Notes under the pieces: model-generated
The model's input: only the letters and a program-made list of their open reading frames with translations
Database searches by the model: none
Told to the model about the DNA's origin: nothing
Translations under genes and position numbers: made by a program
Part shown: one piece after another, positions 1 through 64,000 of the stretch
Position numbering within the stretch: the stretch's first letter is position 1
How the letters are laid out: every line of letters begins with the position of its first letter
NCBI RefSeq assembly: GCF_000826145.2
Contig: NZ_LN651337.1
Coordinates: 871,774-935,773 of the forward strand
Reading direction: 5' to 3'
DNA: 64,000 nucleotides
Origin: Sporosarcina koreensis
GTDB lineage: Bacteria > Bacillota > Bacilli > Bacillales_A > Planococcaceae

Positions 1-876
1 GATTCCCATGACAGCGGGATCGACGCCTGCGGTGGCATTCGCCCGGATCACCGCGAGCGGTTCGACGCCAAGCGCATCCGCTTTCGTCTTCGACATGATG
101 ACCAGTGCTGCAGCACCGTCATTCAAGCCGGATGCGTTCCCTGCCGTCACACTGCCTTCCTTCTTGAAGGCCGGACGCAGTTTCCCCAGTTTTTCCGCTG
201 TTGTGCCTTCTTTGATATATTCGTCTTCTGAAAACAGGACGGGGTCCCCTTTGCGGACCGGGATCTCCACCGGGACAATCTCTTCTTTGAACCTGCCGGC
301 AGCACGCGCAGCCGCCGCTTTCTTCTGAGAATCTGCAGCGAACTCATCCTGCTCTTCGCGGGTCAGCTCATAACGGTCACACAGATTTTCTGCGGTGATA
401 CCCATATGGTAATCGTTGAATGCACACCAGAGCCCATCGGAAATCATCGTGTCGACGAGCTGCTGGTCCCCCATCTTGAACCCTTCGCGTGCATTTTTCA
501 GCACATAAGGCGCCTGGCTCATGCTCTCCATTCCGCCTGCAACAATTACGTCAGCATCCCCTGCGAGGATCGCCTGCCTGGCCAGCTGGACTGCTTTGAG
601 ACCGGACCCGCAGACTTTGTTGATAGTTGTTGCAGGCACCTGTTCGGACAAACCGGCTTTAATGGAGGCCTGCCGTGCAGGATTCTGTCCTGAGCCCGCC
701 TGAAGCACATTCCCCATGATGACTTCATCGATTTCTTCCGGCACGATGCCGGCACGCTGCACCGCTTCCTTGATGGCGATTGCGCCAAGCTCCGCCGCGC
801 TGACTGTTTTCAGGGCGCCCAGGAACGAACCGATAGGCGTACGTACAGCACTTGCAATAATGATCTCTTCTGTCAT
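1..876 (-). CDS. Acetyl-CoA C-acetyltransferase (thiolase), 3' end cut by window
   Basis: The 292 visible codons match the N-terminal and central part of the biosynthetic/degradative thiolase family, which joins or splits acetyl-CoA units. The start ATG at 876 follows a GGGGGG ribosome site. The nucleophile cysteine lies in NKVCGSGLK (Cys89), preceded by the usual [15 protein letters not shown] segment, and [11 protein letters not shown] appears further on. The C-terminal His and Cys motifs lie beyond the window edge. It is transcribed divergently from the HMG-CoA lyase, which suggests a role in acyl-CoA or leucine/ketone-body metabolism. The exact paralogue cannot be fixed from the part seen. 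Confidence 0.95.
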
Positions 877-994
877 GAACAATTCCCCCCTTATGTAATG
901 GAACATGCCCTCCCGTCCGGTTCTCTGAACATTCCCACATATGGATTGCCTGCATCTGCAAGTGTCCGGTAGAATAGACTGCAGGAGGGATACT

Positions 995-1897
995 ATGTTC
1001 AGTTTACCAAATCGTGCAACAATAATCGAGGTGGGACCGCGTGACGGACTCCAGAATGAGAAGAACCAGGTGCCGACAGACGCCAAACTCGAATTCATCC
1101 GCCTTCTGAAAACCTCGGGCGTCCGGGAGATCGAGCTGACATCATTCGTATCGCCCAAATGGGTTCCGCAGATGAAGGATGCCGGGGATATTGCCAGGAA
1201 TGCCGTACCGTTCGAGCGCGCCATCGTTCTGACACCGAATTCAAAAGGAGTCAGTCTCGCCCGGGACGCAGGGGCAGAAGCCGTTGCCGTCTTTGTCGGA
1301 GTAAGTGATACATTCAATCAAAAGAATATCAACCGGTCGACTGATGAAAGTGTGGAGGCGCTGACACCGGTCATCGAACAATTGAAAGAGGATGGAATCT
1401 TTGTCCGCGCATGCATCTCCACTGCATTCTATTGTCCATATGAAGGCAAGACGGATATCGAGGACGTCATCGAACTATGCCGGCGGTTCGTCGCTCTCGG
1501 AGTCGACGAACTGAGTGTCGCCGATACGATCGGTATGGCGAACCCTGCAGAGAGCTTCGAACTGTTCTCCCGTCTCCGCCAGGCGTTCCCGTCAGTCCTG
1601 CTGACTGCTCATTTCCACGACACCCGTAAAATGGCATTGGCGAACATTTTAGCTGCACTCCAGGCGGGTGTGGATCGGTTCGATACGTCGGCAGGCGGAC
1701 TTGGCGGCTGTCCGTTTGCAGAAGGGGCGACCGGTAATGTGGCGACGGAAGACGTTGTCAATATGTTCGATTCCCTTGGAATCGAAACGGGAATCGACGT
1801 TGGGAAGATGTGCGAAGCGATATCCGCTATCGCCCCTTACGTCTCCCGGCCAATCGACACCGGAATGTACCGTCTTTTCGAAAAAGGAACATGCTGA
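995..1897 (+). CDS. yngG: Hydroxymethylglutaryl-CoA lyase
   Basis: A 300-residue protein that cleaves HMG-CoA to acetoacetate and acetyl-CoA in leucine degradation. The family motif GPRDGLQNE is at residues 14-22 and the C-terminal [15 protein letters not shown] segment carries the catalytic cysteine; HFHD supplies metal-binding histidines. I chose ATG 995 over the upstream in-frame ATG 941 because AGGAGGG lies just before it and the family begins close to this point. The neighbouring thiolase could use the acetoacetyl-CoA or acetyl-CoA made by this pathway. The gene is followed after 16 bp by a hydrolase, so the two are probably co-transcribed. Confidence 0.95.
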
Positions 1898-1913
1898 GAG
1901 GGGCTGGAGGGAT

Positions 1914-2843
1914 GTGAAGAAACGATTTCTTGCGATCACGGGCGGACTGACAGCACTGGCAGCGGGTACCGTGACGGCGTTCGGCATAATTGCGACGAAC
2001 CGGCTCATGTTCTTGAAAGTCAAGGATGCCGAGCTGGTGCTGAAACGCGAGACGATCGCGAGACGGTTCGATGGCCATTGGTATGAAACGGTTCCGAAGG
2101 CTGTCATGAAGATCCAGTCGCCGAACGGCTATCTGCTGCATGCTGTCTATTTGAAACCGCTCGATACGACAAGGACGGTCATCATCACGCATGGTGTCAC
2201 CGAGAATAAGATCAACTCCATGAAATTCGCCCGTATGTTCGAGCGTCTCGGTTTCAATTCGGTGGTGTATGACCACCGGCGACACGGAGAGTCCGGAGGG
2301 AAGACGACGAGTTTCGGGTTTTACGAAAAAATGGATCTGCATGCGATCATCGGTGCTGTGCGCAGCCGGATCGGCAAGCGTGCACTGCTCGGGATCCACG
2401 GAGAGTCGATGGGCGCCGCCACGATGATCCTGACGGCCGGAACGTACGAGGAGGAGGCGGACTTCTATGTGGCGGACTGCCCGTTCTCCGATTTCACGGA
2501 GCAGGTGTTCCACATACTAAGGACGACGACGCCTCTCAGAAGTCCGAAAGTGATACGGATTGCCAATCTTTTCTTGAAGATCCGGGATGGCTACACAACA
2601 ACGCTCGTTTCACCGAAAGAGGCCGTCGATCAAGTCAAAAAACCGATGCTGTTCATCCACAGCCTCGAAGATGATTTCATACTCCCCGCGATGACGGAAG
2701 ATCTGTATGAACGGAAACAAGGACCGAAAGCCATCAAACTGTTTCCGAAAGGGGCGCATGCACGCTCCTTCAATGAGAACCCGGAAGAATATGAAATGAC
2801 CGTCCGGCGCTTCCTGAGGAAATACGGGCTGCTGAACTCATGA
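1914..2843 (+). CDS. yqkD: Alpha/beta hydrolase of the YqkD type
   Basis: A 309-residue protein with an N-terminal hydrophobic segment (about residues 6-25) that looks like a membrane anchor or signal, then an alpha/beta-hydrolase fold. The oxyanion-type HGVTEN region, the DHRRHGESGG segment and the nucleophile elbow GESMG are visible, as are a late acid region (HSLEDDFI) and a C-terminal His in KGAHARS. The start is GTG 1914, preceded by GGAGGGAT; the frame stays open upstream only because it overlaps the lyase gene. The substrate is unknown. It resembles Bacillus YqkD in layout. It lies 16 bp behind the HMG-CoA lyase and ahead of a long hairpin. Confidence 0.85.
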   Translation: MKKRFLAITGGLTALAAGTVTAFGIIATNRLMFLKVKDAELVLKRETIARRFDGHWYETVPKAVMKIQSPNGYLLHAVYLKPLDTTRTVIITHGVTENKINSMKFARMFERLGFNSVVYDHRRHGESGGKTTSFGFYEKMDLHAIIGAVRSRIGKRALLGIHGESMGAATMILTAGTYEEEADFYVADCPFSDFTEQVFHILRTTTPLRSPKVIRIANLFLKIRDGYTTTLVSPKEAVDQVKKPMLFIHSLEDDFILPAMTEDLYERKQGPKAIKLFPKGAHARSFNENPEEYEMTVRRFLRKYGLLNS

Positions 2844-2861
2844 ATGGTTCTAAATTGGCAA

Positions 2862-2906
2862 AGGGCGCTTGCGGAAGATCACGTTATGATCTTCCGCAAG
2901 CGCCCT
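2862..2906. terminator. Long perfect hairpin between convergent genes
   Basis: A perfect 20-bp inverted repeat (arms 2862-2881 and 2887-2906, 5-nt loop) sits between the convergent hydrolase and yneF genes. Neither side has a strong T-run, so it is a likely bidirectional transcription barrier rather than a textbook intrinsic terminator. Confidence 0.7.
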
Positions 2907-2956
2907 ATTCCAGCAAGTGATCACCTATGTACAGGAACACTTCGTATATCAATGAA

Positions 2957-3193
2957 TTACTTCTTCTTTTTCGCTTCTTTGTCAGACATCTTATTCATTT
3001 GAGCCATCATTTGATTGATTTTCTTTTGAGAAGGTTTTTGCCCCATCTGCATCATCATCATGCGGAGCATATCTTCATTAATCGGCGGGTTTTCTTTCAG
3101 ATATTTCATCATGTATTGACGGGCCAAGAAGAAGCCAAGAGCCACCCCGGCTGCAAGTGCAACAATGATTCCAACAATCCACCAAACAGTCAT
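2957..3193 (-). CDS. yneF: YneF family small membrane protein (UPF0154)
   Basis: A 78-residue protein with one N-terminal transmembrane helix ([20 protein letters not shown]), then a charged tail ending in a lysine cluster. The tail [22 protein letters not shown] is typical of the UPF0154/YneF family, whose function is not known. ATG 3193 has a GGGGAGG site ahead of it; the longer open frame to 3280 has no ribosome site. It lies downstream of sirA as in B. subtilis and has its own promoter-like sequence. Confidence 0.92.
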
Positions 3194-3242
3194 ACGTACT
3201 ACCTCCCCTGCTGCAATAGTCCAAGTGTTTCCACCAAGTAGG

Positions 3243-3272
3243 ATTATACAGCATCGCAGTCCATCTTCGCAA
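3243..3272 (-). promoter_or_regulatory. Candidate SigA promoter for yneF
   Basis: On the minus strand TTGCGA (3272-3267), an 18-bp spacer and a perfect TATAAT (3248-3243) lie about 50 bp upstream of the yneF start. Confidence 0.55.
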
Positions 3273-3329
3273 CGTCTCAATCACGACTTTCAGGAATTAC
3301 GGCATTCACTCGAACGCGCTGCAGCGATT

Positions 3330-3779
3330 TCACTGGGCCAGAAGGCATCCTGCGGACAGGACGTGATCAGATGTGCGAATCGGTTTCAGCCAGCCCCACT
3401 CGCTCGATTCATCCATCACTGCGAAATATCGGTCTTCCGCACTGGAGAGGGCAACGAACAAGTCCAGGTCGAGCATACGGGATCCGTGGCAGGTCGCATG
3501 AAGGGCATGGCTCGAGAAGCCGACGTCAATCGTTCCTTTCAGCGGATGGGTCAGTGTATACTTCATATCGCCTCTGTCGATTGTATGAAAGTTCTTGCCA
3601 AGCTGTTTCATGATCGCATTTTCAATCGCGCCGATTTCCAGACGATCGCACAAGTATCTTACTTCATTCAGATGGGTGTCGCTTCCGTCCGCACTAAGTA
3701 AATCATACAGCAGCCGTTCTCTGCCAAGTACGAAGTCCTGATAAGTTTCTTTGATTTTATAGATGCCATAAGTTCGCAT
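3330..3779 (-). CDS. sirA: Sporulation inhibitor of replication SirA
   Basis: A 149-residue protein, close to the 148 residues of B. subtilis SirA (YneE), which binds DnaA domain I and blocks new rounds of replication when a cell commits to sporulation. The N-terminus (YGIYKIKETYQDFVLGRERLL) matches the conserved Tyr-Ile-Lys-Glu and Gly-Arg-Glu pattern, and the C-terminal AVMDESSEWGWLKPI matches the family's Gly-Trp-Leu-x-Pro ending. ATG 3779 follows AAAGGAG; the longer frame to 3833 has no ribosome site. Its place between tkt and yneF is the same as in B. subtilis. The sequence is divergent, so the call rests on motif, size and synteny together. Confidence 0.85.
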   Translation of the reverse strand: MRTYGIYKIKETYQDFVLGRERLLYDLLSADGSDTHLNEVRYLCDRLEIGAIENAIMKQLGKNFHTIDRGDMKYTLTHPLKGTIDVGFSSHALHATCHGSRMLDLDLFVALSSAEDRYFAVMDESSEWGWLKPIRTSDHVLSAGCLLAQ

Positions 3780-3885
3780 GGATGACCACTCCTTTCCTAC
3801 ATCGTATAACAACGATTTCAAAAAGACTGTCAATTCACGGAACGGAAGTCGACTAGTTCTGTCGAATCACATCGTCGGCGCTGTC

Positions 3886-3938
3886 AAAAAAAAAACACTG
3901 CCTGCAGGCGCCATCCGGAGATGGCTCTGCAGGCAGTG
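3886..3938 (-). terminator. Intrinsic terminator of tkt
   Basis: Inverted repeat with 12-bp outer arms (CACTGCCTGCAG and its complement, 3896-3938) followed on the minus strand by ten T residues. Confidence 0.92.
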
Positions 3939-3970
3939 TATAAGAGGGATGGAAACCGCCGGACAGGCAA

Positions 3971-5977
3971 TTACTTGCCGAGCAGTCCGGTCACTTTCTC
4001 CATGACGTTCCCTGTATGGAAGCCGTATTCTTTCATGACGATATCTCCAGGTGCGCTGGCGCCGAATGTATCAATCGCCAGTACGTCCCCCTCAGTGCCG
4101 ACGTACTTGTGCCAGCCGAGGGAAGATCCCATTTCAAGGGAGAGACGCGCGGTGACAGCTTTCGGCAGTACTTGTTCCTTGTAGCCGGCGTCCTGTTCCT
4201 CGAAACGATCCCAGGAAGGCATGGAGACAACGGAAACGTCGATCCCTTTGCTGCGGAGCTCTTTCTGTGCGTCCACAGCGAGACTGACTTCGGAGCCGGT
4301 GGCAATCAGGATGGCTTCCGGCTGGTCCGCTTCGCTCGGCGAAACGATGTACGCCCCTTTCCGGACACCTTCGTCTGCCAATTCCTTCGATTTTTCAAGG
4401 ACTGGCAGGTTCTGGCGGGACAGCACAAGCACGGTCGGTTTGTCCGCCGACGTGACAGCAAGCTTCCAAGCCGCCGATGTCTCGTTGGCATCCGCAGGAC
4501 GGATTACGGACAACCCGGGCATTGCACGAAGGGATGCCAGGTGTTCGATCGGCTCGTGAGTCGGACCGTCTTCCCCTACTGCGATGCTGTCGTGGGTGAA
4601 TACGTATGTGACAGGAAGTCCCATAAGCGCCGAGAGACGGACTGCAGGACGCACATAGTCGCTGAAGACAAAGAACGTCCCGCCGAAGACATTCAATCCC
4701 CCGTGGAGCGCCATTCCATTCAATGCAGTGCCCATTGCGAATTCACGAACACCGAACCAGATATTGCGTCCTTCCATAGTGCCCGGCAGGAAGTCCCCTG
4801 CCCCTTTGATTGCCGTTTTGTTGGAACCTGCGAGGTCCGCACTTCCGCCGAAGAACGAAGGGAGTGCTTTTGCAATCGCATTGATGGCATCGCCGGAAGC
4901 TGAGCGGGTCGCAATCGACTTGCCTGTTTCATATACAGGCAGCGCAGCGCCGACCGACTCGGTGTCAATACCGTCGATTGCAGCCTTCAGCTGTTTTGCA
5001 AGTCCGGCATGTTCAGCTTCATAGGCGCCGAACAATTTGTTCCATTCGGATTCACTGTCCATGCCGTTTTCCTGGATGGACGTCTTGAACGTTTCATAGA
5101 CTTCCTCAGGTACATGGAAATCCTGATCGAACGTCCATTTATAGTATTCTTTCGTCAATTTCATTTCATCTTCACCAAGCGGCGCGCCGTGGACATCCGA
5201 TTTACCGGATTTGTTCGGAGAGCCGTAGCCGATGATCGTCTTCACTTCGATGAGCGTCGGGCCGCCGGTGTTCTGTTTTGCCTGTCCGATCGCGTCAGAG
5301 AGTCTGTCCGTATCATTGCCGTCTTCCACGCGGATATAATTCCAGCCGTAAGACTCGAAACGCTTCTGGATCTTTTCAGTGAAGGACATGTCCAGTTCTC
5401 CGTCGAGTGAAATATCATTGCTGTCATACAGGACGATCAGCTTATCAAGCTCAAGATGGCCGGCAAGGGAGATCGCTTCCCCGGCAACACCTTCCATCAG
5501 GTCGCCGTCACCGCAAAGTGCGTATGTGTAGTGATCGACAATGTCGTATCCCGGTTTGTTATAAGTGGCAGCCAAGTGCTTTTCTGCCATCGCCATGCCG
5601 ACCGCCATGCCGATTCCCTGCCCAAGAGGACCTGTCGTCGCTTCCACACCGGCTGTGTGGCCATATTCAGGATGCCCGGGTGTCTTGGAGCCCCATTGGC
5701 GGAAATTCTTCAGCTCATCGAGTGGAAGATCGTACCCGCTCAGATGGAGCATGCTGTACAGCAGCGCAGACCCGTGTCCGGCTGACAGGACGAAACGGTC
5801 ACGGTTGAACCAGGAAGGATTCGATGGATTGTGATGCATATGCTGTGTCCACAGTACATACGCCATAGGTGCAGCTCCCATAGGAAGGCCCGGATGGCCG
5901 GAGTTTGCTTTTTCGATTGCATCGATCGACAATGTGCGGATCGTATTGATCGCCAATTGATCAACAGGTTTGGTCAT
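3971..5977 (-). CDS. tkt: Transketolase
   Basis: A 668-residue thiamine-diphosphate enzyme of the pentose phosphate pathway that moves two-carbon ketol units between sugar phosphates. The N-terminal [12 protein letters not shown] segment, the diphosphate/metal motif GDGDLMEG, and the pyrimidine-domain region [18 protein letters not shown] are all present, and the length matches bacterial transketolases. ATG 5977 is preceded by AAAGGG. It stands between ynzC and sirA as in B. subtilis and has its own terminator. Nothing is missing from the active site. Confidence 0.98.
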
Positions 5978-6035
5978 CGATTAGAACACCCTTTCAAGTT
6001 ATCTTCATGAAACTAGTTTCCTCTTTCATTGTAAT

Positions 6036-6063
6036 GAAAAAACCGCAGGAATACAAACTGCGG
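6036..6063 (-). terminator. Terminator-like hairpin downstream of ynzC
   Basis: A short CCGCAG/CTGCGG stem (6043-6063) followed by seven T residues on the minus strand. The stem is only 6-7 bp, so it may be partly read through into tkt. Confidence 0.6.
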
Positions 6064-6083
6064 TGGTCATGAGCATTTCCGGC

Positions 6084-6317
6084 TCAATTCAGGAATTTCC
6101 TGTTTTTTGCGTCTTTCACCTTGTCAGGCGTGACATCGTTCCCATCGGGGTCGATCACCTTCACATTTTCGATCGTATCCCTCATCGTCGAGCGGAATGT
6201 CTTCAGATATTCACTCCGCAGCTGTGACTGCTCCTTCGCCTCTTCGACCGATAATCCGGTCGTTTTCGCTTTTTTTGCAAGTTCGTTGATCCGCTTGATT
6301 TTCTTGTCTTCCAGCAA
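6084..6317 (-). CDS. ynzC: DUF896 family protein YnzC
   Basis: A 77-residue, highly charged helical protein beginning MLEDKKIKRINELAKKAK and ending in the family pattern PDGNDVTPDKVKDAKNRKF. In B. subtilis ynzC sits in the SOS operon with yneA and yneB; here it also follows yneB in the same direction with a 64-bp gap. Its function is not established. A GGAGGGATT ribosome site precedes the ATG. Confidence 0.93.
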   Translation of the reverse strand: MLEDKKIKRINELAKKAKTTGLSVEEAKEQSQLRSEYLKTFRSTMRDTIENVKVIDPDGNDVTPDKVKDAKNRKFLN

Positions 6318-6381
6318 TTGAATCCCTCCTGTTCGTTTCCGTCATTTTAACGTATACAATTACAGGCGGAAGTGCAACCAA

Positions 6382-7044
<663 letters not shown>

Positions 7045-7359
7045 TCACTCCTCCTCTGCGAAGACAAGCCGAACATCATCGGCCCCCTGATACGATTGTA
7101 AAGGAAGCTTGAGATCTTCTCCTGCCATGATCGCCGTTCCGTCCAGATCATTCAATGCTGCAACTTCCCTGATCCACCGGTCTGCGGGCATCTCTCCCGA
7201 GTACCGTTCTGCAAGCGCTGATAATGTATCCCCCTGGATGACCGTCACCTCGATGAATTCATTGGGAACTGAGAATTTCAGTATAAGGACGAATGTTAGG
7301 ACTGTCAAAACCGCAAAAGCCCCGATGATATTTTTATTCCTATTCAAGATGGCAGCCAT
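7045..7359 (-). CDS. yneA: Cell division suppressor YneA (LysM protein)
   Basis: A 104-residue protein with an N-terminal membrane helix (about residues 11-30) and an extracellular LysM domain beginning VTVIQGDTLSALAERYSG. In B. subtilis YneA delays division during SOS-induced DNA repair. It is read divergently from lexA, and its near-consensus promoter contains a LexA box, so SOS control is directly visible. A GAAAGGGG site precedes ATG 7359. Confidence 0.93.
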   Translation of the reverse strand: MAAILNRNKNIIGAFAVLTVLTFVLILKFSVPNEFIEVTVIQGDTLSALAERYSGEMPADRWIREVAALNDLDGTAIMAGEDLKLPLQSYQGADDVRLVFAEEE

Positions 7360-7375
7360 GAAAAAAACCCCTTTC

Positions 7376-7389
7376 AGAATGTACGTTCG
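7376..7389. promoter_or_regulatory. LexA box in the yneA leader
   Basis: AGAATGTACGTTCG resembles the Bacillus LexA (DinR) box CGAAC-N4-GTTCG, with changes in the left half-site. It lies downstream of the yneA promoter and could block elongation. Confidence 0.6.
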
Positions 7390-7402
7390 CTTCGTTGTTT
7401 TT

Positions 7403-7432
7403 ATTATATGCGAACAGAGGTTTGGAAGTCAA
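7403..7432 (-). promoter_or_regulatory. yneA promoter with LexA box in the spacer
   Basis: TTGACT (7432-7427), an 18-bp spacer and perfect TATAAT (7408-7403) on the minus strand. The box CGAACAGAGGTTTG at 7411-7424 fills most of the spacer, so LexA binding should exclude polymerase. Confidence 0.85.
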
Positions 7433-7442
7433 CCTTGAAATT

Positions 7443-7482
7443 AGAACCTGTGTTTGCTATATGTACGAACACCTGTTATACT
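7443..7482 (+). promoter_or_regulatory. lexA promoter with two LexA boxes
   Basis: TTGCTA (7454-7459), a 17-bp spacer and TATACT (7477-7482). One box, AGAACCTGTGTTTG (7443-7456), overlaps the -35 and a second, CGAACACCTGTTAT (7466-7479), overlaps the -10, consistent with autorepression. Confidence 0.82.
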
Positions 7483-7546
7483 ATTTTTATAGAAACAGGC
7501 CGCAGCGCTGCCAATGACTGCGAAATCAGCGAAGAGGTGAACACGT

Positions 7547-8167
7547 TTGAAGAAGATCTCAAAAAGGCAGGAAGACATCCTGTCATTCATTAAAGACGAA
7601 GTCCAGAAGAAGGGCTATCCGCCTTCCGTCCGTGAAATCGGTGAAGCGGTCGGTCTGGCCTCGAGTTCGACCGTCCACGGCCATCTTGCCCGGCTGGAGA
7701 GCAAGGGTCTTATCCGACGGGATCCTACAAAGCCCCGTGCGATCGAAGTTCTCGGCCAGGAAGATGCCGACGAACTCAAGACAGGTGTCGTACATGTCCC
7801 TCTTGTGGGAAAGGTCACGGCAGGACTGCCGATCACCGCAATCGAGAACATTGAAGAATATTTCCCGATTCCCGACTCGTTCGGTACTTCAGAGGACAAC
7901 CTTTTCATGCTGGAGATCATGGGGGAGAGTATGATTGAAGCAGGAATCCTGAACGGCGACCGTGTCGTCGTGAAGCAGCAGCACACTGCGAGCAACGGTG
8001 AAATCGTCGTCGCGATGACTGAAGAGGATGAAGCGACAGTGAAACGTTTCTTCAAAGAGAAAGATTATTTCCGGCTGCAGCCGGAGAACTCATCGATGGA
8101 TCCGATCATTGTCGAAAATGTATCGATTCTCGGCAAGGTCGTCGGCGTGTATCGTACCATCCATTGA
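7547..8167 (+). CDS. lexA: LexA SOS repressor
   Basis: A 206-residue repressor. The N-terminal winged helix-turn-helix (about 1-65) contains [20 protein letters not shown]; the C-terminal peptidase domain has the Ala92-Gly93 self-cleavage site in KVTAGLP, the nucleophile Ser128 in MGESM and the general base Lys166 in ATVKRF. All residues for RecA-stimulated autocleavage are present. The start is TTG 7547 behind GAGGTGA; there is no ATG in a suitable place. It is divergent from yneA, with autoregulatory boxes upstream and a strong terminator downstream. Confidence 0.98.
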
Positions 8168-8173
8168 ATTAGC

Positions 8174-8221
8174 AAAAAACAGCACGGACGTCACGTTTTC
8201 ATGGCGTCCGTGCTGTTTTTT
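8174..8221 (+). terminator. Intrinsic terminator of lexA
   Basis: An 11-bp stem (CAGCACGGACG at 8180-8190 with its complement at 8205-8215) flanked by an A-run and ending in six T residues. Confidence 0.92.
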
Positions 8222-8275
8222 GAGGTTTCCCCCGGCAGGCGGCAGCTTGCGCAGGCCGGCTGGCATTCCGGGAAG

Positions 8276-8335
8276 TTTATGAGTGCGTATCGTGATTTAT
8301 GATCACTTTGCTTAGTTTATGATCCCTTATCTTCC
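8276..8335. repeat. Short 20-bp-periodic repeat array (3 units)
   Basis: Three adjoining 20-bp units begin at 8276, 8296 and 8316, each opening with TTTATGA. The second reads TTTATGATCACTTTGCTTAG. The first belongs to a TTTATGAGTG-type variant and the others to the TTTATGATC type. There is no coding frame across them. Confidence 0.85.
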
Positions 8336-8484
8336 AGTGAACCTCTCTGCTCCGCTCCCGCTCCGAATACGCGGAGCGAAGCGCAGCCGGCAAATCTGAT
8401 CCTTGGCTTGCTCCTTTTCTGCGCGGCCGTGTCTGCTGCAGGAACGGGGTACGGGCCGCGTACCGGCGGGTGCCGGTATGTGAA
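8336..8484. other. GC-rich hairpin-forming core between two repeat arrays
   Basis: No gene is seen. The segment contains CGCTCCG/CGGAGCG (8359-8378), GGTAC/GTACC (8448-8464) and TACCGGC/GCCGGTA (8461-8478) inverted repeats, the last two partly overlapping. It is much more GC-rich than the flanking arrays. With them it makes up most of the 520-bp gene-free stretch 8168-8687. Confidence 0.6.
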
Positions 8485-8644
8485 GTTATGAGCGCTTTTC
8501 GGATTTTATGATCACTCCCACGTGTTTATGAGCGGAAATCCGGATTTATGATCACTTTCCTGTTTTTATGGTCACTATTGCGGATTTATGATCACTTTTA
8601 CAAATTTATGATCATTATCCCTGTTTCATGATCGTGTTCAAGAT
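8485..8644. repeat. 20-bp-periodic repeat array (8 units)
   Basis: Eight consecutive units start exactly every 20 bp at 8485, 8505, 8525, 8545, 8565, 8585, 8605 and 8625. Each opens with TTTATGATCAC or a close variant, followed by 9 variable bases. Units at 8485 and 8525 are the TTTATGAGCG variant and each is followed by a TTTATGATCACT unit, giving a 40-bp higher-order repeat. Many units contain the palindrome TGATCA. The array stops 44 bp before the end of ynbB. Confidence 0.9.
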
Positions 8645-8687
8645 GTCGTTAGCGACCAGGACAAGTTCCGACAGTCGCCCGGGCCTG

Positions 8688-9950
8688 TCACTTGATAAGA
8701 CCCAGTTCCTCCAGTCGGCCGACCGCACTCAGGATGGCCGCCTTGACGTGCTCGTAGGTGAGGCCGCCCTGGACGTACGCCGTGTATGGCGGCCGGATCG
8801 GACCGTCCGCTGTCAGTTCGATGCTGGAGCCCTGGATGAACGTACCGGCCGCCATGATGACATCATCGGCATATCCCGGCATGTACGACGGCACCGGGCT
8901 GACATGGGCGTCGATCGGCGAGTTTTCCTGGATGGTCTGGCAGAATGCGATCATCTGCTCAGCGCTGGCAAATGAGACGGATTGGATCAGGTCAGTCCGC
9001 TTGGCGGAGAAATGCGGCGCTGTCTCCAGTCCATAGGAGGCGAGCATGCCCGCGGTGAACTGTGCCCCTTTGACCGCCTGGCTGACGACGTGCGGTGCCA
9101 GGAAGAAACCTTGATACATTTCACGAAGCGTGTCGAGACTCGCGCCGGCTTCCGCGCCGAGTCCCGGGGAAGTCATCCGGTAGCTGCATTTCTCGATCAG
9201 ATCCGCGCGCCCGGCAATATAGCCGCCTGTACGCGCAAGACCGCCTCCCGGGTTTTTGATGAGGGACCCGGCCATGATATCGATGCCGACCTCGGTCGGT
9301 TCCAGTTCTTCTGTGAATTCACCGTAGCAGTTGTCGGTGAATAGGATGAGGCCGGGGTGCTTCGATTTGATGCGCTCCGCCATCTTCTGGATTTTGCTGA
9401 TTGTGAACGACGGACGGTCTGCGTACCCGCGGGAGCGCTGGATGGCGATCATCTTTGTTTCAGGGCGGATCTGCCGCTCGACTTCGTCGAAATCGACACT
9501 GCCGTCATCCAGAAGATCGACGTGACGGTAGCTTATATTCAGATCCTTCAGCGAGCCGGTATCCTTGTCCCCTCCGGATACGATGGATTCCAGCGTGTCG
9601 TATGGTTTCCCGGTAATATAAAGAAGCTCATCACCCGGCCGCAGAATGCCGAAAAGCGTGATGGCGATGGCGTGTGTGCCTGAGATGATCTGACCGCGGA
9701 CAAGACAATCCTCCGCACCGAACGTATCCGCATACACCCGTTCGAGGACTTCACGGCCTGAGTCGTCATAGCCGTATCCGGTCGAGCCATTCAGATGGAA
9801 GTCGCTGACGCGGTTGTTACGGAATGCGGCAAGCACTTTCTGCTGGTTGAACAGGGCGATCCGCTCCGTCTCCTGCGAATATGGCCGTATTTCCGTCTCT
9901 ATCTTTTCTGCGCGCGCAAGGATTTCGTTGTTCAATTGCTGTATACTCAT
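8688..9950 (-). CDS. ynbB: YnbB, PLP-dependent 'aluminium resistance'/methionine gamma-lyase family protein
   Basis: A 420-residue fold-type I PLP enzyme homologue, the length expected for the Alum_res family. The N-terminal FHLNGSTGYGYDDSGRE region is a family hallmark; LFTDNCYGEF carries the cofactor-ring Asp, and the Schiff-base lysine is probably in GSLIKNPGGGLA. The name aluminium resistance is historical and the true substrate is unknown; related proteins are annotated as Cys/Met lyases. GGAG precedes ATG 9950. In B. subtilis ynbB lies between hflX and glnRA; those genes are not beside it here. No clear terminator follows it, only the repeat array. Confidence 0.9.
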   Translation of the reverse strand: MSIQQLNNEILARAEKIETEIRPYSQETERIALFNQQKVLAAFRNNRVSDFHLNGSTGYGYDDSGREVLERVYADTFGAEDCLVRGQIISGTHAIAITLFGILRPGDELLYITGKPYDTLESIVSGGDKDTGSLKDLNISYRHVDLLDDGSVDFDEVERQIRPETKMIAIQRSRGYADRPSFTISKIQKMAERIKSKHPGLILFTDNCYGEFTEELEPTEVGIDIMAGSLIKNPGGGLARTGGYIAGRADLIEKCSYRMTSPGLGAEAGASLDTLREMYQGFFLAPHVVSQAVKGAQFTAGMLASYGLETAPHFSAKRTDLIQSVSFASAEQMIAFCQTIQENSPIDAHVSPVPSYMPGYADDVIMAAGTFIQGSSIELTADGPIRPPYTAYVQGGLTYEHVKAAILSAVGRLEELGLIK

Positions 9951-10069
9951 TCAGGATGCTCCATTCTTGTCCATAGATATACAATCCATTTTAGCAGTTC
10001 AGACGCCGCCGGTAAATGAATGAAGCCGGCTGGCGCAGCTGCACATTATAAGAACGGAGGCACGATTCG

Positions 10070-10675
10070 GTGACTTGGGACATTTTCAGTCTGATTGGGA
10101 CTGCTGCTTTTGCCATCTCCGGCGCAATTGTTGCAATGGAGGAGGACTTTGATATGTTCGGGGTGTACATCCTCGGGATGGTGACCGCTTTCGGCGGAGG
10201 GGCTGTGCGTAATCTGGTGATCGGCATCCCTGTTTCCGTCCTGTGGGAACAAGGTCTGTTTTTCACTGTCGCTTCTGTGCTGATCGCTGTGATCTTCTTC
10301 TTTTCCGGATACTTGCTGAAGACCTGGAACAGATGGGGAGCGTATTTCGATGCGATCGGACTCGCGGCTTTTGCGATCCAGGGCGCCCTGATGGCTGTCC
10401 GGATGGATATGCCGCTGTTTGCGGTCGTGGCAGCCGCCGTATTGACCGGAGCAGGCGGGGGTGTGATCCGTGATCTGCTTGCCGGCCGCCAGCCGCTCAT
10501 CTTCAAGAGCGATATTTATGCGGTATGGGCAGCACTCGCGGGGCTCATCGTCGGGTTCGATAACTATGTGCATGATGCTGCTCTTTATGTACTGCTGGCT
10601 GCCACTGCCGCCCTGCGCATGCTGTCGATCAAATATCACTGGCAGCTGCCCCAGCGGTCTCTGCTGCCAAAATAA
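10070..10675 (+). CDS. TRIC-type/UPF0126 membrane protein
   Basis: A 201-residue, almost wholly hydrophobic protein with about seven membrane helices in two related halves. Each half has the family Gly-rich signature, GGGAVRNLVIG at about residue 43 and GGGVIRDLLAG at about residue 129. Bacterial homologues form trimeric cation channels; older annotation calls the domain a glycine transporter. The start is GTG 10070 behind ACGGAGG. It faces hfq and shares a terminator with it. The ion carried cannot be told from sequence. Confidence 0.9.
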   Translation: MTWDIFSLIGTAAFAISGAIVAMEEDFDMFGVYILGMVTAFGGGAVRNLVIGIPVSVLWEQGLFFTVASVLIAVIFFFSGYLLKTWNRWGAYFDAIGLAAFAIQGALMAVRMDMPLFAVVAAAVLTGAGGGVIRDLLAGRQPLIFKSDIYAVWAALAGLIVGFDNYVHDAALYVLLAATAALRMLSIKYHWQLPQRSLLPK

Positions 10676-10700
10676 AAAAAGGCCCGCACAGGCCTTTTTT
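10673..10700. terminator. Bidirectional terminator between the TRIC-type gene and hfq
   Basis: AAAAAAAGGCC and GGCCTTTTTT form a stem with T-runs on both strands; it touches the stop codons of both convergent genes. Confidence 0.85.
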
Positions 10701-10923
10701 ATTGTTCATCTTTCAGGACGACCGGTTTCGCCGGCACATAGGTCGAAATCGCATGTTTGTAGATGAGCTGCTGTTTCGAGTCGGATTCAAGCAGGACCGT
10801 GTAATTGTCATAGGATTTGATGATCCCTTTCAGCTGAAACCCGTTTGTCAGGAATATCGTGACGAATGTATTGTTCTTGCGGAGCGAATTCAAAAACACG
10901 TCCTGCATATTTGCATTTGCCAA
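10699..10923 (-). CDS. hfq: RNA chaperone Hfq
   Basis: A 74-residue Sm-like protein. The Sm1 region ([22 protein letters not shown]) and the Sm2 [10 protein letters not shown] motif are intact, including the pore Lys-His pair. Hfq hexamers bind A/U-rich RNA; in Bacillus the role in sRNA pairing is modest. It lies 12 bp behind miaA, the widely conserved miaA-hfq order, and ends in a terminator shared with the facing gene. Confidence 0.98.
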
Positions 10924-10935
10924 TGAGGAGTCCCC

Positions 10936-11910
10936 CTACCGTTGTTTTTCTTCAAAGCTTCCTTCTCTATTCGCCATCGATTCACTGCATTCCTTCACCT
11001 TGCTGCAAATAATCCTGACGAGCTCATCTCTTCCCGCCTGCGCGTCCAGCCAGCAGACCGGGAGCTTGTTGCGAAAGTACGTCATCTGGCGCTTTGCATA
11101 CCGGCGGGTGTTCCTTTTGACCAGATCGACGGCTTCATCCAGCGGCTGTCCGCAGTCCAATGCTTCATACAATTCCTTATAGCCGATCGCCTGGACGGAT
11201 TGGACGTCACGGATCCCCTGTCTCCGCAGTTCCCCGACTTCCTCCAGCAGTCCGGCGTCCATCATCCGCTCCACCCGCCGGTCTATGCGCTCATACAGGA
11301 TCTCCCTCGGCATGTCCAGCCCGGCGATCAAGGCATTCATGACCGGGACGGCACCCACATCCGATTCTTGTTCGGCTTTTGTATTGCCGCTCACTTCAAG
11401 GATTTCAAGCGCACGGATCAGCCGGCGGTGGTTGTTCGGATGGATTTTCCGGGCACTTTCAGGGTCCAGCTCTGTGAGCCGTCTGTACAGCGGCTCCTGC
11501 CCTGTATCCGCCAGTTCCTCTTCAAGACGGGCCCGTACACGTTCATCACCCGCTGCCTCCGTGAAACGGTAGTCATACAGGACCGACTGGATGTACAAAC
11601 CGGTCCCGCCGACGACAATCGGCATCTTACCGCGCTGCTTGATTTCCGTGATCTTTTCCCTGACAATCTGCTGATACTCCGCGGCAGAGAACGGCTCTTC
11701 CGGCGCCTTGATGTCGAACAGATGGTGGGGGATCCCTTCCATTTCATCTGCTGTGATCTTTGCTGTGCCGATATCCAGCCCCCGGTATACCTGCATGGCG
11801 TCGCCGTTCACGATTTCCCCAGCCAGGCAGTGAGCTAGACCGACAGCGGTGTCCGTCTTCCCAGAAGCGGTCGGTCCGACAATGACGATAACATCCAGCT
11901 GGTTCTTCAC
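10936..11910 (-). CDS. miaA: tRNA dimethylallyltransferase MiaA
   Basis: This enzyme adds a dimethylallyl group to N6 of A37 in tRNAs reading UNN codons. The P-loop GPTASGKT lies near the N-terminus, followed by the acceptor-site GDAMQVYRGLDIGTAK and the GGTGLYIQ segment. I favour GTG 11910, which overlaps the upstream hydrolase stop as GTGA behind GGTGA, giving 324 residues; the alternative ATG 11925 gives 329 residues but has no visible ribosome site. It is translationally coupled to the hydrolase upstream and followed closely by hfq. Confidence 0.96.
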   Translation of the reverse strand: MKNQLDVIVIVGPTASGKTDTAVGLAHCLAGEIVNGDAMQVYRGLDIGTAKITADEMEGIPHHLFDIKAPEEPFSAAEYQQIVREKITEIKQRGKMPIVVGGTGLYIQSVLYDYRFTEAAGDERVRARLEEELADTGQEPLYRRLTELDPESARKIHPNNHRRLIRALEILEVSGNTKAEQESDVGAVPVMNALIAGLDMPREILYERIDRRVERMMDAGLLEEVGELRRQGIRDVQSVQAIGYKELYEALDCGQPLDEAVDLVKRNTRRYAKRQMTYFRNKLPVCWLDAQAGRDELVRIICSKVKECSESMANREGSFEEKQR

Positions 11911-12821
11911 GATTTCACCAGCCATTCAAGCATGACGGCAAGTGTACGCGCCTGAGCCGCCCCTTGCAGTATTTCGTGCCGCTCCCCTTCACGGAAACTG
12001 ACGGTAACACTCCGGACACCGGCATTCCGATAAAGGGCTGCTGCCTCGAAAACCCCTGCTCCCATATCGCCGACAGGGTCATCACTCCCGGAAATCAACA
12101 GCACCGGCAGGCTTTTCGGGACTGATCGGTAGGCATCTGCGGTGCTGATCACTTTCAGACCCTCAAACAATACACGGAAAAACTTATTCGTCGATACGGC
12201 TCCGGACAGCGGGTCGGCGATGTATTCACGGACTGCTCTCCGGTCTGTTGACAGCCAGTCGAATTTCGTTTCCGGATGATCGACGGATCTGTTATACCCG
12301 CCGAACCCAAGCTTATCCAGCAGATAACTCGGGGCATGGCTGCCGTCTTTCACAGACAGCATGGAGGCCAATATTGTTCCGCCGATGCCGACGATGCCCG
12401 GTCCGCCTGCCGTCCCCGACAAAATGAGGGCATCCAGTTCACGGCCGTGTTTCTGGCTGTAACGCCGGACGACGAACGAGCCCATGCTGTGACCGAACAG
12501 TATACATGGCACCCTTCCGAACCGTTTTTTGTAATGGGCCAGCACTTCCCGGACATCCTCTGCAAGACGGTCGAATGTGACGTTGTCTCCAAAATCACCG
12601 AGACGGCCGGCCTCTTCTGCAAGCGGCCCATGTCCCCGCTGGTTCTGTCCGCTGACCGCATACCCTTGTGCTGCAAGTTCTTCCATCACACCGGAATACC
12701 TGCCGATATGTTCCGCCATGCCATGCACGAGGTGAATATGGCCACGTGGGGTGCTGCCGGGCCCGAGCGACACGGCTTCCACCATGCATCCGTCGGACAT
12801 GATCAGAGTTTCTCTTTCCAC
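11907..12821 (-). CDS. Alpha/beta hydrolase, monoacylglycerol lipase/lysophospholipase-like
   Basis: A 304-residue soluble hydrolase. The HGMAEHIGRY segment near residue 34 supplies the oxyanion hole, GHSMG holds the nucleophile, SGSDDPVG gives the acid and GERHEIL the histidine, so the triad is complete. The pattern is that of the PldB/monoglyceride lipase group; the substrate remains a guess. GTG 12821 follows GGAGG. It is inserted between mutL and miaA, 18 bp behind mutL and overlapping miaA by 4 nt if the GTG start is right, so it is part of the operon although it has no known link to mismatch repair or tRNA modification. Confidence 0.88.
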   Translation of the reverse strand: MERETLIMSDGCMVEAVSLGPGSTPRGHIHLVHGMAEHIGRYSGVMEELAAQGYAVSGQNQRGHGPLAEEAGRLGDFGDNVTFDRLAEDVREVLAHYKKRFGRVPCILFGHSMGSFVVRRYSQKHGRELDALILSGTAGGPGIVGIGGTILASMLSVKDGSHAPSYLLDKLGFGGYNRSVDHPETKFDWLSTDRRAVREYIADPLSGAVSTNKFFRVLFEGLKVISTADAYRSVPKSLPVLLISGSDDPVGDMGAGVFEAAALYRNAGVRSVTVSFREGERHEILQGAAQARTLAVMLEWLVKS

Positions 12822-12839
12822 TGCTTTCCCTCCTATTCG

Positions 12840-14711
12840 CTACATGACCCGTTTAAACATCTTTTCCAGTTCATAGGTCGTGAAATGGATGAGCACCGGC
12901 CTGCCATGAGGACATGTGTAAGGGTTCTCGGCTGCTCCCAGATCTTTCAGGAGGCGCTGCATATCGGACGGTGTCAAATGATGATTCGCCTTGATGGAAC
13001 GTTTGCAGCTCATCATGATGGCTGTATCTTCGCGGAGCTTCGCAATGTCGACTTTCCTCGTGTGGAGTACTTGTTCGATCATCTCCTCGATGATCGAGGA
13101 CGCCTCTTCCGGCGGGAACCAGGATGGATACTCTTTCACGGTATAGGATGACGGCCCGAACTGTTCGAGGAATACACCGACTTCTTCCAATGCACCGAGC
13201 CGTTCCTCGATCTTCAGCTGCTCATCGGCCGAGTAATGGAAGATGAGGGGCATGAGGAGCATCTGCCGCTCCGCATGATCCACTTGCGCGATCTTTTTCC
13301 GGAAGTATTCGTACTTGATCCGTTCCTGCGCCGCGTGCTGATCGATCAGGTAGAAACCGTCTTCGTTCTGCGCGACGATATAGGTGCCATGCACCTGACC
13401 GACAGGCAGAAGGACAGGAAATGATGCAGCAGGCACTGGCATGGGTGTTTCCGCCTTGGTTGGTATTTCAGCTGACTCCGGAGACGTCGGCATCCTTTCC
13501 GTGAGATCCGGTGTCCAGGCTGCCGACTGTACCGTGCTGAATTCCTGCCGGGTTTCAGCCGTCTGCTCTGCTGCCGGGCTCTCGGTCTGTTCAAAACCGC
13601 TGACCGATGGAGCAGGCTGTTCTGCAGGCACCGGATCTTTCCGGAAACCTGCAGTCTTCCAGAATGATTCCTGGACACTGTCCGCCTGCTTCGGTTTCTT
13701 CTCCTTTGGTACCGCATCCGGGATGATCAATGCGCGTTTCACCGCCGTGCGGATCCCCTCCCGGACAGCCGACAGCAGTTCGGATTCCTTGCTCACCTTT
13801 ATGAACTGTTTCGAAGGATGCACATTGACGTCTGTCAGGTACGGATCCGCCTCCGCTTCAATCACCGCGATCGGGAAACGTCCGATTGGCAAATACGTAT
13901 GGAGTGCGTCGAGCACCGCATTGTTGACCGCATAGCTCTTGACCCATCTGCCGTTGATGAGGACAGTCATATAGTTCTTCGAAGCCCGTGTCATCTCCGG
14001 AAGTGTCACATACCCTCTTACGCTGTAATCGGCATTCCCGCCTGCGAAAGGAATCATCTTCTTTGCGACTGCGATGCCGTATACATCGGAGAGCACCCGC
14101 TGCAGGTCCCCTGACCCCGAGGTTTTCAGCAAGACCTGCTGTCCGTGCGATAGACGGAAGGCGATGCGCGGATGGCTGATCGCCAGACGGTTGACGAGAT
14201 CGATCGTATGGCCGAGTTCCGTCTGGATGGTCTTCATATATTTCAGCCGCGCCGGTGTATTGAAGAATACTTGGGAGATTGTGATATCCGTCCCTTTCCG
14301 CAGGGCGGCCGCCTGGTGACCGAGAATCCGGCCGCCTTCCAGCTGCACCTTGGTGCCTACCTCGCCATCCGACGTCCACAGATCGATTTTCGAAACGGCG
14401 GCGATACTTGCCAGGGCCTCCCCCCGGAAACCGAGTGTCCGGATCCGGAACAGATCATGCTCATTCTCCAGCTTGCTCGTTGCATGCCGTTCGAATGCCC
14501 GGATGGCGTCCGCGAAACTCATCCCTTTTCCATTGTCCGTCACCCGGATGCTCGTCAGGCCGGCCTCTTCCAGGCTGATTTCAATCGATGTGCTGCCGGC
14601 ATCTATCGAGTTCTCCGCCAGTTCCTTCACGATGGAAGCCGGGCGCTCCACCACTTCCCCGGCTGCTATTTTGTTGGCGAGCGGAGCATCCATCACTTTT
14701 ATGATGTCCAT
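12840..14711 (-). CDS. mutL: DNA mismatch repair protein MutL
   Basis: A 623-residue GHKL ATPase and endonuclease. The ATP-binding motifs are ENSIDAGS, DNGKGM, and TLGFRGEAL within the first 100 residues. After a variable Pro/Ser/Glu-rich linker (about 340-430) comes the nuclease metal motif DQHAAQERIKYE, and the late CPHGRPVLIHFT segment completes the site. The protein can therefore nick DNA, as expected in bacteria lacking MutH. It follows mutS by 16 bp and is the middle of a mutS-mutL-hydrolase-miaA-hfq transcription unit. Confidence 0.97.
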   Translation of the reverse strand: MDIIKVMDAPLANKIAAGEVVERPASIVKELAENSIDAGSTSIEISLEEAGLTSIRVTDNGKGMSFADAIRAFERHATSKLENEHDLFRIRTLGFRGEALASIAAVSKIDLWTSDGEVGTKVQLEGGRILGHQAAALRKGTDITISQVFFNTPARLKYMKTIQTELGHTIDLVNRLAISHPRIAFRLSHGQQVLLKTSGSGDLQRVLSDVYGIAVAKKMIPFAGGNADYSVRGYVTLPEMTRASKNYMTVLINGRWVKSYAVNNAVLDALHTYLPIGRFPIAVIEAEADPYLTDVNVHPSKQFIKVSKESELLSAVREGIRTAVKRALIIPDAVPKEKKPKQADSVQESFWKTAGFRKDPVPAEQPAPSVSGFEQTESPAAEQTAETRQEFSTVQSAAWTPDLTERMPTSPESAEIPTKAETPMPVPAASFPVLLPVGQVHGTYIVAQNEDGFYLIDQHAAQERIKYEYFRKKIAQVDHAERQMLLMPLIFHYSADEQLKIEERLGALEEVGVFLEQFGPSSYTVKEYPSWFPPEEASSIIEEMIEQVLHTRKVDIAKLREDTAIMMSCKRSIKANHHLTPSDMQRLLKDLGAAENPYTCPHGRPVLIHFTTYELEKMFKRVM

Positions 14712-14727
14712 TCTGCCACTTCCTTTC

Positions 14728-17289
14728 TCACTTCAGCTTCGCTTTCAAATCGAACAGGATCTGCAGTCCCTGGAGAGGTGTCGTATTGGCAGGATCCAAT
14801 TCCGCGATCATCTCCAGGACTTCCTTATGTTCGGCCGGCATCGTTTCAGGCTCTTCCTGGGCAAAATCGAAGAAGCTGATCTGCTCCCCGGCCGGTTTTT
14901 GCGGCTGTTCATCCGCATGCTGGTTCTCGAAACCTTCCAGCAGGACGCGGGCACGGTCGAGAAGTGCTTCAGGCAGTCCTGCGAGCTCCGCCACATGGAT
15001 GCCGTAGCTCTTATCGGCCGGCCCTCCCATCACCTTGTGGAGGAAGACGACCTTCCCTTCCTGCTCCATCGCAGCAACGTGCACGTTCACCAGGCGCTGC
15101 AGCTGTCCATCCAATGCCGTCAGCTCGTGGTAATGCGTGGAGAACAGGGTGTTGGCACCGATTTTGTCGTGGATATACTCCATCATCGCCTGCGCGAGCG
15201 CCATGCCGTCATACGTGGAGGTTCCCCGTCCGATTTCATCGAACAGGAGGAGACTGCGGTCTGTCGCATGTGCGATCGCCTGCTGGGATTCCATCATCTC
15301 CATCATGAATGTACTCTGTCCCGAAGCCAGGTCATCCGCCGCCCCGATCCTCGTGAAAATCTGATCGGTGACCGGCAGCACGGCCGACTCGCAAGGGACA
15401 TAACAGCCGATCTGCGCCATGACGACCGTAAGTGCCACCTGCCGCATGTATGTGCTTTTCCCGGACATGTTCGGCCCGGTGATGAGCAGCATATTGGATT
15501 CCTTCGTCAGCTTGCAGCTGTTCGGCACATACAGGGAGTGATCCATCATCTTTTCCACGACAGGATGGCGTCCGTCCCTGATCTCGAGTGTCCGGGCATC
15601 CGTGAAACTCGGTTTCGTATATTGCTGTGTTTCGGATACTTCTGCGAACGCAGCGAGTACATCCAGTTCACTGATGACCGAGGCGAGCTGCTGTATTTCT
15701 TCGATGCCAGCCTTCATCCGCTCCCTCACTTCGGTGAACAGGGTGTATTCAAGTTCCAGGCTCTGCGCTTCCGCATTCAGGATCAATTCCTCTTTCTCCT
15801 TCAGTTCAGCGGTGATATAGCGTTCCGCGTTCGCGAGTGTCTGTTTCCTCTCGTATCGGGTGAGATCCGCGAGATGCAGGTTGGACCTGGTGATTTCGAT
15901 GAAGTAACCGAAAATCCGGTTATAGCCGATTTTCAATCCTTTAATGCCGGTCAGTTCCCGTTCTTTCTGTTCGAGTTCGGCCAGCCATTGCTTGCCGTTC
16001 TGTGCAGCATCCCGGTATGTATCCAGCTGACCGTGGTAGCCGTCCCTGATGACACCGCCATCTTTTGCGGACAGCGGAGGTGTTTCCGCAATCGCTTCCA
16101 CGAGCAGCCGGCAGTGATTCTCGCACGGTCGGATCCGATCGGCGAACTCCCGGAGCCGCGGCATGTTTGACTCCGCAAGCAGTCTTTTCAGTGCCGGGAT
16201 GGTCTGCAGGGAGTTGCGCAGCTGCGCCAGATCCCTTGCATTGGCACTGCCCATCGAAATCCGTCCGGCCAGCCGTTCCAGATCGTATACGTCCCGGAGG
16301 GCGGCTTTCAGGTCATCTCGCAGGAAGAACGCGGCAATCAGTTCCTCCACGATGGCGAGTCTCTGTTCAATCTCCTTCTGGTCTGCAAGCGGCTGGCGGA
16401 TCCACGTTTTCAGTTTCCGTGCTCCCATGGCGGTGTTCGTTTCATCGAGCAGCCAAAACAGCGTCCCTTCTTTGCCGCCCGAACGGATCGACTCGACAAG
16501 TTCCAGGTTTCTCATCGAGTTGGCATCAATGGACAGCTTGGCTTCCCTTGCCAGGAACCGGAAAGGCTGCAGGTGATCAAGGCTCGATTTCTGGGTCTGC
16601 TGCAAATATCCGACCAGGCGTCTGCACGCCGGGACAGCAGGGGCAGGCAGTCCATTGAACAATTCACGGCCGTGCGGTTCATAACTATCCGTATCACAGG
16701 AAGACAGGACGATCCCTTTGGTCCCTGCCGATTCGGCGAGCGCAATCTGCAGCTGCTCATCCACGACGGCTTCTCTCATGCCGAGAGAGTCGATCGCCTG
16801 TACAATCGACGTTTCATCCCCATAAATGTACTCGGCAGTACCTTCGCCCGTTGCCAGGTCGATGTAGGAGATGGCACATGCGGCTTCTCCGACGCGGTCC
16901 AATGATCCGATGTAGTGGTTGGTACGGGCATCGATAGCCTTTCCTTCAGTAATCGTACCTGGCGTGACGACACGGACGACCTCCCGCTTGACCAGTCCTT
17001 TCACCTGCTTCGGATCCTCGGTCTGTTCACAGATCGCCACCTTGTACCCTTTGCCGACCAGCGTCTCGATATAGCCATCGGCAGAATGGTACGGCACGCC
17101 GCACATCGGTATCCTGCCTGACTCTCCGCCATCCCGGCTCGTCAGCGTGATTTCCAGGAGATGGGAAGCTTCTGTTGCATCCGAAAAGAACATTTCATAA
17201 AAATCACCCAATCTGAAAAACAAGAACGCATCTTCATACTGGGATTTCACTTGCAGGTATTGTTGCATCATTGGTGTATAAGTTGTCAT
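14728..17289 (-). CDS. mutS: DNA mismatch recognition protein MutS
   Basis: An 853-residue MutS1-type protein. The mismatch-reading Phe-x-Glu motif is in FFRLGDFYEMF near residue 38; the ATPase domain has GPNMSGKST (Walker A), LLFDEIGRGTSTYDG (Walker B and signature), and a helix-turn-helix dimer region at the end. All functional segments are intact. It begins MTTYTPMMQQYLQVK as in Bacillus. It lies behind cotE, from which it is separated by a terminator, and leads the mismatch-repair operon. Confidence 0.98.
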   Translation of the reverse strand: MTTYTPMMQQYLQVKSQYEDAFLFFRLGDFYEMFFSDATEASHLLEITLTSRDGGESGRIPMCGVPYHSADGYIETLVGKGYKVAICEQTEDPKQVKGLVKREVVRVVTPGTITEGKAIDARTNHYIGSLDRVGEAACAISYIDLATGEGTAEYIYGDETSIVQAIDSLGMREAVVDEQLQIALAESAGTKGIVLSSCDTDSYEPHGRELFNGLPAPAVPACRRLVGYLQQTQKSSLDHLQPFRFLAREAKLSIDANSMRNLELVESIRSGGKEGTLFWLLDETNTAMGARKLKTWIRQPLADQKEIEQRLAIVEELIAAFFLRDDLKAALRDVYDLERLAGRISMGSANARDLAQLRNSLQTIPALKRLLAESNMPRLREFADRIRPCENHCRLLVEAIAETPPLSAKDGGVIRDGYHGQLDTYRDAAQNGKQWLAELEQKERELTGIKGLKIGYNRIFGYFIEITRSNLHLADLTRYERKQTLANAERYITAELKEKEELILNAEAQSLELEYTLFTEVRERMKAGIEEIQQLASVISELDVLAAFAEVSETQQYTKPSFTDARTLEIRDGRHPVVEKMMDHSLYVPNSCKLTKESNMLLITGPNMSGKSTYMRQVALTVVMAQIGCYVPCESAVLPVTDQIFTRIGAADDLASGQSTFMMEMMESQQAIAHATDRSLLLFDEIGRGTSTYDGMALAQAMMEYIHDKIGANTLFSTHYHELTALDGQLQRLVNVHVAAMEQEGKVVFLHKVMGGPADKSYGIHVAELAGLPEALLDRARVLLEGFENQHADEQPQKPAGEQISFFDFAQEEPETMPAEHKEVLEMIAELDPANTTPLQGLQILFDLKAKLK

Positions 17290-17383
17290 TCCATTTCCCT
17301 CACAGCTTAATAGTATTCCTTTAGTATACCAGAAGGGGGGCCGTCCCGTTCAACCACACGGCTGCCTATTTTGGGCAAAAAGA

Positions 17384-17408
17384 AAAAGCCGAAGACTGCT
17401 TCGGCTTT
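17384..17408 (-). terminator. Intrinsic terminator of cotE
   Basis: AAGCCGAAG/CTTCGGCTT stem with a 4-nt loop and a T-rich tail on the minus strand; the stem runs into the cotE stop codon. Confidence 0.85.
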
Positions 17409-17952
17409 AAAATGATGAATGGTCGTTCCCCTGGCGGCCGGGTCCGTTGCCTGCATGCTGTTCGTTGGAAGATTCGTCATCAAATGACCACTCTTCCTCC
17501 AGCTCATTCGAGTGGACCGTAATCAGCACTTTCGTTTCACCGATCACTTCCGCCAGAAGTTCCCGTTCTACTTTAATCTGGAACTTTTCCTGGCATTCCG
17601 AGATGATGGCTTCTGTGCAATTCGGCTGCTGAAGCACCTCTACGCGGATTTCCTCTTTGGATGAAGACGGCTCATCCCGGTACCGCAGTTTGATCGTATC
17701 CTTGTACGGTACCGTTTCGGTGAATACCGAAGTTTTTGAATGGTCATGATGAGAATACCAGACGTTCACATCGAATTTCCCTGTCACTTCGATGGTGGAA
17801 CCGACTTTTTTGGCGCTATGCGAGTGGTTGATGACCCAGCAGCCGAGTATGCTGGACGGACGGTTCGGCGGAGTCAGAGAAACTTCCTTCTCCGTCCGCT
17901 TCTTGCCCTTTGCGATAATTGCTTTCGTAACGACCTGCCGTAAGTTTTTCAA
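17407..17952 (-). CDS. cotE: Outer spore coat morphogenetic protein CotE
   Basis: With the TTG start at 17952 the protein has 181 residues, the same as B. subtilis CotE, which organises the outer coat. The core is highly alike: ITKAIIAKGKK-like N-terminus, PSSILGCWVINH, FDVNVWYSHHD, DTIKLRYRD, VLQQPNC and LAEVIGETKV. The upstream in-frame ATG at 17979 lies too near the candidate promoter and lacks a ribosome site, whereas AAGGGGG lies 7 nt before the TTG. The C-terminal tail is acidic but then rich in Gly/His/Asn, unlike the purely acidic Bacillus tail. It follows ricA as in B. subtilis. Confidence 0.95.
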   Translation of the reverse strand: MKNLRQVVTKAIIAKGKKRTEKEVSLTPPNRPSSILGCWVINHSHSAKKVGSTIEVTGKFDVNVWYSHHDHSKTSVFTETVPYKDTIKLRYRDEPSSSKEEIRVEVLQQPNCTEAIISECQEKFQIKVERELLAEVIGETKVLITVHSNELEEEWSFDDESSNEQHAGNGPGRQGNDHSSF

Positions 17953-17980
17953 ATTCTTTCCCCCTTCGTAGACTTCCATA

Positions 17981-18008
17981 CATCCTATGCAGCAGAAGCC
18001 CAGAAAGT
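17981..18008 (-). promoter_or_regulatory. Possible late-sporulation (SigK/SigE-like) promoter of cotE
   Basis: On the minus strand an AC dinucleotide (18008-18007), 17 bp and CATAGGATG (17989-17981) fit the SigK pattern AC-N17-CATA-N3-TA in all but the last base. It lies downstream of the ricA terminator. Confidence 0.3.
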
Positions 18009-18010
18009 GA

Positions 18011-18044
18011 AAAAAATCGGAAGAGAATGATTCTCTCCCGATTT
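18011..18044 (-). terminator. Intrinsic terminator of ricA
   Basis: A 13-bp stem with one mismatch (AATCGG-x-AGAGAA and complement) and a run of seven T residues on the minus strand. Confidence 0.88.
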
Positions 18045-18048
18045 TCCT

Positions 18049-18483
18049 TTAGGATAACGGTTTATGCTTGGTGTTCTCGATGTACGATCCTGTCTGTCCT
18101 TTCAGCACATCCCCGCCCGTCGACTCGATGATCTCGTCTGTCACCCGGTTGGAGATTGTGTTGGAAACGAGCTGCAGCAGGTCATTGACATCATTCTGGG
18201 ATTGCTTGAATTCCTGAACGAGCGGAATTTCATCGATCTCATTTTCGATCTCTTCAATCTTCTTTTCGATGATGCCGAGCGCCCGTTCTTTGTCGTATTC
18301 CTGGAAATTGACCGCCTGTTTCTGCAGTGATTTCAGGCTCGCGATTTTTTCACGCACCTTTTTGTTTTCGTTGATGTGCGCTTCGGTCTGCTTGAACAGT
18401 TCGACCTGTTCTGTATTCGCGATCATATGGGCGATTTCCCTCGCCTTGTCGATGATCTGTTCTTTCGTGTATTGTTCCGCCAT
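18049..18483 (-). CDS. ricA: RicA/YmcA, subunit of the RNase Y specificity complex
   Basis: A 144-residue helical protein of the YlbF/YmcA family; B. subtilis RicA has 143 residues and works with RicF and RicT to steer RNase Y and aid biofilm, competence and sporulation. The conserved NENKKVREKIASLKSLQKQAVN helix, the EIPLVQEFKQSQNDVNDLLQLV segment and the tail IIESTGGDVLKGQTGS are clear. Bacillus RicA carries C-terminal cysteines tied to an Fe-S cluster; none is visible in this protein, including its tail (GSYIENTKHKPLS). Gene order ricA-cotE-mutS is conserved. Confidence 0.93.
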   Translation of the reverse strand: MAEQYTKEQIIDKAREIAHMIANTEQVELFKQTEAHINENKKVREKIASLKSLQKQAVNFQEYDKERALGIIEKKIEEIENEIDEIPLVQEFKQSQNDVNDLLQLVSNTISNRVTDEIIESTGGDVLKGQTGSYIENTKHKPLS

Positions 18484-18571
18484 TATGCCGCCACCTTTTC
18501 TTCTTCGTTCGTGGATACAGACCTTTTCCTGGTTTGCCGGCTCTTCGTCAAACCAAGCATCAGGTACACCT

Positions 18572-18600
18572 AGTATACTGAAGGGATTTCCATATGTACA
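18572..18600 (-). promoter_or_regulatory. Candidate SigA promoter for ricA
   Basis: TGTACA (18600-18595), a 17-bp spacer and TATACT (18577-18572) on the minus strand, about 90 bp upstream of ricA and downstream of the spoVS terminator. Confidence 0.45.
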
Positions 18601-18632
18601 GGAGCTTACCGGATTGTCCCTCCTTTGTCACA

Positions 18633-18673
18633 GAAAAAGCACTGCGAAAAGAATTCGCTCTTTTCGCAGTGCT
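18633..18673 (-). terminator. Intrinsic terminator of spoVS
   Basis: A 15-bp perfect stem (AGCACTGCGAAAAGA and complement, 18638-18673) followed by TTTT-rich sequence on the minus strand. Confidence 0.88.
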
Positions 18674-18677
18674 CGGT

Positions 18678-18956
18678 TTATAAAGCTTGCTGGCGGGTCC
18701 TTTTTTCCACAAACAGTTTCAGTGCCGTGCGTCCCTCGCCGTTGATTTCGATATCCGCAAAAGCAGGGGCGCAGATGAGATCGCTCCCGCTCGGTGCGAC
18801 AAAGCCGCGTGCAATCGCAACCGCTTTGATGGCCTGGTTGAGGGCACCGGCACCGACTGCCTGCATTTCAGCATAACCTTGGTCTCTGATGACTGCAACG
18901 AGTGCTCCTGCTACTGAATTCGGATTCGATCGGGAAGATACTTTCAATGGGTTCAA
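18678..18956 (-). CDS. spoVS: Stage V sporulation protein S
   Basis: A 92-residue Alba-like protein, nearly invariant in sporeformers; it affects asymmetric septation and coat/cortex development. SNPNSVAGALVAVIRDQG, AVGAGALNQAIKAVAIARGF and VAPSGSDLICAPAF match the family almost residue for residue. The start is TTG 18956 behind GGAGG; the in-frame ATG at 19010 is poorly placed. It lies downstream of ymdB as in B. subtilis. Confidence 0.95.
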   Translation of the reverse strand: MNPLKVSSRSNPNSVAGALVAVIRDQGYAEMQAVGAGALNQAIKAVAIARGFVAPSGSDLICAPAFADIEINGEGRTALKLFVEKRTRQQAL

Positions 18957-19045
18957 CGTGTTTCCTCCTTGTGGACAGTAGTGTATGGAATGCAGTTCTC
19001 CATGCACCATCCTATGAAAGGAGACGGAGTTTTAGACGCTGAGCC

Positions 19046-19849
19046 TCATGGCTGGAACGGCTGGTCATCATTGATCATGATCCGTTCGATGGATGACGCC
19101 CGCCCGGTTGCATCATCGATGTCCGCGATGATACCGTTCAGCTGGGTGCGTCCCTGCTTCGGCACCTGGAACCGGACCGGCAGATTCGTCTGGAACCGAT
19201 AGATGACGTCTTCTTTCTTCATGCCGAGGATGGCATCGTAGGGACCTGTCATCCCGACATCGGTTATATAGGCCGTGCCTTCCGGAAGAACCCGGCTGTC
19301 CGCTGTCTGGACATGCGTATGCGTGCCGACAACAACCGATGCGCGGCCATCCAGGTGGAAGCCCATCGCGATTTTTTCACTGGTCGCTTCCGCATGGAAA
19401 TCGACGAAGACGAGCGGCGTGCGTTCTTTCGCTTCCCTGATCAGCTCATCGGCTTTCTTGAACGGATCGTCATGCGGCGGCAGGAATGTCCGCCCGTGAA
19501 GGTTCAGGACAGCCAGCAGTACGCCTCCGCGTTCGATATACGTCATCCCCTGCCCGGGGGCTTCGTCCGAGAAGTTCGCCGGCCGGATGAGAAACTCCGT
19601 ATCATCGATGAAATCATAGATTTCCTTATGGTCCCACGTATGGTTGCCCATCGTCACGACATCCACTCCTGCACGCAGGAGGTCGTCGAAAATATCTTTC
19701 GTGATGCCTCTTCCGGCAGCTGCATTCTCCCCATTGACAATGACGGCATCCGGCTTGTATTTCTTCCGTAAGCGCGGCAGATAGTCGAACACCATGTCTC
19801 TGCCGGGCGACCCGACAATGTCTCCGATAAATAAGATTTTCATAGCCAT
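19046..19849 (-). CDS. ymdB: YmdB family metallophosphodiesterase
   Basis: A 267-residue calcineurin-like phosphodiesterase; B. subtilis YmdB hydrolyses 2',3'-cyclic nucleotides and affects biofilm and sporulation gene expression. Metal-binding motifs are GDIVGSPGRD at the N-terminus, NGENAAAG, TMGNHTWDHK, DFHAEATSEK and GTHTHVQTAD. A second ATG six bases downstream (MKILFIGD) has a better-spaced AGGG and matches Bacillus YmdB more closely; the true start may be 19843. The gene follows rny across a hairpin. Confidence 0.95.
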   Translation of the reverse strand: MAMKILFIGDIVGSPGRDMVFDYLPRLRKKYKPDAVIVNGENAAAGRGITKDIFDDLLRAGVDVVTMGNHTWDHKEIYDFIDDTEFLIRPANFSDEAPGQGMTYIERGGVLLAVLNLHGRTFLPPHDDPFKKADELIREAKERTPLVFVDFHAEATSEKIAMGFHLDGRASVVVGTHTHVQTADSRVLPEGTAYITDVGMTGPYDAILGMKKEDVIYRFQTNLPVRFQVPKQGRTQLNGIIADIDDATGRASSIERIMINDDQPFQP

Positions 19850-19863
19850 TCCCTCTCCAAAAG

Positions 19864-19897
19864 AAAGAGGCTCCTGCCTGAAGCAGGAAGCCCCTCT
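19864..19897 (-). terminator. Hairpin between rny and ymdB
   Basis: AAGAGG-x-CTTCCTGC and its imperfect complement form a stem followed by a T-rich stretch; it may reduce read-through from rny into ymdB. Confidence 0.65.
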
Positions 19898-19899
19898 TA

Positions 19900-21456
19900 T
19901 TATTTAGCGTACTCCACAGCACGGGTTTCCCGAAGCACTGTGATCTTGATATGACCCGGATAGTCAAGCTCCTCTTCGATCCGTTTCCGGATATCCCGGG
20001 CAAGCCGGTGTGCCGTGATGTCATCGATGACATCCGGCCGTACGATGATGCGTACTTCCCGTCCCGCCTGGATGGCGAATGACTTCTCCACACCTTCATA
20101 GGACTCTGAAATCTCTTCGAGTTTCTTAAGACGGCGGATGTAGTTTTCAAGAGTTTCACTGCGCGCTCCCGGACGTGCTGCCGACAGGGCATCCGCCGCT
20201 GCAACGAGCACTGCGATCACGGACGTCGCTTCTTCGTCTCCGTGGTGTGACGCAATGCTGTTGATGACGACCGGGTGCTCTTTGTACTTGATGGCAAGCT
20301 CTTTACCGATCTGTACGTGGCTTCCCTCGACTTCATGGTCGATCGCCTTGCCGATATCATGCAGCAGTCCTGCACGTCTTGCCAATGTGACATCCTCCCC
20401 GAGTTCCGCTGCAAGCAGACCGGCGAGATACGCCACTTCCGTCGAATGTTTCAGGACGTTCTGACCGTAGCTCGTCCGGAATTTCAGCCGGCCGAGAATC
20501 TTGATAAGGTCCGGGTGGAGGTTATGGACGCCGATATCGAAGGTCGTCTGCTCACCGGTTTCCCGGATCAGTTCATCGACTTCGCGTCTCGACTTATCCA
20601 CCATCTCCTCGATCCGCGCAGGGTGGATCCGTCCGTCCGCCACCAATTTCTCCAATGCCAGCCGTGCAATTTCACGGCGCACCGGATCGAATCCGGACAA
20701 GATGACCGCTTCAGGGGTATCGTCGATAATGAGATCGATTCCTGTAAGCGTTTCAAGCGTACGGATATTCCGGCCTTCCCGACCGATGATCCGCCCTTTC
20801 ATTTCATCATTCGGCAGATTGACGACAGATACTGTCGTTTCTGCCACATGATCAGCTGCAAACCGCTGAACGGCAAGAGACAGAATTTCGCGTGAGCGTT
20901 TTTCGGACTCTTCCTTGGCACGCTGTTCGGACTCCTTCGTCATCACGGCGATATCCGTGGACAATTCACGTTCCACGTCATCCAGGATGAGATGCTTCGC
21001 CTCGTCGCGTGTCAGCGCTGAAATCTTCTCCAGTTCCGTCTGCTGTTCAGCCACCAGGTTTTCCGCCTTGCGTTCCATCTCTTCAATATGCTGTTGTCTT
21101 CCGGACAGCGCATCGTCTTTGCGCTCCAGACTCGCTTCGCGTTTGTTGAGGGAGTCATCTTTACGGTCCAGGTTCTCCTCCCGCTGCAGCAGGCGGTTCT
21201 CCTGCTTCTGCAGCTCGGAGCGCCGTTCCCGTATTTCCGTCTCAGCCTCCACACGCAATTTGTGATTTTCATCTTTCGCTTCAAGCAGTGCTTCCTTTTT
21301 CAATGCCTCCGCTTCGCGCTTCGCCTCTTCCACGATAGTTTCAGCGGAGTGCTTGGCACCTGTCACTTTCGACTCGTTCACGTTTTTGTTGTACACAAAC
21401 ATAACAACTGCACCGACGATGAGACCGAGCAAAGCGGAGATGATGATTGTACCCAT
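19900..21456 (-). CDS. rny: Ribonuclease Y
   Basis: A 518-residue endoribonuclease that starts bulk mRNA decay. It has an N-terminal membrane helix (about residues 4-22), a long coiled coil (about 30-190) rich in Glu/Lys/Arg, a KH domain with [15 protein letters not shown], and an HD domain with the metal pair in [12 protein letters not shown]. All key residues are present. It works with RicA, encoded 1.4 kb downstream. ATG 21456 follows AGGAGGTGA. A consensus promoter lies about 120 bp upstream. Confidence 0.98.
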
Positions 21457-21575
21457 TCAGGTCACCTCCTCTTGCTTATTTTTCATGTGTAGTCGGCTTG
21501 TACATCAGCTTTCAATATACCGCCATGAATCATTTCAGCAAAATCTTTTCTTATGATGAGAGTTAGACAATTCTA

Positions 21576-21604
21576 ATTGTATCGGTGTCATTCTGGCATG
21601 TCAA
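21576..21604 (-). promoter_or_regulatory. SigA promoter of rny
   Basis: A perfect TTGACA (21604-21599), a 17-bp spacer and TACAAT (21581-21576) on the minus strand, leaving a leader of roughly 110 nt before the rny start. Confidence 0.75.
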
Positions 21605-21637
21605 GATGGGAGATACAGGATTGTCGCTCTCAAACAG

Positions 21638-21672
21638 GAAAGCCGGCCCCCATGGACAGGCAGCCGGCATTT
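21638..21672 (-). terminator. Probable terminator of recA
   Basis: GCCGGC arms at 21642-21647 and 21663-21668, extendable by A-T pairs, immediately downstream of recA; the T-run is short. Confidence 0.55.
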
Positions 21673-21680
21673 CCAATCTA

Positions 21681-22742
21681 TTATTCTTCGTCTTCGAACA
21701 ATGCAAGTTCTTCTTCGTCTTCGTTTTCGTCATGTGCTGCGATGACGTAATTATCCGTCGTCAATCCATAGCTGCTGCGGATCTTGTCGGAAATCTCGGA
21801 ACGGATCGCCGGATTTTCCTTAAGGAACTGCTTGGCATTCTCACGTCCCTGCCCCATGCGTTCCCCTTCATAGGAATACCAGGCACCACTTTTCTGGACG
21901 ACTTCCGCTTCGACACCGAGGTCGACGATTTCCCCTTCTTTGGAAATCCCCTCACCATACATGATATCCACTTCCGCCGTGCGGAAAGGCGGTGCCACTT
22001 TGTTTTTCACGACACGGACACGGGTCTTGTTCCCCATGATCTCGTTCCCGTGCTTGATAGCTTCACCGCGGCGCACTTCAAGACGGACGGAGGAATAGAA
22101 TTTCAGTGCACGGCCGCCCGGGGTCACTTCCGGGTTCCCGAACATGACGCCGACTTTCTCACGGATCTGGTTGATGAAGACTGCGATCGTTTTGGATTTG
22201 TTAATGGCACCGGACAGTTTCCGGAGTGCCTGTGACATCAGGCGCGCCTGAAGGCCGACGTGGGAATCCCCCATCTCGCCTTCGATTTCCGCTTTCGGCA
22301 CGAGGGCGGCCACTGAGTCGATGACGATGATATCGACTGCGCCGCTCCGGACAAGCGCTTCAGCGATTTCCAGTGCCTGCTCTCCGGTATCCGGCTGCGA
22401 CAGCAGGAGTTCGTCGATATTGACGCCGAGTTTCTGCGCATATACCGGGTCGAGAGCATGCTCTGCATCGATGAAGGCGGCCTGTCCGCCTGATGCCTGC
22501 ACTTCAGCGATCGCGTGGAGTGCGACAGTCGTCTTACCTGAACTTTCCGGTCCATAGATTTCGATGACACGGCCCCGCGGGTAGCCGCCTACGCCGAGCG
22601 CTGCATCCAGGGCAAGCGATCCTGTGGAGGAAGTGGCGATCTCCCTGTCGGTCTTTTCACCAAGTTTCATGACCGATCCCTTACCGAATTGCTTTTCTAT
22701 CTGTTTCAACGCCTGATCCAACGCTGCTTTACGTTCGCTCAA
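21681..22742 (-). CDS. recA: Recombinase RecA
   Basis: A 353-residue recombinase and co-protease for LexA. Walker A is GPESSGKT, followed by [10 protein letters not shown], the loop L1 region [19 protein letters not shown] and the invariant [15 protein letters not shown]. The acidic tail [14 protein letters not shown] is normal. The start is TTG 22742, placed 10 nt behind a strong AAGGAGG. A LexA box upstream indicates SOS control, matching the lexA gene in this window. It lies downstream of cinA as in most Bacillales. Confidence 0.98.
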
Positions 22743-22779
22743 AAAAATTCCTCCTTAAAGGTGTTTTCCAACTATCTCT

Positions 22780-22808
22780 ACTATACTCCTTTTGAGAAAA
22801 ATAAACAA
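22780..22808 (-). promoter_or_regulatory. Candidate recA promoter
   Basis: TTGTTT (22808-22803), 17 bp, TATAGT (22785-22780) on the minus strand. The -35 overlaps the base of the upstream hairpin whose loop holds the LexA box. Confidence 0.55.
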
Positions 22809-22842
22809 GCAAAAAGCGAACGAGTATTCGACTTTTTGCTTG
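22797..22842 (-). terminator. cinA terminator hairpin with LexA box in its loop
   Basis: Perfect 11-bp arms CAAGCAAAAAG (22806-22816) and CTTTTTGCTTG (22832-22842) with a T-rich tail on the minus strand. The 15-nt loop is almost entirely the LexA-box-like CGAACGAGTATTCG (22817-22830), which differs from the CGAAC-N4-GTTCG consensus at one base. Confidence 0.75.
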
Positions 22843-22919
22843 AAATCACCGATTTAATTGAGAAAATGCTCCACTTTAGAAGTCTAATTGAGAATACGGA
22901 CGAAAAACAAAGTTTGCAG

Positions 22920-24158
22920 TCAGGCCGTCCGCAGCTTCCTTATGAGATAGTACAGCGTGAAATTCGCAGCCCTCATCCTGTTGGAATTCCGGGATCCCGA
23001 CAGTTTCAGCTGGTAGGTTTCTGTTGAGCCCGCAAAGGAGATGCCGATCCATACGGTGCCGGCAGGCTGTCCATCATGCGGGTCAGGACCTGCAGCACCT
23101 GTCAGCCCGATGCCGATATCCGTCAGGAACCGCTTCCGGACACTCGCGGCCAGAGCCCCGGCACATTCACTGCTGACGACGCCATGGCGTTTCAGCATGG
23201 CTGGGTCGAGACCAAGCTGGCGGATCTTCTCTTCTTCCGTATAGACGGTCATACCGCCTTTGAGCGCTACGCTGATGCCGGCATGCTCTGCGAGAAGGGA
23301 GGTGAACAGACCCGCTGTCAGGCTTTCTGCTGCAGAGATGCTCAGCCCTTTTTCCTGAAGCAGCTCAGCAGCCTTCGAAGAGAGCGTATCGTCATCGAAT
23401 CCGTAAATGAATTCTCCGACCTGTTCCTGCAGATCTCCGATAACAGGCAGGATCAGTGTCCGCGCCAGTTCAGGCGTGTCCGCTTTCGCCGTCAGCCGCA
23501 GTGTCACCCCATCCCTTGAGGCCAAAGGGGCGATGGTCGGATTCGACTGGCTGTCCAGCAGATCCTGCACCTTGAACGCGAGTTCCGCCTCCCCGATGCC
23601 ATAGAACTTGACGACGGTCGAAACGATCGCTTCCTTGCGGCCGAGCGCCCTGTGCACATAGGGGATTGCAAGCTTCTCGAACATCGGCTCCATCTCGTGA
23701 GGAGGGCCGGGCAATAAGATATAAATATGATCATTTGCAGCAAGTGCCATACCGGGCGCCATCCCGTGATGATTTGCAAGGATGGTTGACCCTTTCAGGA
23801 CGAGTGCCTGTTTGCGGTTGTTTGCTGTCATCTCCCGCCCTGTGCGTTCGAAATAGTCCTCTATGGAGTGCAGTGCATCCTCGTCCATTTCAAGTGCTAT
23901 CCCTATATGCCGGGCGATCGTCTCTTTGGTCAGGTCATCTTTTGTCGGGCCGAGTCCGCCGGAGAAGACAAGCAGGTCCGCCCGTTCTTCTGCGATGCGG
24001 ATCGCTTCTTCCAGACGCGCCGGATTGTCACCTGCGACCGTCTGATAGTATACATCCACACCGATTTCAGCGAGCCGGGAAGAGATGAATCGTGCGTTCG
24101 TATTTGTGATTTGTCCGAGCAGCAGCTCGGATCCCACTGCGATGATCTCCGCTTTCAT
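22920..24158 (-). CDS. cinA: CinA family protein (competence/damage-inducible)
   Basis: A 412-residue two-domain protein. The N-terminal molybdopterin-binding-like (COG1058) domain has the GSELLLGQITNTNA and GGLGPTKDDLTKE motifs and LPGPPHEMEPMF; the C-terminal PncC-like domain has AESLTAGLF and GLTGAAGPD. Family members act as ADP-ribose pyrophosphatase and nicotinamide-nucleotide amidase. It lies between pgsA (15 bp upstream) and recA, the usual order, and is followed by the hairpin that carries the recA LexA box. Confidence 0.96.
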   Translation of the reverse strand: MKAEIIAVGSELLLGQITNTNARFISSRLAEIGVDVYYQTVAGDNPARLEEAIRIAEERADLLVFSGGLGPTKDDLTKETIARHIGIALEMDEDALHSIEDYFERTGREMTANNRKQALVLKGSTILANHHGMAPGMALAANDHIYILLPGPPHEMEPMFEKLAIPYVHRALGRKEAIVSTVVKFYGIGEAELAFKVQDLLDSQSNPTIAPLASRDGVTLRLTAKADTPELARTLILPVIGDLQEQVGEFIYGFDDDTLSSKAAELLQEKGLSISAAESLTAGLFTSLLAEHAGISVALKGGMTVYTEEEKIRQLGLDPAMLKRHGVVSSECAGALAASVRKRFLTDIGIGLTGAAGPDPHDGQPAGTVWIGISFAGSTETYQLKLSGSRNSNRMRAANFTLYYLIRKLRTA

Positions 24159-24173
24159 TGTCCGCTGCCTCCT

Positions 24174-24752
24174 TTACATCGACTGTGTCAGCACATGCCG
24201 GTTTTTCACGAAATAATCCAATCCGGACCAGACAGTGAATACGAGACACAAATAGAGCATGACTGTGCCGAACGGGAAATTGACAGCTTCGAAGAAAATA
24301 TTGTGCAGCAGCAGTGAAGCGATTGCGAGAATCTGTGTCACGGTCTTGATCTTGCCGAGCTGGTTGGCTGCGACCACTTCCCCTTCGCCTGCCAGCAGAA
24401 GCCGGAGACCGGTCACCGCAAACTCACGGCTGATGATGATGATGACAACCCAAGATGGCGCAGCTCCGAATTCCACTAAAATGATGAAGGCAGCTGACAC
24501 GAGCAATTTGTCTGCGAGCGGATCCAAAAACTTTCCCATATTGGTGACGAGATTGTTTCTGCGTGCGATATAGCCGTCCAGCCAGTCAGTGGCGGATGCG
24601 AATATGAAGATCAGACCTCCGATGAACTGCTCGACCGGCAGTTCAGTCCCGCCGATCGAGATCATCCCCATCCCGAAATCAGCAAGCATGAATACGATGA
24701 ATACCGGAATCAGCAGAACGCGGGATACTGTAATTTTGTTTGGCAAGTTCAT
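24174..24752 (-). CDS. pgsA: Phosphatidylglycerophosphate synthase
   Basis: A 192-residue integral membrane enzyme that makes phosphatidylglycerophosphate from CDP-diacylglycerol and glycerol-3-phosphate. The CDP-alcohol phosphotransferase motif (D-x2-DG-x2-AR-x8-G-x3-D-x3-D) is complete in the segment DWLDGYIARR through KFLDPLAD at about residues 57-83. About five membrane helices are seen. ATG 24752 (MNLPNKITVSRVLLIPVF) matches the family start; the 25-codon extension upstream crosses the rodZ terminator tail and is rejected. Confidence 0.97.
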   Translation of the reverse strand: MNLPNKITVSRVLLIPVFIVFMLADFGMGMISIGGTELPVEQFIGGLIFIFASATDWLDGYIARRNNLVTNMGKFLDPLADKLLVSAAFIILVEFGAAPSWVVIIIISREFAVTGLRLLLAGEGEVVAANQLGKIKTVTQILAIASLLLHNIFFEAVNFPFGTVMLYLCLVFTVWSGLDYFVKNRHVLTQSM

Positions 24753-24814
24753 AGGAATACGCTCCCTCTCTGTAGGTAAAAGTCCTTCCTGGCCCGGCTT
24801 GGCCGGAACAGGAA

Positions 24815-24842
24815 AGAAAAAAGTCATCGCAGCGGATGACTA
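24815..24842 (-). terminator. Intrinsic terminator of rodZ
   Basis: AGTCATC/GATGACT 7-bp stem with a 6-nt loop followed by a run of T residues on the minus strand. Confidence 0.75.
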
Positions 24843-24844
24843 TT

Positions 24845-25750
24845 TCATTTTTTATATTGGATGATGATATTTTGAGTGATCTGATCGTTCGGATAAGACA
24901 GCGGTTCGCCATTCACGAGAATCTCGGTGAATTGCGTGCGTCCCACACGGATCCTCGCTGACTCCTGTCCGCTCAGATCGACGGTCTCTTCCTGTCCTGC
25001 TGTCATGACACGTGCGCCTTGCGGCATCAGTTCCTGACCTGCCGGATTTGTGATTCCGATCCAGGATTCGCCTTCTGGTTTGACCTTCACAGTAACCGAG
25101 AACTTCTCGGCATTCTCCAGTGTGAATGTCGAATCCGCACCTGATACGGAGGCCTGGGTCAAGGTCTGATCAGCAGCAGGTTCTTCCGGTTCTTCCGGCT
25201 CTTCTTCTTGCGCCGGCTGCTCCTCTTCATCTGTATCAGCATCTTCTTTTCCTTCGTCTTTCTTGCCGTCCTCTTCAAGTGTCGGCTGGTCTGACGGCTT
25301 ATCGACCGTCAACTCATCCGCAGCGCCGGGCTCATCGGGTTTCTGTGTATTTGCCTGATGTTTATAGAGGAATATGACAACAGCCAATATGACGACGATG
25401 AAAAGAGCTGCGATAATCTTAGGCAGCATTTCATTCATCCTGCCTGACCGGCTGAAGCCTGTCTTCTGGTTCATCTGCGGGGCACTGCGCTGCACTTCCT
25501 CTTCCCGCATCTGGGCGGATGATTCGTTTTCACGATAGAGGGCCAGCATTTCCTGGGCATCAAGTCCGACCGCTTCGGCATATTGTTTGATGAATGCCCG
25601 GACATAGAAAGAGCCCGGCATCATGCTGTAATCCTCGTTCTCGATTCCTGCTAAATACCGTTTTTGTATTTTCGTTATTGCTTGTAAGTCATCCAGGGTA
25701 TACCCTTTTGCTTTTCGTGCATCTTTCAGCCGTTCGCCCAATCCGGACAA
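24845..25750 (-). CDS. rodZ: RodZ-like cell shape protein (YmfM)
   Basis: About 301 residues. A Cro/CI-type helix-turn-helix occupies roughly 1-70 (LGERLKDARKAKGYTLDDLQAITK..YLAGIENEDY), a single membrane helix is at about 120-137 (IIAALFIVVILAVVIFLY), then comes a long acidic Glu/Pro-rich spacer and a C-terminal beta domain (DUF4115). RodZ links MreB to the membrane. I chose TTG 25750 because AGGTGA is correctly spaced before it; GTG 25759 is the alternative and is less well supported. It lies between ymfK and pgsA as in B. subtilis. Confidence 0.92.
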   Translation of the reverse strand: MSGLGERLKDARKAKGYTLDDLQAITKIQKRYLAGIENEDYSMMPGSFYVRAFIKQYAEAVGLDAQEMLALYRENESSAQMREEEVQRSAPQMNQKTGFSRSGRMNEMLPKIIAALFIVVILAVVIFLYKHQANTQKPDEPGAADELTVDKPSDQPTLEEDGKKDEGKEDADTDEEEQPAQEEEPEEPEEPAADQTLTQASVSGADSTFTLENAEKFSVTVKVKPEGESWIGITNPAGQELMPQGARVMTAGQEETVDLSGQESARIRVGRTQFTEILVNGEPLSYPNDQITQNIIIQYKK

Positions 25751-25767
25751 CTTAATCACCTGCCTGT

Positions 25768-26565
25768 TTAAAAATTGAACATACCGAAACCATCCGCGCT
25801 GCCGCGTCCTGAATTCATCACATTGTTATCGATGACTTCATATGTAATTTCCTGGTCTGGATCTGTCCGCAATTCAATAATGTAGTCAAAGTCTTCAATG
25901 GAGTATTCCGAGTGCTGTACGAACATGTCCGGGTGCTCGACAACTTTTGTGGAAGGAAGGCGCATCATTTCCCGAACAAGCTGCATATGCCGCTCATCTC
26001 CGGATTTTCTAGTCACGATGCCATCCAGAAGGAAAATATTGTCTTTCGAAAATTCATCGCCCATCAAACTGCTGCGCAATGTCTGCTTGATCATCGTGGA
26101 AGAGAGGAAGATCCACTTCTTATTTGCACAGACGCTGGCAGCAACAACGGATTCCGTTTTCCCGACCCGCGGCATTCCCCGGATACCGATCAGCTTATGA
26201 CCGTCCTGTTTGAAAATTTCAGCCATGAAGTCCACAAGCACACCGAGTTCGCTGCGCAGGAACCGGAATGTCTTCCGGTCATCCTCCGTACGCTGGATGT
26301 AACGTCCGTGCCGCACTGCCAGGACATCGAGCAGCTTCGGCTGCCTCACTTTCCGGATTTCAATCGTATCCATGGTGGAAGCAATCAGTTCGAACCGTCT
26401 GATCTGGTCATCATCCTCTGTCCGTACGAGCATCCCCCGGGTATCTCCATCGACTCCATTGATCGTCACAATATTGACCCGGAGCATCCCTAATAATGAA
26501 GCAATGTCCCCGAGAAGTCCGGGACGGTTCACCTGCAGTTTGTATTCAAGATACCACTCACCCAT
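25768..26565 (-). CDS. ymfK: YmfK, DUF3388 family protein
   Basis: A 265-residue protein restricted to Bacillales. Residues 1-75 look like an ACT-type regulatory fold (YLEYKLQVNRPGLLGDIASLLGMLRVNIVTING). A P-loop-like GMPRVGKTES follows at about residue 129, and LLDGIV may be a Walker B-like strand. It might be a ligand-controlled NTPase, but no function is known. It precedes rodZ. The small gene ymfJ that lies between ymfI and ymfK in B. subtilis is not found here. Confidence 0.85.
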   Translation of the reverse strand: MGEWYLEYKLQVNRPGLLGDIASLLGMLRVNIVTINGVDGDTRGMLVRTEDDDQIRRFELIASTMDTIEIRKVRQPKLLDVLAVRHGRYIQRTEDDRKTFRFLRSELGVLVDFMAEIFKQDGHKLIGIRGMPRVGKTESVVAASVCANKKWIFLSSTMIKQTLRSSLMGDEFSKDNIFLLDGIVTRKSGDERHMQLVREMMRLPSTKVVEHPDMFVQHSEYSIEDFDYIIELRTDPDQEITYEVIDNNVMNSGRGSADGFGMFNF

Positions 26566-26663
26566 CGGAACCCCTCCTTCGTCAGTAGACCGCTCACGTA
26601 CATAGGACGCAGAAACGGACAGCTTAGTTTCTATAATAGCTGAATTAGCACGTGAGTGAAAGG

Positions 26664-26689
26664 AAAAACTAAAACAGGGAGACCCTGGG
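26664..26689 (-). terminator. Terminator of the ymfF-ymfH-ymfI operon
   Basis: CAGGG/CCCTG stem with a 3-nt loop (26675-26687) followed by TTTTAGTTTTT on the minus strand. Confidence 0.6.
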
Positions 26690-26703
26690 CAGAACGGAAA
26701 CGG

Positions 26704-27435
26704 CTATATATACCAGCCGCCGTTCAGCTTCAGGATCTCCCCGGTCATGTAATCGGCTTTTCCGCTTGTCAGGAAACCGACAAGATCTGCCACTTCTTCA
26801 GGACGGCCCGGAATCTGCAGAGGAATCTCCTGCATGACGAGTGCGCGCTCCTCATCAGGAATCTCCTCATTCATCCTCGTCTCGATCCAGCCGGGAGCGA
26901 TCCCGTTCACCCGGATGCCTCCGAATGCAGCCTCTTTGGCATATGCTTTGACGAATGCATGCTGGGCACCTTTCACACTGGAGTACATCACTTCACCCGC
27001 CGCTCCGGCACTGCCCCAGATGGAACCGATGAACACGACGTAAGCGGGAGCGTGTTTACGCAGTTTTGAGGACAGCAGACTGATCAGACGCGCAGGATTC
27101 TGGACGTGGACACGCCACAGGGCTTCCATCTCGTCTTCCGTCGTCTCGGTCAGGAGTTTCAGCGCGGACTGCCCGCCGGCAGCGACAATGCATGAAATAT
27201 CACCTGCCGCCGTGGCAAGGGCATCGGCAGCCCCTTTTGCCGTGAAGTCTGCCTGCATACAGACGAATTCGCCATCCGGGTGCTCTTGCTGCAGGCTGTC
27301 ACGCAGGTCTGCGGCCGCAGATCCATTCGTATTATACTGCATGCAGAGCGACCAGCCGTCCGCAGCGAGACGGCGGCAGATCGCCTGCCCGATCCCTCCG
27401 GATGCACCGAGGATGAGCGCCCTGCGCCTGGTCAT
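26704..27435 (-). CDS. ymfI: YmfI, SDR-family EF-P 5-aminopentanone reductase
   Basis: A 243-residue short-chain dehydrogenase. The cofactor motif LGASGGIG is at the N-terminus, the catalytic Ser-Tyr-Lys set is in GSIWGSAGAAGEVMYSSVKGA, and PGWIETRM follows. B. subtilis YmfI reduces the 5-aminopentanone group on Lys32 of elongation factor P. The start overlaps the ymfH stop by 4 nt (ATGA), so the genes are translationally coupled. The neighbours ymfH and ymfF belong to the same modification cluster, which favours this over a fatty-acid FabG role. Confidence 0.9.
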   Translation of the reverse strand: MTRRRALILGASGGIGQAICRRLAADGWSLCMQYNTNGSAAADLRDSLQQEHPDGEFVCMQADFTAKGAADALATAAGDISCIVAAGGQSALKLLTETTEDEMEALWRVHVQNPARLISLLSSKLRKHAPAYVVFIGSIWGSAGAAGEVMYSSVKGAQHAFVKAYAKEAAFGGIRVNGIAPGWIETRMNEEIPDEERALVMQEIPLQIPGRPEEVADLVGFLTSGKADYMTGEILKLNGGWYI

Positions 27436-28733
27436 CCCTGCTCGTTCCCCGTCGGATGGATCGTCAGCACGGTCTGTCCGTTTTCATAGTACAGATCACG
27501 GAATGCTTCCTTCATCTGTTCCACAGTCAGCTGTTCCAGAACAGGCACGACATCGAACAGATTCATCTCATTGAAATTATAATGGGTGAACTGGTTGGCG
27601 ATATACTCCGGTGAATTGAGCGCCCTCATGAAGAGCCCGATCCGCTTCTTCCGGATCCTGTCCAGCTGGCCGTCCGTGATTGACCAATTGCTCTTAGCTT
27701 CATCCAGGACGCTGAAGATCAGCTTCTCCAGTTCCTCAGGGTGATCCGTATCCGAGCCGACGACCGCGAAACCGAATCCGTTCTCCAAGTTGAATTCATA
27801 GGAGAATGACTCGTCGATCAGCCCCTCGTTATACGCTTTTGTATAAAATTCAGAAGAACGGCCGAACAGAATATCGAGCGTCACATCGGATGCGAGCTCG
27901 CGGATGAGCATCTCTTTCCCGCTCATAGCCGTATTCCGGCATTTCGTTCCGATCATCAGCTTCGGCTTCGTGACGTCCATCCGCAGGTCGCTGCGCGTCT
28001 CGGCCGCTTCATCCGGCTCATCCGGGAACTGCCGGACGACAGGTTCAGGTGCCTTGAATGATTTCGAATGCTGGTCCTCTTTCACGAACTTCAACATTTC
28101 TGCAGGGTCGACATTACCCACCGCAAAGAACACCATGTTGGATGGGTGGTAGAACGTTTCATAGCATTCATACAGATGGTCGGCTGTGATGTCCTGAATG
28201 GTTTCGACGGTTCCCGCGATATCAATGCGGACCGGATGGTTCCTGAACAGATTTTCGATTGTCCCGAAGTACTGGCGCCAGTCCGGCTGGTCATCATACA
28301 TCGTGATTTCCTGTGCGATGATGCCTTTTTCCTTCTCGACGGTCTTCTCTGTGAAATACGGCTGCTGTACGAAATCCAGGAGAGTCTTCGTGTTTTTGTA
28401 CAGGTTCGATGTAGATGAAAACAAGTAGGAAGTCCGTGTGAATGACGTGAATGCATTTGCGGCTGCCGCATTTTCACTGAATTCCTGGAAGACATCCCCT
28501 TCTTCCTTTTCAAACATCTTGTGTTCCAGGAAGTGCGCAATCCCATCAGGGACCGTTACGTACTCCTTTCTATCCCGCGGGATGAATGTACGATCGACGG
28601 AGCCGTATTTTGTCGTGAATGTCACGTACGTCTTCGAAAACCCTTCTTTCGGAAGAACGTAGACGTTCAACCCATTCTCAAGCTTTTCGTGATACAGCGT
28701 TTCCTGCAGCTGATTGAAATGTATTTCATTCAT
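27432..28733 (-). CDS. ymfH: YmfH, M16 insulinase-family protein with intact zinc motif
   Basis: A 433-residue M16-family protein. HFLEH (the inverted zinc motif HxxEH) is at about residues 68-72 within DGIAHFLEHKMFEKEEGDVF. Homologues are annotated as EF-P 5-aminopentanol modification-associated proteins. It overlaps ymfF by 8 nt and ymfI by 4 nt. Together YmfF and YmfH would form the inactive/active half pair usual for heterodimeric M16 peptidases. The actual substrate is not shown. Confidence 0.93.
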   Translation of the reverse strand: MNEIHFNQLQETLYHEKLENGLNVYVLPKEGFSKTYVTFTTKYGSVDRTFIPRDRKEYVTVPDGIAHFLEHKMFEKEEGDVFQEFSENAAAANAFTSFTRTSYLFSSTSNLYKNTKTLLDFVQQPYFTEKTVEKEKGIIAQEITMYDDQPDWRQYFGTIENLFRNHPVRIDIAGTVETIQDITADHLYECYETFYHPSNMVFFAVGNVDPAEMLKFVKEDQHSKSFKAPEPVVRQFPDEPDEAAETRSDLRMDVTKPKLMIGTKCRNTAMSGKEMLIRELASDVTLDILFGRSSEFYTKAYNEGLIDESFSYEFNLENGFGFAVVGSDTDHPEELEKLIFSVLDEAKSNWSITDGQLDRIRKKRIGLFMRALNSPEYIANQFTHYNFNEMNLFDVVPVLEQLTVEQMKEAFRDLYYENGQTVLTIHPTGNEQG

Positions 28734-30012
28734 CTTCGAGTGCCTCCCGTCCGGAAAGAAGATACGTGATCTCTTTCGTAAGCTGTCCCGCCATCTGCTG
28801 GACGTCTTCCTTCGTCACCTGTTCCCACTTCGCAATCAGGTGATCAGCGCGGAAGTTTTCGTCCAGCTGTTTATATTGGTCGTAAATATCGATCTGGCCT
28901 TTTGCCGAGTCGAATGCGCTGCGTATACTGTTCGACAGCAGTGCGAGCGTCTGCCTCATTTCCAGATCCGAGATCTTCCCTTGTTTCATGGCTTCGATCT
29001 GCTCACCGATCAATCTTGCCGTTTTTTCCTCTTCTTCCGCATCGATTCCCGACATGATATACAGCAGACCATACTGGGATGAATAGGAGCTGGAGCAGTA
29101 GTAGGCCAGACTCTCTTTTTCACGAACATTGACGAACAGCTTGCTGTGCGCAAATCCGCCGAGGACTCCGTTGGCCATCTGCATTTTCGGATAATCGGGA
29201 TGGCGGAAGTCGACCGGCGTGCTGTAAGCCATGTTGAGTTTCCCCTGTTTCATGTCCTGTTTCTCGCGGATATGTTTCGGCGGGGTCTCCCCGGAATGCT
29301 CATGACCGGCCGGCTGGACCGTTTGACGGTCTCCCGCCGGGAAGCTGAACAGGTCTTTCACCTGTTCGATCATCTGCTGCTCATCGATATCGCCGAGCAC
29401 GTAGATATCGATCGAGTCGTTGTTCAGCATGCTGTCGTATGTCTGTCTGAGCGTTTCTGCCGTCACGGCCAGTACAGCCTCCTCCGATCCGTTCGCGGAG
29501 AGGGATGCCGGTTCGCCCGGGCGGATCAGTTCGAGCATCCGCTTGTTGGCGTAGCGAGTCTTGTCGTTGTAGACGGAGCGGATCCGATCCGCCACCGATT
29601 GTTTCTCACGTTCGACGATCGTTTCACTGAACGCTCCGTCTGTGAGGTTCGGCTCGAACAGGCTCTCCTTGACCAGAGACAGCAGCTGCTCGAACACCGG
29701 GCCATCCGGATTGTTCAGATACTCATCGTTGACACTTTCCGCAAACAGCATCAGGCTGTGTTGGTTCCCCCGCTTGCCCGTGTCCGTGTAGAATACCGCA
29801 CCATACAGCTCTTCGAGAGCCTGGCGCAGTTTCGTGCGGGTCGGATAATGGGCAGTCGAGTCTTCCAGGACATTCGCAAGCACCGTACGGGCTCCCGCGG
29901 ACTCCTCTGTCAGAGGCGCCGTGAATTTGATGGAGAGACTGATGGTTTTGAACTGAGCAGTCGGGCGTGTATAAAGAGTGACACCGGGCTGCAGAATAGT
30001 TTTGTTGAACAT
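28726..30012 (-). CDS. ymfF: YmfF, M16 insulinase-family protein without zinc motif
   Basis: A 428-residue M16-fold protein. Where the active partner has HFLEH this protein has VLANVLEDST, so zinc cannot be bound; the later segment VREKESLAYYCSSSYSSQYG carries the Arg-Tyr pair that inactive partners donate to the shared site. First gene of ymfF-ymfH-ymfI, with a promoter about 90-110 bp upstream. Confidence 0.93.
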   Translation of the reverse strand: MFNKTILQPGVTLYTRPTAQFKTISLSIKFTAPLTEESAGARTVLANVLEDSTAHYPTRTKLRQALEELYGAVFYTDTGKRGNQHSLMLFAESVNDEYLNNPDGPVFEQLLSLVKESLFEPNLTDGAFSETIVEREKQSVADRIRSVYNDKTRYANKRMLELIRPGEPASLSANGSEEAVLAVTAETLRQTYDSMLNNDSIDIYVLGDIDEQQMIEQVKDLFSFPAGDRQTVQPAGHEHSGETPPKHIREKQDMKQGKLNMAYSTPVDFRHPDYPKMQMANGVLGGFAHSKLFVNVREKESLAYYCSSSYSSQYGLLYIMSGIDAEEEEKTARLIGEQIEAMKQGKISDLEMRQTLALLSNSIRSAFDSAKGQIDIYDQYKQLDENFRADHLIAKWEQVTKEDVQQMAGQLTKEITYLLSGREALEDE

Positions 30013-30095
30013 TCACCTACACCTCGATTTATCAAAATGGATTCAGTTCATTCACGTACAAAGCGTACAGTAGCAGTATGCTTCTTTCCAACTTC

Positions 30096-30124
30096 ACTAT
30101 ACATTTCCAAAGTGGCGCATTCAA
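30096..30124 (-). promoter_or_regulatory. Candidate SigA promoter for ymfF
   Basis: TTGAAT (30124-30119), 17 bp, TATAGT (30101-30096) on the minus strand, just downstream of the nupQ terminator and about 80 bp before the ymfF start. Confidence 0.6.
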
Positions 30125-30138
30125 GCGAAGGGACCCAC

Positions 30139-30183
30139 AAAAAAACTGCCCCGCGCCATCCTTTGCAGGACAGCCGGGACAGT
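30139..30183 (-). terminator. Intrinsic terminator of the nup operon
   Basis: A long imperfect stem (30146-30183, about 16 pairs with a bulge and wobble pairs) followed by seven T residues on the minus strand. Confidence 0.88.
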
Positions 30184-30189
30184 CTGATA

Positions 30190-31152
30190 TCAACGGGACC
30201 CTTTGACGTACGGATCACCGAGTGCTTTCGGACCATTCGCCCGACCGATGAATCCGGCCAGTGCAACGATTGTCAGCACATATGGCAGGATGTACAGCAC
30301 GAACGATGGGACGTTTTCCATGAACGGCAGCGACGAGGAGTTGATCGCCAGCGCCTGTGCGAAGCCGAAGAAGATGGCAGCGCCCATTGCTCCGATCGGA
30401 TGCCATTTTCCGAAGATCATCGCAGCCAGCGCCATGAAGCCCTGGCCGTTGATAGTCGCATGGCCGAAGTCATTTGTCATCGTCTGGGCATAGACGGCAC
30501 CGCCCATACCGGCAAGTCCGCCGGAGATGATGACAGCGATGTAACGGATGCGGTTGACCTTGATCCCCATCGTATCAGCTGCCATCGGATGCTCACCGAC
30601 AGAACGGAGACGCAGGCCGAATGGCGTTTTGTAGATGATGAACCAGGCGAGAACCGCTATGGAGATTGCCAAGATCGACGAACCATATACCGACTTGAAG
30701 AACATCGGACCAAGTACAGGGATGTCCTTCAAGAAGGGAATGTTGAAGCGGGCGATCTTTTCCTGGATGAAATCCGTCTGCCCTTTCCCGTAGATCATCT
30801 TCACCGAGAATAGGGCGATCGCGATCCCCAGCAGGTTGATGGCCACCCCTGAGACGACCTGGTCGGCGCGGAAGGTTATCGAAGCGACCGCATGCATCAG
30901 CGAGAAGATCGCCGATACCAGCATGGCTGCAAGAATCGAAACCCACGGTGTCCAGGCGCCGAATGTATCGGCGAAGAACAAGTTGAATACGATACCGACG
31001 AACGCACCCATGACCATAAGACCTTCCAGCCCGATATTGATGACACCGGAGCGTTCGGAGAACACTCCGCCAATCGCTGTGAAGATGAGGGGGGCTGCAT
31101 ACGCAATCGACAAAGGTACGATTATATACAATACATTAAGGAGCGTACTCAT
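30190..31152 (-). CDS. nupQ: Nucleoside ABC transporter permease NupQ
   Basis: A 320-residue permease of the BPD_transp_2 family with eight or more helices. The early GVFSERSGVINIGLEGLMVMGAF segment is the typical coupling region for this family. It lies 1 nt behind nupP. With NupN, NupO and NupP it forms a guanosine/purine nucleoside importer related to B. subtilis YufNOPQ. Specificity is inferred from that relation. Confidence 0.9.
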   Translation of the reverse strand: MSTLLNVLYIIVPLSIAYAAPLIFTAIGGVFSERSGVINIGLEGLMVMGAFVGIVFNLFFADTFGAWTPWVSILAAMLVSAIFSLMHAVASITFRADQVVSGVAINLLGIAIALFSVKMIYGKGQTDFIQEKIARFNIPFLKDIPVLGPMFFKSVYGSSILAISIAVLAWFIIYKTPFGLRLRSVGEHPMAADTMGIKVNRIRYIAVIISGGLAGMGGAVYAQTMTNDFGHATINGQGFMALAAMIFGKWHPIGAMGAAIFFGFAQALAINSSSLPFMENVPSFVLYILPYVLTIVALAGFIGRANGPKALGDPYVKGSR

Positions 31153-31153
31153 C

Positions 31154-32200
31154 TCACTTCGCCTCCTTTTTCTTGCTCAGTCGCAGCAAGCCGACCCGGA
31201 TGATATAGCCTGATGCTACAAAGAATATGATTAACGCAATGACAATCGAAACGATTTCAATCGGGATATTGGCGGCATTCGGCATGTTGTTCGCACCGTA
31301 TTTGAGGGAACCGAACAAGCTGGCACCGAATATTACGCCAAGCGGTGTATTGGCACCAAGGAGCGCAACGGCGATCCCATCGAATCCGATTCCGGTGAAA
31401 CCGGCACGGGACGAAATATTTCCGAACGTTCCGAGTGCTTCCATGGCACCGCCGAGACCGGCGAACGCCCCTGAAATGACCATTGCCAGGATGATGTTCT
31501 TCTTCACGTTCATACCGGCATACTGTGCAGCGTTCTCATTGAACCCTACGGACTTGAGCTCATAACCGAGCTTCATGCGCTCGAGGATGAACCACATGAT
31601 GAACACCATGAACAGTGCAACGAAAATACCATAGTGGAGTGTCGAGAAATCCGTCAGCTCCGATAGGAAATCCGATCGCAGTGATGCCGTATCCTGGATT
31701 TTATCCAGCTTGAAGCCGCCGCCTGAAATCGTCTTGATGAGCGCATTGACGATATGAAGGGCAATGTAGTTCATCATGATCGTGACGATAACTTCGTGGA
31801 CTTTGAGTGTCGCTTTCAGAAGTCCCGGGATGAGTCCCCAGATTGCACCGGCAGCAGCTGCTGCCAGGAGTGCAAGCGGCAAGTGGATGACTTTCGGCAG
31901 TTCGAACGCCATTCCGACGTAGGCAGCCACGAACCAGCCGACGATGAGCTGTCCTTCCACACCGATATTGAACAGGCCGGTGCGGAATGCAAATGCGACA
32001 GCAAGTCCCGCAAGTATGTACGGGCTGATCTGGCGGATCGTTTCACCGATCGCATAGGAATCTCCGAAAATGCCGTTCCATAACGCAGCATAGCCTGCCA
32101 CGGGATCATATCCGCTGACCAGCATGACAACAGCTCCTACAAGCAATCCGAGGATGATCGAGATTACCGGAACGAGCAGATTGATAATACGATTAGACAT
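31154..32200 (-). CDS. nupP: Nucleoside ABC transporter permease NupP
   Basis: With ATG 32200 the protein has 348 residues, the length of B. subtilis NupP, and AAGGTGA stands 8 nt before it. A GTG at 32212 would add four residues but has no better ribosome site. It has about eight to ten membrane helices and the coupling segment AFRTGLFNIGVEGQLIVG. The start overlaps the end of nupO by 8 nt, so the two are coupled. Confidence 0.9.
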   Translation of the reverse strand: MSNRIINLLVPVISIILGLLVGAVVMLVSGYDPVAGYAALWNGIFGDSYAIGETIRQISPYILAGLAVAFAFRTGLFNIGVEGQLIVGWFVAAYVGMAFELPKVIHLPLALLAAAAAGAIWGLIPGLLKATLKVHEVIVTIMMNYIALHIVNALIKTISGGGFKLDKIQDTASLRSDFLSELTDFSTLHYGIFVALFMVFIMWFILERMKLGYELKSVGFNENAAQYAGMNVKKNIILAMVISGAFAGLGGAMEALGTFGNISSRAGFTGIGFDGIAVALLGANTPLGVIFGASLFGSLKYGANNMPNAANIPIEIVSIVIALIIFFVASGYIIRVGLLRLSKKKEAK

Positions 32201-33761
32201 GCTTGTCGTCACCTTCTTTCAAAACAGGGCTTTCCTTACTTTCAGCAATTTCTTTTTTGTCATGACCGGCCATGAACAGTCCAAGTTCCTGCTCTGTTGT
32301 TTCTGCCGGTGTTACCGTATCGACGATGGCTCCGTCGTAGATGACCGCAATCTTATCGGACACATTCATGACTTCATCCAGCTCGAAGGAGATGAGCAGG
32401 ACAGCCTTCCCCTGGTCCCGCTGCTCGATGAGACGTCTGTGGATGAATTCGATAGCTCCGACATCCAGTCCGCGCGTCGGCAGAGCGGCAATCAGGAAAT
32501 CAGGATTGCGTTCGACTTCCCGCCCGATGATCAGCTTCTGCTGGTTACCGCCGGACAGGGCTCTGGCCAGTTCGTGCTCCCCCTGTGTCCGGACATCATA
32601 GTCCGCGATGATCTTATTGGCATGGTCGGCGACAGCTTTGTAGTTCATGAGACCGTTCGACGAAAACGGTTTCTGGTAATACGACTGCAGGGCGGCGTTA
32701 TACCCGACACTGAAGTCGAGGACGAGACCGTGTTTGTGGCGGTCTTGCGGAATATGGCCGAGACCTGTCTCTGTAATCGTCCGCGGTTTGCGGTTTGTAA
32801 TATCCTTGCCGCCGAGGATGATCTTCCCAGATTTAACTTTGCGCAGACCGGTGATCGCCTCGATCAGCTCAGACTGACCGTTGCCGTCGATACCTGCCAG
32901 CCCGACAATTTCGCCTCTCCGGACAGAAAGATTCAGGTTTTTGACTTTGTTGACATTGCGGTAGTCCGCCACTATCAGGTCCTGTATCGACAGGATTTCT
33001 TCGGTCGGCACTGCCGGTTTCTTTTCCGTCTTGAACGTCACCTGGCGTCCGACCATCAGGGTTGCAAGTTCTTCCGGATTGGTCTCTTCGGTGATCACCG
33101 TTCCAATCCCTTCGCCCTTCCGGATGACTGTCACCCGGTCGGACACCGACATGATCTCCTGCAGTTTGTGTGTGATGAGTATGATGGATTTCCCTTCTTC
33201 GATCAGCTTATGCATGATGCGGATCAGCTCATCGATTTCCTGTGGTGTCAGGGAAGCTGTCGGCTCATCGAATATCAGGATTTCCGCACCGCGATAAAGC
33301 GTTTTCAGAATTTCCACACGCTGCTGCATTCCGACGGAAATATCCTCGATTTTAGCGGACGGATCGACATTCAATCCGTAAAGCTTCGAAATCTCGGCAA
33401 CTTTCTTGGCGGAGTCTTTGATGTTGATCCTCCCGCCTTTGGTCGGTTCGCTGCCCAGGATGATGTTTTCTGTTACTGTCAGATTTTCAACGAGCATGAA
33501 GTGCTGGTGGACCATGCCGATCCCGAGATCGTTGGCAACATTCGGATCCGTGATATTGACTGCTTTGCCATTCACTTTGATCTGTCCGCCATCCGGCTGG
33601 TACAGGCCGAACAGGACGTTCATCAGAGTGGATTTACCCGCACCGTTTTCGCCGAGCAACGCATGGATTTCTCCCTTTTCCAGCTGAAGGGTAATATTTT
33701 TGTTCGCATAGAAATTGCCGAATTTCTTATCAATATTCAGCATCTCGATGACGTATTCCAC
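32193..33761 (-). CDS. nupO: Nucleoside ABC transporter ATP-binding protein NupO (two NBDs)
   Basis: A 522-residue protein with two ABC ATPase domains in one chain. The first has GENGAGKST, signature ISVGMQQRVEIL and Walker B ILIFDEPTA. The second has a degenerate P-loop GIDGNGQSE, signature ALSGGNQQK and ALPTRGLDVGA in place of a Walker B-Glu, the sugar/nucleoside-importer arrangement. The start is GTG 33761 behind AGGAAGTGAG; the longer open frame to 33869 crosses a hairpin and is rejected. Confidence 0.93.
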   Translation of the reverse strand: MEYVIEMLNIDKKFGNFYANKNITLQLEKGEIHALLGENGAGKSTLMNVLFGLYQPDGGQIKVNGKAVNITDPNVANDLGIGMVHQHFMLVENLTVTENIILGSEPTKGGRINIKDSAKKVAEISKLYGLNVDPSAKIEDISVGMQQRVEILKTLYRGAEILIFDEPTASLTPQEIDELIRIMHKLIEEGKSIILITHKLQEIMSVSDRVTVIRKGEGIGTVITEETNPEELATLMVGRQVTFKTEKKPAVPTEEILSIQDLIVADYRNVNKVKNLNLSVRRGEIVGLAGIDGNGQSELIEAITGLRKVKSGKIILGGKDITNRKPRTITETGLGHIPQDRHKHGLVLDFSVGYNAALQSYYQKPFSSNGLMNYKAVADHANKIIADYDVRTQGEHELARALSGGNQQKLIIGREVERNPDFLIAALPTRGLDVGAIEFIHRRLIEQRDQGKAVLLISFELDEVMNVSDKIAVIYDGAIVDTVTPAETTEQELGLFMAGHDKKEIAESKESPVLKEGDDKHV

Positions 33762-33879
33762 AGTTCTCACTTCCTTGCGTATAGTTTCTGCCTCATTAAA
33801 ATTGACACAATAAAAGATTTTGGAACAAAATCTTTTAGTCTGGCAACTTACCGGGCTCCGACCCACCAATTATGTATAC

Positions 33880-33909
33880 AAAAGAACGAAGGCCGGATTG
33901 CACCGGCCC
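33880..33909 (-). terminator. Hairpin between nupN and nupO
   Basis: GGCCGG/CCGGCC stem (33891-33908) with a moderately T-rich tail on the minus strand. It probably lets only part of the transcripts continue, so that the binding protein is made in excess over the membrane parts. Confidence 0.65.
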
Positions 33910-33935
33910 CCATCATTCAAATCCATGAGCTTTTC

Positions 33936-35009
33936 TTACTTTTCACCTGGTACTTCAATTTCGCCGTCAGCGATTTTCTTGCTGTATTCGTCGATTTTTG
34001 CAAGAACGTCTTCCGGAATCGCACCGCGGGAGTCAGCAAGTGCCACCCCTTCGTCATGGAGACCGTAGACTTTTGTTTCGCCGCCAGGGAACTTGTCTTC
34101 TTTCGCCAATTCAGCGACGTCGTTAACCGCATTGTCCACACGCTTCAGCATGGAAGTGAGTGTTACGTTGTCATCGCCGACCTGTCCTTCGTCGTACTGG
34201 TCGGAGTCGACACCGATGACCCATACATAAGCGTCTTTGTCAGCTGACTTGCGTTCTTTCGCTTCACTGAACACACCGTTTCCTGATCCGCCGGCAGCGT
34301 GGAAGATGATATCCACACCTTCGGAATACATACGGTTCGCTGCTGCTTTACCAAGTTCCGCCTTATCGAACGCGCCAGTGTACTGGACATCCACTTTAAG
34401 ATCTGGCTTCACTGCTTTGACGCCTTCAAGGAAACCGACTTCGAAACGCTCGATGACCGGGATTTCCATACCGCCGACAAAACCGATTTTGTCCGATTTC
34501 GTCATGAGAGCAGCTGCAACTCCAGCGAGGTAGGCACCTTCCTGCTCCTTGAAGAGGATGCTTGCAACGTTCGGCTGGTCCACTACGCCGTCAATGATTG
34601 CAAACTCAGTGTCCTTCTGCTGAGTTGCGATCGAGTCGATAGCATCTTCCATCAGGAAACCTACTCCGAATACAAGATTGAAGTCGCGTCGTGCAAGCGC
34701 ATTCAAGTTTGTTGTGTAGTCTGCGTCACTTTGTGATTGCAGGTAATCGAAGCCGCCGTCGCCTTTCTTAAGATCATTCGATTCACCGAATTCCTGAATC
34801 CCTTTCCAAGCGGATTGGTTGAACGACTTATCGTCGATACCGCCGACATCTGTAACCATAGCCACAGAGAATTCAGAAGACTTGTCTCCGCCAGAAGCTG
34901 AGCCTTTGTCATTCCCCTTGCTGTCATCCTTGTCTGAACCACAAGCTCCCAACACTGTGCCTGCAGCAAGTACGAGGGACAGGGCAAGACCGAATCTGCG
35001 TTTACTCAT
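33936..35009 (-). CDS. nupN: BMP-family nucleoside-binding lipoprotein NupN
   Basis: A 357-residue lipoprotein: Lys/Arg-rich N-terminus, hydrophobic stretch and lipobox LGAC (Cys at about 23), then a Ser/Gly/Lys/Asp linker. The Bmp domain is seen in [18 protein letters not shown] and [18 protein letters not shown]/PnrA-type proteins bind purine nucleosides. A GGGAGGT site precedes the ATG. It lies 52 bp behind ymfC and upstream of the ATPase and permease genes. Confidence 0.93.
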
Positions 35010-35061
35010 GTTTGTGTGACCTCCCTATTTATATGTTGGTATGATGAGGGCGGAATCCGCC

Positions 35062-35787
35062 TTATACCCGTTTCCGGACTACATGGAAGCTGAATTTATC
35101 AGCACGGAAGTAATTCTTCGAAAGAAGCACCATTTCACCAGTGTCTGTGTAGTGCTTCTGCAACAGGACGAGAAGAGGTACATCGACCCCGCACCGCAGG
35201 ATGGATGATGCTTCCTGATCATATCCCACTGGTTCAATATGTGCAATAGCCTGTGCGATATGGATCTTACCATCTTGTTCAAGCGCGTCGAAAAGCGAAT
35301 TTTTCATCAATTCAGAGGAAGTATTCCGTAAACTGCCGGATTTAACCTGATCGATACAATAGACGACCGGTTCCCCGTCCGCTGTGCGGACCCTCTTAAT
35401 TGTAACAATGGAATCCTCCGCAGCGCAACCGAACTTTTCAATGCTGTCATCCGCAGCCGGTGCTTCCGTCACTTCCATGAAAATCGTGCCGGGTTCCATG
35501 CCTGCATTGCGGATCATCGTTGACACACTGGATAATTCCTCGATCCCTGATGAGAAGACTGGACTTGGTTTCAGGAATGTACCGACACCATGCTTGCGGA
35601 CAATCACTTTCTCTTCTTCCAAGACACGCAGTGCTTCACGCAGCGTCGCGCGGCTGACACCAAGTGTCCTGGCGAGCTCGAATTCAGAAGGGAACTTCTC
35701 ATTTTCCTTGAAAACGCCGGCTTCGATGTTCTGCTTGATGTGCTCAATGACTTGGACATACAGATGCCGCTGGTCTGCCTTGATCAC
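35062..35787 (-). CDS. ymfC: GntR/HutC-family regulator YmfC
   Basis: A 241-residue regulator. The N-terminal winged helix (FPSEFELARTLGVSRATLREALRVLEEE) is followed by a UTRA ligand domain (about 85-235). In B. subtilis ymfC follows spoIIIE, as it does here, but there it is not next to the nup genes. Its place directly ahead of nupN in the same direction suggests it controls nucleoside uptake; the ligand is unknown. A palindrome about 20 bp upstream could be its operator. GAGGGAG precedes the ATG. Confidence 0.88.
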   Translation of the reverse strand: MIKADQRHLYVQVIEHIKQNIEAGVFKENEKFPSEFELARTLGVSRATLREALRVLEEEKVIVRKHGVGTFLKPSPVFSSGIEELSSVSTMIRNAGMEPGTIFMEVTEAPAADDSIEKFGCAAEDSIVTIKRVRTADGEPVVYCIDQVKSGSLRNTSSELMKNSLFDALEQDGKIHIAQAIAHIEPVGYDQEASSILRCGVDVPLLVLLQKHYTDTGEMVLLSKNYFRADKFSFHVVRKRV

Positions 35788-35807
35788 AAATCCATCTCCC
35801 TCCGGTT

Positions 35808-35859
35808 GAGGTCAGACCTCTGATGTTATACGTCGTTCCATTCAACCATACTATAACAT
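35808..35859. promoter_or_regulatory. Palindromes upstream of ymfC, possible operator
   Basis: GAGGTCAGACCTC (35808-35820) is a perfect 13-bp palindrome with GGT-N3-ACC symmetry like that seen in some GntR-family sites. A second inverted repeat, ATGTTATA (35823-35830) and TATAACAT (35852-35859), lies just upstream and includes a TATAGT-like -10. No copy was seen before nupN. Confidence 0.4.
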
Positions 35860-35946
35860 TACCGGGGGAGAAAATAAACAATGCATTTTAAAAAAACTTG
35901 TAAGAGAGTGACTTTCTGTTCATCTTCCGACAATCTTTCAACAGGA

Positions 35947-38331
35947 TTACTCCGCCGCATCCCTGTCCGCCAGGACCTGCCGCGGTTTGCTGCCTTCCGG
36001 CGGCCCGACGACGCCCCTCATCTCCATCTGATCGACAATACGGGCGGCACGGGAATAGCCGATACGGAATCTTCTCTGCAGCAGAGATACGGAAGCGGTC
36101 TGCATTTCGACGACCAGCTGCACCGCTTCATCGTACAGGTCATCCGTTTCTTCCATTTCATGCACTTCTTCGGTTTCTGAAGGGATCATCTCTTCCTGAT
36201 ATTGCGCTTTTTGCTGCTGGATGACGAAATCGACGACGGATTCCACTTCGCGGTCTGACACGAAAGCGCCCTGCACCCGCGTCGGTTTCGAAGCACCCGC
36301 CGGCAGGAACAGCATATCCCCCCTGCCGAGCAGTTTTTCGGCACCGCCGCTGTCGAGGATCGTCCTTGAATCGACCGCTGAAGAGACCGCGAAAGCGATA
36401 CGGGACGGGATATTCGCTTTGATGATGCCTGTGATGACATCCACACTCGGCCGCTGGGTCGCGATAATGAGGTGGATGCCGGCAGCCCGTGCCATTTGTG
36501 CAAGGCGTGTGATGGCATCTTCCACTTCGTTCGAGGCGACCATCATCAGGTCGGCGAGTTCATCGACAATGACGACGATATACGGCATCTTCGGGTGCTT
36601 TTCATCGTTTTCCTCGTTCCATTGGTCGATATGATCATTGTACCCTTCAATATTACGTGTTCCGGTATGTGAGAACAGTTCGTACCTCCGTTCCATTTCC
36701 GCGACCACTTTCTTCAGTGCCTGCGCCGCTTTCCTCGGGTCTGTCACGACAGGTGCCAGGAGATGCGGGATGCCATTATAGACGTTCAGCTCAACCATCT
36801 TCGGGTCGATCATCATCATCTTCACTTCGTGCGGTTTTGCCCGCATGATGATGCTGATGATGATGCCGTTGACACAGACACTTTTCCCGCTTCCAGTCGC
36901 CCCTGCAATCAGGACGTGCGGCATCTTATTCAGCTCGGCAAGCATCGCCTCGCCGCTGACGTCGCGGCCGAGCGCGATCAGCAGCTTGGAATCAGGACGG
37001 TTGTTCTGTTTTGCTTCGAGCACTTCCCGCAGACTGACGACAGCGACAGCTTTGTTCGGCACTTCGATTCCGACCGCGGATTTCCCGGGGATCGGCGCTT
37101 CGATCCGGATACCGCTTGCAGCGAGGGCAAGGGCGATATCATCTGCGAGACTGACGATCCGGCTCACTTTGACACCGGTGTCCGGCAGCACCTCATACTT
37201 CGTCACGGCCGGTCCTAAGTGCACTTGTGTCACCCGCGCCTTCACACCGAAACTGTGGAACGTCCTCTCCAATTTCTGCGCATTCGCCTGGATTGCATTA
37301 TATTCACCTGACTGGTCGTTTTCCGGCGGCTGTTTGAGGAGATTGAAGGACGGCAGCTGGTAGGACTCATTCTCCTCCTCCCCAGACACGCCTTGATATG
37401 GGTCTCCCGCTTCCGGTACAGCTGGCTTGTCATCCTGCTCTTCTGCCGGCTCCGGCCGCGGCGGCTGAGGGGCGGCCATGCTGCTTTCCGGCTGTTCCTT
37501 CTCCTCGGCGGCGCGCTCATTGAATGCCGAGATGATCGGCTGGACATATGGCTCTTCGGGAGCCGCCTGAGGTTCCGCGGGCTGTGCAATTTGCTCGCTG
37601 GCCGGCTTTTCCTTTTCCTTCTGATGCCTGCCCGCCCGGGTCCCTGCCGTCTTTTTCGCAGTCTTTTCAGGTTTCACCTTCGGCTGCGGTTTGAAATCGA
37701 TGCTCTGCACTTTCTGTTTCAGCGAGGCGAAGGCAGCCGGGAACCACTCTGCCAAGTAAGGAGCGAGTGCTTTCCCCGTGATCAGGATGAGCCCCGTCAA
37801 CAAGAGAAGCACTCCCGCTACCGCAGCGCCGGCAGAATCGAACAGCGAGAAGAACATTGCAAAAAGGACGGCGCCGACCATGCCGCCTCCGAGTGATCCG
37901 CTCCGTGTGCTGATTCCCCCGTTTGTGATGAGCACGTTCCATGTCTCTTTCAATGAGGAATCCGACAGCAGGACACGGCTTGCATATAATTCTTTGAATA
38001 ATAATATATGGCTGAATAAAAGCAGACTTCCGAGTATGCACAAACTTCCCCCGACAATCCGGTTCTTCCAGCCCAGCTCGCCCCGTTTCACCATGAAGAC
38101 AAGCGCCTGCAGAATCAGCATGAGCGGAAGTGCACCATGCCAGTTGCCGAACAGGAAGCGGCCTGCTGAGCCCAACCCTCTTCCGACCGGTCCGAATTCG
38201 AATAGGATGATGACGGCAAGTGCCAGCATGGCGAGACCGACCACTTCGAACAGGAGGGGATTCAGCTGTTTCTTGCCTTTCTTTTTCGGTGAGGGCCTTC
38301 TCTTTTTCTTTTTCGAGACTTTCTTGGACAT
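35947..38331 (-). CDS. spoIIIE: DNA translocase FtsK/SpoIIIE
   Basis: A 794-residue translocase. It has a very basic N-terminus, four membrane helices within about residues 24-185, a long Pro/Glu/Ala-rich linker (about 215-320), the RecA-like motor with GATGSGKSV and [11 protein letters not shown], and a C-terminal gamma winged helix ([34 protein letters not shown]) that reads KOPS/SRS sequences. In a sporeformer it pumps the chromosome into the forespore. It lies between rnjB and ymfC; the tepA gene that sits between rnjB and spoIIIE in B. subtilis is absent. Confidence 0.96.
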
Positions 38332-38350
38332 GCTCTGCCTCCTTTTTGCG

Positions 38351-38385
38351 AAAAAAGGATTTCCCGCCTGACGGCAAGGAAATCC
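38351..38385 (-). terminator. Intrinsic terminator of rnjB
   Basis: GGATTTCC/GGAAATCC arms (38357-38385) with inner GCC/GGC pairs, followed by six T residues on the minus strand. Confidence 0.88.
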
Positions 38386-38401
38386 TCGAAAGATTGTTCA
38401 A

Positions 38402-40069
38402 TCAGTATTCCATAATGATCGGGATGATCATCGGACGCCTTTTTGTTTGCTGATATAAGTAGGAACTGAGGGTATCCCGGATCTCCTGCTTAATGTTTGT
38501 CCACTCAAACGTTTCTTTATTCACATACTTTTCAACGATCTTGCGAATCAGCTTCGAAGCTTCTTCGAGGAGCTCCTCGGATTCCCGGACATAGATGAAT
38601 CCGCGCGATACGATTTCAGGACCTGCCGCAATCTTCTTCTGCTTCCGGTTCAGCGTGATGACAATCGTGAAAATTCCGTCCTGTGAAAGGAGTTTCCGAT
38701 CGCGGAGGACAATGTTACCGACGTCACCGACGCCGATTCCGTCAATCAGGACATTGCCTGCTGTGACACGTCCGCTCATACGGATCTTACCGTTCTTGAA
38801 CTCGACGATGTCGCCTTTGTCGGCGATGAAGATCTGGTTCTTCCGCATGCCGGTCTCCTGTGCGAGTTTCGAATGGGCGATCAGCATCCGGTATTCCCCT
38901 GTGATCGGAATGAAATTTTTCGGCTGCATGAGGTTGAGCATCATCTTCAGGTCTTCCTGGCTTCCGTGACCGGAGACATGGACATTCCTCGCCGACGTGA
39001 GCACTTTCGCGCCCAGTTTCGCCAGTTCATTCATCATCGAATAGACGGAGACTTCCGATCCCGGTGACGGTGTCACGGTGATCAGAACCGTATCCGTGTC
39101 TTTGATGCGGACATCGCGATGATGCTTGCGGACGATCTTTTCGAGGGCTTCGAGCGGTTCGCCCTGGCTGCCGGTCATGATGATGACAATTTCACTGTCA
39201 TCATGGTTTCCGAGTTCTTTCACGGAAATGACAGTATCTTCAGCCACTTTCAAGTAGCCGAGTTTGAGGCCGACTTCAAAATAACTTTCAAGGCTTTTTC
39301 CGACGACGGCCACTTTCCGTCCGGTCTCCGCCGCTTTATCAAGCACTTGCTGGATCCGCAGGAAGTTCGAGGCGTAGACGGCAACAAGGATTCTGCCTTC
39401 CGCGCCGTAGAAGGTTTTCGACAGCTGTGCTTCCACGACTGTTTCGGACGTTGTATGGCCCGGTCGTTCGGCATCAGTCGAATCGGACATCAGGATGAAC
39501 ACGCCTTCTTCTCCGAGGGCGGCCATCTTGCCGAGATCGGGCTTGTACGGCCCTTTTGCAGCCTGGTCGAATTTGAAATCGCCTGTATGCACGATCGCCC
39601 CTTCGCTCGTATGGAATACGATGCCGAGTGCATCGGGTATGCTGTGGGTTGTGTTGAAGAATGTCACGTACGTCTGCTTGAAATTCATGCGGCTTTTGGT
39701 CGATACTTCAAAAAATTTGACATTGGAAGGAGCCGGCATTATCTTCAGGTGCTCTTTTGCGAGCGCCAGCGTCAGCTTGGACCCGTAGACCGGCGCCTGG
39801 ACTTTCTGCAGCAAGTAGGCGATCGCCCCGATTGCATCTTCGTGTCCGTGCGTCAGGAAGATCCCTTTGACACGGTCCTTGTTTTCTTCCAAATATGTCA
39901 TATCCGGAACGACAAAGTCGATTCCGAGCATTTCTTCTTCAGGGAACATGAGTCCGGCGTCGACGACAAACAGTTCATCATCGATTTCCACCACATACAT
40001 CGATTTCCCCAGCTCTCCCACTCCGCCGAGCGGAATGACTTTGATTACTTCATTTTTGACTTTTGTCAC
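38402..40069 (-). CDS. rnjB: Ribonuclease J2
   Basis: With GTG 40069 the protein has 555 residues, identical in length to B. subtilis RNase J2. The metallo-beta-lactamase motif reads LTHGHEDAIGA, where RNase J1 has HGHEDHIG; the lost His is typical of J2, which has weak activity and partners J1. The beta-CASP domain and a C-terminal domain (ITLNRKQKKIAAGPEIVSRGFIYVRESEELL) follow. AGGAGG precedes the GTG; an overlapping out-of-frame ATG (ATGTGA) lies 2 nt earlier. Confidence 0.94.
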   Translation of the reverse strand: MTKVKNEVIKVIPLGGVGELGKSMYVVEIDDELFVVDAGLMFPEEEMLGIDFVVPDMTYLEENKDRVKGIFLTHGHEDAIGAIAYLLQKVQAPVYGSKLTLALAKEHLKIMPAPSNVKFFEVSTKSRMNFKQTYVTFFNTTHSIPDALGIVFHTSEGAIVHTGDFKFDQAAKGPYKPDLGKMAALGEEGVFILMSDSTDAERPGHTTSETVVEAQLSKTFYGAEGRILVAVYASNFLRIQQVLDKAAETGRKVAVVGKSLESYFEVGLKLGYLKVAEDTVISVKELGNHDDSEIVIIMTGSQGEPLEALEKIVRKHHRDVRIKDTDTVLITVTPSPGSEVSVYSMMNELAKLGAKVLTSARNVHVSGHGSQEDLKMMLNLMQPKNFIPITGEYRMLIAHSKLAQETGMRKNQIFIADKGDIVEFKNGKIRMSGRVTAGNVLIDGIGVGDVGNIVLRDRKLLSQDGIFTIVITLNRKQKKIAAGPEIVSRGFIYVRESEELLEEASKLIRKIVEKYVNKETFEWTNIKQEIRDTLSSYLYQQTKRRPMIIPIIMEY

Positions 40070-40146
40070 ATTATTTCCTCCTATGAAAAATTCCCGCACT
40101 AAACGACTAGTTCCCATTATACTTGACCGAGCAGTTCTGCACAAAC

Positions 40147-40172
40147 AAAAATAGCCGGCATTTCTGCCGGCT
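40147..40172 (-). terminator. Intrinsic terminator of dapA
   Basis: AGCCGGCA/TGCCGGCT 8-bp stem with a TTTC loop and a T-rich tail (TATTTTTG) on the minus strand. Confidence 0.88.
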
Positions 40173-40174
40173 GC

Positions 40175-41065
40175 TCATATCAGACGTCTTGCCGCTGCTT
40201 TCATACTTTCATATACTGCGTCCAGCCCGGGTTCACTTGGTGATGCACCAATCAGAGGGAGCCTGACCCCGCCGACGGGAATTCCTGCTCGGTTCAGGAA
40301 ATACTTCACAGGAACCGGGTTCGGTTTTGAGAAGACTGCTCCGAACAGCGGAAGGAGGGTCCGGTGCCATTCCGCGGCAAGTCCGTTACGCCCGTCTTGG
40401 AAAGCACTGATCATCTGCTGTATTTCGCAGCCTGCAATATGGGAGGTCACGGAGATGACCCCGTCTCCCCCGATTGCGAGCAGCGGAAGTGTCAGCGCAT
40501 CATCACCGCTGTATACCATGAATTCCTCATCGGTTCCTGCGATGATGTCCGCCATCTGCTCCAAGTCCCCGCTTGCCTCTTTGACCGCCCGGATGTTGTC
40601 GATCTTTGAAAGACGGATCACAGTCTCCGCAGTCATGTTGACTCCCGATCTTCCGGGGATGTTATACAGCAGCACAGGTATGGAAATGCTTTCTGCAATC
40701 GCTTTGAAATGGGCATACAGCCCCTGCTGGTCAGGTTTATTGTAATACGGTACTACCAGCATGACGCCGTCTGCCCCAATCTCCTCCGCCCTCTGTGCCG
40801 CACGGATCGAAGCTGCCGTGTCATTACTGCCGGCCCCTGCTATGACCGGCACCCGGTTATCTGCGGCGTCGATGACACCGGCCAGCAGTTCTTCCTTCTC
40901 TTGTTCGGTAAGTGTCGGGGATTCCCCCGTCGTCCCGTTGACGATCAATGAATCGGTCCCTGTCGACAATAGATGTTCGACGAGGCTGGCGGCAGCCGCG
41001 AGGTCCACTGTCCCCTCCTGGCTGAACGGCGCCACCATCGCTGTACCAATCCGGCCTAATCTCAT
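40175..41065 (-). CDS. dapA: 4-Hydroxy-tetrahydrodipicolinate synthase
   Basis: A 296-residue class I aldolase that condenses pyruvate with aspartate semialdehyde. NGTTGESPTL forms the substrate loop, LLYNIPGRSG has the catalytic Tyr, and AVKEASGDL the Schiff-base Lys. ATG 41065 (MRLGRIGTAMVAPF) follows AAAGGATGAG and matches the family start. It lies 13 bp behind asd; in B. subtilis the aspartokinase gene dapG separates them. Its product feeds both lysine/peptidoglycan and, through DpaAB encoded nearby, spore dipicolinate. Confidence 0.97.
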   Translation of the reverse strand: MRLGRIGTAMVAPFSQEGTVDLAAAASLVEHLLSTGTDSLIVNGTTGESPTLTEQEKEELLAGVIDAADNRVPVIAGAGSNDTAASIRAAQRAEEIGADGVMLVVPYYNKPDQQGLYAHFKAIAESISIPVLLYNIPGRSGVNMTAETVIRLSKIDNIRAVKEASGDLEQMADIIAGTDEEFMVYSGDDALTLPLLAIGGDGVISVTSHIAGCEIQQMISAFQDGRNGLAAEWHRTLLPLFGAVFSKPNPVPVKYFLNRAGIPVGGVRLPLIGASPSEPGLDAVYESMKAAARRLI

Positions 41066-41078
41066 TCGCTCATCCTTT

Positions 41079-42131
41079 TTAGTTATCATTTCGGGAATGG
41101 ATCCCGTCTTCAATCAGCTTCTCTGCAATCTGCACAGAGTTCAATGCTGCCCCTTTCAATAAGTTGTCTGCGACAATCCACAAATGGAAACCACGCGGAT
41201 GATCCGGGTCTTTCCGGATCCGGCCGACAAAGACGGCGTCTTGGTTCTCTGCTGCCAAAGGCATCGGATATTCCTGCTTCGCCGGGTCATCCTGGACGAT
41301 GATCCCTCTCGCTTCCGCTATTTTGCGGCGCAGCTGTTCAGCGCTCACGCCGTCTTGACCGATTTCAATATAGACAGACTCCGAATGGCCGGTCACAACA
41401 GGAAGGCGGACACACGTCGCCGATACCGAAATGGACTCATCCGCCAGTATTTTCTTCGTTTCGTTGATCATCTTCCATTCTTCTTTCGTATAGCCCTTGC
41501 TGTCGAACACATCGATTTGCGGAATGACATTGAACGCAATCGGATAATGACGTTCGGATCCGGCTGTCGGCAGCTGGGCTGCCGTATTGCCGGCTCTGGA
41601 ATCGAATTGCCTGCTTTGTGATTTCAGTTCAAGAATCGCATCAGCGCCCGCACCGGACACTGCCTGGTATGTGGAGACGATGATCCGTTCCAGTCCGTAC
41701 GCCTCTTTCACAGGATTGAGCGCCGCCACCATCTGGATCGTGGAGCAGTTCGGATTGGCGATCAGCCCTCTGTGGTTCCGCAGCGCCTGCGGGTTCACTT
41801 CCGGCACAACGAGCGGCACATTGGCATCCATGCGGAACGCACTCGTGTTATCAATGACTGCAGCTCCCCTCCTGATCGCTTCAGGTGCCAGCACTTCTGA
41901 AATGGCACCGCCTGCGCTGAAGAAGGCAAAGTCGATATCCTGGAATGACTCCGGCTTCGCCTCTTCGATCGTGAACAGTCTGCCCGCCGCCTGTATGACG
42001 GTTCCTGCTGAGCGGGAAGAAGCCAGCAGTTTGATGGATCGTATCGGGAAAGACCGTTCGATTAGCTTATCAAGTATTTTAGCGCCTACTGCACCGGAGG
42101 CCCCTACAATTGCAACATTATACGTCTGCAT
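41079..42131 (-). CDS. asd: Aspartate-semialdehyde dehydrogenase
   Basis: A 350-residue NADP-dependent enzyme making aspartate semialdehyde from aspartyl phosphate. The Rossmann motif GASGAVGAK is at the N-terminus, the catalytic Cys is in NPNCSTIQ, and the His is in the RLPVVTGHSESVYIE region. A clear extended -10 promoter lies upstream, so asd-dapA can be expressed apart from the dpa genes, which would let vegetative lysine synthesis run without sporulation. Confidence 0.96.
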   Translation of the reverse strand: MQTYNVAIVGASGAVGAKILDKLIERSFPIRSIKLLASSRSAGTVIQAAGRLFTIEEAKPESFQDIDFAFFSAGGAISEVLAPEAIRRGAAVIDNTSAFRMDANVPLVVPEVNPQALRNHRGLIANPNCSTIQMVAALNPVKEAYGLERIIVSTYQAVSGAGADAILELKSQSRQFDSRAGNTAAQLPTAGSERHYPIAFNVIPQIDVFDSKGYTKEEWKMINETKKILADESISVSATCVRLPVVTGHSESVYIEIGQDGVSAEQLRRKIAEARGIIVQDDPAKQEYPMPLAAENQDAVFVGRIRKDPDHPRGFHLWIVADNLLKGAALNSVQIAEKLIEDGIHSRNDN

Positions 42132-42193
42132 GCTGATTCTCCTTCTCTGAAGTGATGTTCCGGATCCGGCTCATCGTTTTTCACGTTTCAGGA

Positions 42194-42202
42194 ATTATAC
42201 CA
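42194..42202 (-). promoter_or_regulatory. Extended -10 promoter for asd-dapA
   Basis: TATGGTATAAT on the minus strand (perfect TATAAT at 42199-42194 with TG one base upstream), with no good -35; typical of an extended -10 promoter. The leader would be about 55 nt. Confidence 0.65.
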
Positions 42203-42223
42203 TAACAACGAATTTTCTGTAGG

Positions 42224-42817
42224 TCATTTTTCGGGAGTGTGTGTGATAAGAAGCGGCTGGAGCTGTTTCTTCTGAATTGCGGCAGCGGCAGTTTCCACAA
42301 TGAGGGAAAAGTCGCTGATGAGGGAGTTTGGTTTTTTTACGGGGTCATCCTGTCCGAACGGGATGAAGAATACGTTTTTCATATTCAGCAATTTGACCAG
42401 ATTATATGCGTTGAGACCAAGTGCATCATTCGTGGATATGCCGAGTACGACGGGTGCATGGTTCCGCATCGTCGCCTTGGCTGCCATGAGCACGGGGGAA
42501 TCCGTGGCCGCATTCGCGAGCCTGCTCATGGAATTCCCGGTCATCGGTGCGATGATCATACAATCGACGGGTGAAGAAGGGCCGAATGGCTCTGCCCCTG
42601 CAATGGATGAAATCACCTTTTCACCGGTCGCTGTCTCGATCTTTTCAATCCATTCTTCCCCTGTTCCGAAACGAGTAGCTGCGGTGAGTACTGAATGGGT
42701 GATGACAGGGATGACGGTCGCTCCTGCGTCCTGCAGACGCCCGATCATCGGCAGCAGCTCTTCATACGTACAGTGCGATGCTGTGATTCCGAGGCCGATC
42801 CGTTTGTTTTGAAGCAT
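42224..42817 (-). CDS. dpaB: Dipicolinate synthase subunit B
   Basis: A 197-residue flavoprotein-fold protein, the size of B. subtilis DpaB (SpoVFB). GLGITASHCTYEELLP opens the chain, and the family segment APMTGNSMSRLANAATDSPVLMAAKATMRNHAPVVLGISTNDALG is nearly unchanged. With DpaA it oxidises the dapA product to dipicolinic acid, the spore-core Ca chelator. It starts 4 nt after dpaA. Confidence 0.95.
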   Translation of the reverse strand: MLQNKRIGLGITASHCTYEELLPMIGRLQDAGATVIPVITHSVLTAATRFGTGEEWIEKIETATGEKVISSIAGAEPFGPSSPVDCMIIAPMTGNSMSRLANAATDSPVLMAAKATMRNHAPVVLGISTNDALGLNAYNLVKLLNMKNVFFIPFGQDDPVKKPNSLISDFSLIVETAAAAIQKKQLQPLLITHTPEK

Positions 42818-42821
42818 AGTT

Positions 42822-43601
42822 CTACTCCTTTCCTCTGCACATTCTCAGCACTGCCTGCGCCAAGTACTCTCCCGCTCTGTGCGGAAAATGCTTGCCGGGC
42901 AGCCCGAGATGTACCGTATAGTATGCAGAGGAGGAACCGGGCTTTAGGCAGCCGGGCATCGAGGCCAATTCGAAGACATGCAGTGTGCTGTCCGCCTTCC
43001 TCTCAAACCAGGGGAAAGGTATCGTATTGACGAGATATCCGGAAGCGGGCAGATTCTCCGTATGAAGGAGTTCAGCCTTGTATCCCCGGGCTTCCGCTTC
43101 ACCGAGCTGGGTGCCGGACCGGGCATAGACCGTCAAGTCCGCACCGAGCGCCGAAAAGGCTTCGGCTGCCATCCGTCCGACTCTTCCGAAGCCTGCGATC
43201 GCGATTGCCGTGCCGGCAGCCGGCTCTTTCGTCCGGGTCCAGAATTCACTGATGAACGCTTCGGCGGTGAGCCAGGCATTGTTCCAGACAAACCGCTCTT
43301 CCGTCAGATAGCTCCGAACCTCGTGCCCTCCCTGTTCCAGCTGAAGACGGACTTCATCGTCCATCAGGCCTGTAAAGAACCGGACGTTGTCCTTGAACAA
43401 GTCCGCCGGCAGGACGCCTGCCAGGCCGCGCACCGGCAAAATGATATGGGTGGGTTCCGACCGTTCGATAAGATCGATCAGTTCATCCGTCACCTCATCT
43501 GTCCGGCACACGTCACAAGTGTGTTTCGCCGCCTGCAAAACCAGCGCACAGGACTGCATCCGTTCGTCCGCCCCGACAACAAGCCAGCGACTTTCATTCA
43601 T
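42822..43601 (-). CDS. dpaA: Dipicolinate synthase subunit A (short, divergent)
   Basis: A 259-residue NAD(P)-dependent subunit; B. subtilis DpaA has 297. The C-terminal Rossmann fold is plain (AIAGFGRVGRMAAEAFSALGADLTVYAR), followed by NTIPFPWF, FELASMPG and LGLPGKHFPHRAGEYLAQAVL, which match the family. The N-terminal half is poorly conserved and some 35-40 residues shorter. ATG 43601 lies behind GGAGCGG and overlaps the end of ymxH by 8 nt; the frame stays open to 43748 only across ymxH. The call rests on the C-terminal half and on dpaB next door. Confidence 0.88.
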   Translation of the reverse strand: MNESRWLVVGADERMQSCALVLQAAKHTCDVCRTDEVTDELIDLIERSEPTHIILPVRGLAGVLPADLFKDNVRFFTGLMDDEVRLQLEQGGHEVRSYLTEERFVWNNAWLTAEAFISEFWTRTKEPAAGTAIAIAGFGRVGRMAAEAFSALGADLTVYARSGTQLGEAEARGYKAELLHTENLPASGYLVNTIPFPWFERKADSTLHVFELASMPGCLKPGSSSAYYTVHLGLPGKHFPHRAGEYLAQAVLRMCRGKE

Positions 43602-43866
43602 CGTATTCCGCTCCGTCCAGGAAGTGTGTCTTGCCGAACAGGATCCGGTGCTCGCCGATGAGGACGATTTCACTCCAGGGGATATATTCCTTCGAGGATT
43701 CCTTTTTCTGCAAGAATGGTATCTTTCCGCCGCGGTCCCTGATTTCAAAACCGATGATCGCTCCGCTGCGCCTGTCGAACAGCAGATCGGTATCCGCTAA
43801 GAAGCCGTACCGTATTCCTTCTGCCACTTGGATCAATTCTTTCTGTGCAAGCTCCGATAATAGCAT
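43594..43866 (-). CDS. ymxH: YlmC/YmxH family PRC-barrel protein
   Basis: A 90-residue protein beginning MLLSELAQKELIQVAEGIRYG with a PRC-barrel-like beta fold (GFLADTDLLFDRRSGAIIGFEI). The family is widespread in sporeformers, and ymxH stands between mlpA and dpaA in B. subtilis too. The function is unknown. GAGGAGG precedes the ATG. Being coupled to dpaA it is probably expressed with the dipicolinate genes. Confidence 0.92.
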   Translation of the reverse strand: MLLSELAQKELIQVAEGIRYGFLADTDLLFDRRSGAIIGFEIRDRGGKIPFLQKKESSKEYIPWSEIVLIGEHRILFGKTHFLDGAEYDE

Positions 43867-43934
43867 GCATCCGCCTCCTCGCTGTATAGTCCCAGTCTAT
43901 GACGGAACAGCGGAAAAGCTGACACCTGAATTTC

Positions 43935-45164
43935 TCACCCCGTCACCGGGGACACGATGGCAACAGCCGGCTCCGCAGCAAGAATCTGTTGTGCCAGCAA
44001 TGCGACTTGCCTGACAGTCACAGCTCGGATCAGAGCTGTAACTTCCTCTTCTGTACGGTGCGCCTGGAGAAGAAGTTCGTTGTTCCCGTTCCTGTGCATT
44101 CTGGATTCCGTACTTTCCAGGCCGATGAGGAAACTGCCGATCATCTGCTCCTGCGCATGATGGAGCTCCTGTTCCGTTACGCCTTGTTCAGCGATTCCCC
44201 GGATGACGGCCTGCACTGCGCCGAACAGCTCCTGTTCGTTCTCAGACGAAGCTGCACCTCCGATGACGAAGGCACCTTCTGTCTCATGCCCTGCATAATA
44301 GGAATAGACCGAGTACGCAAGTCCTTTTTCTTCACGCACCTGCTGGAACAGCCGGGACGACATCGTGCCTCCGGCGATGCTGTCCAGCATGGCCAGTGTA
44401 TAGATTTCCGGATCGGCAAGGGCCAGCCCCGGATACCCGAGGAAGAGATGCGTCTGCTCGATGTCTTTCGTTTTACGGACGGACCCGCTGTAAAATTGTG
44501 CAGGCCGCCTGCTTTCCTGCTGGTGTGGCCGGTCATTTCTGCAGAAAGTGCCGAACAGCTTTTCCACTGTCTTTAAAAGCTCTTCACCGAACTGACCTGC
44601 GATTGACACAACTATTCTTTCCGGGAGGTATGTCCGCTTCATGAACTTCATAAGCTGCTGCCGGGTGAGCGGCCCGACGCTGGCGGCCGTCCCTCCGATC
44701 GGCCTCCCGATCGGATGATCCGGAAACATGACCGTCCATAACTGTTCGTCCGCGTCATCTTCCGGTGAATCTTCGACAGAGGCGAGTTCGTCGAGAATGA
44801 CGGTCTTCTCCTTCTCGATCTCCCCTTCATCCATAGAGGAGTTCAGCAGCATATCGGCAAGTATCTCAGCAGCCGCACCCGCTTTGTCTGCAAGTACGGT
44901 CGCGTGGAGGCACGTCGTCTCTTTTGTCGTGAAGGCATTGATGTCGCCGCCGAACAGGTCAAACTGCTGGGCGATCTGCTTCGCTGTCCTGGAAGCTGTC
45001 CCTTTGAACAGCATATGCTCGATGAAATGAGCGATCCCCTCTTCGCCGGGCAGTTCGTCTGCAGAACCGGTTTTCACCCAGATGCCGAGCGATACGGACC
45101 TGGCATGACCGATCGGCTCGCTGACGACCCGGACGCCATTCGGCAGTGTGTTGATGGTTATCAT
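43935..45164 (-). CDS. mlpA: M16 family zinc peptidase MlpA (YmxG)
   Basis: A 409-residue protein, the same length as B. subtilis MlpA. The inverted zinc motif HFIEH is in EEGIAHFIEHMLFKGT, and the downstream Glu is in the segment GEIEKEKTVILDEL. VREEKGLAYSVYSYYAG gives the Arg-Tyr pair. ATG 45164 (MITINTLPNGVRVVSE) follows AGGAG; the longer frame to 45236 runs through the pnp terminator. MlpA has been linked to regulation of extracellular proteases in B. subtilis. Confidence 0.95.
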   Translation of the reverse strand: MITINTLPNGVRVVSEPIGHARSVSLGIWVKTGSADELPGEEGIAHFIEHMLFKGTASRTAKQIAQQFDLFGGDINAFTTKETTCLHATVLADKAGAAAEILADMLLNSSMDEGEIEKEKTVILDELASVEDSPEDDADEQLWTVMFPDHPIGRPIGGTAASVGPLTRQQLMKFMKRTYLPERIVVSIAGQFGEELLKTVEKLFGTFCRNDRPHQQESRRPAQFYSGSVRKTKDIEQTHLFLGYPGLALADPEIYTLAMLDSIAGGTMSSRLFQQVREEKGLAYSVYSYYAGHETEGAFVIGGAASSENEQELFGAVQAVIRGIAEQGVTEQELHHAQEQMIGSFLIGLESTESRMHRNGNNELLLQAHRTEEEVTALIRAVTVRQVALLAQQILAAEPAVAIVSPVTG

Positions 45165-45190
45165 GTTGTCGTCTCCTAACTGTACTAAGC

Positions 45191-45231
45191 AAAAAAGCCC
45201 CGCTCTCACTGATTCGTGGGAGGAGGCTTTC
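45191..45231 (-). terminator. Terminator between pnp and mlpA
   Basis: AAAGCC arms and partly paired GC-rich stem with six T residues on the minus strand, between the pnp stop and mlpA. Confidence 0.7.
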
Positions 45232-45241
45232 TGCAATCTGT

Positions 45242-47359
45242 TTACTCGCCCTTCTGCTCGGCTTTTTCCTTCTCTTCTTTCAAGACCACTTTGCGGGATA
45301 AGTTCACCCGGCCCTGGTTGTCGATCTCGATCACTTTGACAAAGAGCTCGTCTCCGAGTTTCATGACATCTTCGACCGACTTGGTACGCTCTTCCTGAAT
45401 TTCAGAAATGTGGAGCAGGCCGTCTTTCCCAGGGAACAATTCGAGGAACGCGCCGAATTTTTCGATACGCTTCACTTTGCCCATATAGTACTCGCCGACT
45501 TTCGCTTCCCGGACGATGTTTTCGATCATCTTCTTCGCCTTGTCGTTCATCTCGGAATCAGGTGATGAAATATAGATCGTGCCGTCCTGTTCCGTGTCGA
45601 TCTTGACGCCTGTCTCATCGATGATCTTGTTGATCACTTTACCGCCAGGTCCGATGACGTCACGGATCTTATCAGGGTTGATATGGATCATGATGATCTT
45701 CGGTGCATACTTCGAAAGTTCCGGAGCCGGTGCCGCGATCGTTTCCAGCATATGGCCGAGAATCTTCATACGGCCGATCTTCGCCTGTGCGAGTGCTTCT
45801 TCGAGGATCTGGCGGGACAGCCCTTCGATTTTGATATCCATCTGAAGTGCTGTGATGCCTTCTGCGGTCCCCGCCACTTTGAAGTCCATGTCGCCGAGAT
45901 GGTCTTCCATTCCCTGGATGTCGGACAGGACGGAGTAGTTGTCGTCCTTCTTGATAAGTCCCATTGCAATTCCTGCAACCGGTGCTTTGATCGGAACGCC
46001 TGCATTCATCATCGCCATGGTGGAAGCACAGATGGACGCCTGGGAGGAAGAGCCGTTCGATTCCAGCACCTCTGCAACGAGGCGGATCGTATACGGGAAT
46101 TCCTTCTCGTCCGGGATGACAGCGGACAATGCCCGTTCTCCGAGTGCCCCATGACCGATCTCACGGCGGCCCGGCGCACGGATCGGTCCGGTTTCACCGA
46201 CACTGAAGTTCGGGAAGTTATAATGATGCATGAACCGTTTCGTCTCTTCCAGACCGAGTCCGTCGATGATCTGGACTTCTCCGAGCGCGCCTAACGTACA
46301 GACACTGAGTGCCTGAGTCTGACCGCGGGTGAACAAGCCGGATCCATGAGTGCGCGGCAGGACGCCGACTTCGGAGGAAAGCGGGCGGATCTCTTCCAGT
46401 CCGCGTCCATCCGGCCGCACTTTCTCATCTGTGATGAGACGGCGCACTTCGTCCTTCACGAGCTGCTCAAGGACATTGCGGACCTGTTTCATGGTTGCAT
46501 CGTCCGCTTCGTTCTCCTCGTAGCGGGCGATGACTTCGTTCTTAACAGCCGTGATCGCTTCTTCGCGGGCATGCTTCTCTTCCGTCTGGATAGCTGCGAC
46601 AAGTTCATTATGGCAGCTCTCTTTGATGGCTGTGAACAGATCGCGGTCGAGTTCCAACAGTTCGATCTCCATCTTCGCTTTGCCGACTTCCGCGATGATC
46701 TTCTCCTGGAAGACAATCAGTTTTTTGATCTCCTCGTGGCCGAAGATGATCGCTTCCAGCATGACATCTTCAGACACTTCCTTCGCTCCGGCTTCCACCA
46801 TGTTGATGGCATCCTTCGTACCTGCGACGACAAGGTCGATGTCGCTCGTCTCGAGCTGTTCGGGTGTCGGGTTCACGATGAGTTCCCCGTTGACGCGTCC
46901 GATCTGGACACCTGCAATCGGGCCATCGAACGGAATATCCGAGATCGAGATGGCCAGGGAGGACCCGAGCATCGCTGCCATTTCCGAAGAACAGTTCTGG
47001 TCCACGGACATGACCAGTGAAATCACCTGAAGATCATTCCGGAAGCCATCCGGGAACAGCGGGCGGATCGGGCGGTCGATCAGACGGCTTGTCAGAACGG
47101 CCTTCTCAGAAGGACGGCCTTCCCGTTTGATGAAGCCTCCCGGTATTTTCCCGACTGCATAGAGCCGCTCTTCGTAGTTGACTGTCAGCGGGAAGAAATC
47201 CAGCGCTTTCGGTTTCTTCGAAGCGGTTGCTGTGGAAAGGACCGTCGTCTCTCCGTACCGTACAAGAACAGCACCATTCGCCTGTTTGGCAAGCTGTCCT
47301 GTTTCGACCGTCAGCTGTCTTCCGGCCCAATCCATCGTAAACTTCTTGTGTTCTGTCAT
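45242..47359 (-). CDS. pnp: Polyribonucleotide nucleotidyltransferase
   Basis: A 705-residue 3'-5' phosphorolytic exoribonuclease. Two RNase PH domains (about 1-220 and 310-540) flank a helical domain; the second has [14 protein letters not shown] and the metal-binding segment [21 protein letters not shown] ([15 protein letters not shown]) and S1 ([20 protein letters not shown]) domains complete the chain. It forms a trimer and links to RNase Y in Bacillus. It follows rpsO, the widely conserved order. Confidence 0.98.
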
Positions 47360-47504
47360 GATTGATCTCCTCTCGGTTTACATCCTGCGCATACGTAGTA
47401 TGTAGTACTTATCAGTGTATCAAATTCAGCAATGATATGCGAAAGTTTTCACTACACCGGCTGGAACCATCCGAAGAGGCTGCCGTCCGGCTGGTTATGT
47501 GCAT

Positions 47505-47533
47505 AGAAAAAAGCGGGCAGAGCCCGCTTTTTC
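47505..47533 (-). terminator. Intrinsic terminator of rpsO
   Basis: AAAGCGGGC/GCCCGCTTT 9-bp stem with a 3-nt loop and T-run on the minus strand. Confidence 0.9.
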
Positions 47534-47544
47534 GGTTGTCGATA

Positions 47545-47814
47545 TTAACGGCGAAGGCCGAGTTTGGCAATGAGTTCACGGTAACGCTGAACTTCGTTCT
47601 CACGCAGGTAACGGAGAAGACGACGGCGCGTTCCGACCATTTTGTAAAGGCCGCGGCGCGAGTGGTTGTCTTTCTTGTGAGTGCGCAAGTGCTCGTTCAA
47701 GTTGTTGATCTCTTCTGTAAGGATAGCGATCTGTACGTCTGCAGACCCTGTGTCGTTTTCATGAGTCTTGAATTCGTTGATCAGCTCATGTTTACGCTCT
47801 TGTGTAATAGCCAT
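47545..47814 (-). CDS. rpsO: Ribosomal protein S15
   Basis: The 89-residue S15, standard length, beginning [15 protein letters not shown]. The helical repeats with [22 protein letters not shown] and [22 protein letters not shown] bind the three-way junction of 16S rRNA. ATG 47814 has GGGAGGTGA upstream; the longer frame to 47880 is a leader artefact. The 90-nt leader is structured, see the separate entry. Confidence 0.99.
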
Positions 47815-47906
47815 CCTTTTCACCTCCCATTCTGTAATATCCCCAAGTCCCGAGCAGCCGTTGGTGAATCGAGATGCCAAGGAAAAGGTTTGTGTACGCT
47901 GTACAC
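47815..47906 (-). promoter_or_regulatory. Structured rpsO leader, possible S15 autoregulatory RNA
   Basis: The predicted transcript starts with GTGTAC-N3-GTACAC (47906-47892), a 5'-terminal hairpin. Downstream a CCAA element can pair with either an upstream TTGG or a downstream TTGG, giving two exclusive hairpins before the ribosome site. S15 binds its own mRNA in several bacteria; here the role is inferred. Confidence 0.35.
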
Positions 47907-47912
47907 TTTTCT

Positions 47913-47941
47913 ATGATAACACTCCGGCAGCCGGCGTGCAA
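47913..47941 (-). promoter_or_regulatory. Candidate rpsO promoter
   Basis: TTGCAC (47941-47936), 17 bp, TATCAT (47918-47913) on the minus strand, at the tail of ribC. Confidence 0.6.
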
Positions 47942-47944
47942 CTG

Positions 47945-48892
47945 TCACTCGCAGTCAGCCAGAATTTTTTTTGCGGTCTCTTTGTCGCTGCTGATCTGCT
48001 GCTTCAGCTCGTCGATCGAGTCGAATTTCCGCTCGGCGCGGATGAACCGGATCCAGTCGACAGCTGCTTCCCTGCCGTACAGATCCCCGTCGAAATCGAA
48101 CACATTCACTTCGATGGTCTTCCTCGCCTGCTCGGGCTTATCGAATGTCGGCTTGACCCCGATATTGCAGACACCGTTGTACCCAGTCCCGTCCACGGTG
48201 AAACGGACCGCATATACACCGTTTTTCGGGACGATAAGATCGTCTTCCGGTATAATATTGGCTGTTGGGAAACCGAGCAGCCTCCCCCTCTTATCACCGC
48301 CTGTCACTGTGCCGACAGAGCGGAACGGTCTGCCGAGCAGGCGCGCGGTCTCTGCCACTTCACCATCCGCCAGCAGCTTCCGGATTCTTGTCGAAGAGAC
48401 TTTCTCCTCGGAATCAGCCACCTCACCGACTGTCGTCGCAGTGAAGAATCCTCTGCCGAGTTCCTGCATATCCGCCATCGTGCCTTTGCCTTGCCTTCCG
48501 AATGTGAAATCGAAACCTGCTGTCACATGCCGGACATTGAGCTTTTTCAGTATAACTTCCACAAACTGTTCAGGCGTCAGACCAGCCAATGTGCTGTCGA
48601 ACGTGACGATGAACAGCGTGTCGATCCCCATTTCAGCAAGGAGACGCTGTTTCTCCCGCAGTGGGGTGATGTATCCGATCTTTTCCGGTCCTTTCGAAAA
48701 CAGGTGGGACGGATGGGGATCGAATGTCATCACAGCTGGCTGGAGGCCGTCGTTTTTCGCTTTGCGGACGGCCTCACCGATCACCGCCTGGTGGCCGCTG
48801 TGCAGACCGTCAAAAAAACCGATGGCCAGCGAGAATTCCTTGTTTTTGATCGGGCTGATGCCTGACGCGGCATCAAGCTTGATGACGTCCAC
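47945..48892 (-). CDS. ribC: Bifunctional riboflavin kinase/FAD synthetase
   Basis: A 315-residue enzyme that turns riboflavin to FMN and then FAD. The N-terminal adenylyltransferase domain has GFFDGLHSGHQ (HxGH) and VSSTRIRKLL; the C-terminal kinase domain has GDKRGRLLGFPTANI and KNGVYAVRFTVDG. The start is GTG 48892 behind GGGGG, inside the end of truB (20-nt overlap), so the pair is coupled. The truB-ribC order is typical. No FMN riboswitch precedes it. Confidence 0.96.
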   Translation of the reverse strand: MDVIKLDAASGISPIKNKEFSLAIGFFDGLHSGHQAVIGEAVRKAKNDGLQPAVMTFDPHPSHLFSKGPEKIGYITPLREKQRLLAEMGIDTLFIVTFDSTLAGLTPEQFVEVILKKLNVRHVTAGFDFTFGRQGKGTMADMQELGRGFFTATTVGEVADSEEKVSSTRIRKLLADGEVAETARLLGRPFRSVGTVTGGDKRGRLLGFPTANIIPEDDLIVPKNGVYAVRFTVDGTGYNGVCNIGVKPTFDKPEQARKTIEVNVFDFDGDLYGREAAVDWIRFIRAERKFDSIDELKQQISSDKETAKKILADCE

Positions 48893-49820
48893 TGCTGTCG
48901 TCCCCCTTTTGTCGGTTGGCCGGAAACATTTTCACGGGCTTGATGAGTCCCGGTTTTTCCGGATGGCGTGCATAGACTGCCAGCGCTTTCCCGTCATCGG
49001 AAAACACGATTTCATTCGATGTTTCCAGCATGGCGTGCTGCGGGAGCACTTGTCCATTCAGGACCCGCTCCAGAAGGTCACTGGGTGCTTCGATGAATGG
49101 CAATCCGCATAGTGCTGACTCGAGCGGCCGGAGATGCGGCAGAAGCTGCCCGCTGTCCATCTCTTCCTTCACTTGCTCCAGGGTCAGGCAGTCTTCCTTC
49201 GTGAAGGTGCCGGAAGCCGTACGCACCAAAGCGGACATGTGTGCGGGATAGCCGAGCTGTTCCCCGATCTGCACGGCAAGGGTCCGGATGTAAGTGCCTT
49301 TTCCGCATGCCACCCGGATGGTGAACTTCGGTTCACGTCCCTTGAATTCAGACTCCCCGCTCAGCAGGTCGATCTTTTCGATGAACACCGTTCGTTCCGG
49401 GCGTTCCACTTCTATTCCTTTGCGCGCATATTCATACAGCCTGCGTCCGTTCACTTTCACGGCGGAATACATCGGCGGAATCTGGGTGATCGGACCGGTC
49501 AGGGACGAAAGGACGGCAAGCACCTCTGCACGGCTGATCGATTTCAAGGAAAGATCCTGATCCACCGCCTCCCCATCCGCATCTTCGGTTTCCGTCGCTG
49601 TACCGATCGAGACTTCTGCTATATATTCTTTTCCGGAATCCGTGATATATGATGCAGTTTTCGTCGCCTGGCCGATGCAGATCGGCAGTACTCCTTCCAC
49701 GTTCGGATCGAGCGTGCCGGTGTGCCCCACCTTTTTCGTACGCAAGATTTTCCGCAGCTTGAATACACAGTCATGGGACGTCATCCCTTTTTCTTTCCAG
49801 AGCGGCAGAATCCCATCCAT
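48873..49820 (-). CDS. truB: tRNA pseudouridine-55 synthase
   Basis: A 315-residue enzyme modifying U55 in the T-loop of tRNAs. The catalytic Asp is in VGHTGTLDPNVEGVLP; PMYSAVKVNGRRLYEYAR and ACGKGTYIRTLA are further family motifs. AAAGGAGG precedes ATG 49820. A terminator separates it from rbfA, so truB-ribC may have its own promoter or be partly read through from the nusA operon. Confidence 0.97.
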   Translation of the reverse strand: MDGILPLWKEKGMTSHDCVFKLRKILRTKKVGHTGTLDPNVEGVLPICIGQATKTASYITDSGKEYIAEVSIGTATETEDADGEAVDQDLSLKSISRAEVLAVLSSLTGPITQIPPMYSAVKVNGRRLYEYARKGIEVERPERTVFIEKIDLLSGESEFKGREPKFTIRVACGKGTYIRTLAVQIGEQLGYPAHMSALVRTASGTFTKEDCLTLEQVKEEMDSGQLLPHLRPLESALCGLPFIEAPSDLLERVLNGQVLPQHAMLETSNEIVFSDDGKALAVYARHPEKPGLIKPVKMFPANRQKGDDSSGRHQA

Positions 49821-49867
49821 ATGAGTATCGCCTCCTTTTCTGCATTGTAAGAAATCTATGTACCACG

Positions 49868-49906
49868 GGAAAAAGGGATCGGGATCCTGTCGGATGCCGA
49901 TCCCTT
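49868..49906 (-). terminator. Intrinsic terminator of rbfA
   Basis: AAGGGATCGG (49873-49882) and CCGATCCCTT (49897-49906), perfect 10-bp stem, with five T residues on the minus strand. Confidence 0.88.
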
Positions 49907-49910
49907 CCAG

Positions 49911-50264
49911 TTAACTGTCCGATCCGTCTTCTTTCACTTCCCTCAAAAGCGAGTCGATCCGGTTGCCGTACGCAACGGATTCATCGAAAGCGAAGTCGAT
50001 CTCCGGTGTTTTTCTGAGGCGGATCCGTTTCCCGATTTCAGAACGGATGAATCCTTTGGCTTTTTTCAGACCTTCCAAAGAAGCCTCTTTTTCGGAGTCT
50101 TTTCCGAGCACCGAAATGTAGATCATCGCCTGCTGCAGGTCGCCTGTCACCTCGACGTCCGTCACAGTGACGAAACCGATGCGCGGATCCTTCAGACGCT
50201 GGCCGATGATATCACCCAGTTCTTTCTTCATCTGTTCACCGACCCGGTTTGCACGCATTGTCAT
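49911..50264 (-). CDS. rbfA: Ribosome-binding factor A
   Basis: A 117-residue KH-type II protein that helps mature the 30S subunit. It begins [20 protein letters not shown] and contains [19 protein letters not shown] and the [17 protein letters not shown] segment. It stands last in the rimP-nusA-infB operon, 19 bp behind ylxP, and is followed by a strong terminator. A GGGGTGA site precedes the start. Confidence 0.97.
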
Positions 50265-50283
50265 GGAGTTTCACCCCGCTTCA

Positions 50284-50565
50284 CTATCTTACATAGTCAA
50301 TCTGTACTTCCGTCATCTGCCATTCCGGATTGGACTCCAGAAACTTCTGGACCCGGCGGATTTCCCGCTCGGCCGCTTCAGTCGAAGACGCGACCGCCGC
50401 CACACCCAGTGTCGTGCGCTGCCAGAGGTTCTGATGATCCAATTCGGATATAGACACATTATACCCATTTTTGACGCGATCGATCATGCGTCTGAGAACT
50501 GCGCGTTTATCTTTCAGAGAAGCCGCCATTGGAATGATGAACGAAAACTCTGCAAAGACGATCAC
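50284..50565 (-). CDS. ylxP: YlxP, DUF503 family protein
   Basis: A 93-residue small protein with the family features [29 protein letters not shown] and [12 protein letters not shown]. The start is GTG 50565, overlapping the infB stop by 4 nt (GTGA), so translation is coupled. The infB-ylxP-rbfA order is standard in Bacillales. Its role, thought to touch ribosome assembly, is not firmly known. Confidence 0.93.
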
Positions 50566-53150
50566 ACCCGCTTGACTTCCTGCATGACGAAGGCTTCGAT
50601 GATGTCGCCTTCTTTGATGTCATTGAAGTTTTTGATGGTGAGTCCGCATTCGTATCCTTTCGTGACTTCCTTGGCATCATCCTTGAACCGCTTCAATGTA
50701 TCAAGCTCACCTTCAAAGATCATGATGTCATCGCGGTAGATACGCACGCCGGAATCCCGGGTGATCTTGCCGTCCGTCACATAACTTCCGGCAATCGTGC
50801 CGACTTTCGAAACTTTGAACGTTTCCCTGACTTCCACTTGGCCGATCACTTTTTCTTCGAATTCAGGATCAAGCATCCCCTTCATCGCCGCTTCGATCTC
50901 TTCCACCACTTTATAGATGACGCGGTGCAGACGGATGTCCACGCCCTCTTCTTCAGCTGCACGTTTTGCATTCGTATCCGGACGGACGTTGAAACCGATG
51001 ACGATTGCATTGGATGCAGCAGCAAGTGAGATATCGGACTCGTTGATAGCGCCGGCGCCTGTGTGGATGATTTTCACATTGACACCTTCCACGTCGATTT
51101 TCATGAGAGAGGCAGCCATTGCTTCCACTGTACCCTGAACGTCCGCTTTGACGATCAGGTTCAGTTCTTTCATTTCGCCTTCTTTCATCTGATCGAACAG
51201 GTTATCCAATGTTACGCGGGCTTTCTCCGTACGTGACTCCTGGAGCGCGTCACCTGCACGGCTTTCCCCGATCTGGCGGGCTGTCTTCTCGTCTTCGAAG
51301 ACGACGAAACGGTCGCCTGCCTGAGGCACATCGCTCAGTCCCGTGATTTCCACAGGAGCTGACGGACCGGCTTCTTTCACACGGCGGCCGACGTCATTGA
51401 TCATCGCACGGACACGGCCGTACGTATTTCCGACAACGATCGGATCACCGACACGCAGTGTTCCGTCCTGGACCAGCAGGGACGCAACCGCACCGCGTCC
51501 GCGGTCCAGCTGAGCTTCAATGACTGTCCCTTTTGCACGGACTGCAGGGTCCGCTTTCAGTTCTGCAACTTCAGAAACGAGAAGGATCATTTCGATCAGC
51601 TGATCGATCCCTTCGCCTTTCAAAGCTGAAATCGGAACAAAGATCGTATCTCCGCCCCAGTCCTCCGGCACGAGTCCATGCTCGGTCAGTTCCTGCATGA
51701 CCCGGTCAGGGTTGGCTGCCGGCTTATCCATCTTGTTGACTGCAACGATGATCGGCACTTCAGCCGCTTTCGCATGGTTGATGGCCTCGACTGTCTGCGG
51801 CATGACGCCGTCATCAGCTGCGACCACGAGGATCGTGAGGTCTGTCACTTTCGCTCCGCGGGCACGCATTGTTGTGAATGCCTCGTGTCCCGGTGTATCG
51901 AGGAATGTGATCTTCTTACCATCGGAAGTGATCTGGTAGGCACCGATATGCTGGGTTATTCCGCCCGCTTCTCCCTGTGTGACTTTCGTGTCACGGATCG
52001 AGTCGAGCAGTGTCGTTTTCCCATGATCGACGTGCCCCATGATTGTGACAACCGGCGGACGCTCCGTCATGGCAGCCTCTTTTTCTTCGGATGCTTCCCC
52101 TGCTTCAGGCTCTTCGAAGTAGATTTCGAGGTCCGTCTTGTCGATGCGGATCTCTTCTTCCACTTCCACGCCATACTCTGCACAGATCAGTTCGATTGCG
52201 TCTTTGTCCAATTCCTGGTTGATGGTCGCCATCACACCGAGAAGGAAGAGCTTCTTGATGATCTCAGAAGGTTCTTTGCCTAACTTGTTGGCTAGTTCAC
52301 CGACGGATAAAGATTCATAGAACGTGATCTTCTCCGGCAGCGGCTTTTCGATTTTCGGCATCGGATTCGCCGGGCGGTGTCTGCGGCGGCCCTGGTTGAT
52401 GCCCCGTGCTGGCGGACGGCCGCCGCGGCGGTTGCCTCCGCCCCCCTGGCGGTTCTGCGAGGACGGGCCCTGCCCTGTCCGCTGCTGTGATCCCTGTCCG
52501 CCTGCCGGACGATTGCCGCCCTGGCCCTGCGGACGGTTTCCGGTTTGACCTTGTGGCCGGCTGCCGGATTGGTTCTGGTTTTGCGGGCGTGAAGAAGAAC
52601 CCTGGCCCTGTGGACGGCCGCCCCCCTGGTTTTGCGGGCGGTTTCCATTATTCTGGCCTTGTGGGCGGCTGCCTCCCTGACCTTGCTGTCGGCTGCCTGT
52701 CTGACCTTGTGGACGATTGCCTGCTTGGCCTTGCTGGCGGCTGCCAGTATTCTGGCCTTGTGGACGATTGCCTGTTTGGCCCTGCTGGCGGCTGCCAGTA
52801 TTCTGGCCTTGCGGGCGATTGCCTGATTGGCCTTGCGGACGGCTGCTGCCCTGCCCCTGCAGACGGCTGCCGGATTGGCCTTGTGGACGACTGCCCTGCC
52901 CCTGCGGGCGACTGCCGTCTTTTCCTTGAGGACGGCCGCCATTCGAATTCTGCGGACGATTTGTGTTGTCCCGTCCGGATTGCGGCGATTTCGCCGAATT
53001 GAACTTCTTATCCAGCTTGTCTGCTGAGCCTGAGTCGATCATGGACATATGGTTGGTGACATTGACGTTCATCTTCCCAAGTTCCTCAATGACTTCCTTG
53101 CTCGATTTGTTCACTTTTTTCGCGTACTCATGTACTCGTATTTTCGTCAT
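50562..53150 (-). CDS. infB: Translation initiation factor IF-2 with expanded Gly/Gln/Arg linker
   Basis: An 862-residue initiation GTPase, well above the 716 of B. subtilis. Residues 1-55 form the N-terminal IF2N domain ([21 protein letters not shown]). Residues about 58-260 are a low-complexity linker of RPQGQ/RQQGQ repeats. A second IF2N domain ([21 protein letters not shown]) and the G domain follow, with GHVDHGKT (372-379), DTPGHE and NKMDKP, then domains II-IV. ATG 53150 stands behind GGGGGTGGG. The catalytic part is fully normal; the extra length is all in the linker. Confidence 0.97.
52401..52964 (-). repeat. Repeat region within infB encoding the RPQGQ-type linker
   Basis: Degenerate tandem codon repeats encode units such as [14 protein letters not shown] and GSRPQGQ. 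A near-identical 51-bp period occurs at about 52733-52834, where the same 28-bp segment recurs at 52733 and 52784. All units keep the frame. Confidence 0.85.
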
Positions 53151-53163
53151 TAGCCCACCCCCG

Positions 53164-53478
53164 TTATAGTTCGTTGAGGAGCCCAGACAGCTTTTTGGCA
53201 AAGCCGCTGTCTGTTACCGCGAGGACGACTCGCGACTCTTTCCCGATTGCATGCCCGAGTGATGCTCGATCCCCGAAAACATGCTTCTCAACGTTGTAGC
53301 TAGTACATTTATCTGACACTTTCTTCTTCGTACCGTCAGATGCGTCATTAGATAGTATAACAAGTTTTGCGCGCTGGGCCCGGATCTCGGACACAGCGAG
53401 CTCTTCGCCTGTTATCAATTTCCTTGCTCGGGCTGCAAGTCCGAGCATTTGATAGATTTTCATCTCCGCTGTAATCAT
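53164..53478 (-). CDS. ylxQ: L7Ae-family ribosomal-like protein YlxQ
   Basis: A 104-residue L7Ae/L30e-fold RNA-binding protein (RplGA), which binds K-turn RNA in B. subtilis. [36 protein letters not shown] and [19 protein letters not shown] match the family. The ATG overlaps the rnpM stop by 4 nt. It is followed 13 bp later by infB. Confidence 0.93.
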
Positions 53479-53756
53479 TGGATGGCCTCTCTCCGGATTG
53501 CATGCAGCAAATCTGCATACACTTGATCCGGAACAGCAGCACCCAGCTGTTTTTCAATGGCATGGCTGGCTTTCGCCTGCTCGACAGCCGACTCGGACTT
53601 CGAGACATATGTGCCGCGGCCTGATTTTTTGCCGGTCAGATCGACGGATACTTCGCCTTCTTTTGTCCGGACAATGCGGAGCAGTTCTTTTTTCGGAAAC
53701 ATCTCACCAGTGGCCGCACATTTACGCAGCGGCACTTTCCGTTTGCTGACTGCCAT
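53475..53756 (-). CDS. rnpM: RnpM (YlxR), RNase P modulator
   Basis: A 93-residue basic protein with the YlxR signature KVPLRKCAATGEMFPKKELLRIVR and GRGTYVSKS. Recent work on the family names it RnpM, an RNA-binding modulator of RNase P. It lies between nusA and ylxQ, as in all Bacillales. In the canonical motif the first Cys is followed by an Ala/Val-Thr/Ser pair, which is retained. Confidence 0.93.
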   Translation of the reverse strand: MAVSKRKVPLRKCAATGEMFPKKELLRIVRTKEGEVSVDLTGKKSGRGTYVSKSESAVEQAKASHAIEKQLGAAVPDQVYADLLHAIRREAIQ

Positions 53757-53779
53757 GCGGATGCACCCTTTCGTTCTTC

Positions 53780-54976
53780 TTATTGGTGGTCTTCGGAATA
53801 CAGATCGATGGGCTCGTCATCGGATTCAGGCTCTTCTGTATCGTAGGAATCCTCTTCCTCCGCATAGATGTCGAAATCGCCGTCCTCCAAGTATTCTTCC
53901 TCATCCGTCTCTTCTTCTTCAATACGCGGATAGATACCGAGCTCCCGGGCATCCGTTTCACTCTTGATATCGATCTTCCAGCCTGTCAGTTTAGCCGCAA
54001 GGCGGGCATTCTGTCCGCGCTTGCCGATCGCCAGCGACAGCTGGTAGTCAGGAACGACGACGGTTGTCGACCGGTCTTCCTCTTTCACCTGAACATCCAG
54101 CACTTTCGAAGGGCTCAGTGCGTTCGCTACGAAAACGACCGGATCTTCGGACCATTCGACGATGTCGATCTTTTCACCATGGAGTTCGTTGGAGATCGAC
54201 TGGACACGCGCTCCGCGTGCACCGACACAGGAACCGACCGGATCGACTTCCTCGTTGGCCGTGTATACCGAAATCTTAGAGCGGTCTCCGGCTTCTCTGG
54301 CAATGGACTTGATTTCTACGATCCCTTCGTAGATCTCCGGCACTTCCATTTCAAAAAGCCGGCGCAGCAGGCCCGGGTGCGTTCTGGAAACGAATACTTG
54401 CGGGCCGCGGGACGTCCGCTCGACCTTTGTGATATATACTTTGATGCGGTCATGCGGATTGTATGTTTCCGAAGAGATCTGTTCAGTCATCGGCAGGACG
54501 GCTTCCACTTTCCCGAGGCCTACGTAGAGGTTCCGCGCATCGAACCGCTCAACAATCCCGTTGACGATATCGTCTTCCCGGTCGATATACTCATCGTAGA
54601 TCAGACCGCGTTCCGCTTCGCGGACACGCTGTGTCACGACCTGCTTGGCCGTCTGTGCTGCAATACGGCCGAAATCACGCGGTGTCACTTCCTGCTCCAC
54701 GATGTCGCCGACTTCATATGCAGGATTGATAAGCAGTGCATCTTCCAGTTCAATCTGTAGAAGATCATCCTCAACGTCATCCACGACATCTTTTCGTGAA
54801 TAGACTTTGATGGTTCCCCGATCCAGGTTCAGATCCACGCGCACATTCTGCGCCTGGTTGAAATTCCGTTTGTATGCTGTTACAAGTGCGGCTTCGATTG
54901 CCTCCACGAGCACTTCCCTGGTGATTCCTTTTTGCTTTTCCAAAGCGGTTAACGCATCGAGCAGATCGCTACTCAT
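53780..54976 (-). CDS. nusA: Transcription factor NusA
   Basis: A 398-residue elongation/termination factor. The N-terminal polymerase-binding domain ([30 protein letters not shown]) is followed by S1 ([19 protein letters not shown]) and two KH domains ([17 protein letters not shown] and [21 protein letters not shown]), then a short acidic tail of about 45 residues. The start is ATG 54976 (MSSDLL), 8 nt behind AGGAG, rather than the upstream ATG at 55000. It may control its own operon through the leader hairpin described separately. Confidence 0.97.
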
Positions 54977-55000
54977 CTTCATCACTCCTGATTGGTTCAA

Positions 55001-55477
55001 TTATGCCGAAAAGTCGATTGCATACCGGGCGACAGCAATCTTGTCTTTTGCGATCCTGACAGTCAGCGTCCTTGTCTTGATGCGCACTTGGATTTCAAGC
55101 GCATCCGGCTCGTTGACTATAAGGTGCCCTTCGAATTCTTTCATGCCCTCCACCGGCTCGTACGTCTTCACATATACGTAACGGCCGACCGCTTTTTCAA
55201 AGTCTTCTTCTTTTTTGAGCGGACGTTCCGCTCCAGGAGATGATACTTCCAAAAAGTAGTTTTGCGGAATCGGATCGGTGCGGTCCAGTTCTTCACTGAG
55301 CCGCTCGCTCACCTGTGCACACTGATCGATATCAATATCCGCTTCCGGCGTATCGATGTAGACACGAAGGAACCAGTCCCGGCCTTCCTTCAGGAATTCG
55401 ATGTCAACCAGTTCCAGCTTGAGTTCCTCGACGATGGGGAGTACAAGCTCCTCCACTTGTTCGGTTACTTTACTCAT
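55001..55477 (-). CDS. rimP: Ribosome maturation factor RimP
   Basis: A 158-residue protein aiding 30S assembly, of standard length. ELVDIEFLKEGRDWFLRVYID, the SERLSEELDRTDPIPQNYFLEVSSPGAERPLK core and an SH3-like C-terminal domain are seen. First gene of the operon rimP-nusA-rnpM-ylxQ-infB-ylxP-rbfA. AGGGAGG precedes ATG 55477. Confidence 0.96.
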   Translation of the reverse strand: MSKVTEQVEELVLPIVEELKLELVDIEFLKEGRDWFLRVYIDTPEADIDIDQCAQVSERLSEELDRTDPIPQNYFLEVSSPGAERPLKKEEDFEKAVGRYVYVKTYEPVEGMKEFEGHLIVNEPDALEIQVRIKTRTLTVRIAKDKIAVARYAIDFSA

Positions 55478-55526
55478 TCTGCCCCTCCCTTACTGATTGT
55501 AATTTGCTTGCACACTCACAGTAAAC

Positions 55527-55558
55527 AACAGAAAAGAGCGGGGATTCCCACTCTTTTC
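55527..55558 (-). terminator. Leader hairpin of the rimP-nusA operon, possible attenuator
   Basis: A 12-bp stem (one wobble) with an AATC loop at 55531-55558, followed by the weak T-tract TGTTGTTT on the minus strand. It lies between the operon promoter and rimP, so it could act on that operon as well as ending polC transcripts. Confidence 0.6.
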
Positions 55559-55586
55559 GCGTAAAGCTATAGCAAAAGTTAACTTC

Positions 55587-55615
55587 ATTATACCATACAC
55601 CGTCCTGTGCCGCAA
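55587..55615 (-). promoter_or_regulatory. Promoter of the rimP-nusA-infB operon
   Basis: TTGCGG (55615-55610), 17 bp, perfect TATAAT (55592-55587) with an upstream TATGG (extended -10) on the minus strand, about 110 bp before rimP. Confidence 0.7.
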
Positions 55616-55683
55616 ATGTTACAGCCAGACCGGTTCCTGCAGCAGGTCCGCCATGCCGCAGTTTCCGGCTGGAAGGCCGCCAA

Positions 55684-58600
55684 TCAGAACAGCGACAGCT
55701 GGTTCATCTCAGGCAGTCCTTCCAGACAGCCGAGACTGTCCATGTATTCGATGATCGTTTTGGAGACACGCCCGCGCCGCTGAAGATCTTCCTTCGACAG
55801 GAATTCCCCGTCTTCGCGGACTTCGACGATCGTCTTCGCCACGTTCGTACCGAGGGAAGGTATCGCATTGAACGGCGGTATCAGTGAATTGCCTTCGATG
55901 ATGAACTCCGTGGCCGAAGATTTGTACAGGTCCGGCTTAGCGAATGTGAAGCCCCGCTCGCACATCTCTAGTGCAATTTCGAGTACTGTCACGAGACTCT
56001 TCTCTTTCGGAGACGCATCCAGGCCTTTGTCATAGATTTCCTTGATCTGTGCTCTGATCGAAGCGGATCCTTTGATCATCGTCGCCAGATCATGGTCGGA
56101 GGCCCGGACTGTGAAGTAGGCGGCGTAGTACATGATCGGATGGTGCACTTTGAAGTAGGCGATCCGCAGCGCCATCAGTACGTAGGCCGCAGCATGGGCC
56201 TTCGGGAACATGTACTTGATCTTTTTACAGGATGCGATATACCATGCAGGCACTTTGTTCTTTTTCATCTCTTCTTCGAACTCCGGTGTCAGCCCTTTCC
56301 CTTTCCGCACCGATTCCATGATCTTGAAAGCGATGGCGGGCTCCAGTCCCTGGTAGATGAGATAGACCATGATATCATCCCGGCAGCCGATCACTTCGGC
56401 GAGGACACACGTTTTGTTCTGGATCAGTTCCTGGGCATTGCCGAGCCAGACGTCCGTCCCGTGGGAAAGTCCTGAAATCTGGATCAGTTCGGAGAACGTG
56501 GACGGCTTCGTCTCCTCGAGCATCTGACGGACGAAACGGGTGCCGAATTCCGGCACGCCGAGTGTGCCCGTCTTGCAGTTGATCTGCTCCTCTGTCACAC
56601 CGAGTGATTCGGTTCCGCTGAACAGCGACATGACGCCCGCGTCATCCGGCGGGATCGTTTTCGGGTCGATGCCCGAAAGGTCTTCGAGCATCTTGATCAT
56701 CGTCGGGTCATCGTGGCCGAGGATGTCGAGTTTCAGCAAGTTGTTGTCGATGGAGTGGAAGTCGAAGTGGGTCGTCTTCCAGCTGGACCCGACATCATCC
56801 GCAGGGTACTGGATCGGTGTGAAGTCATAGATCTCCATGTCATCCGGCACGACGATAATTCCGCCTGGGTGCTGGCCGGTGTTCCGTTTGACACCCGTGC
56901 AGCCCTGGACGAGGCGGTCGATTTCCGCACCGCGCAAGTTGATGGCGTTGTCGTTCATATAGCCGCGGACATATCCATAGGCGGTCTTCTCTGCCACGGT
57001 GCCGATCGTTCCGGCCCGGTAGACATAATCTTCCCCGAACAACTCCTTCGTGTAATTGTGGGCATGCGCCTGATATTCCCCGCTGAAGTTCAAATCGATA
57101 TCCGGCACTTTGTCGCCGTTGAACCCGAGGAATGTTTCGAACGGAATATCATGTCCATCTTTGCGGTACGGGACATGGCAGGCAGGACACTCCTTGTCCG
57201 GCAGGTCGAAACCTGAGCCGACAGAACCGTCCGAGAAGAACTCCGCCTGTTTGCAGGAAGGGCACACGTAGTGCGGCGGCATCGGGTTGACTTCGGTGAT
57301 CTCCATCATCGTCGCAACAAGCGACGAACCGACAGATCCACGGGAGCCGACAAGATAGCCGTCGTCCAGCGATTTCTTTACGAGCTTGTGGGAGATCAGG
57401 TAGATGACCGCGAACCCGTTGCCGATGATCGACTTCAATTCTTTCTCGATCCGGGCTTCCAGTATGTCGGGGAGGGTTTCCCCGTAGATGTCATGGGCCA
57501 TCGTATACGTCAGCGACCGGACTTCCTCATCGGCTCCTTCGATATGCGGCGGATACAGATCATCTTTGATCACTTTGATATCCCCGACACGTTCGACGAT
57601 GGCCAGCGGGTTATCGATGACGATCTTCTCCGCCGTCTCCGGTCCGAGAAATGCGAATTCCTCGAGCATCTCATCGGTCGTCCTGAAATGGACTTCCGGA
57701 AGGCTGTGGCGGTTCATCGGATTGGCGCCGCCCTGTGAGCGGACAAGCACTTCCCGGTAGGCAGCATCAGTGGGATCGATATAATGCACATTCCCCGTTG
57801 CGACGACAGGCAGTCCCGTCTTTTTACCGAGCTTGATCATTTTCCGCATGATGTCTTCAAGATTCCACTCATCCCTGACCAGCTCGAGTTCAATCAGATG
57901 GCTGTAGACCGGCTTCGGATGCAGTTCAAGATAATCGTAGAAGGACGCCGTTTCTTCGGCTTCCTCCAGCGACTTCTGCATGAGCGCCTCGAAGACCTCC
58001 CCTTTGTCACAGCCCGAGCCGACAAGCAGCCCTTTCCGATGCTTGACGAGCAGTGAACGCGGAATCCGCGGCACCCTGTAAAAGTAGTCCAGATGGGATT
58101 GGGATACAAGTCTGAACAGGTTTTTCAGTCCTTCATTACTCGTCGCAAGCAAGGAGCAGTGGGAAGGGCGGGACCGTTTATAAGCATCCCCTTCACCGAC
58201 GTTCTTATTGAAATCATCCAGATAGACGATGTTCTTTTCTGCCGCCTCCTGCATGAGACGGACAAACAGATGTGCTGTCGCCTCGGTATCGTAGATGGCC
58301 CGGTGGTGCTGGGTGAGCTCGATGCCGAACTTTTTCGCCAATGTATTCAGCCGGTGGTTCCGCAGATCCGGATAGAGCATCCGGGCGAGCTCCAGCGTAT
58401 CGATGGCAGGATAGTTCTCAGTCTCGATGCCGGACTTCTTGCAGGATTCATAGAAGAAGCCCATATCGAATGAAGCATTGTGCGCGACGAGGACCGAATC
58501 ACCGATGAAACCGATGAAGTCTTTCATGACTTCTGCCACTTCCGGTGCGTCTTTCACCATATCATCCGTAATGCCCGTCAATTCGGTCGTCGTGGAGGAC

Positions 58601-59994
58601 AGCGGATGATGCGGGTTGGCAAAGCGCTCGAACCGGTCAATGATCTCGCCATTCCTCACACGGACCGCCGCAAGTTCGATCACTGTGTCGTATACAGCGG
58701 ATAAACCCGTTGTCTCGACATCGAATACAGTGTATGTATCGTCTTCCAGCAGACGGTGCTGCTCGTCGTAAACGATCGGCACGCCATCATCCACGAGATT
58801 CGCTTCCAATCCGAACAGGACTTTGATGCCGTGCTTCTTACCGGCATTGTAGGCTTCCGGGAATGCTTGTACATTCGCATGGTCGGTAATGGCGACGGCG
58901 GGGTGGCCCCATTTTGCAGCCTGTGCAACGAGTGCTCCAGCAGATGAGACACCATCCATCTGGCTCAGTTTGGTATGCGCATGGAGTTCAACCCGCTTGC
59001 GGCCCTCAGGAGACTTATCTTTCCTGACAATCGGTGCCACTTCCATAATATCCTGCGCCATCATGATCAGGTCACGGACGAATGTATCATTCTGAATACT
59101 GCCGCGTGCCCGCACCCACTTCCCTTTCGTCAGGGCTTTCATCAGCTCCGCGTCTTCGTTGTCACGGGAGAACATTTTCACCAAGATGGAATCCGTATAA
59201 TCCGTGACTTTCAGAGTCAGCAGGGACCGGCCGCTCCGCAGCTCGCGGACTTCCGCGTCAAAGACGAACCCTTCGATGGCAATCCGCCGTTCTTCGTCCT
59301 GGATTTCCTTGATGCTGACCATCTGCTCGTCATGCCGGATCGGCGTACCAAGGGAAATAGGCCCGCTCGGTGCGTCGCCTTCTTTCTTCACGGTATCCCG
59401 CTGCTGCATCGCTTCCAGTGCTTTCTGGGCGTATGCTTCCTCCTCCGCTTTCCGTTCTTCGAAAAACGCAGCTTCAGCCTGCTGGTTCTCTTCCGGAAGA
59501 TCGGACAGTGCAAATTCCGGAAAGATGCCGCTGAATCCGAATGATTCGTAAGCATCAGTGATGAGCCGGCCGTATTTGTTTTTCAGCGTGCGCTGCTGGA
59601 CATCATTCACACAGCAGACAGTCAGCTTATCCCCGGATAATTCGGGTTTACGGGCTGTCAGCGCTTCCCGGATCGGCGGTGACACCTCACCAAGCTCATC
59701 GAGCACTGCGGGCCAGTACGACAGGACCTTCGCTGGATCTGCGGCACGGTTTCTAGCTTTGATTTGCAGCCGGATGGCGGCGATTGCAGAAAACGTCTCG
59801 ATCACCCGCGTGCGGAACAGCTGGAAGATATCAAAGGGCAGCGGATCGTCCAATGTGATGGAAAACTGCCAGACTCTCGATTTTTTATAAATGTCCACAC
59901 GCTCCAGTTCAGCATGCTGGAAGTGGACGGCCACTGCGTCTTCAGTCAGGCCGGTCTGCTGCAGAAGCAGCGACAGTTTAGTTGTAGCATCCAT
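55684..59994 (-). CDS. polC: DNA polymerase III PolC-type alpha subunit
   Basis: A 1436-residue replicative polymerase, the expected size (B. subtilis 1437). Order: N-terminal domains, OB fold, PHP domain ([25 protein letters not shown]), embedded DEDDh proofreading exonuclease ([34 protein letters not shown]), then the C-family polymerase with zinc knuckle (CPSCK..CPAC) and the catalytic [15 protein letters not shown] 59994 ([13 protein letters not shown]) follows AAAGGAG; the 78 codons upstream overlap the proS-like gene and are rejected. Confidence 0.97.
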
Positions 59995-60014
59995 ATTTTT
60001 TCTCCTTTCCCGAA

Positions 60015-60049
60015 AAAGAAAGGGAGGGCCGTCAGACGGCCATCCCTTG
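60015..60049 (-). terminator. Terminator between the proS-like gene and polC
   Basis: AAGGGA-x-GGCCGT and its near-perfect complement form a stem with TTTCTTTTT on the minus strand; it sits just upstream of the polC ribosome site. Confidence 0.8.
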
Positions 60050-60052
60050 TCC

Positions 60053-61654
60053 TTACCCCATCCTGAAGAATTCCTGGAGTTTTTCAGTAACTTCCTCTTT
60101 CCGCCATTGAAAATGAGTCCCCGCAGTCCGGTATGTGACTTCCACGAACCCGTCCGCGGCCCGGCCGTCCACTGCAATCTTGACAGGAACACCAAGCTGA
60201 TCGGAAGTCCTCTGCTTACTTTCCGCACTCACATGCCTGTCGTCGTACAGCACCCGGTAGCGGTAGCCTTTCATGACGGAATTCAGCTCATCGGCGAGCT
60301 GCAGCTGTGCGTCGTCGTCAGTGTCCTCAATCAGCAGGTGTATATCGTAAGGGGCGAGACGTACCGGCCATTTGAGCCCTGACTCATCACTGAAGTATTC
60401 AGCCGTCACTGCGAACAGCCGGGTGACATCGATGTAGTAATAACCGGTGGAGATCTCGAGTGACCCCTTGCCGGCAACGTCGATCGTACTGAACACCGGT
60501 TTCGGATCGAGAATCCAGGCGACTGTCACTGCTTTATGAAATGTCAGGGTGCCGTTCCCGTCAGGCGAGGGCTCCCCCTCTTTGACGAGACGCAGGTCCG
60601 CATAAGTATCAGCCGTAAAGTCCCGTTCCGGATTGACATTTTGGAGGAATGTATCCGTTTCGTTCGCACCGCACAAGCCGTTCACAACCGTCTCTACACT
60701 ATAGTCCGCAATCACACGGAAACCGAACGGAAGCTGTACAGGTCCGAGTGTTTCCGACTGCACACCGAGCACTTCCTTTACGCTGCCGTCTGTCAGTCTG
60801 CAAATCGAATCGGTACCGAGAACTTTTTTCAGCTTCCATTCGTTCAGTTCACAGTCGTTTCGGATGAGCACCAGGACTGCTCCGTCATCCGTGTCATACA
60901 GGTACGACCGGATGATCCGGTCTTGGTCTATATCCAGCGATTCCGCCAGCTGCACGACATCCATGCCGCCGCCGTTTATCTTCTTGGCCGGTTTCTCCCT
61001 TACACCCGCTTCCCTTTCCTGCCGGGGAGCCTCAGCGAGTGCTGCTTTGGCTGCATACGTTCCGCTCTCATTCCGAGCGATCCATTCATCGCCGCATTCC
61101 GAGAAGGCGGTGAATTCATACTGTTTCACACCAGCCTGCTGTTCGCTCTCCAGAATACTGAATGGGGTGCCGATCCTGTTGAAGATCGCAGAAAACACGG
61201 AGTGGAGGAGCGTCCCGTGCTCCTCCGCCTCTTTGATGTCCGTATGGAACGAATAGCCGCTCATCAGGGAGAATTCTTTTGCCGCCAGCAGACCCCTTAC
61301 CGGATCGAATGAACTGTCCGGACGGATATGCTGCTTGATATGGAACATGGAGATGGGCAGCTGCTCGGACGCGATGACCTCCTTTGCGATCAGCGAAAGG
61401 AGCACCATTTCATCCGATTTCCCTGTGGCATGCTCGAACTGTTCATAAGGCAGGTCCACTTCCAGCACACCTGCCTGTTCCATCTCATCGCGTATCATCT
61501 GCTTCATATTAGCCAGCACTTTCCCGGCGAGCGGAAAGTATGCGTACATCCCCTCGGAAGTCTCCTGAATATAGCCGGATTGGGTCAGCAGACGGTCCGC
61601 TGAGCAACGGTTCGATGTTTCAGCGGCAGGTATGAAAACGCCTGATTGTTTCAT
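60053..61654 (-). CDS. proS: Divergent prolyl-tRNA synthetase homologue with altered active site
   Basis: A 533-residue protein in the usual proS position between rasP and polC; canonical bacterial ProRS has about 565. Motif 1 ([15 protein letters not shown]), the insertion domain (about 225-360, with the GANE segment) and the C-terminal anticodon domain are recognisable. The catalytic parts are not normal. About 25 residues holding the usual GRW-x2-YG-x-EL-x-R segment are missing. The TxE loop THE is SDE (80-82). Motif 2 FRxE is IRPD (110-113), and the following Lys-Asp is lost. HEF is YEF. The GTRYSEA segment is gone. Motif 3 GIGVSR is YIDVTR (407-412). The frame is intact, so it is either a changed enzyme or a pseudoenzyme. 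Confidence 0.85.
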
Positions 61655-61696
61655 CGTGCATCGCCTCCCTCAATCCCCCAGAGGGGTACTTGTCGT

Positions 61697-62956
61697 TCAG
61701 AAAAAGAATTTCTGTATATCATTCCAAGTGACGACCAGCATGAGCAGCATGAGCAGCATGATGCCGACAAAATGGACCATCCCTTCTTTTTGACGGTCGA
61801 TCGGCTTGCCTCGTATCGCTTCGAACAGGAAGAACAGCAGCCGTCCGCCGTCAAGTGCCGGCAGAGGGAGCAGGTTCATGATCCCGAGGTTGATGCTCAA
61901 TACAGCCGCCCAGTTCATCAGATTGAAGATGCCGTACTGTGCAACTTCTTCGGTCGCTTTGTAAATACCTACCGGACCGGATAATGCATCCAGTGTGAAC
62001 TGGCCAGTTACAAGCATACCGAGCAGTTCAAATATCTTCGCGATCCAGTACCACGTCTGCTGCGCGCCGTAGACGACAGCCTTCAGCGGATTCTTCTCCA
62101 CCGGGCTTGTGTAGTAGACGCCGATCTGGCCGAATGACTGGCCGGCATCCTCGACTTCCTCCGGGGTCACCGTCAATGTTTTCAAGGCCCCGTTGCGTTC
62201 CACTTCGATTGTCATTTCCTTTTCAGGGCTGTTCTGGATTTCTTCGGTGAATCCGTTCCAATCCGTCACAGCCCTGCCGTCCGCTTCTTTGACATAGTCA
62301 CCCGCCTGAAGGCCGGCCGCCGCCGCAGGGCTGTCTTTCTGGACTTCGGTGATGATCGGTTCGTTCGTCGGCACGCCGTTCAGCAGGCCGAGTGCAAGGA
62401 AAACGAAGAACGCCAGGATGAAGTTGAAAACAGGTCCCGCCAATATAGTGAGGAACCGTCCCATGAGCGGCTTCGAATCGAATTGACGATCTTTCGGTGC
62501 GATCAGTGTCTTTTCACCTTTTTCGTAGATGACAGCATTTCGCGACACGCTGAAACGGACGAGGTTTTCATCTTCGTCGTATCCTTTGATGAAAAGCTCA
62601 TCTTTCAAGTCAGCAGCCTCGGTTTCCAGGAAGAGGATCTCGGGGTTGGAGACATTCGAATTCAAATAGATCTTTGTCACTTCATCTTGGTCGTTCAGAA
62701 TCAGACCCACACGATAACCGGGCAGCAGTTCCACGGTATCGAAGTCTTCTCCTGCCATCCGGACATACCCGCCGAGCGGCAGCAGCCGGATCGTGTAGAG
62801 GGTTTCCCCTTTCTGGATTCCAAGAATTTTCGGTCCCATACCGATTGCAAACTCGCGGACCATGATGCCTGCGCGCTTTGCGAACAGGAAGTGTCCGAAT
62901 TCATGAAAAAATACTAAGGAGCCGAAAATAATTATAAACGAAATAACTGTTCCCAT
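61697..62956 (-). CDS. rasP: Site-2 intramembrane zinc protease RasP/RseP
   Basis: A 419-residue membrane metalloprotease. HEFGH at residues 18-22 and the LPLPALDGGR motif near residue 365 supply zinc ligands; a PDZ domain (ITEVQKDSPAAAAGLQAGDYV) lies between. Four main helices are seen. RasP cleaves anti-sigma factors such as RsiW and signal-peptide remnants. It lies between dxr and the proS-like gene, in the normal order. Confidence 0.96.
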   Translation of the reverse strand: MGTVISFIIIFGSLVFFHEFGHFLFAKRAGIMVREFAIGMGPKILGIQKGETLYTIRLLPLGGYVRMAGEDFDTVELLPGYRVGLILNDQDEVTKIYLNSNVSNPEILFLETEAADLKDELFIKGYDEDENLVRFSVSRNAVIYEKGEKTLIAPKDRQFDSKPLMGRFLTILAGPVFNFILAFFVFLALGLLNGVPTNEPIITEVQKDSPAAAAGLQAGDYVKEADGRAVTDWNGFTEEIQNSPEKEMTIEVERNGALKTLTVTPEEVEDAGQSFGQIGVYYTSPVEKNPLKAVVYGAQQTWYWIAKIFELLGMLVTGQFTLDALSGPVGIYKATEEVAQYGIFNLMNWAAVLSINLGIMNLLPLPALDGGRLLFFLFEAIRGKPIDRQKEGMVHFVGIMLLMLLMLVVTWNDIQKFFF

Positions 62957-63001
62957 TTATACCCACCTTTTCAACCCGTTCAGGCTGTTATACTAAATAC
63001 C

Positions 63002-64000
63002 TTATTTTATCATGGAATGGACGATTTGACGAGTTTGCCTGTCTGTCTCAAGGATGGCTTCAAGGGTTGCGTTCCGGATGGTCTGGTGCTGCTCCATCGC
63101 GCGTTCGACGAGTTCATCGATCTGGACGAATGTGATATGGCCGGCAAGGAACTGGCTGACCGCCACTTCGTTTGCTGCGTTCATCGCCGCAGGCATCGTG
63201 CCGCCGATTCGTCCGGCTTCATACGCAAGCGCGAGTGCGCGGAACCGGTCATAGTCCATCTTCTTGAAGTTCAGCACTGCAATCTCTTCAAGTTTCAGGC
63301 GCTGGGGCGACGCCATCGGGATACGTTCCGGATAGGTCAGCGCATATTGGATCGGCACACGCATGTCCGGTGAGCCCAGCTGTGCCATGACGCTCGTGTC
63401 TTCGAATTCGACCATGGAATGGATGATGCTTTCCTTATGCAGCAGACAGTCGATCTGATCGTACGGCATATCGAAGAGGTGATGGGCTTCGATCACTTCC
63501 AGTCCTTTGTTGAACATTGTCGCGGAATCGATTGTCAGCTTGCTGCCCATTGACCAGTTCGGATGCGCAAGGGCCTGTTTCACTGTGACATTCTGCAGCT
63601 GGCCGCGGGTCAGATCACGGAAACTTCCGCCCGACGCAGTGAGGATCAGACGGGTGATGGATTTCTCCTGCTCCCCGTTGAGCGCCTGGAATATCGCCGA
63701 GTGTTCACTGTCCACAGGCAGGATCGGCACATTTCGCCGCTTCGCTTCAGCCATTACGACATCCCCTGCTGCGACGAGCGTTTCCTTGTTTGCAATGGCA
63801 ATGGCAATCCCTTCTCGGATCGCCGCCAATGTCGGTTTCAGACCGACACTGCCGATGACGGAATTCAGCAGGACATCCGCACCTGAATGGGCGGCTACTT
63901 CTTCAAGGCCTTCTGATCCGTACATGAACCGGATGGACGGGAATTCCGTGCGCAGCATCTCGGCGTCCGCCTTCTCTATGACCGAAATAAGCGGCGGATT
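63002..64000 (-). CDS. dxr: 1-Deoxy-D-xylulose 5-phosphate reductoisomerase, 5' end cut by window
   Basis: The frame is open to the window edge; 332 residues are visible and about 45-50 N-terminal residues, including the NADPH motif, lie outside. [32 protein letters not shown] and [28 protein letters not shown] are the family's substrate and metal sites, all intact. It performs the committed step of the MEP isoprenoid pathway. The internal ATG at 63958 is not the true start. It is followed by rasP. Confidence 0.97.

Follow-up and report, generated by a model that had tools for sequence, protein, structure and literature searches.

Organisation of the proS locus

The window (the complete stretch of 64,000 nucleotides of Sporosarcina koreensis DNA analysed here) carries on its minus strand an open reading frame of 533 aa with an ATG start codon, which encodes a degenerate bacterial-type prolyl-tRNA synthetase (ProRS) and is here called proS*; the plus strand of the same interval contains stops. 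The features of the locus are listed in Table 1, where rasP, dxr and polC are presumed names for the neighbouring genes, and the domain borders are presumed from those of E. coli ProRS. The gene order dxr-rasP-proS*-polC is retained at 7/7 loci of named relatives, which also have GGAGGCGA of the ribosome-binding site in common with the window. Synteny, an open frame and a good ribosome-binding site (GGGAGGCGA) were all part of the original prediction for this DNA, and are borne out here.

Table 1. Features of the proS* locus, with positions in the window and the basis for each assignment
Feature	Position	Strand	Basis and remarks
dxr neighbour, cut by window end	63002..64000	-	ORF list; synteny
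rasP neighbour	61697..62956	-	ORF list; synteny, order kept in 7/7 named relatives
proS* ribosome-binding site, GGGAGGCGA	61661..61669	-	Sequence; rated good
proS*, degenerate bacterial-type ProRS	60053..61654	-	ATG 61654-61652, TAA 60053-60055; ORF calls, profiles, alignment
Catalytic domain part 1, residues 1-194	61073..61654	-	Alignment to E. coli ProRS
Site of 26-residue deletion after F73 (E. coli 77-102, including W86, Y89, G90, E92)	61435..61436	-	Alignment
TxE loop, THE to S80-D81-E82	61409..61417	-	Alignment; identical in 10/10 clade members
Motif 2, HIRPD in place of KFRDE, Arg kept, Glu lost	61316..61330	-	Alignment
HEF to YEF, residues 179-181	61112..61120	-	Alignment
INS editing-type domain, residues 195-374	60533..61072	-	PF04073, 51.4 bits
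Position of editing lysine K279, Arg249 in window protein	60908..60910	-	Alignment
Position of INS His369, Phe336 in window protein	60647..60649	-	Alignment; Phe in 10/10 clade members
Catalytic domain part 2, residues 375-427, GTxYS to KPVFS	60374..60532	-	Alignment
Motif 3, YIDVTR in place of GIGVTR, Arg412 kept	60419..60436	-	Alignment
Anticodon-binding-type domain, residues 428-533	60056..60373	-	PF03129, 29 bits
Altered anticodon-domain motif	60185..60244	-	Alignment
polC neighbour, 1436 aa	55684..59994	-	89-92% identical in 7 named relatives

Loss of catalytic, editing and anticodon-domain motifs

Homology of the window protein to E. faecalis ProRS (2J3L) is nearly full-length (phmmer 1.1e-83, in two stretches), and the predicted persistence of the insertion (INS) and anticodon domains was confirmed with the PF04073 (51.4 bits, cut-off 25.5) and PF03129 (29 bits, cut-off 21) profiles. 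The catalytic core is at the threshold of PF00587 (28.4 bits on the protein and 30.8 bits in the genome search, cut-off 29.3). While the protein thus resembles bacterial-type ProRS (TIGR00409; 2J3L) in its near full-length homology, its locus and its three domains, it differs in missing both curated family II equivalog cut-offs (PRK09194 298.3 vs 558 bits, TIGR00409 257.9 vs 306.7 bits) and in having lost the activation, proline-pocket, editing-lysine and anticodon motifs.

Aligned with E. coli ProRS and its relatives, the window protein shows every motif change named in the original prediction. T109-H110-E111 of E. coli ProRS corresponds to S80-D81-E82, keeping the Glu; motif 2 FRDE reads IRPD, with R140 retained as R111 and the Glu lost; K158-D159 has become M131-S132; the proline-pocket GTxYS reads KPVFS, in which only the Ser of the G-T-x-Y-S stretch is kept; and C443, G445 and G447 are replaced by Y, Y and D, turning GIGVTR into YIDVTR with R450 retained as R412. 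The deletion predicted at about 25 residues around GRW-x2-YG-x-EL comprises 26 residues, absent after F73 and equivalent to E. coli 77-102 in the alignment. Two losses go beyond the original prediction: within INS the editing Lys K279 is R249 and His369 is F336, and the anticodon-domain motif DDRxERxGVKF is replaced. A structure prediction of the window protein, made from 9 sequences, was too poor for use (mean pLDDT 58.7).

The altered form is shared by ten genomes and under purifying selection

The same 533-aa altered form, without stops, is found in 10 of the 68 genus genomes (its own included; one is of the window's species), which excludes sequencing error in practice as the source of the altered motifs. 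At contig level there are seven close orthologues, all Sporosarcina (ZBG7A, BI001-red, a MAG, S. gallistercoris, S. aquimarina, D27 and NCCP-2716), plus one distant gammaproteobacterial ProRS; the seven overlap the genomes of our survey and add none to the counts. In E. coli numbering, all ten clade members keep E111, R140, E154, Y161-S162-F163-H164, E209-F210, G442 and R450, and have lost T109, H110, R151, R153, K158, D159, G418-T419, Y421 and residues 77-102 with W86, Y89 and G90, while E142 and R144 are each lost in 9/10, and Tyr, Tyr and Asp are fixed at positions 443, 445 and 447. With regard to INS, D350, G339-P340, G362-A363-N364 and N374 are retained in 10/10, H369 is Phe in 10/10, and the K279 position is not conserved (Gln in six, Arg in two, His and Lys in one each). 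The DDRxERxGVKF motif is lost in 10/10, and its substitute is itself partly fixed (V475, S476, T483, L487).

In the named relatives, identity to the window's genome is 64-70% for proS*, compared with 83-88% for Dxr, 85-88% for RasP and 89-92% for PolC, and hence proS* evolves faster than its neighbours. The predicted maintenance of the gene is supported by dN/dS values of 0.088, 0.109, 0.100, 0.092, 0.086, 0.095 and 0.092 in seven species pairs (the last with a dS of 2.25, near saturation), and none of the per-domain values in clade pairs exceeds 0.161, which indicates purifying selection in all three domains; the same-species pair, with 2 replacement changes and 1 silent change, carries no dN/dS information. 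Six canonical ProRS pairs gave 0.027-0.053, two to four times lower than the clade, so that constraint on proS* is weaker than on a working ProRS, yet strong. In a quick tree the stem of the clade measures 2.13 changes per column and the distance from its base to the tips about 0.3-0.55, although the placement of such a long branch is uncertain; a burst followed by constraint is as expected if the protein were to have gained a new function.

An archaeal-type ProRS with a T-box leader is encoded elsewhere in the genome

One of the two readings in the original prediction placed the working ProRS elsewhere in the genome, possibly of archaeal type, and a profile search of the window's genome indeed found one intact family I ProRS on another contig (C5:17389-18816, TIGR00408 587 bits vs cut-off 437), and no second family II ProRS gene. 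This family I ProRS has no INS domain by PF04073, the only matches in the genome being the window gene and a YbaK (TIGR00011 159 vs 153 bits). It is preceded by a T-box leader (RF00230, 94.1 bits; positions 4896-5118, minus strand, of the L181 region of contig C5), in which GAACCCTACC, near the expected specifier position, would on our own reading contain a proline codon. Since the Rfam gathering threshold was reached at only 8 of the 20 family I loci given, we counted T-box motifs instead: within 400 bases upstream, such a motif precedes 21 of the 24 family I genes inspected in the genus and none of 30 family II genes. The exceptions are the three inspected family I genes from a group with an eroded 564-aa family II protein. 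At the gathering threshold, no Rfam T-box was found in the window or in 20 loci around proS. As T-box copies also precede family I genes in genomes that have a canonical family II gene (e.g. G020, G103), the leader reflects regulation rather than takeover per se. A T-box-like antiterminator motif is present on the plus strand at 1028-1042 of the window, with no Rfam T-box there at the gathering threshold. Genome G026 has two intact family I ProRS genes (C41:2493-3929 and C42:3878-5305) beside a canonical family II gene.

Erosion of family II ProRS is widespread in the family and accompanies family I

We expanded the search to 261 genomes of the family, classed by the E-value of their best family II match, with residue-level inspection of 58/59 eroded and 60/174 canonical cases and the remainder classed on score alone. 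Among the 178 genomes with a family I ProRS above cut-off, 94 have a canonical and 59 an eroded family II ProRS and 25 have none, whereas the 83 genomes lacking family I comprise 80 canonical, 0 eroded, one with neither type and two that could not be scored (G022, G025). This contrast in eroded versus canonical forms gives a Fisher value of 1.4e-13, which is inflated because the genomes are kin. The starred branches of a quick tree force 4 changes to the eroded state, and a tree constrained to unite all degenerate proteins of the genus is not rejected (p-AU 0.451), for which reason we put the number of independent losses at at least 3 rather than 4; three or four events are too few to prove dependence on family I statistically.

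The 67 aligned genus sequences comprise 35 eroded and 31 canonical proteins and the truncated G025, the eroded ones being the window's 10, 15 in the 564-aa group, 4 of 559-562 aa, 2 G049-like and 4 G059-like. In a second genus (g52, G273-G297) the family II ProRS is eroded in 23 of 25 genomes, with several sub-types, and absent from G284 and G288; G169, from a third genus, also has an eroded form. G025 and G289 are cut by contig ends and were excluded from the tree and medians, and E. coli served as reference only. In G022, which was not aligned, both proS genes are split (C1:2102094-2103790 and 313808-315236), the frame breaks probably being sequencing errors. Other small eroded groups are L045 (G049), L171 (G028) and L173-L176 (G059, G107, G014, G052), in which the TxE loop is replaced by DQA, DHA, LHT or LHK. 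Neither ProRS type was found in G117 (2.1 Mb, 90% complete), where the missing ProRS is probably due to assembly gaps.

Retention of domains and the question of editing

Editing of Ala-tRNAPro by the INS domain of ProRS depends on recognition of G35 and G36 by the anticodon domain and is unaffected by changes to the acceptor stem (PMC11295145), and the K279A variant of E. coli ProRS is described as editing-defective (PMC3973320). As INS editing leans on the anticodon domain, an editing-only ProRS is expected to have lost its core and kept both INS and the anticodon domain. We scored retention at positions invariant in a reference of E. coli ProRS and 19 family II ProRSs whose genomes lack family I (135 catalytic, 40 INS and 27 anticodon-domain positions). 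Medians for the catalytic, INS and anticodon domains were 1.00, 1.00 and 1.00 in 61 canonical ProRSs (lowest values 0.87, 0.95 and 0.89; 19 of the 61 are the reference itself and score 1.00 by construction), 0.69, 0.90 and 0.96 in the 48 other eroded proteins, and 0.31, 0.72 and 0.54 in the window's 10; the window protein itself retains 33% of catalytic positions, against 87-100% in those canonical ProRSs.

Retention in the 48 other eroded proteins on the whole matches the editing-only expectation, with the exceptions of G273, G283 and G295, which erode the INS and anticodon domains too; from this pattern we infer a conversion to an editing-only or similar pseudo-synthetase. These proteins keep K279 in 45, H369 in 41 and D350, a position which we take to matter for INS-type editing of Ala-tRNAPro, in all 48, next to E111 in 32, R140 in 40 and R450 in 47. 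In line with this reading, a third PF04073 protein is found in none of the 25 eroded genus genomes outside the window's clade, as compared with 5/10 in the clade and 14/31 canonical genomes (one a partial frame, G002); such proteins were typed by profile extent, and that of G007 best matches the ProXp-x structure 2CX5. Against it count the extra free-standing PF04073 proteins of genus g52, where 21/25 genomes have at least two, 19 of them beside an eroded ProRS. Furthermore, the majority of pairs from the less eroded groups show stronger constraint on the catalytic domain than on INS (e.g. 0.015 vs 0.068), as canonical ProRSs do, which a pure editing-only model does not predict; these proteins may have kept some catalytic activity, or their core may serve as a scaffold. 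An exception occurs in g52 (catalytic dN/dS 0.054 vs 0.032 for INS). INS-type editing of tRNAPro seems dispensable in genus g38, since four of its genomes (G119-G122) have neither a family II ProRS nor any PF04073 match. The editing or tRNA-binding role suggested in the original prediction is compatible with the wider eroded set. For the window's clade, which has lost the editing Lys and His and the anticodon motif, it is doubtful; given the editing defect described for K279A, canonical editing by the window protein is unlikely.

Alternative explanations for the window's clade

The early-stage relic raised in the original prediction, an old proS drifting after the archaeal-type takeover and merely not yet lost, would fit the complete absence of family II from 25 genomes carrying family I, the eroded catalytic core, and a dN/dS that exceeds the canonical pairs by a factor of two to four. 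It is nevertheless highly improbable, as the 533-aa frame is shared by ten genomes without stops, many changed sites are fixed in 10/10, and dN/dS is 0.086-0.109 in seven species pairs and low in each domain. We also think it improbable, though less so, that the clade protein is a working synthetase of changed specificity, for another amino acid or a special tRNA in the manner of Streptomyces ProRSx; while the two motif arginines and E111 remain, and less eroded groups show high constraint on the catalytic domain, the clade has lost the motif-2 Glu and R144 (in 9/10 each), K158-D159, the proline-pocket G-T-x-Y and the W-x2-YG segment.

The protein could still act in trans as an aminoacyl-tRNA deacylase whose catalytic residues and substrate have changed, and would then be a novel editor of INS type carried by a synthetase scaffold. 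Of the clade's three domains INS is retained best (median 0.72), with D350, G339-P340, G362-A363-N364 and N374 in 10/10, members of the INS family differ in their substrates (PMC11295145), and 5/10 clade genomes lack the third PF04073 protein; yet the other five do carry this ProXp-x-like protein, every clade genome has another free-standing PF04073 protein, and the variable K279 position, the Phe in place of H369 and the lost anticodon motif make such activity rather unlikely. Above this altered deacylase we rank, tentatively, a regulatory or assembly pseudo-synthetase following the logic of HisZ, in which the core would bind a small ligand or protein partner without tRNA chemistry. Both the motif-2 and motif-3 Arg, E111, E154, YSFH and EF are kept in 10/10, Tyr, Tyr and Asp have become fixed at positions 443, 445 and 447, and the three domains are under similar constraint, although the dxr-rasP-polC neighbourhood points to no partner or ligand.

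Comparison with known systems

Full synthetases or their derivatives that edit in trans have been described in the Anabaena ThrRS T1 (PMC4787780) and the archaeal ThrRS-ed (PMC11295145). As in these two systems, synthesis and editing would be split over two proteins, with editing kept alongside a tRNA-binding domain, in the other eroded ProRSs; the window's clade differs in being without the known editing residues. HisZ, a HisRS paralogue that serves as regulatory subunit of HisG, is a synthetase-fold regulator (PMC9437257), and proS* would share with it a synthetase fold without adenylation that is kept by selection, but unlike HisZ is full-length with INS, and a resident gene at its own locus that was very likely replaced by a foreign-type enzyme. 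The free-standing ProXp/YbaK proteins have the INS fold in common with proS*, but are single-domain proteins, whereas the INS of proS* sits within a whole synthetase. Similar to proS*, Streptomyces ProRSx is a diverged bacterial ProRS beside another ProRS, but it ligates Pro to an odd tRNA, whereas the active-site motifs of proS* are broken (for ProRSx, PMC9437257). ProRSx is the sole ProRS entry in the available parts of the table in that 2022 review, and among the literature matches listed, of which coverage is partial, there was no inactive ProRS paralogue of this kind.

A former synthetase probably retained for another role

The product of the window gene is very likely not a working ProRS but maintained, and the best overall explanation is that this former proS has most likely ceased to encode a prolyl-tRNA ligase and is preserved for a different function. 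An INS-less archaeal-type ProRS would have taken over prolylation and so relieved the native ProRS of its synthetic task. Most affected lineages would have kept the latter, with its INS and anticodon domains, to clear mischarged (Ala-)tRNAPro in trans, and whether the window's lineage passed through such an editing-only stage appears evenly balanced. The clade would then have gone through a single further burst of change, in which the known determinants of editing and of the anticodon domain were lost, to give a pseudo-synthetase now presumably acting via its best-kept domain, INS, with a core still holding both motif arginines. Since the editing Lys and His and the anticodon motif are lost, the clade protein probably does not charge or edit in the known way; rather than a prolyl-tRNA ligase or a standard Ala editor, it is probably a pseudoenzyme under constraint.

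For the family as a whole, it is plausible that on at least three occasions an INS-less archaeal-type ProRS let the native ProRS become non-synthesising in place, with its editing and anticodon domains kept, and that the window's clade represents a further, new family of pseudo-synthetases with its own conserved residues and a putative ligand. There is also a warning for annotation: the less eroded protein of G043 passes both ProRS cut-offs, with 605 bits against 558 and 547 against 306.7, and would receive the name proline--tRNA ligase. Within one family the genomes form a graded series, from a canonical ProRS by itself, through the two types together and an eroded form accompanied by the archaeal type, to the archaeal type by itself, which allows testing of how an essential synthetase turns dispensable for synthesis while still selected, whether editing retains the old ProRS, and how pseudo-synthetases gain new roles.
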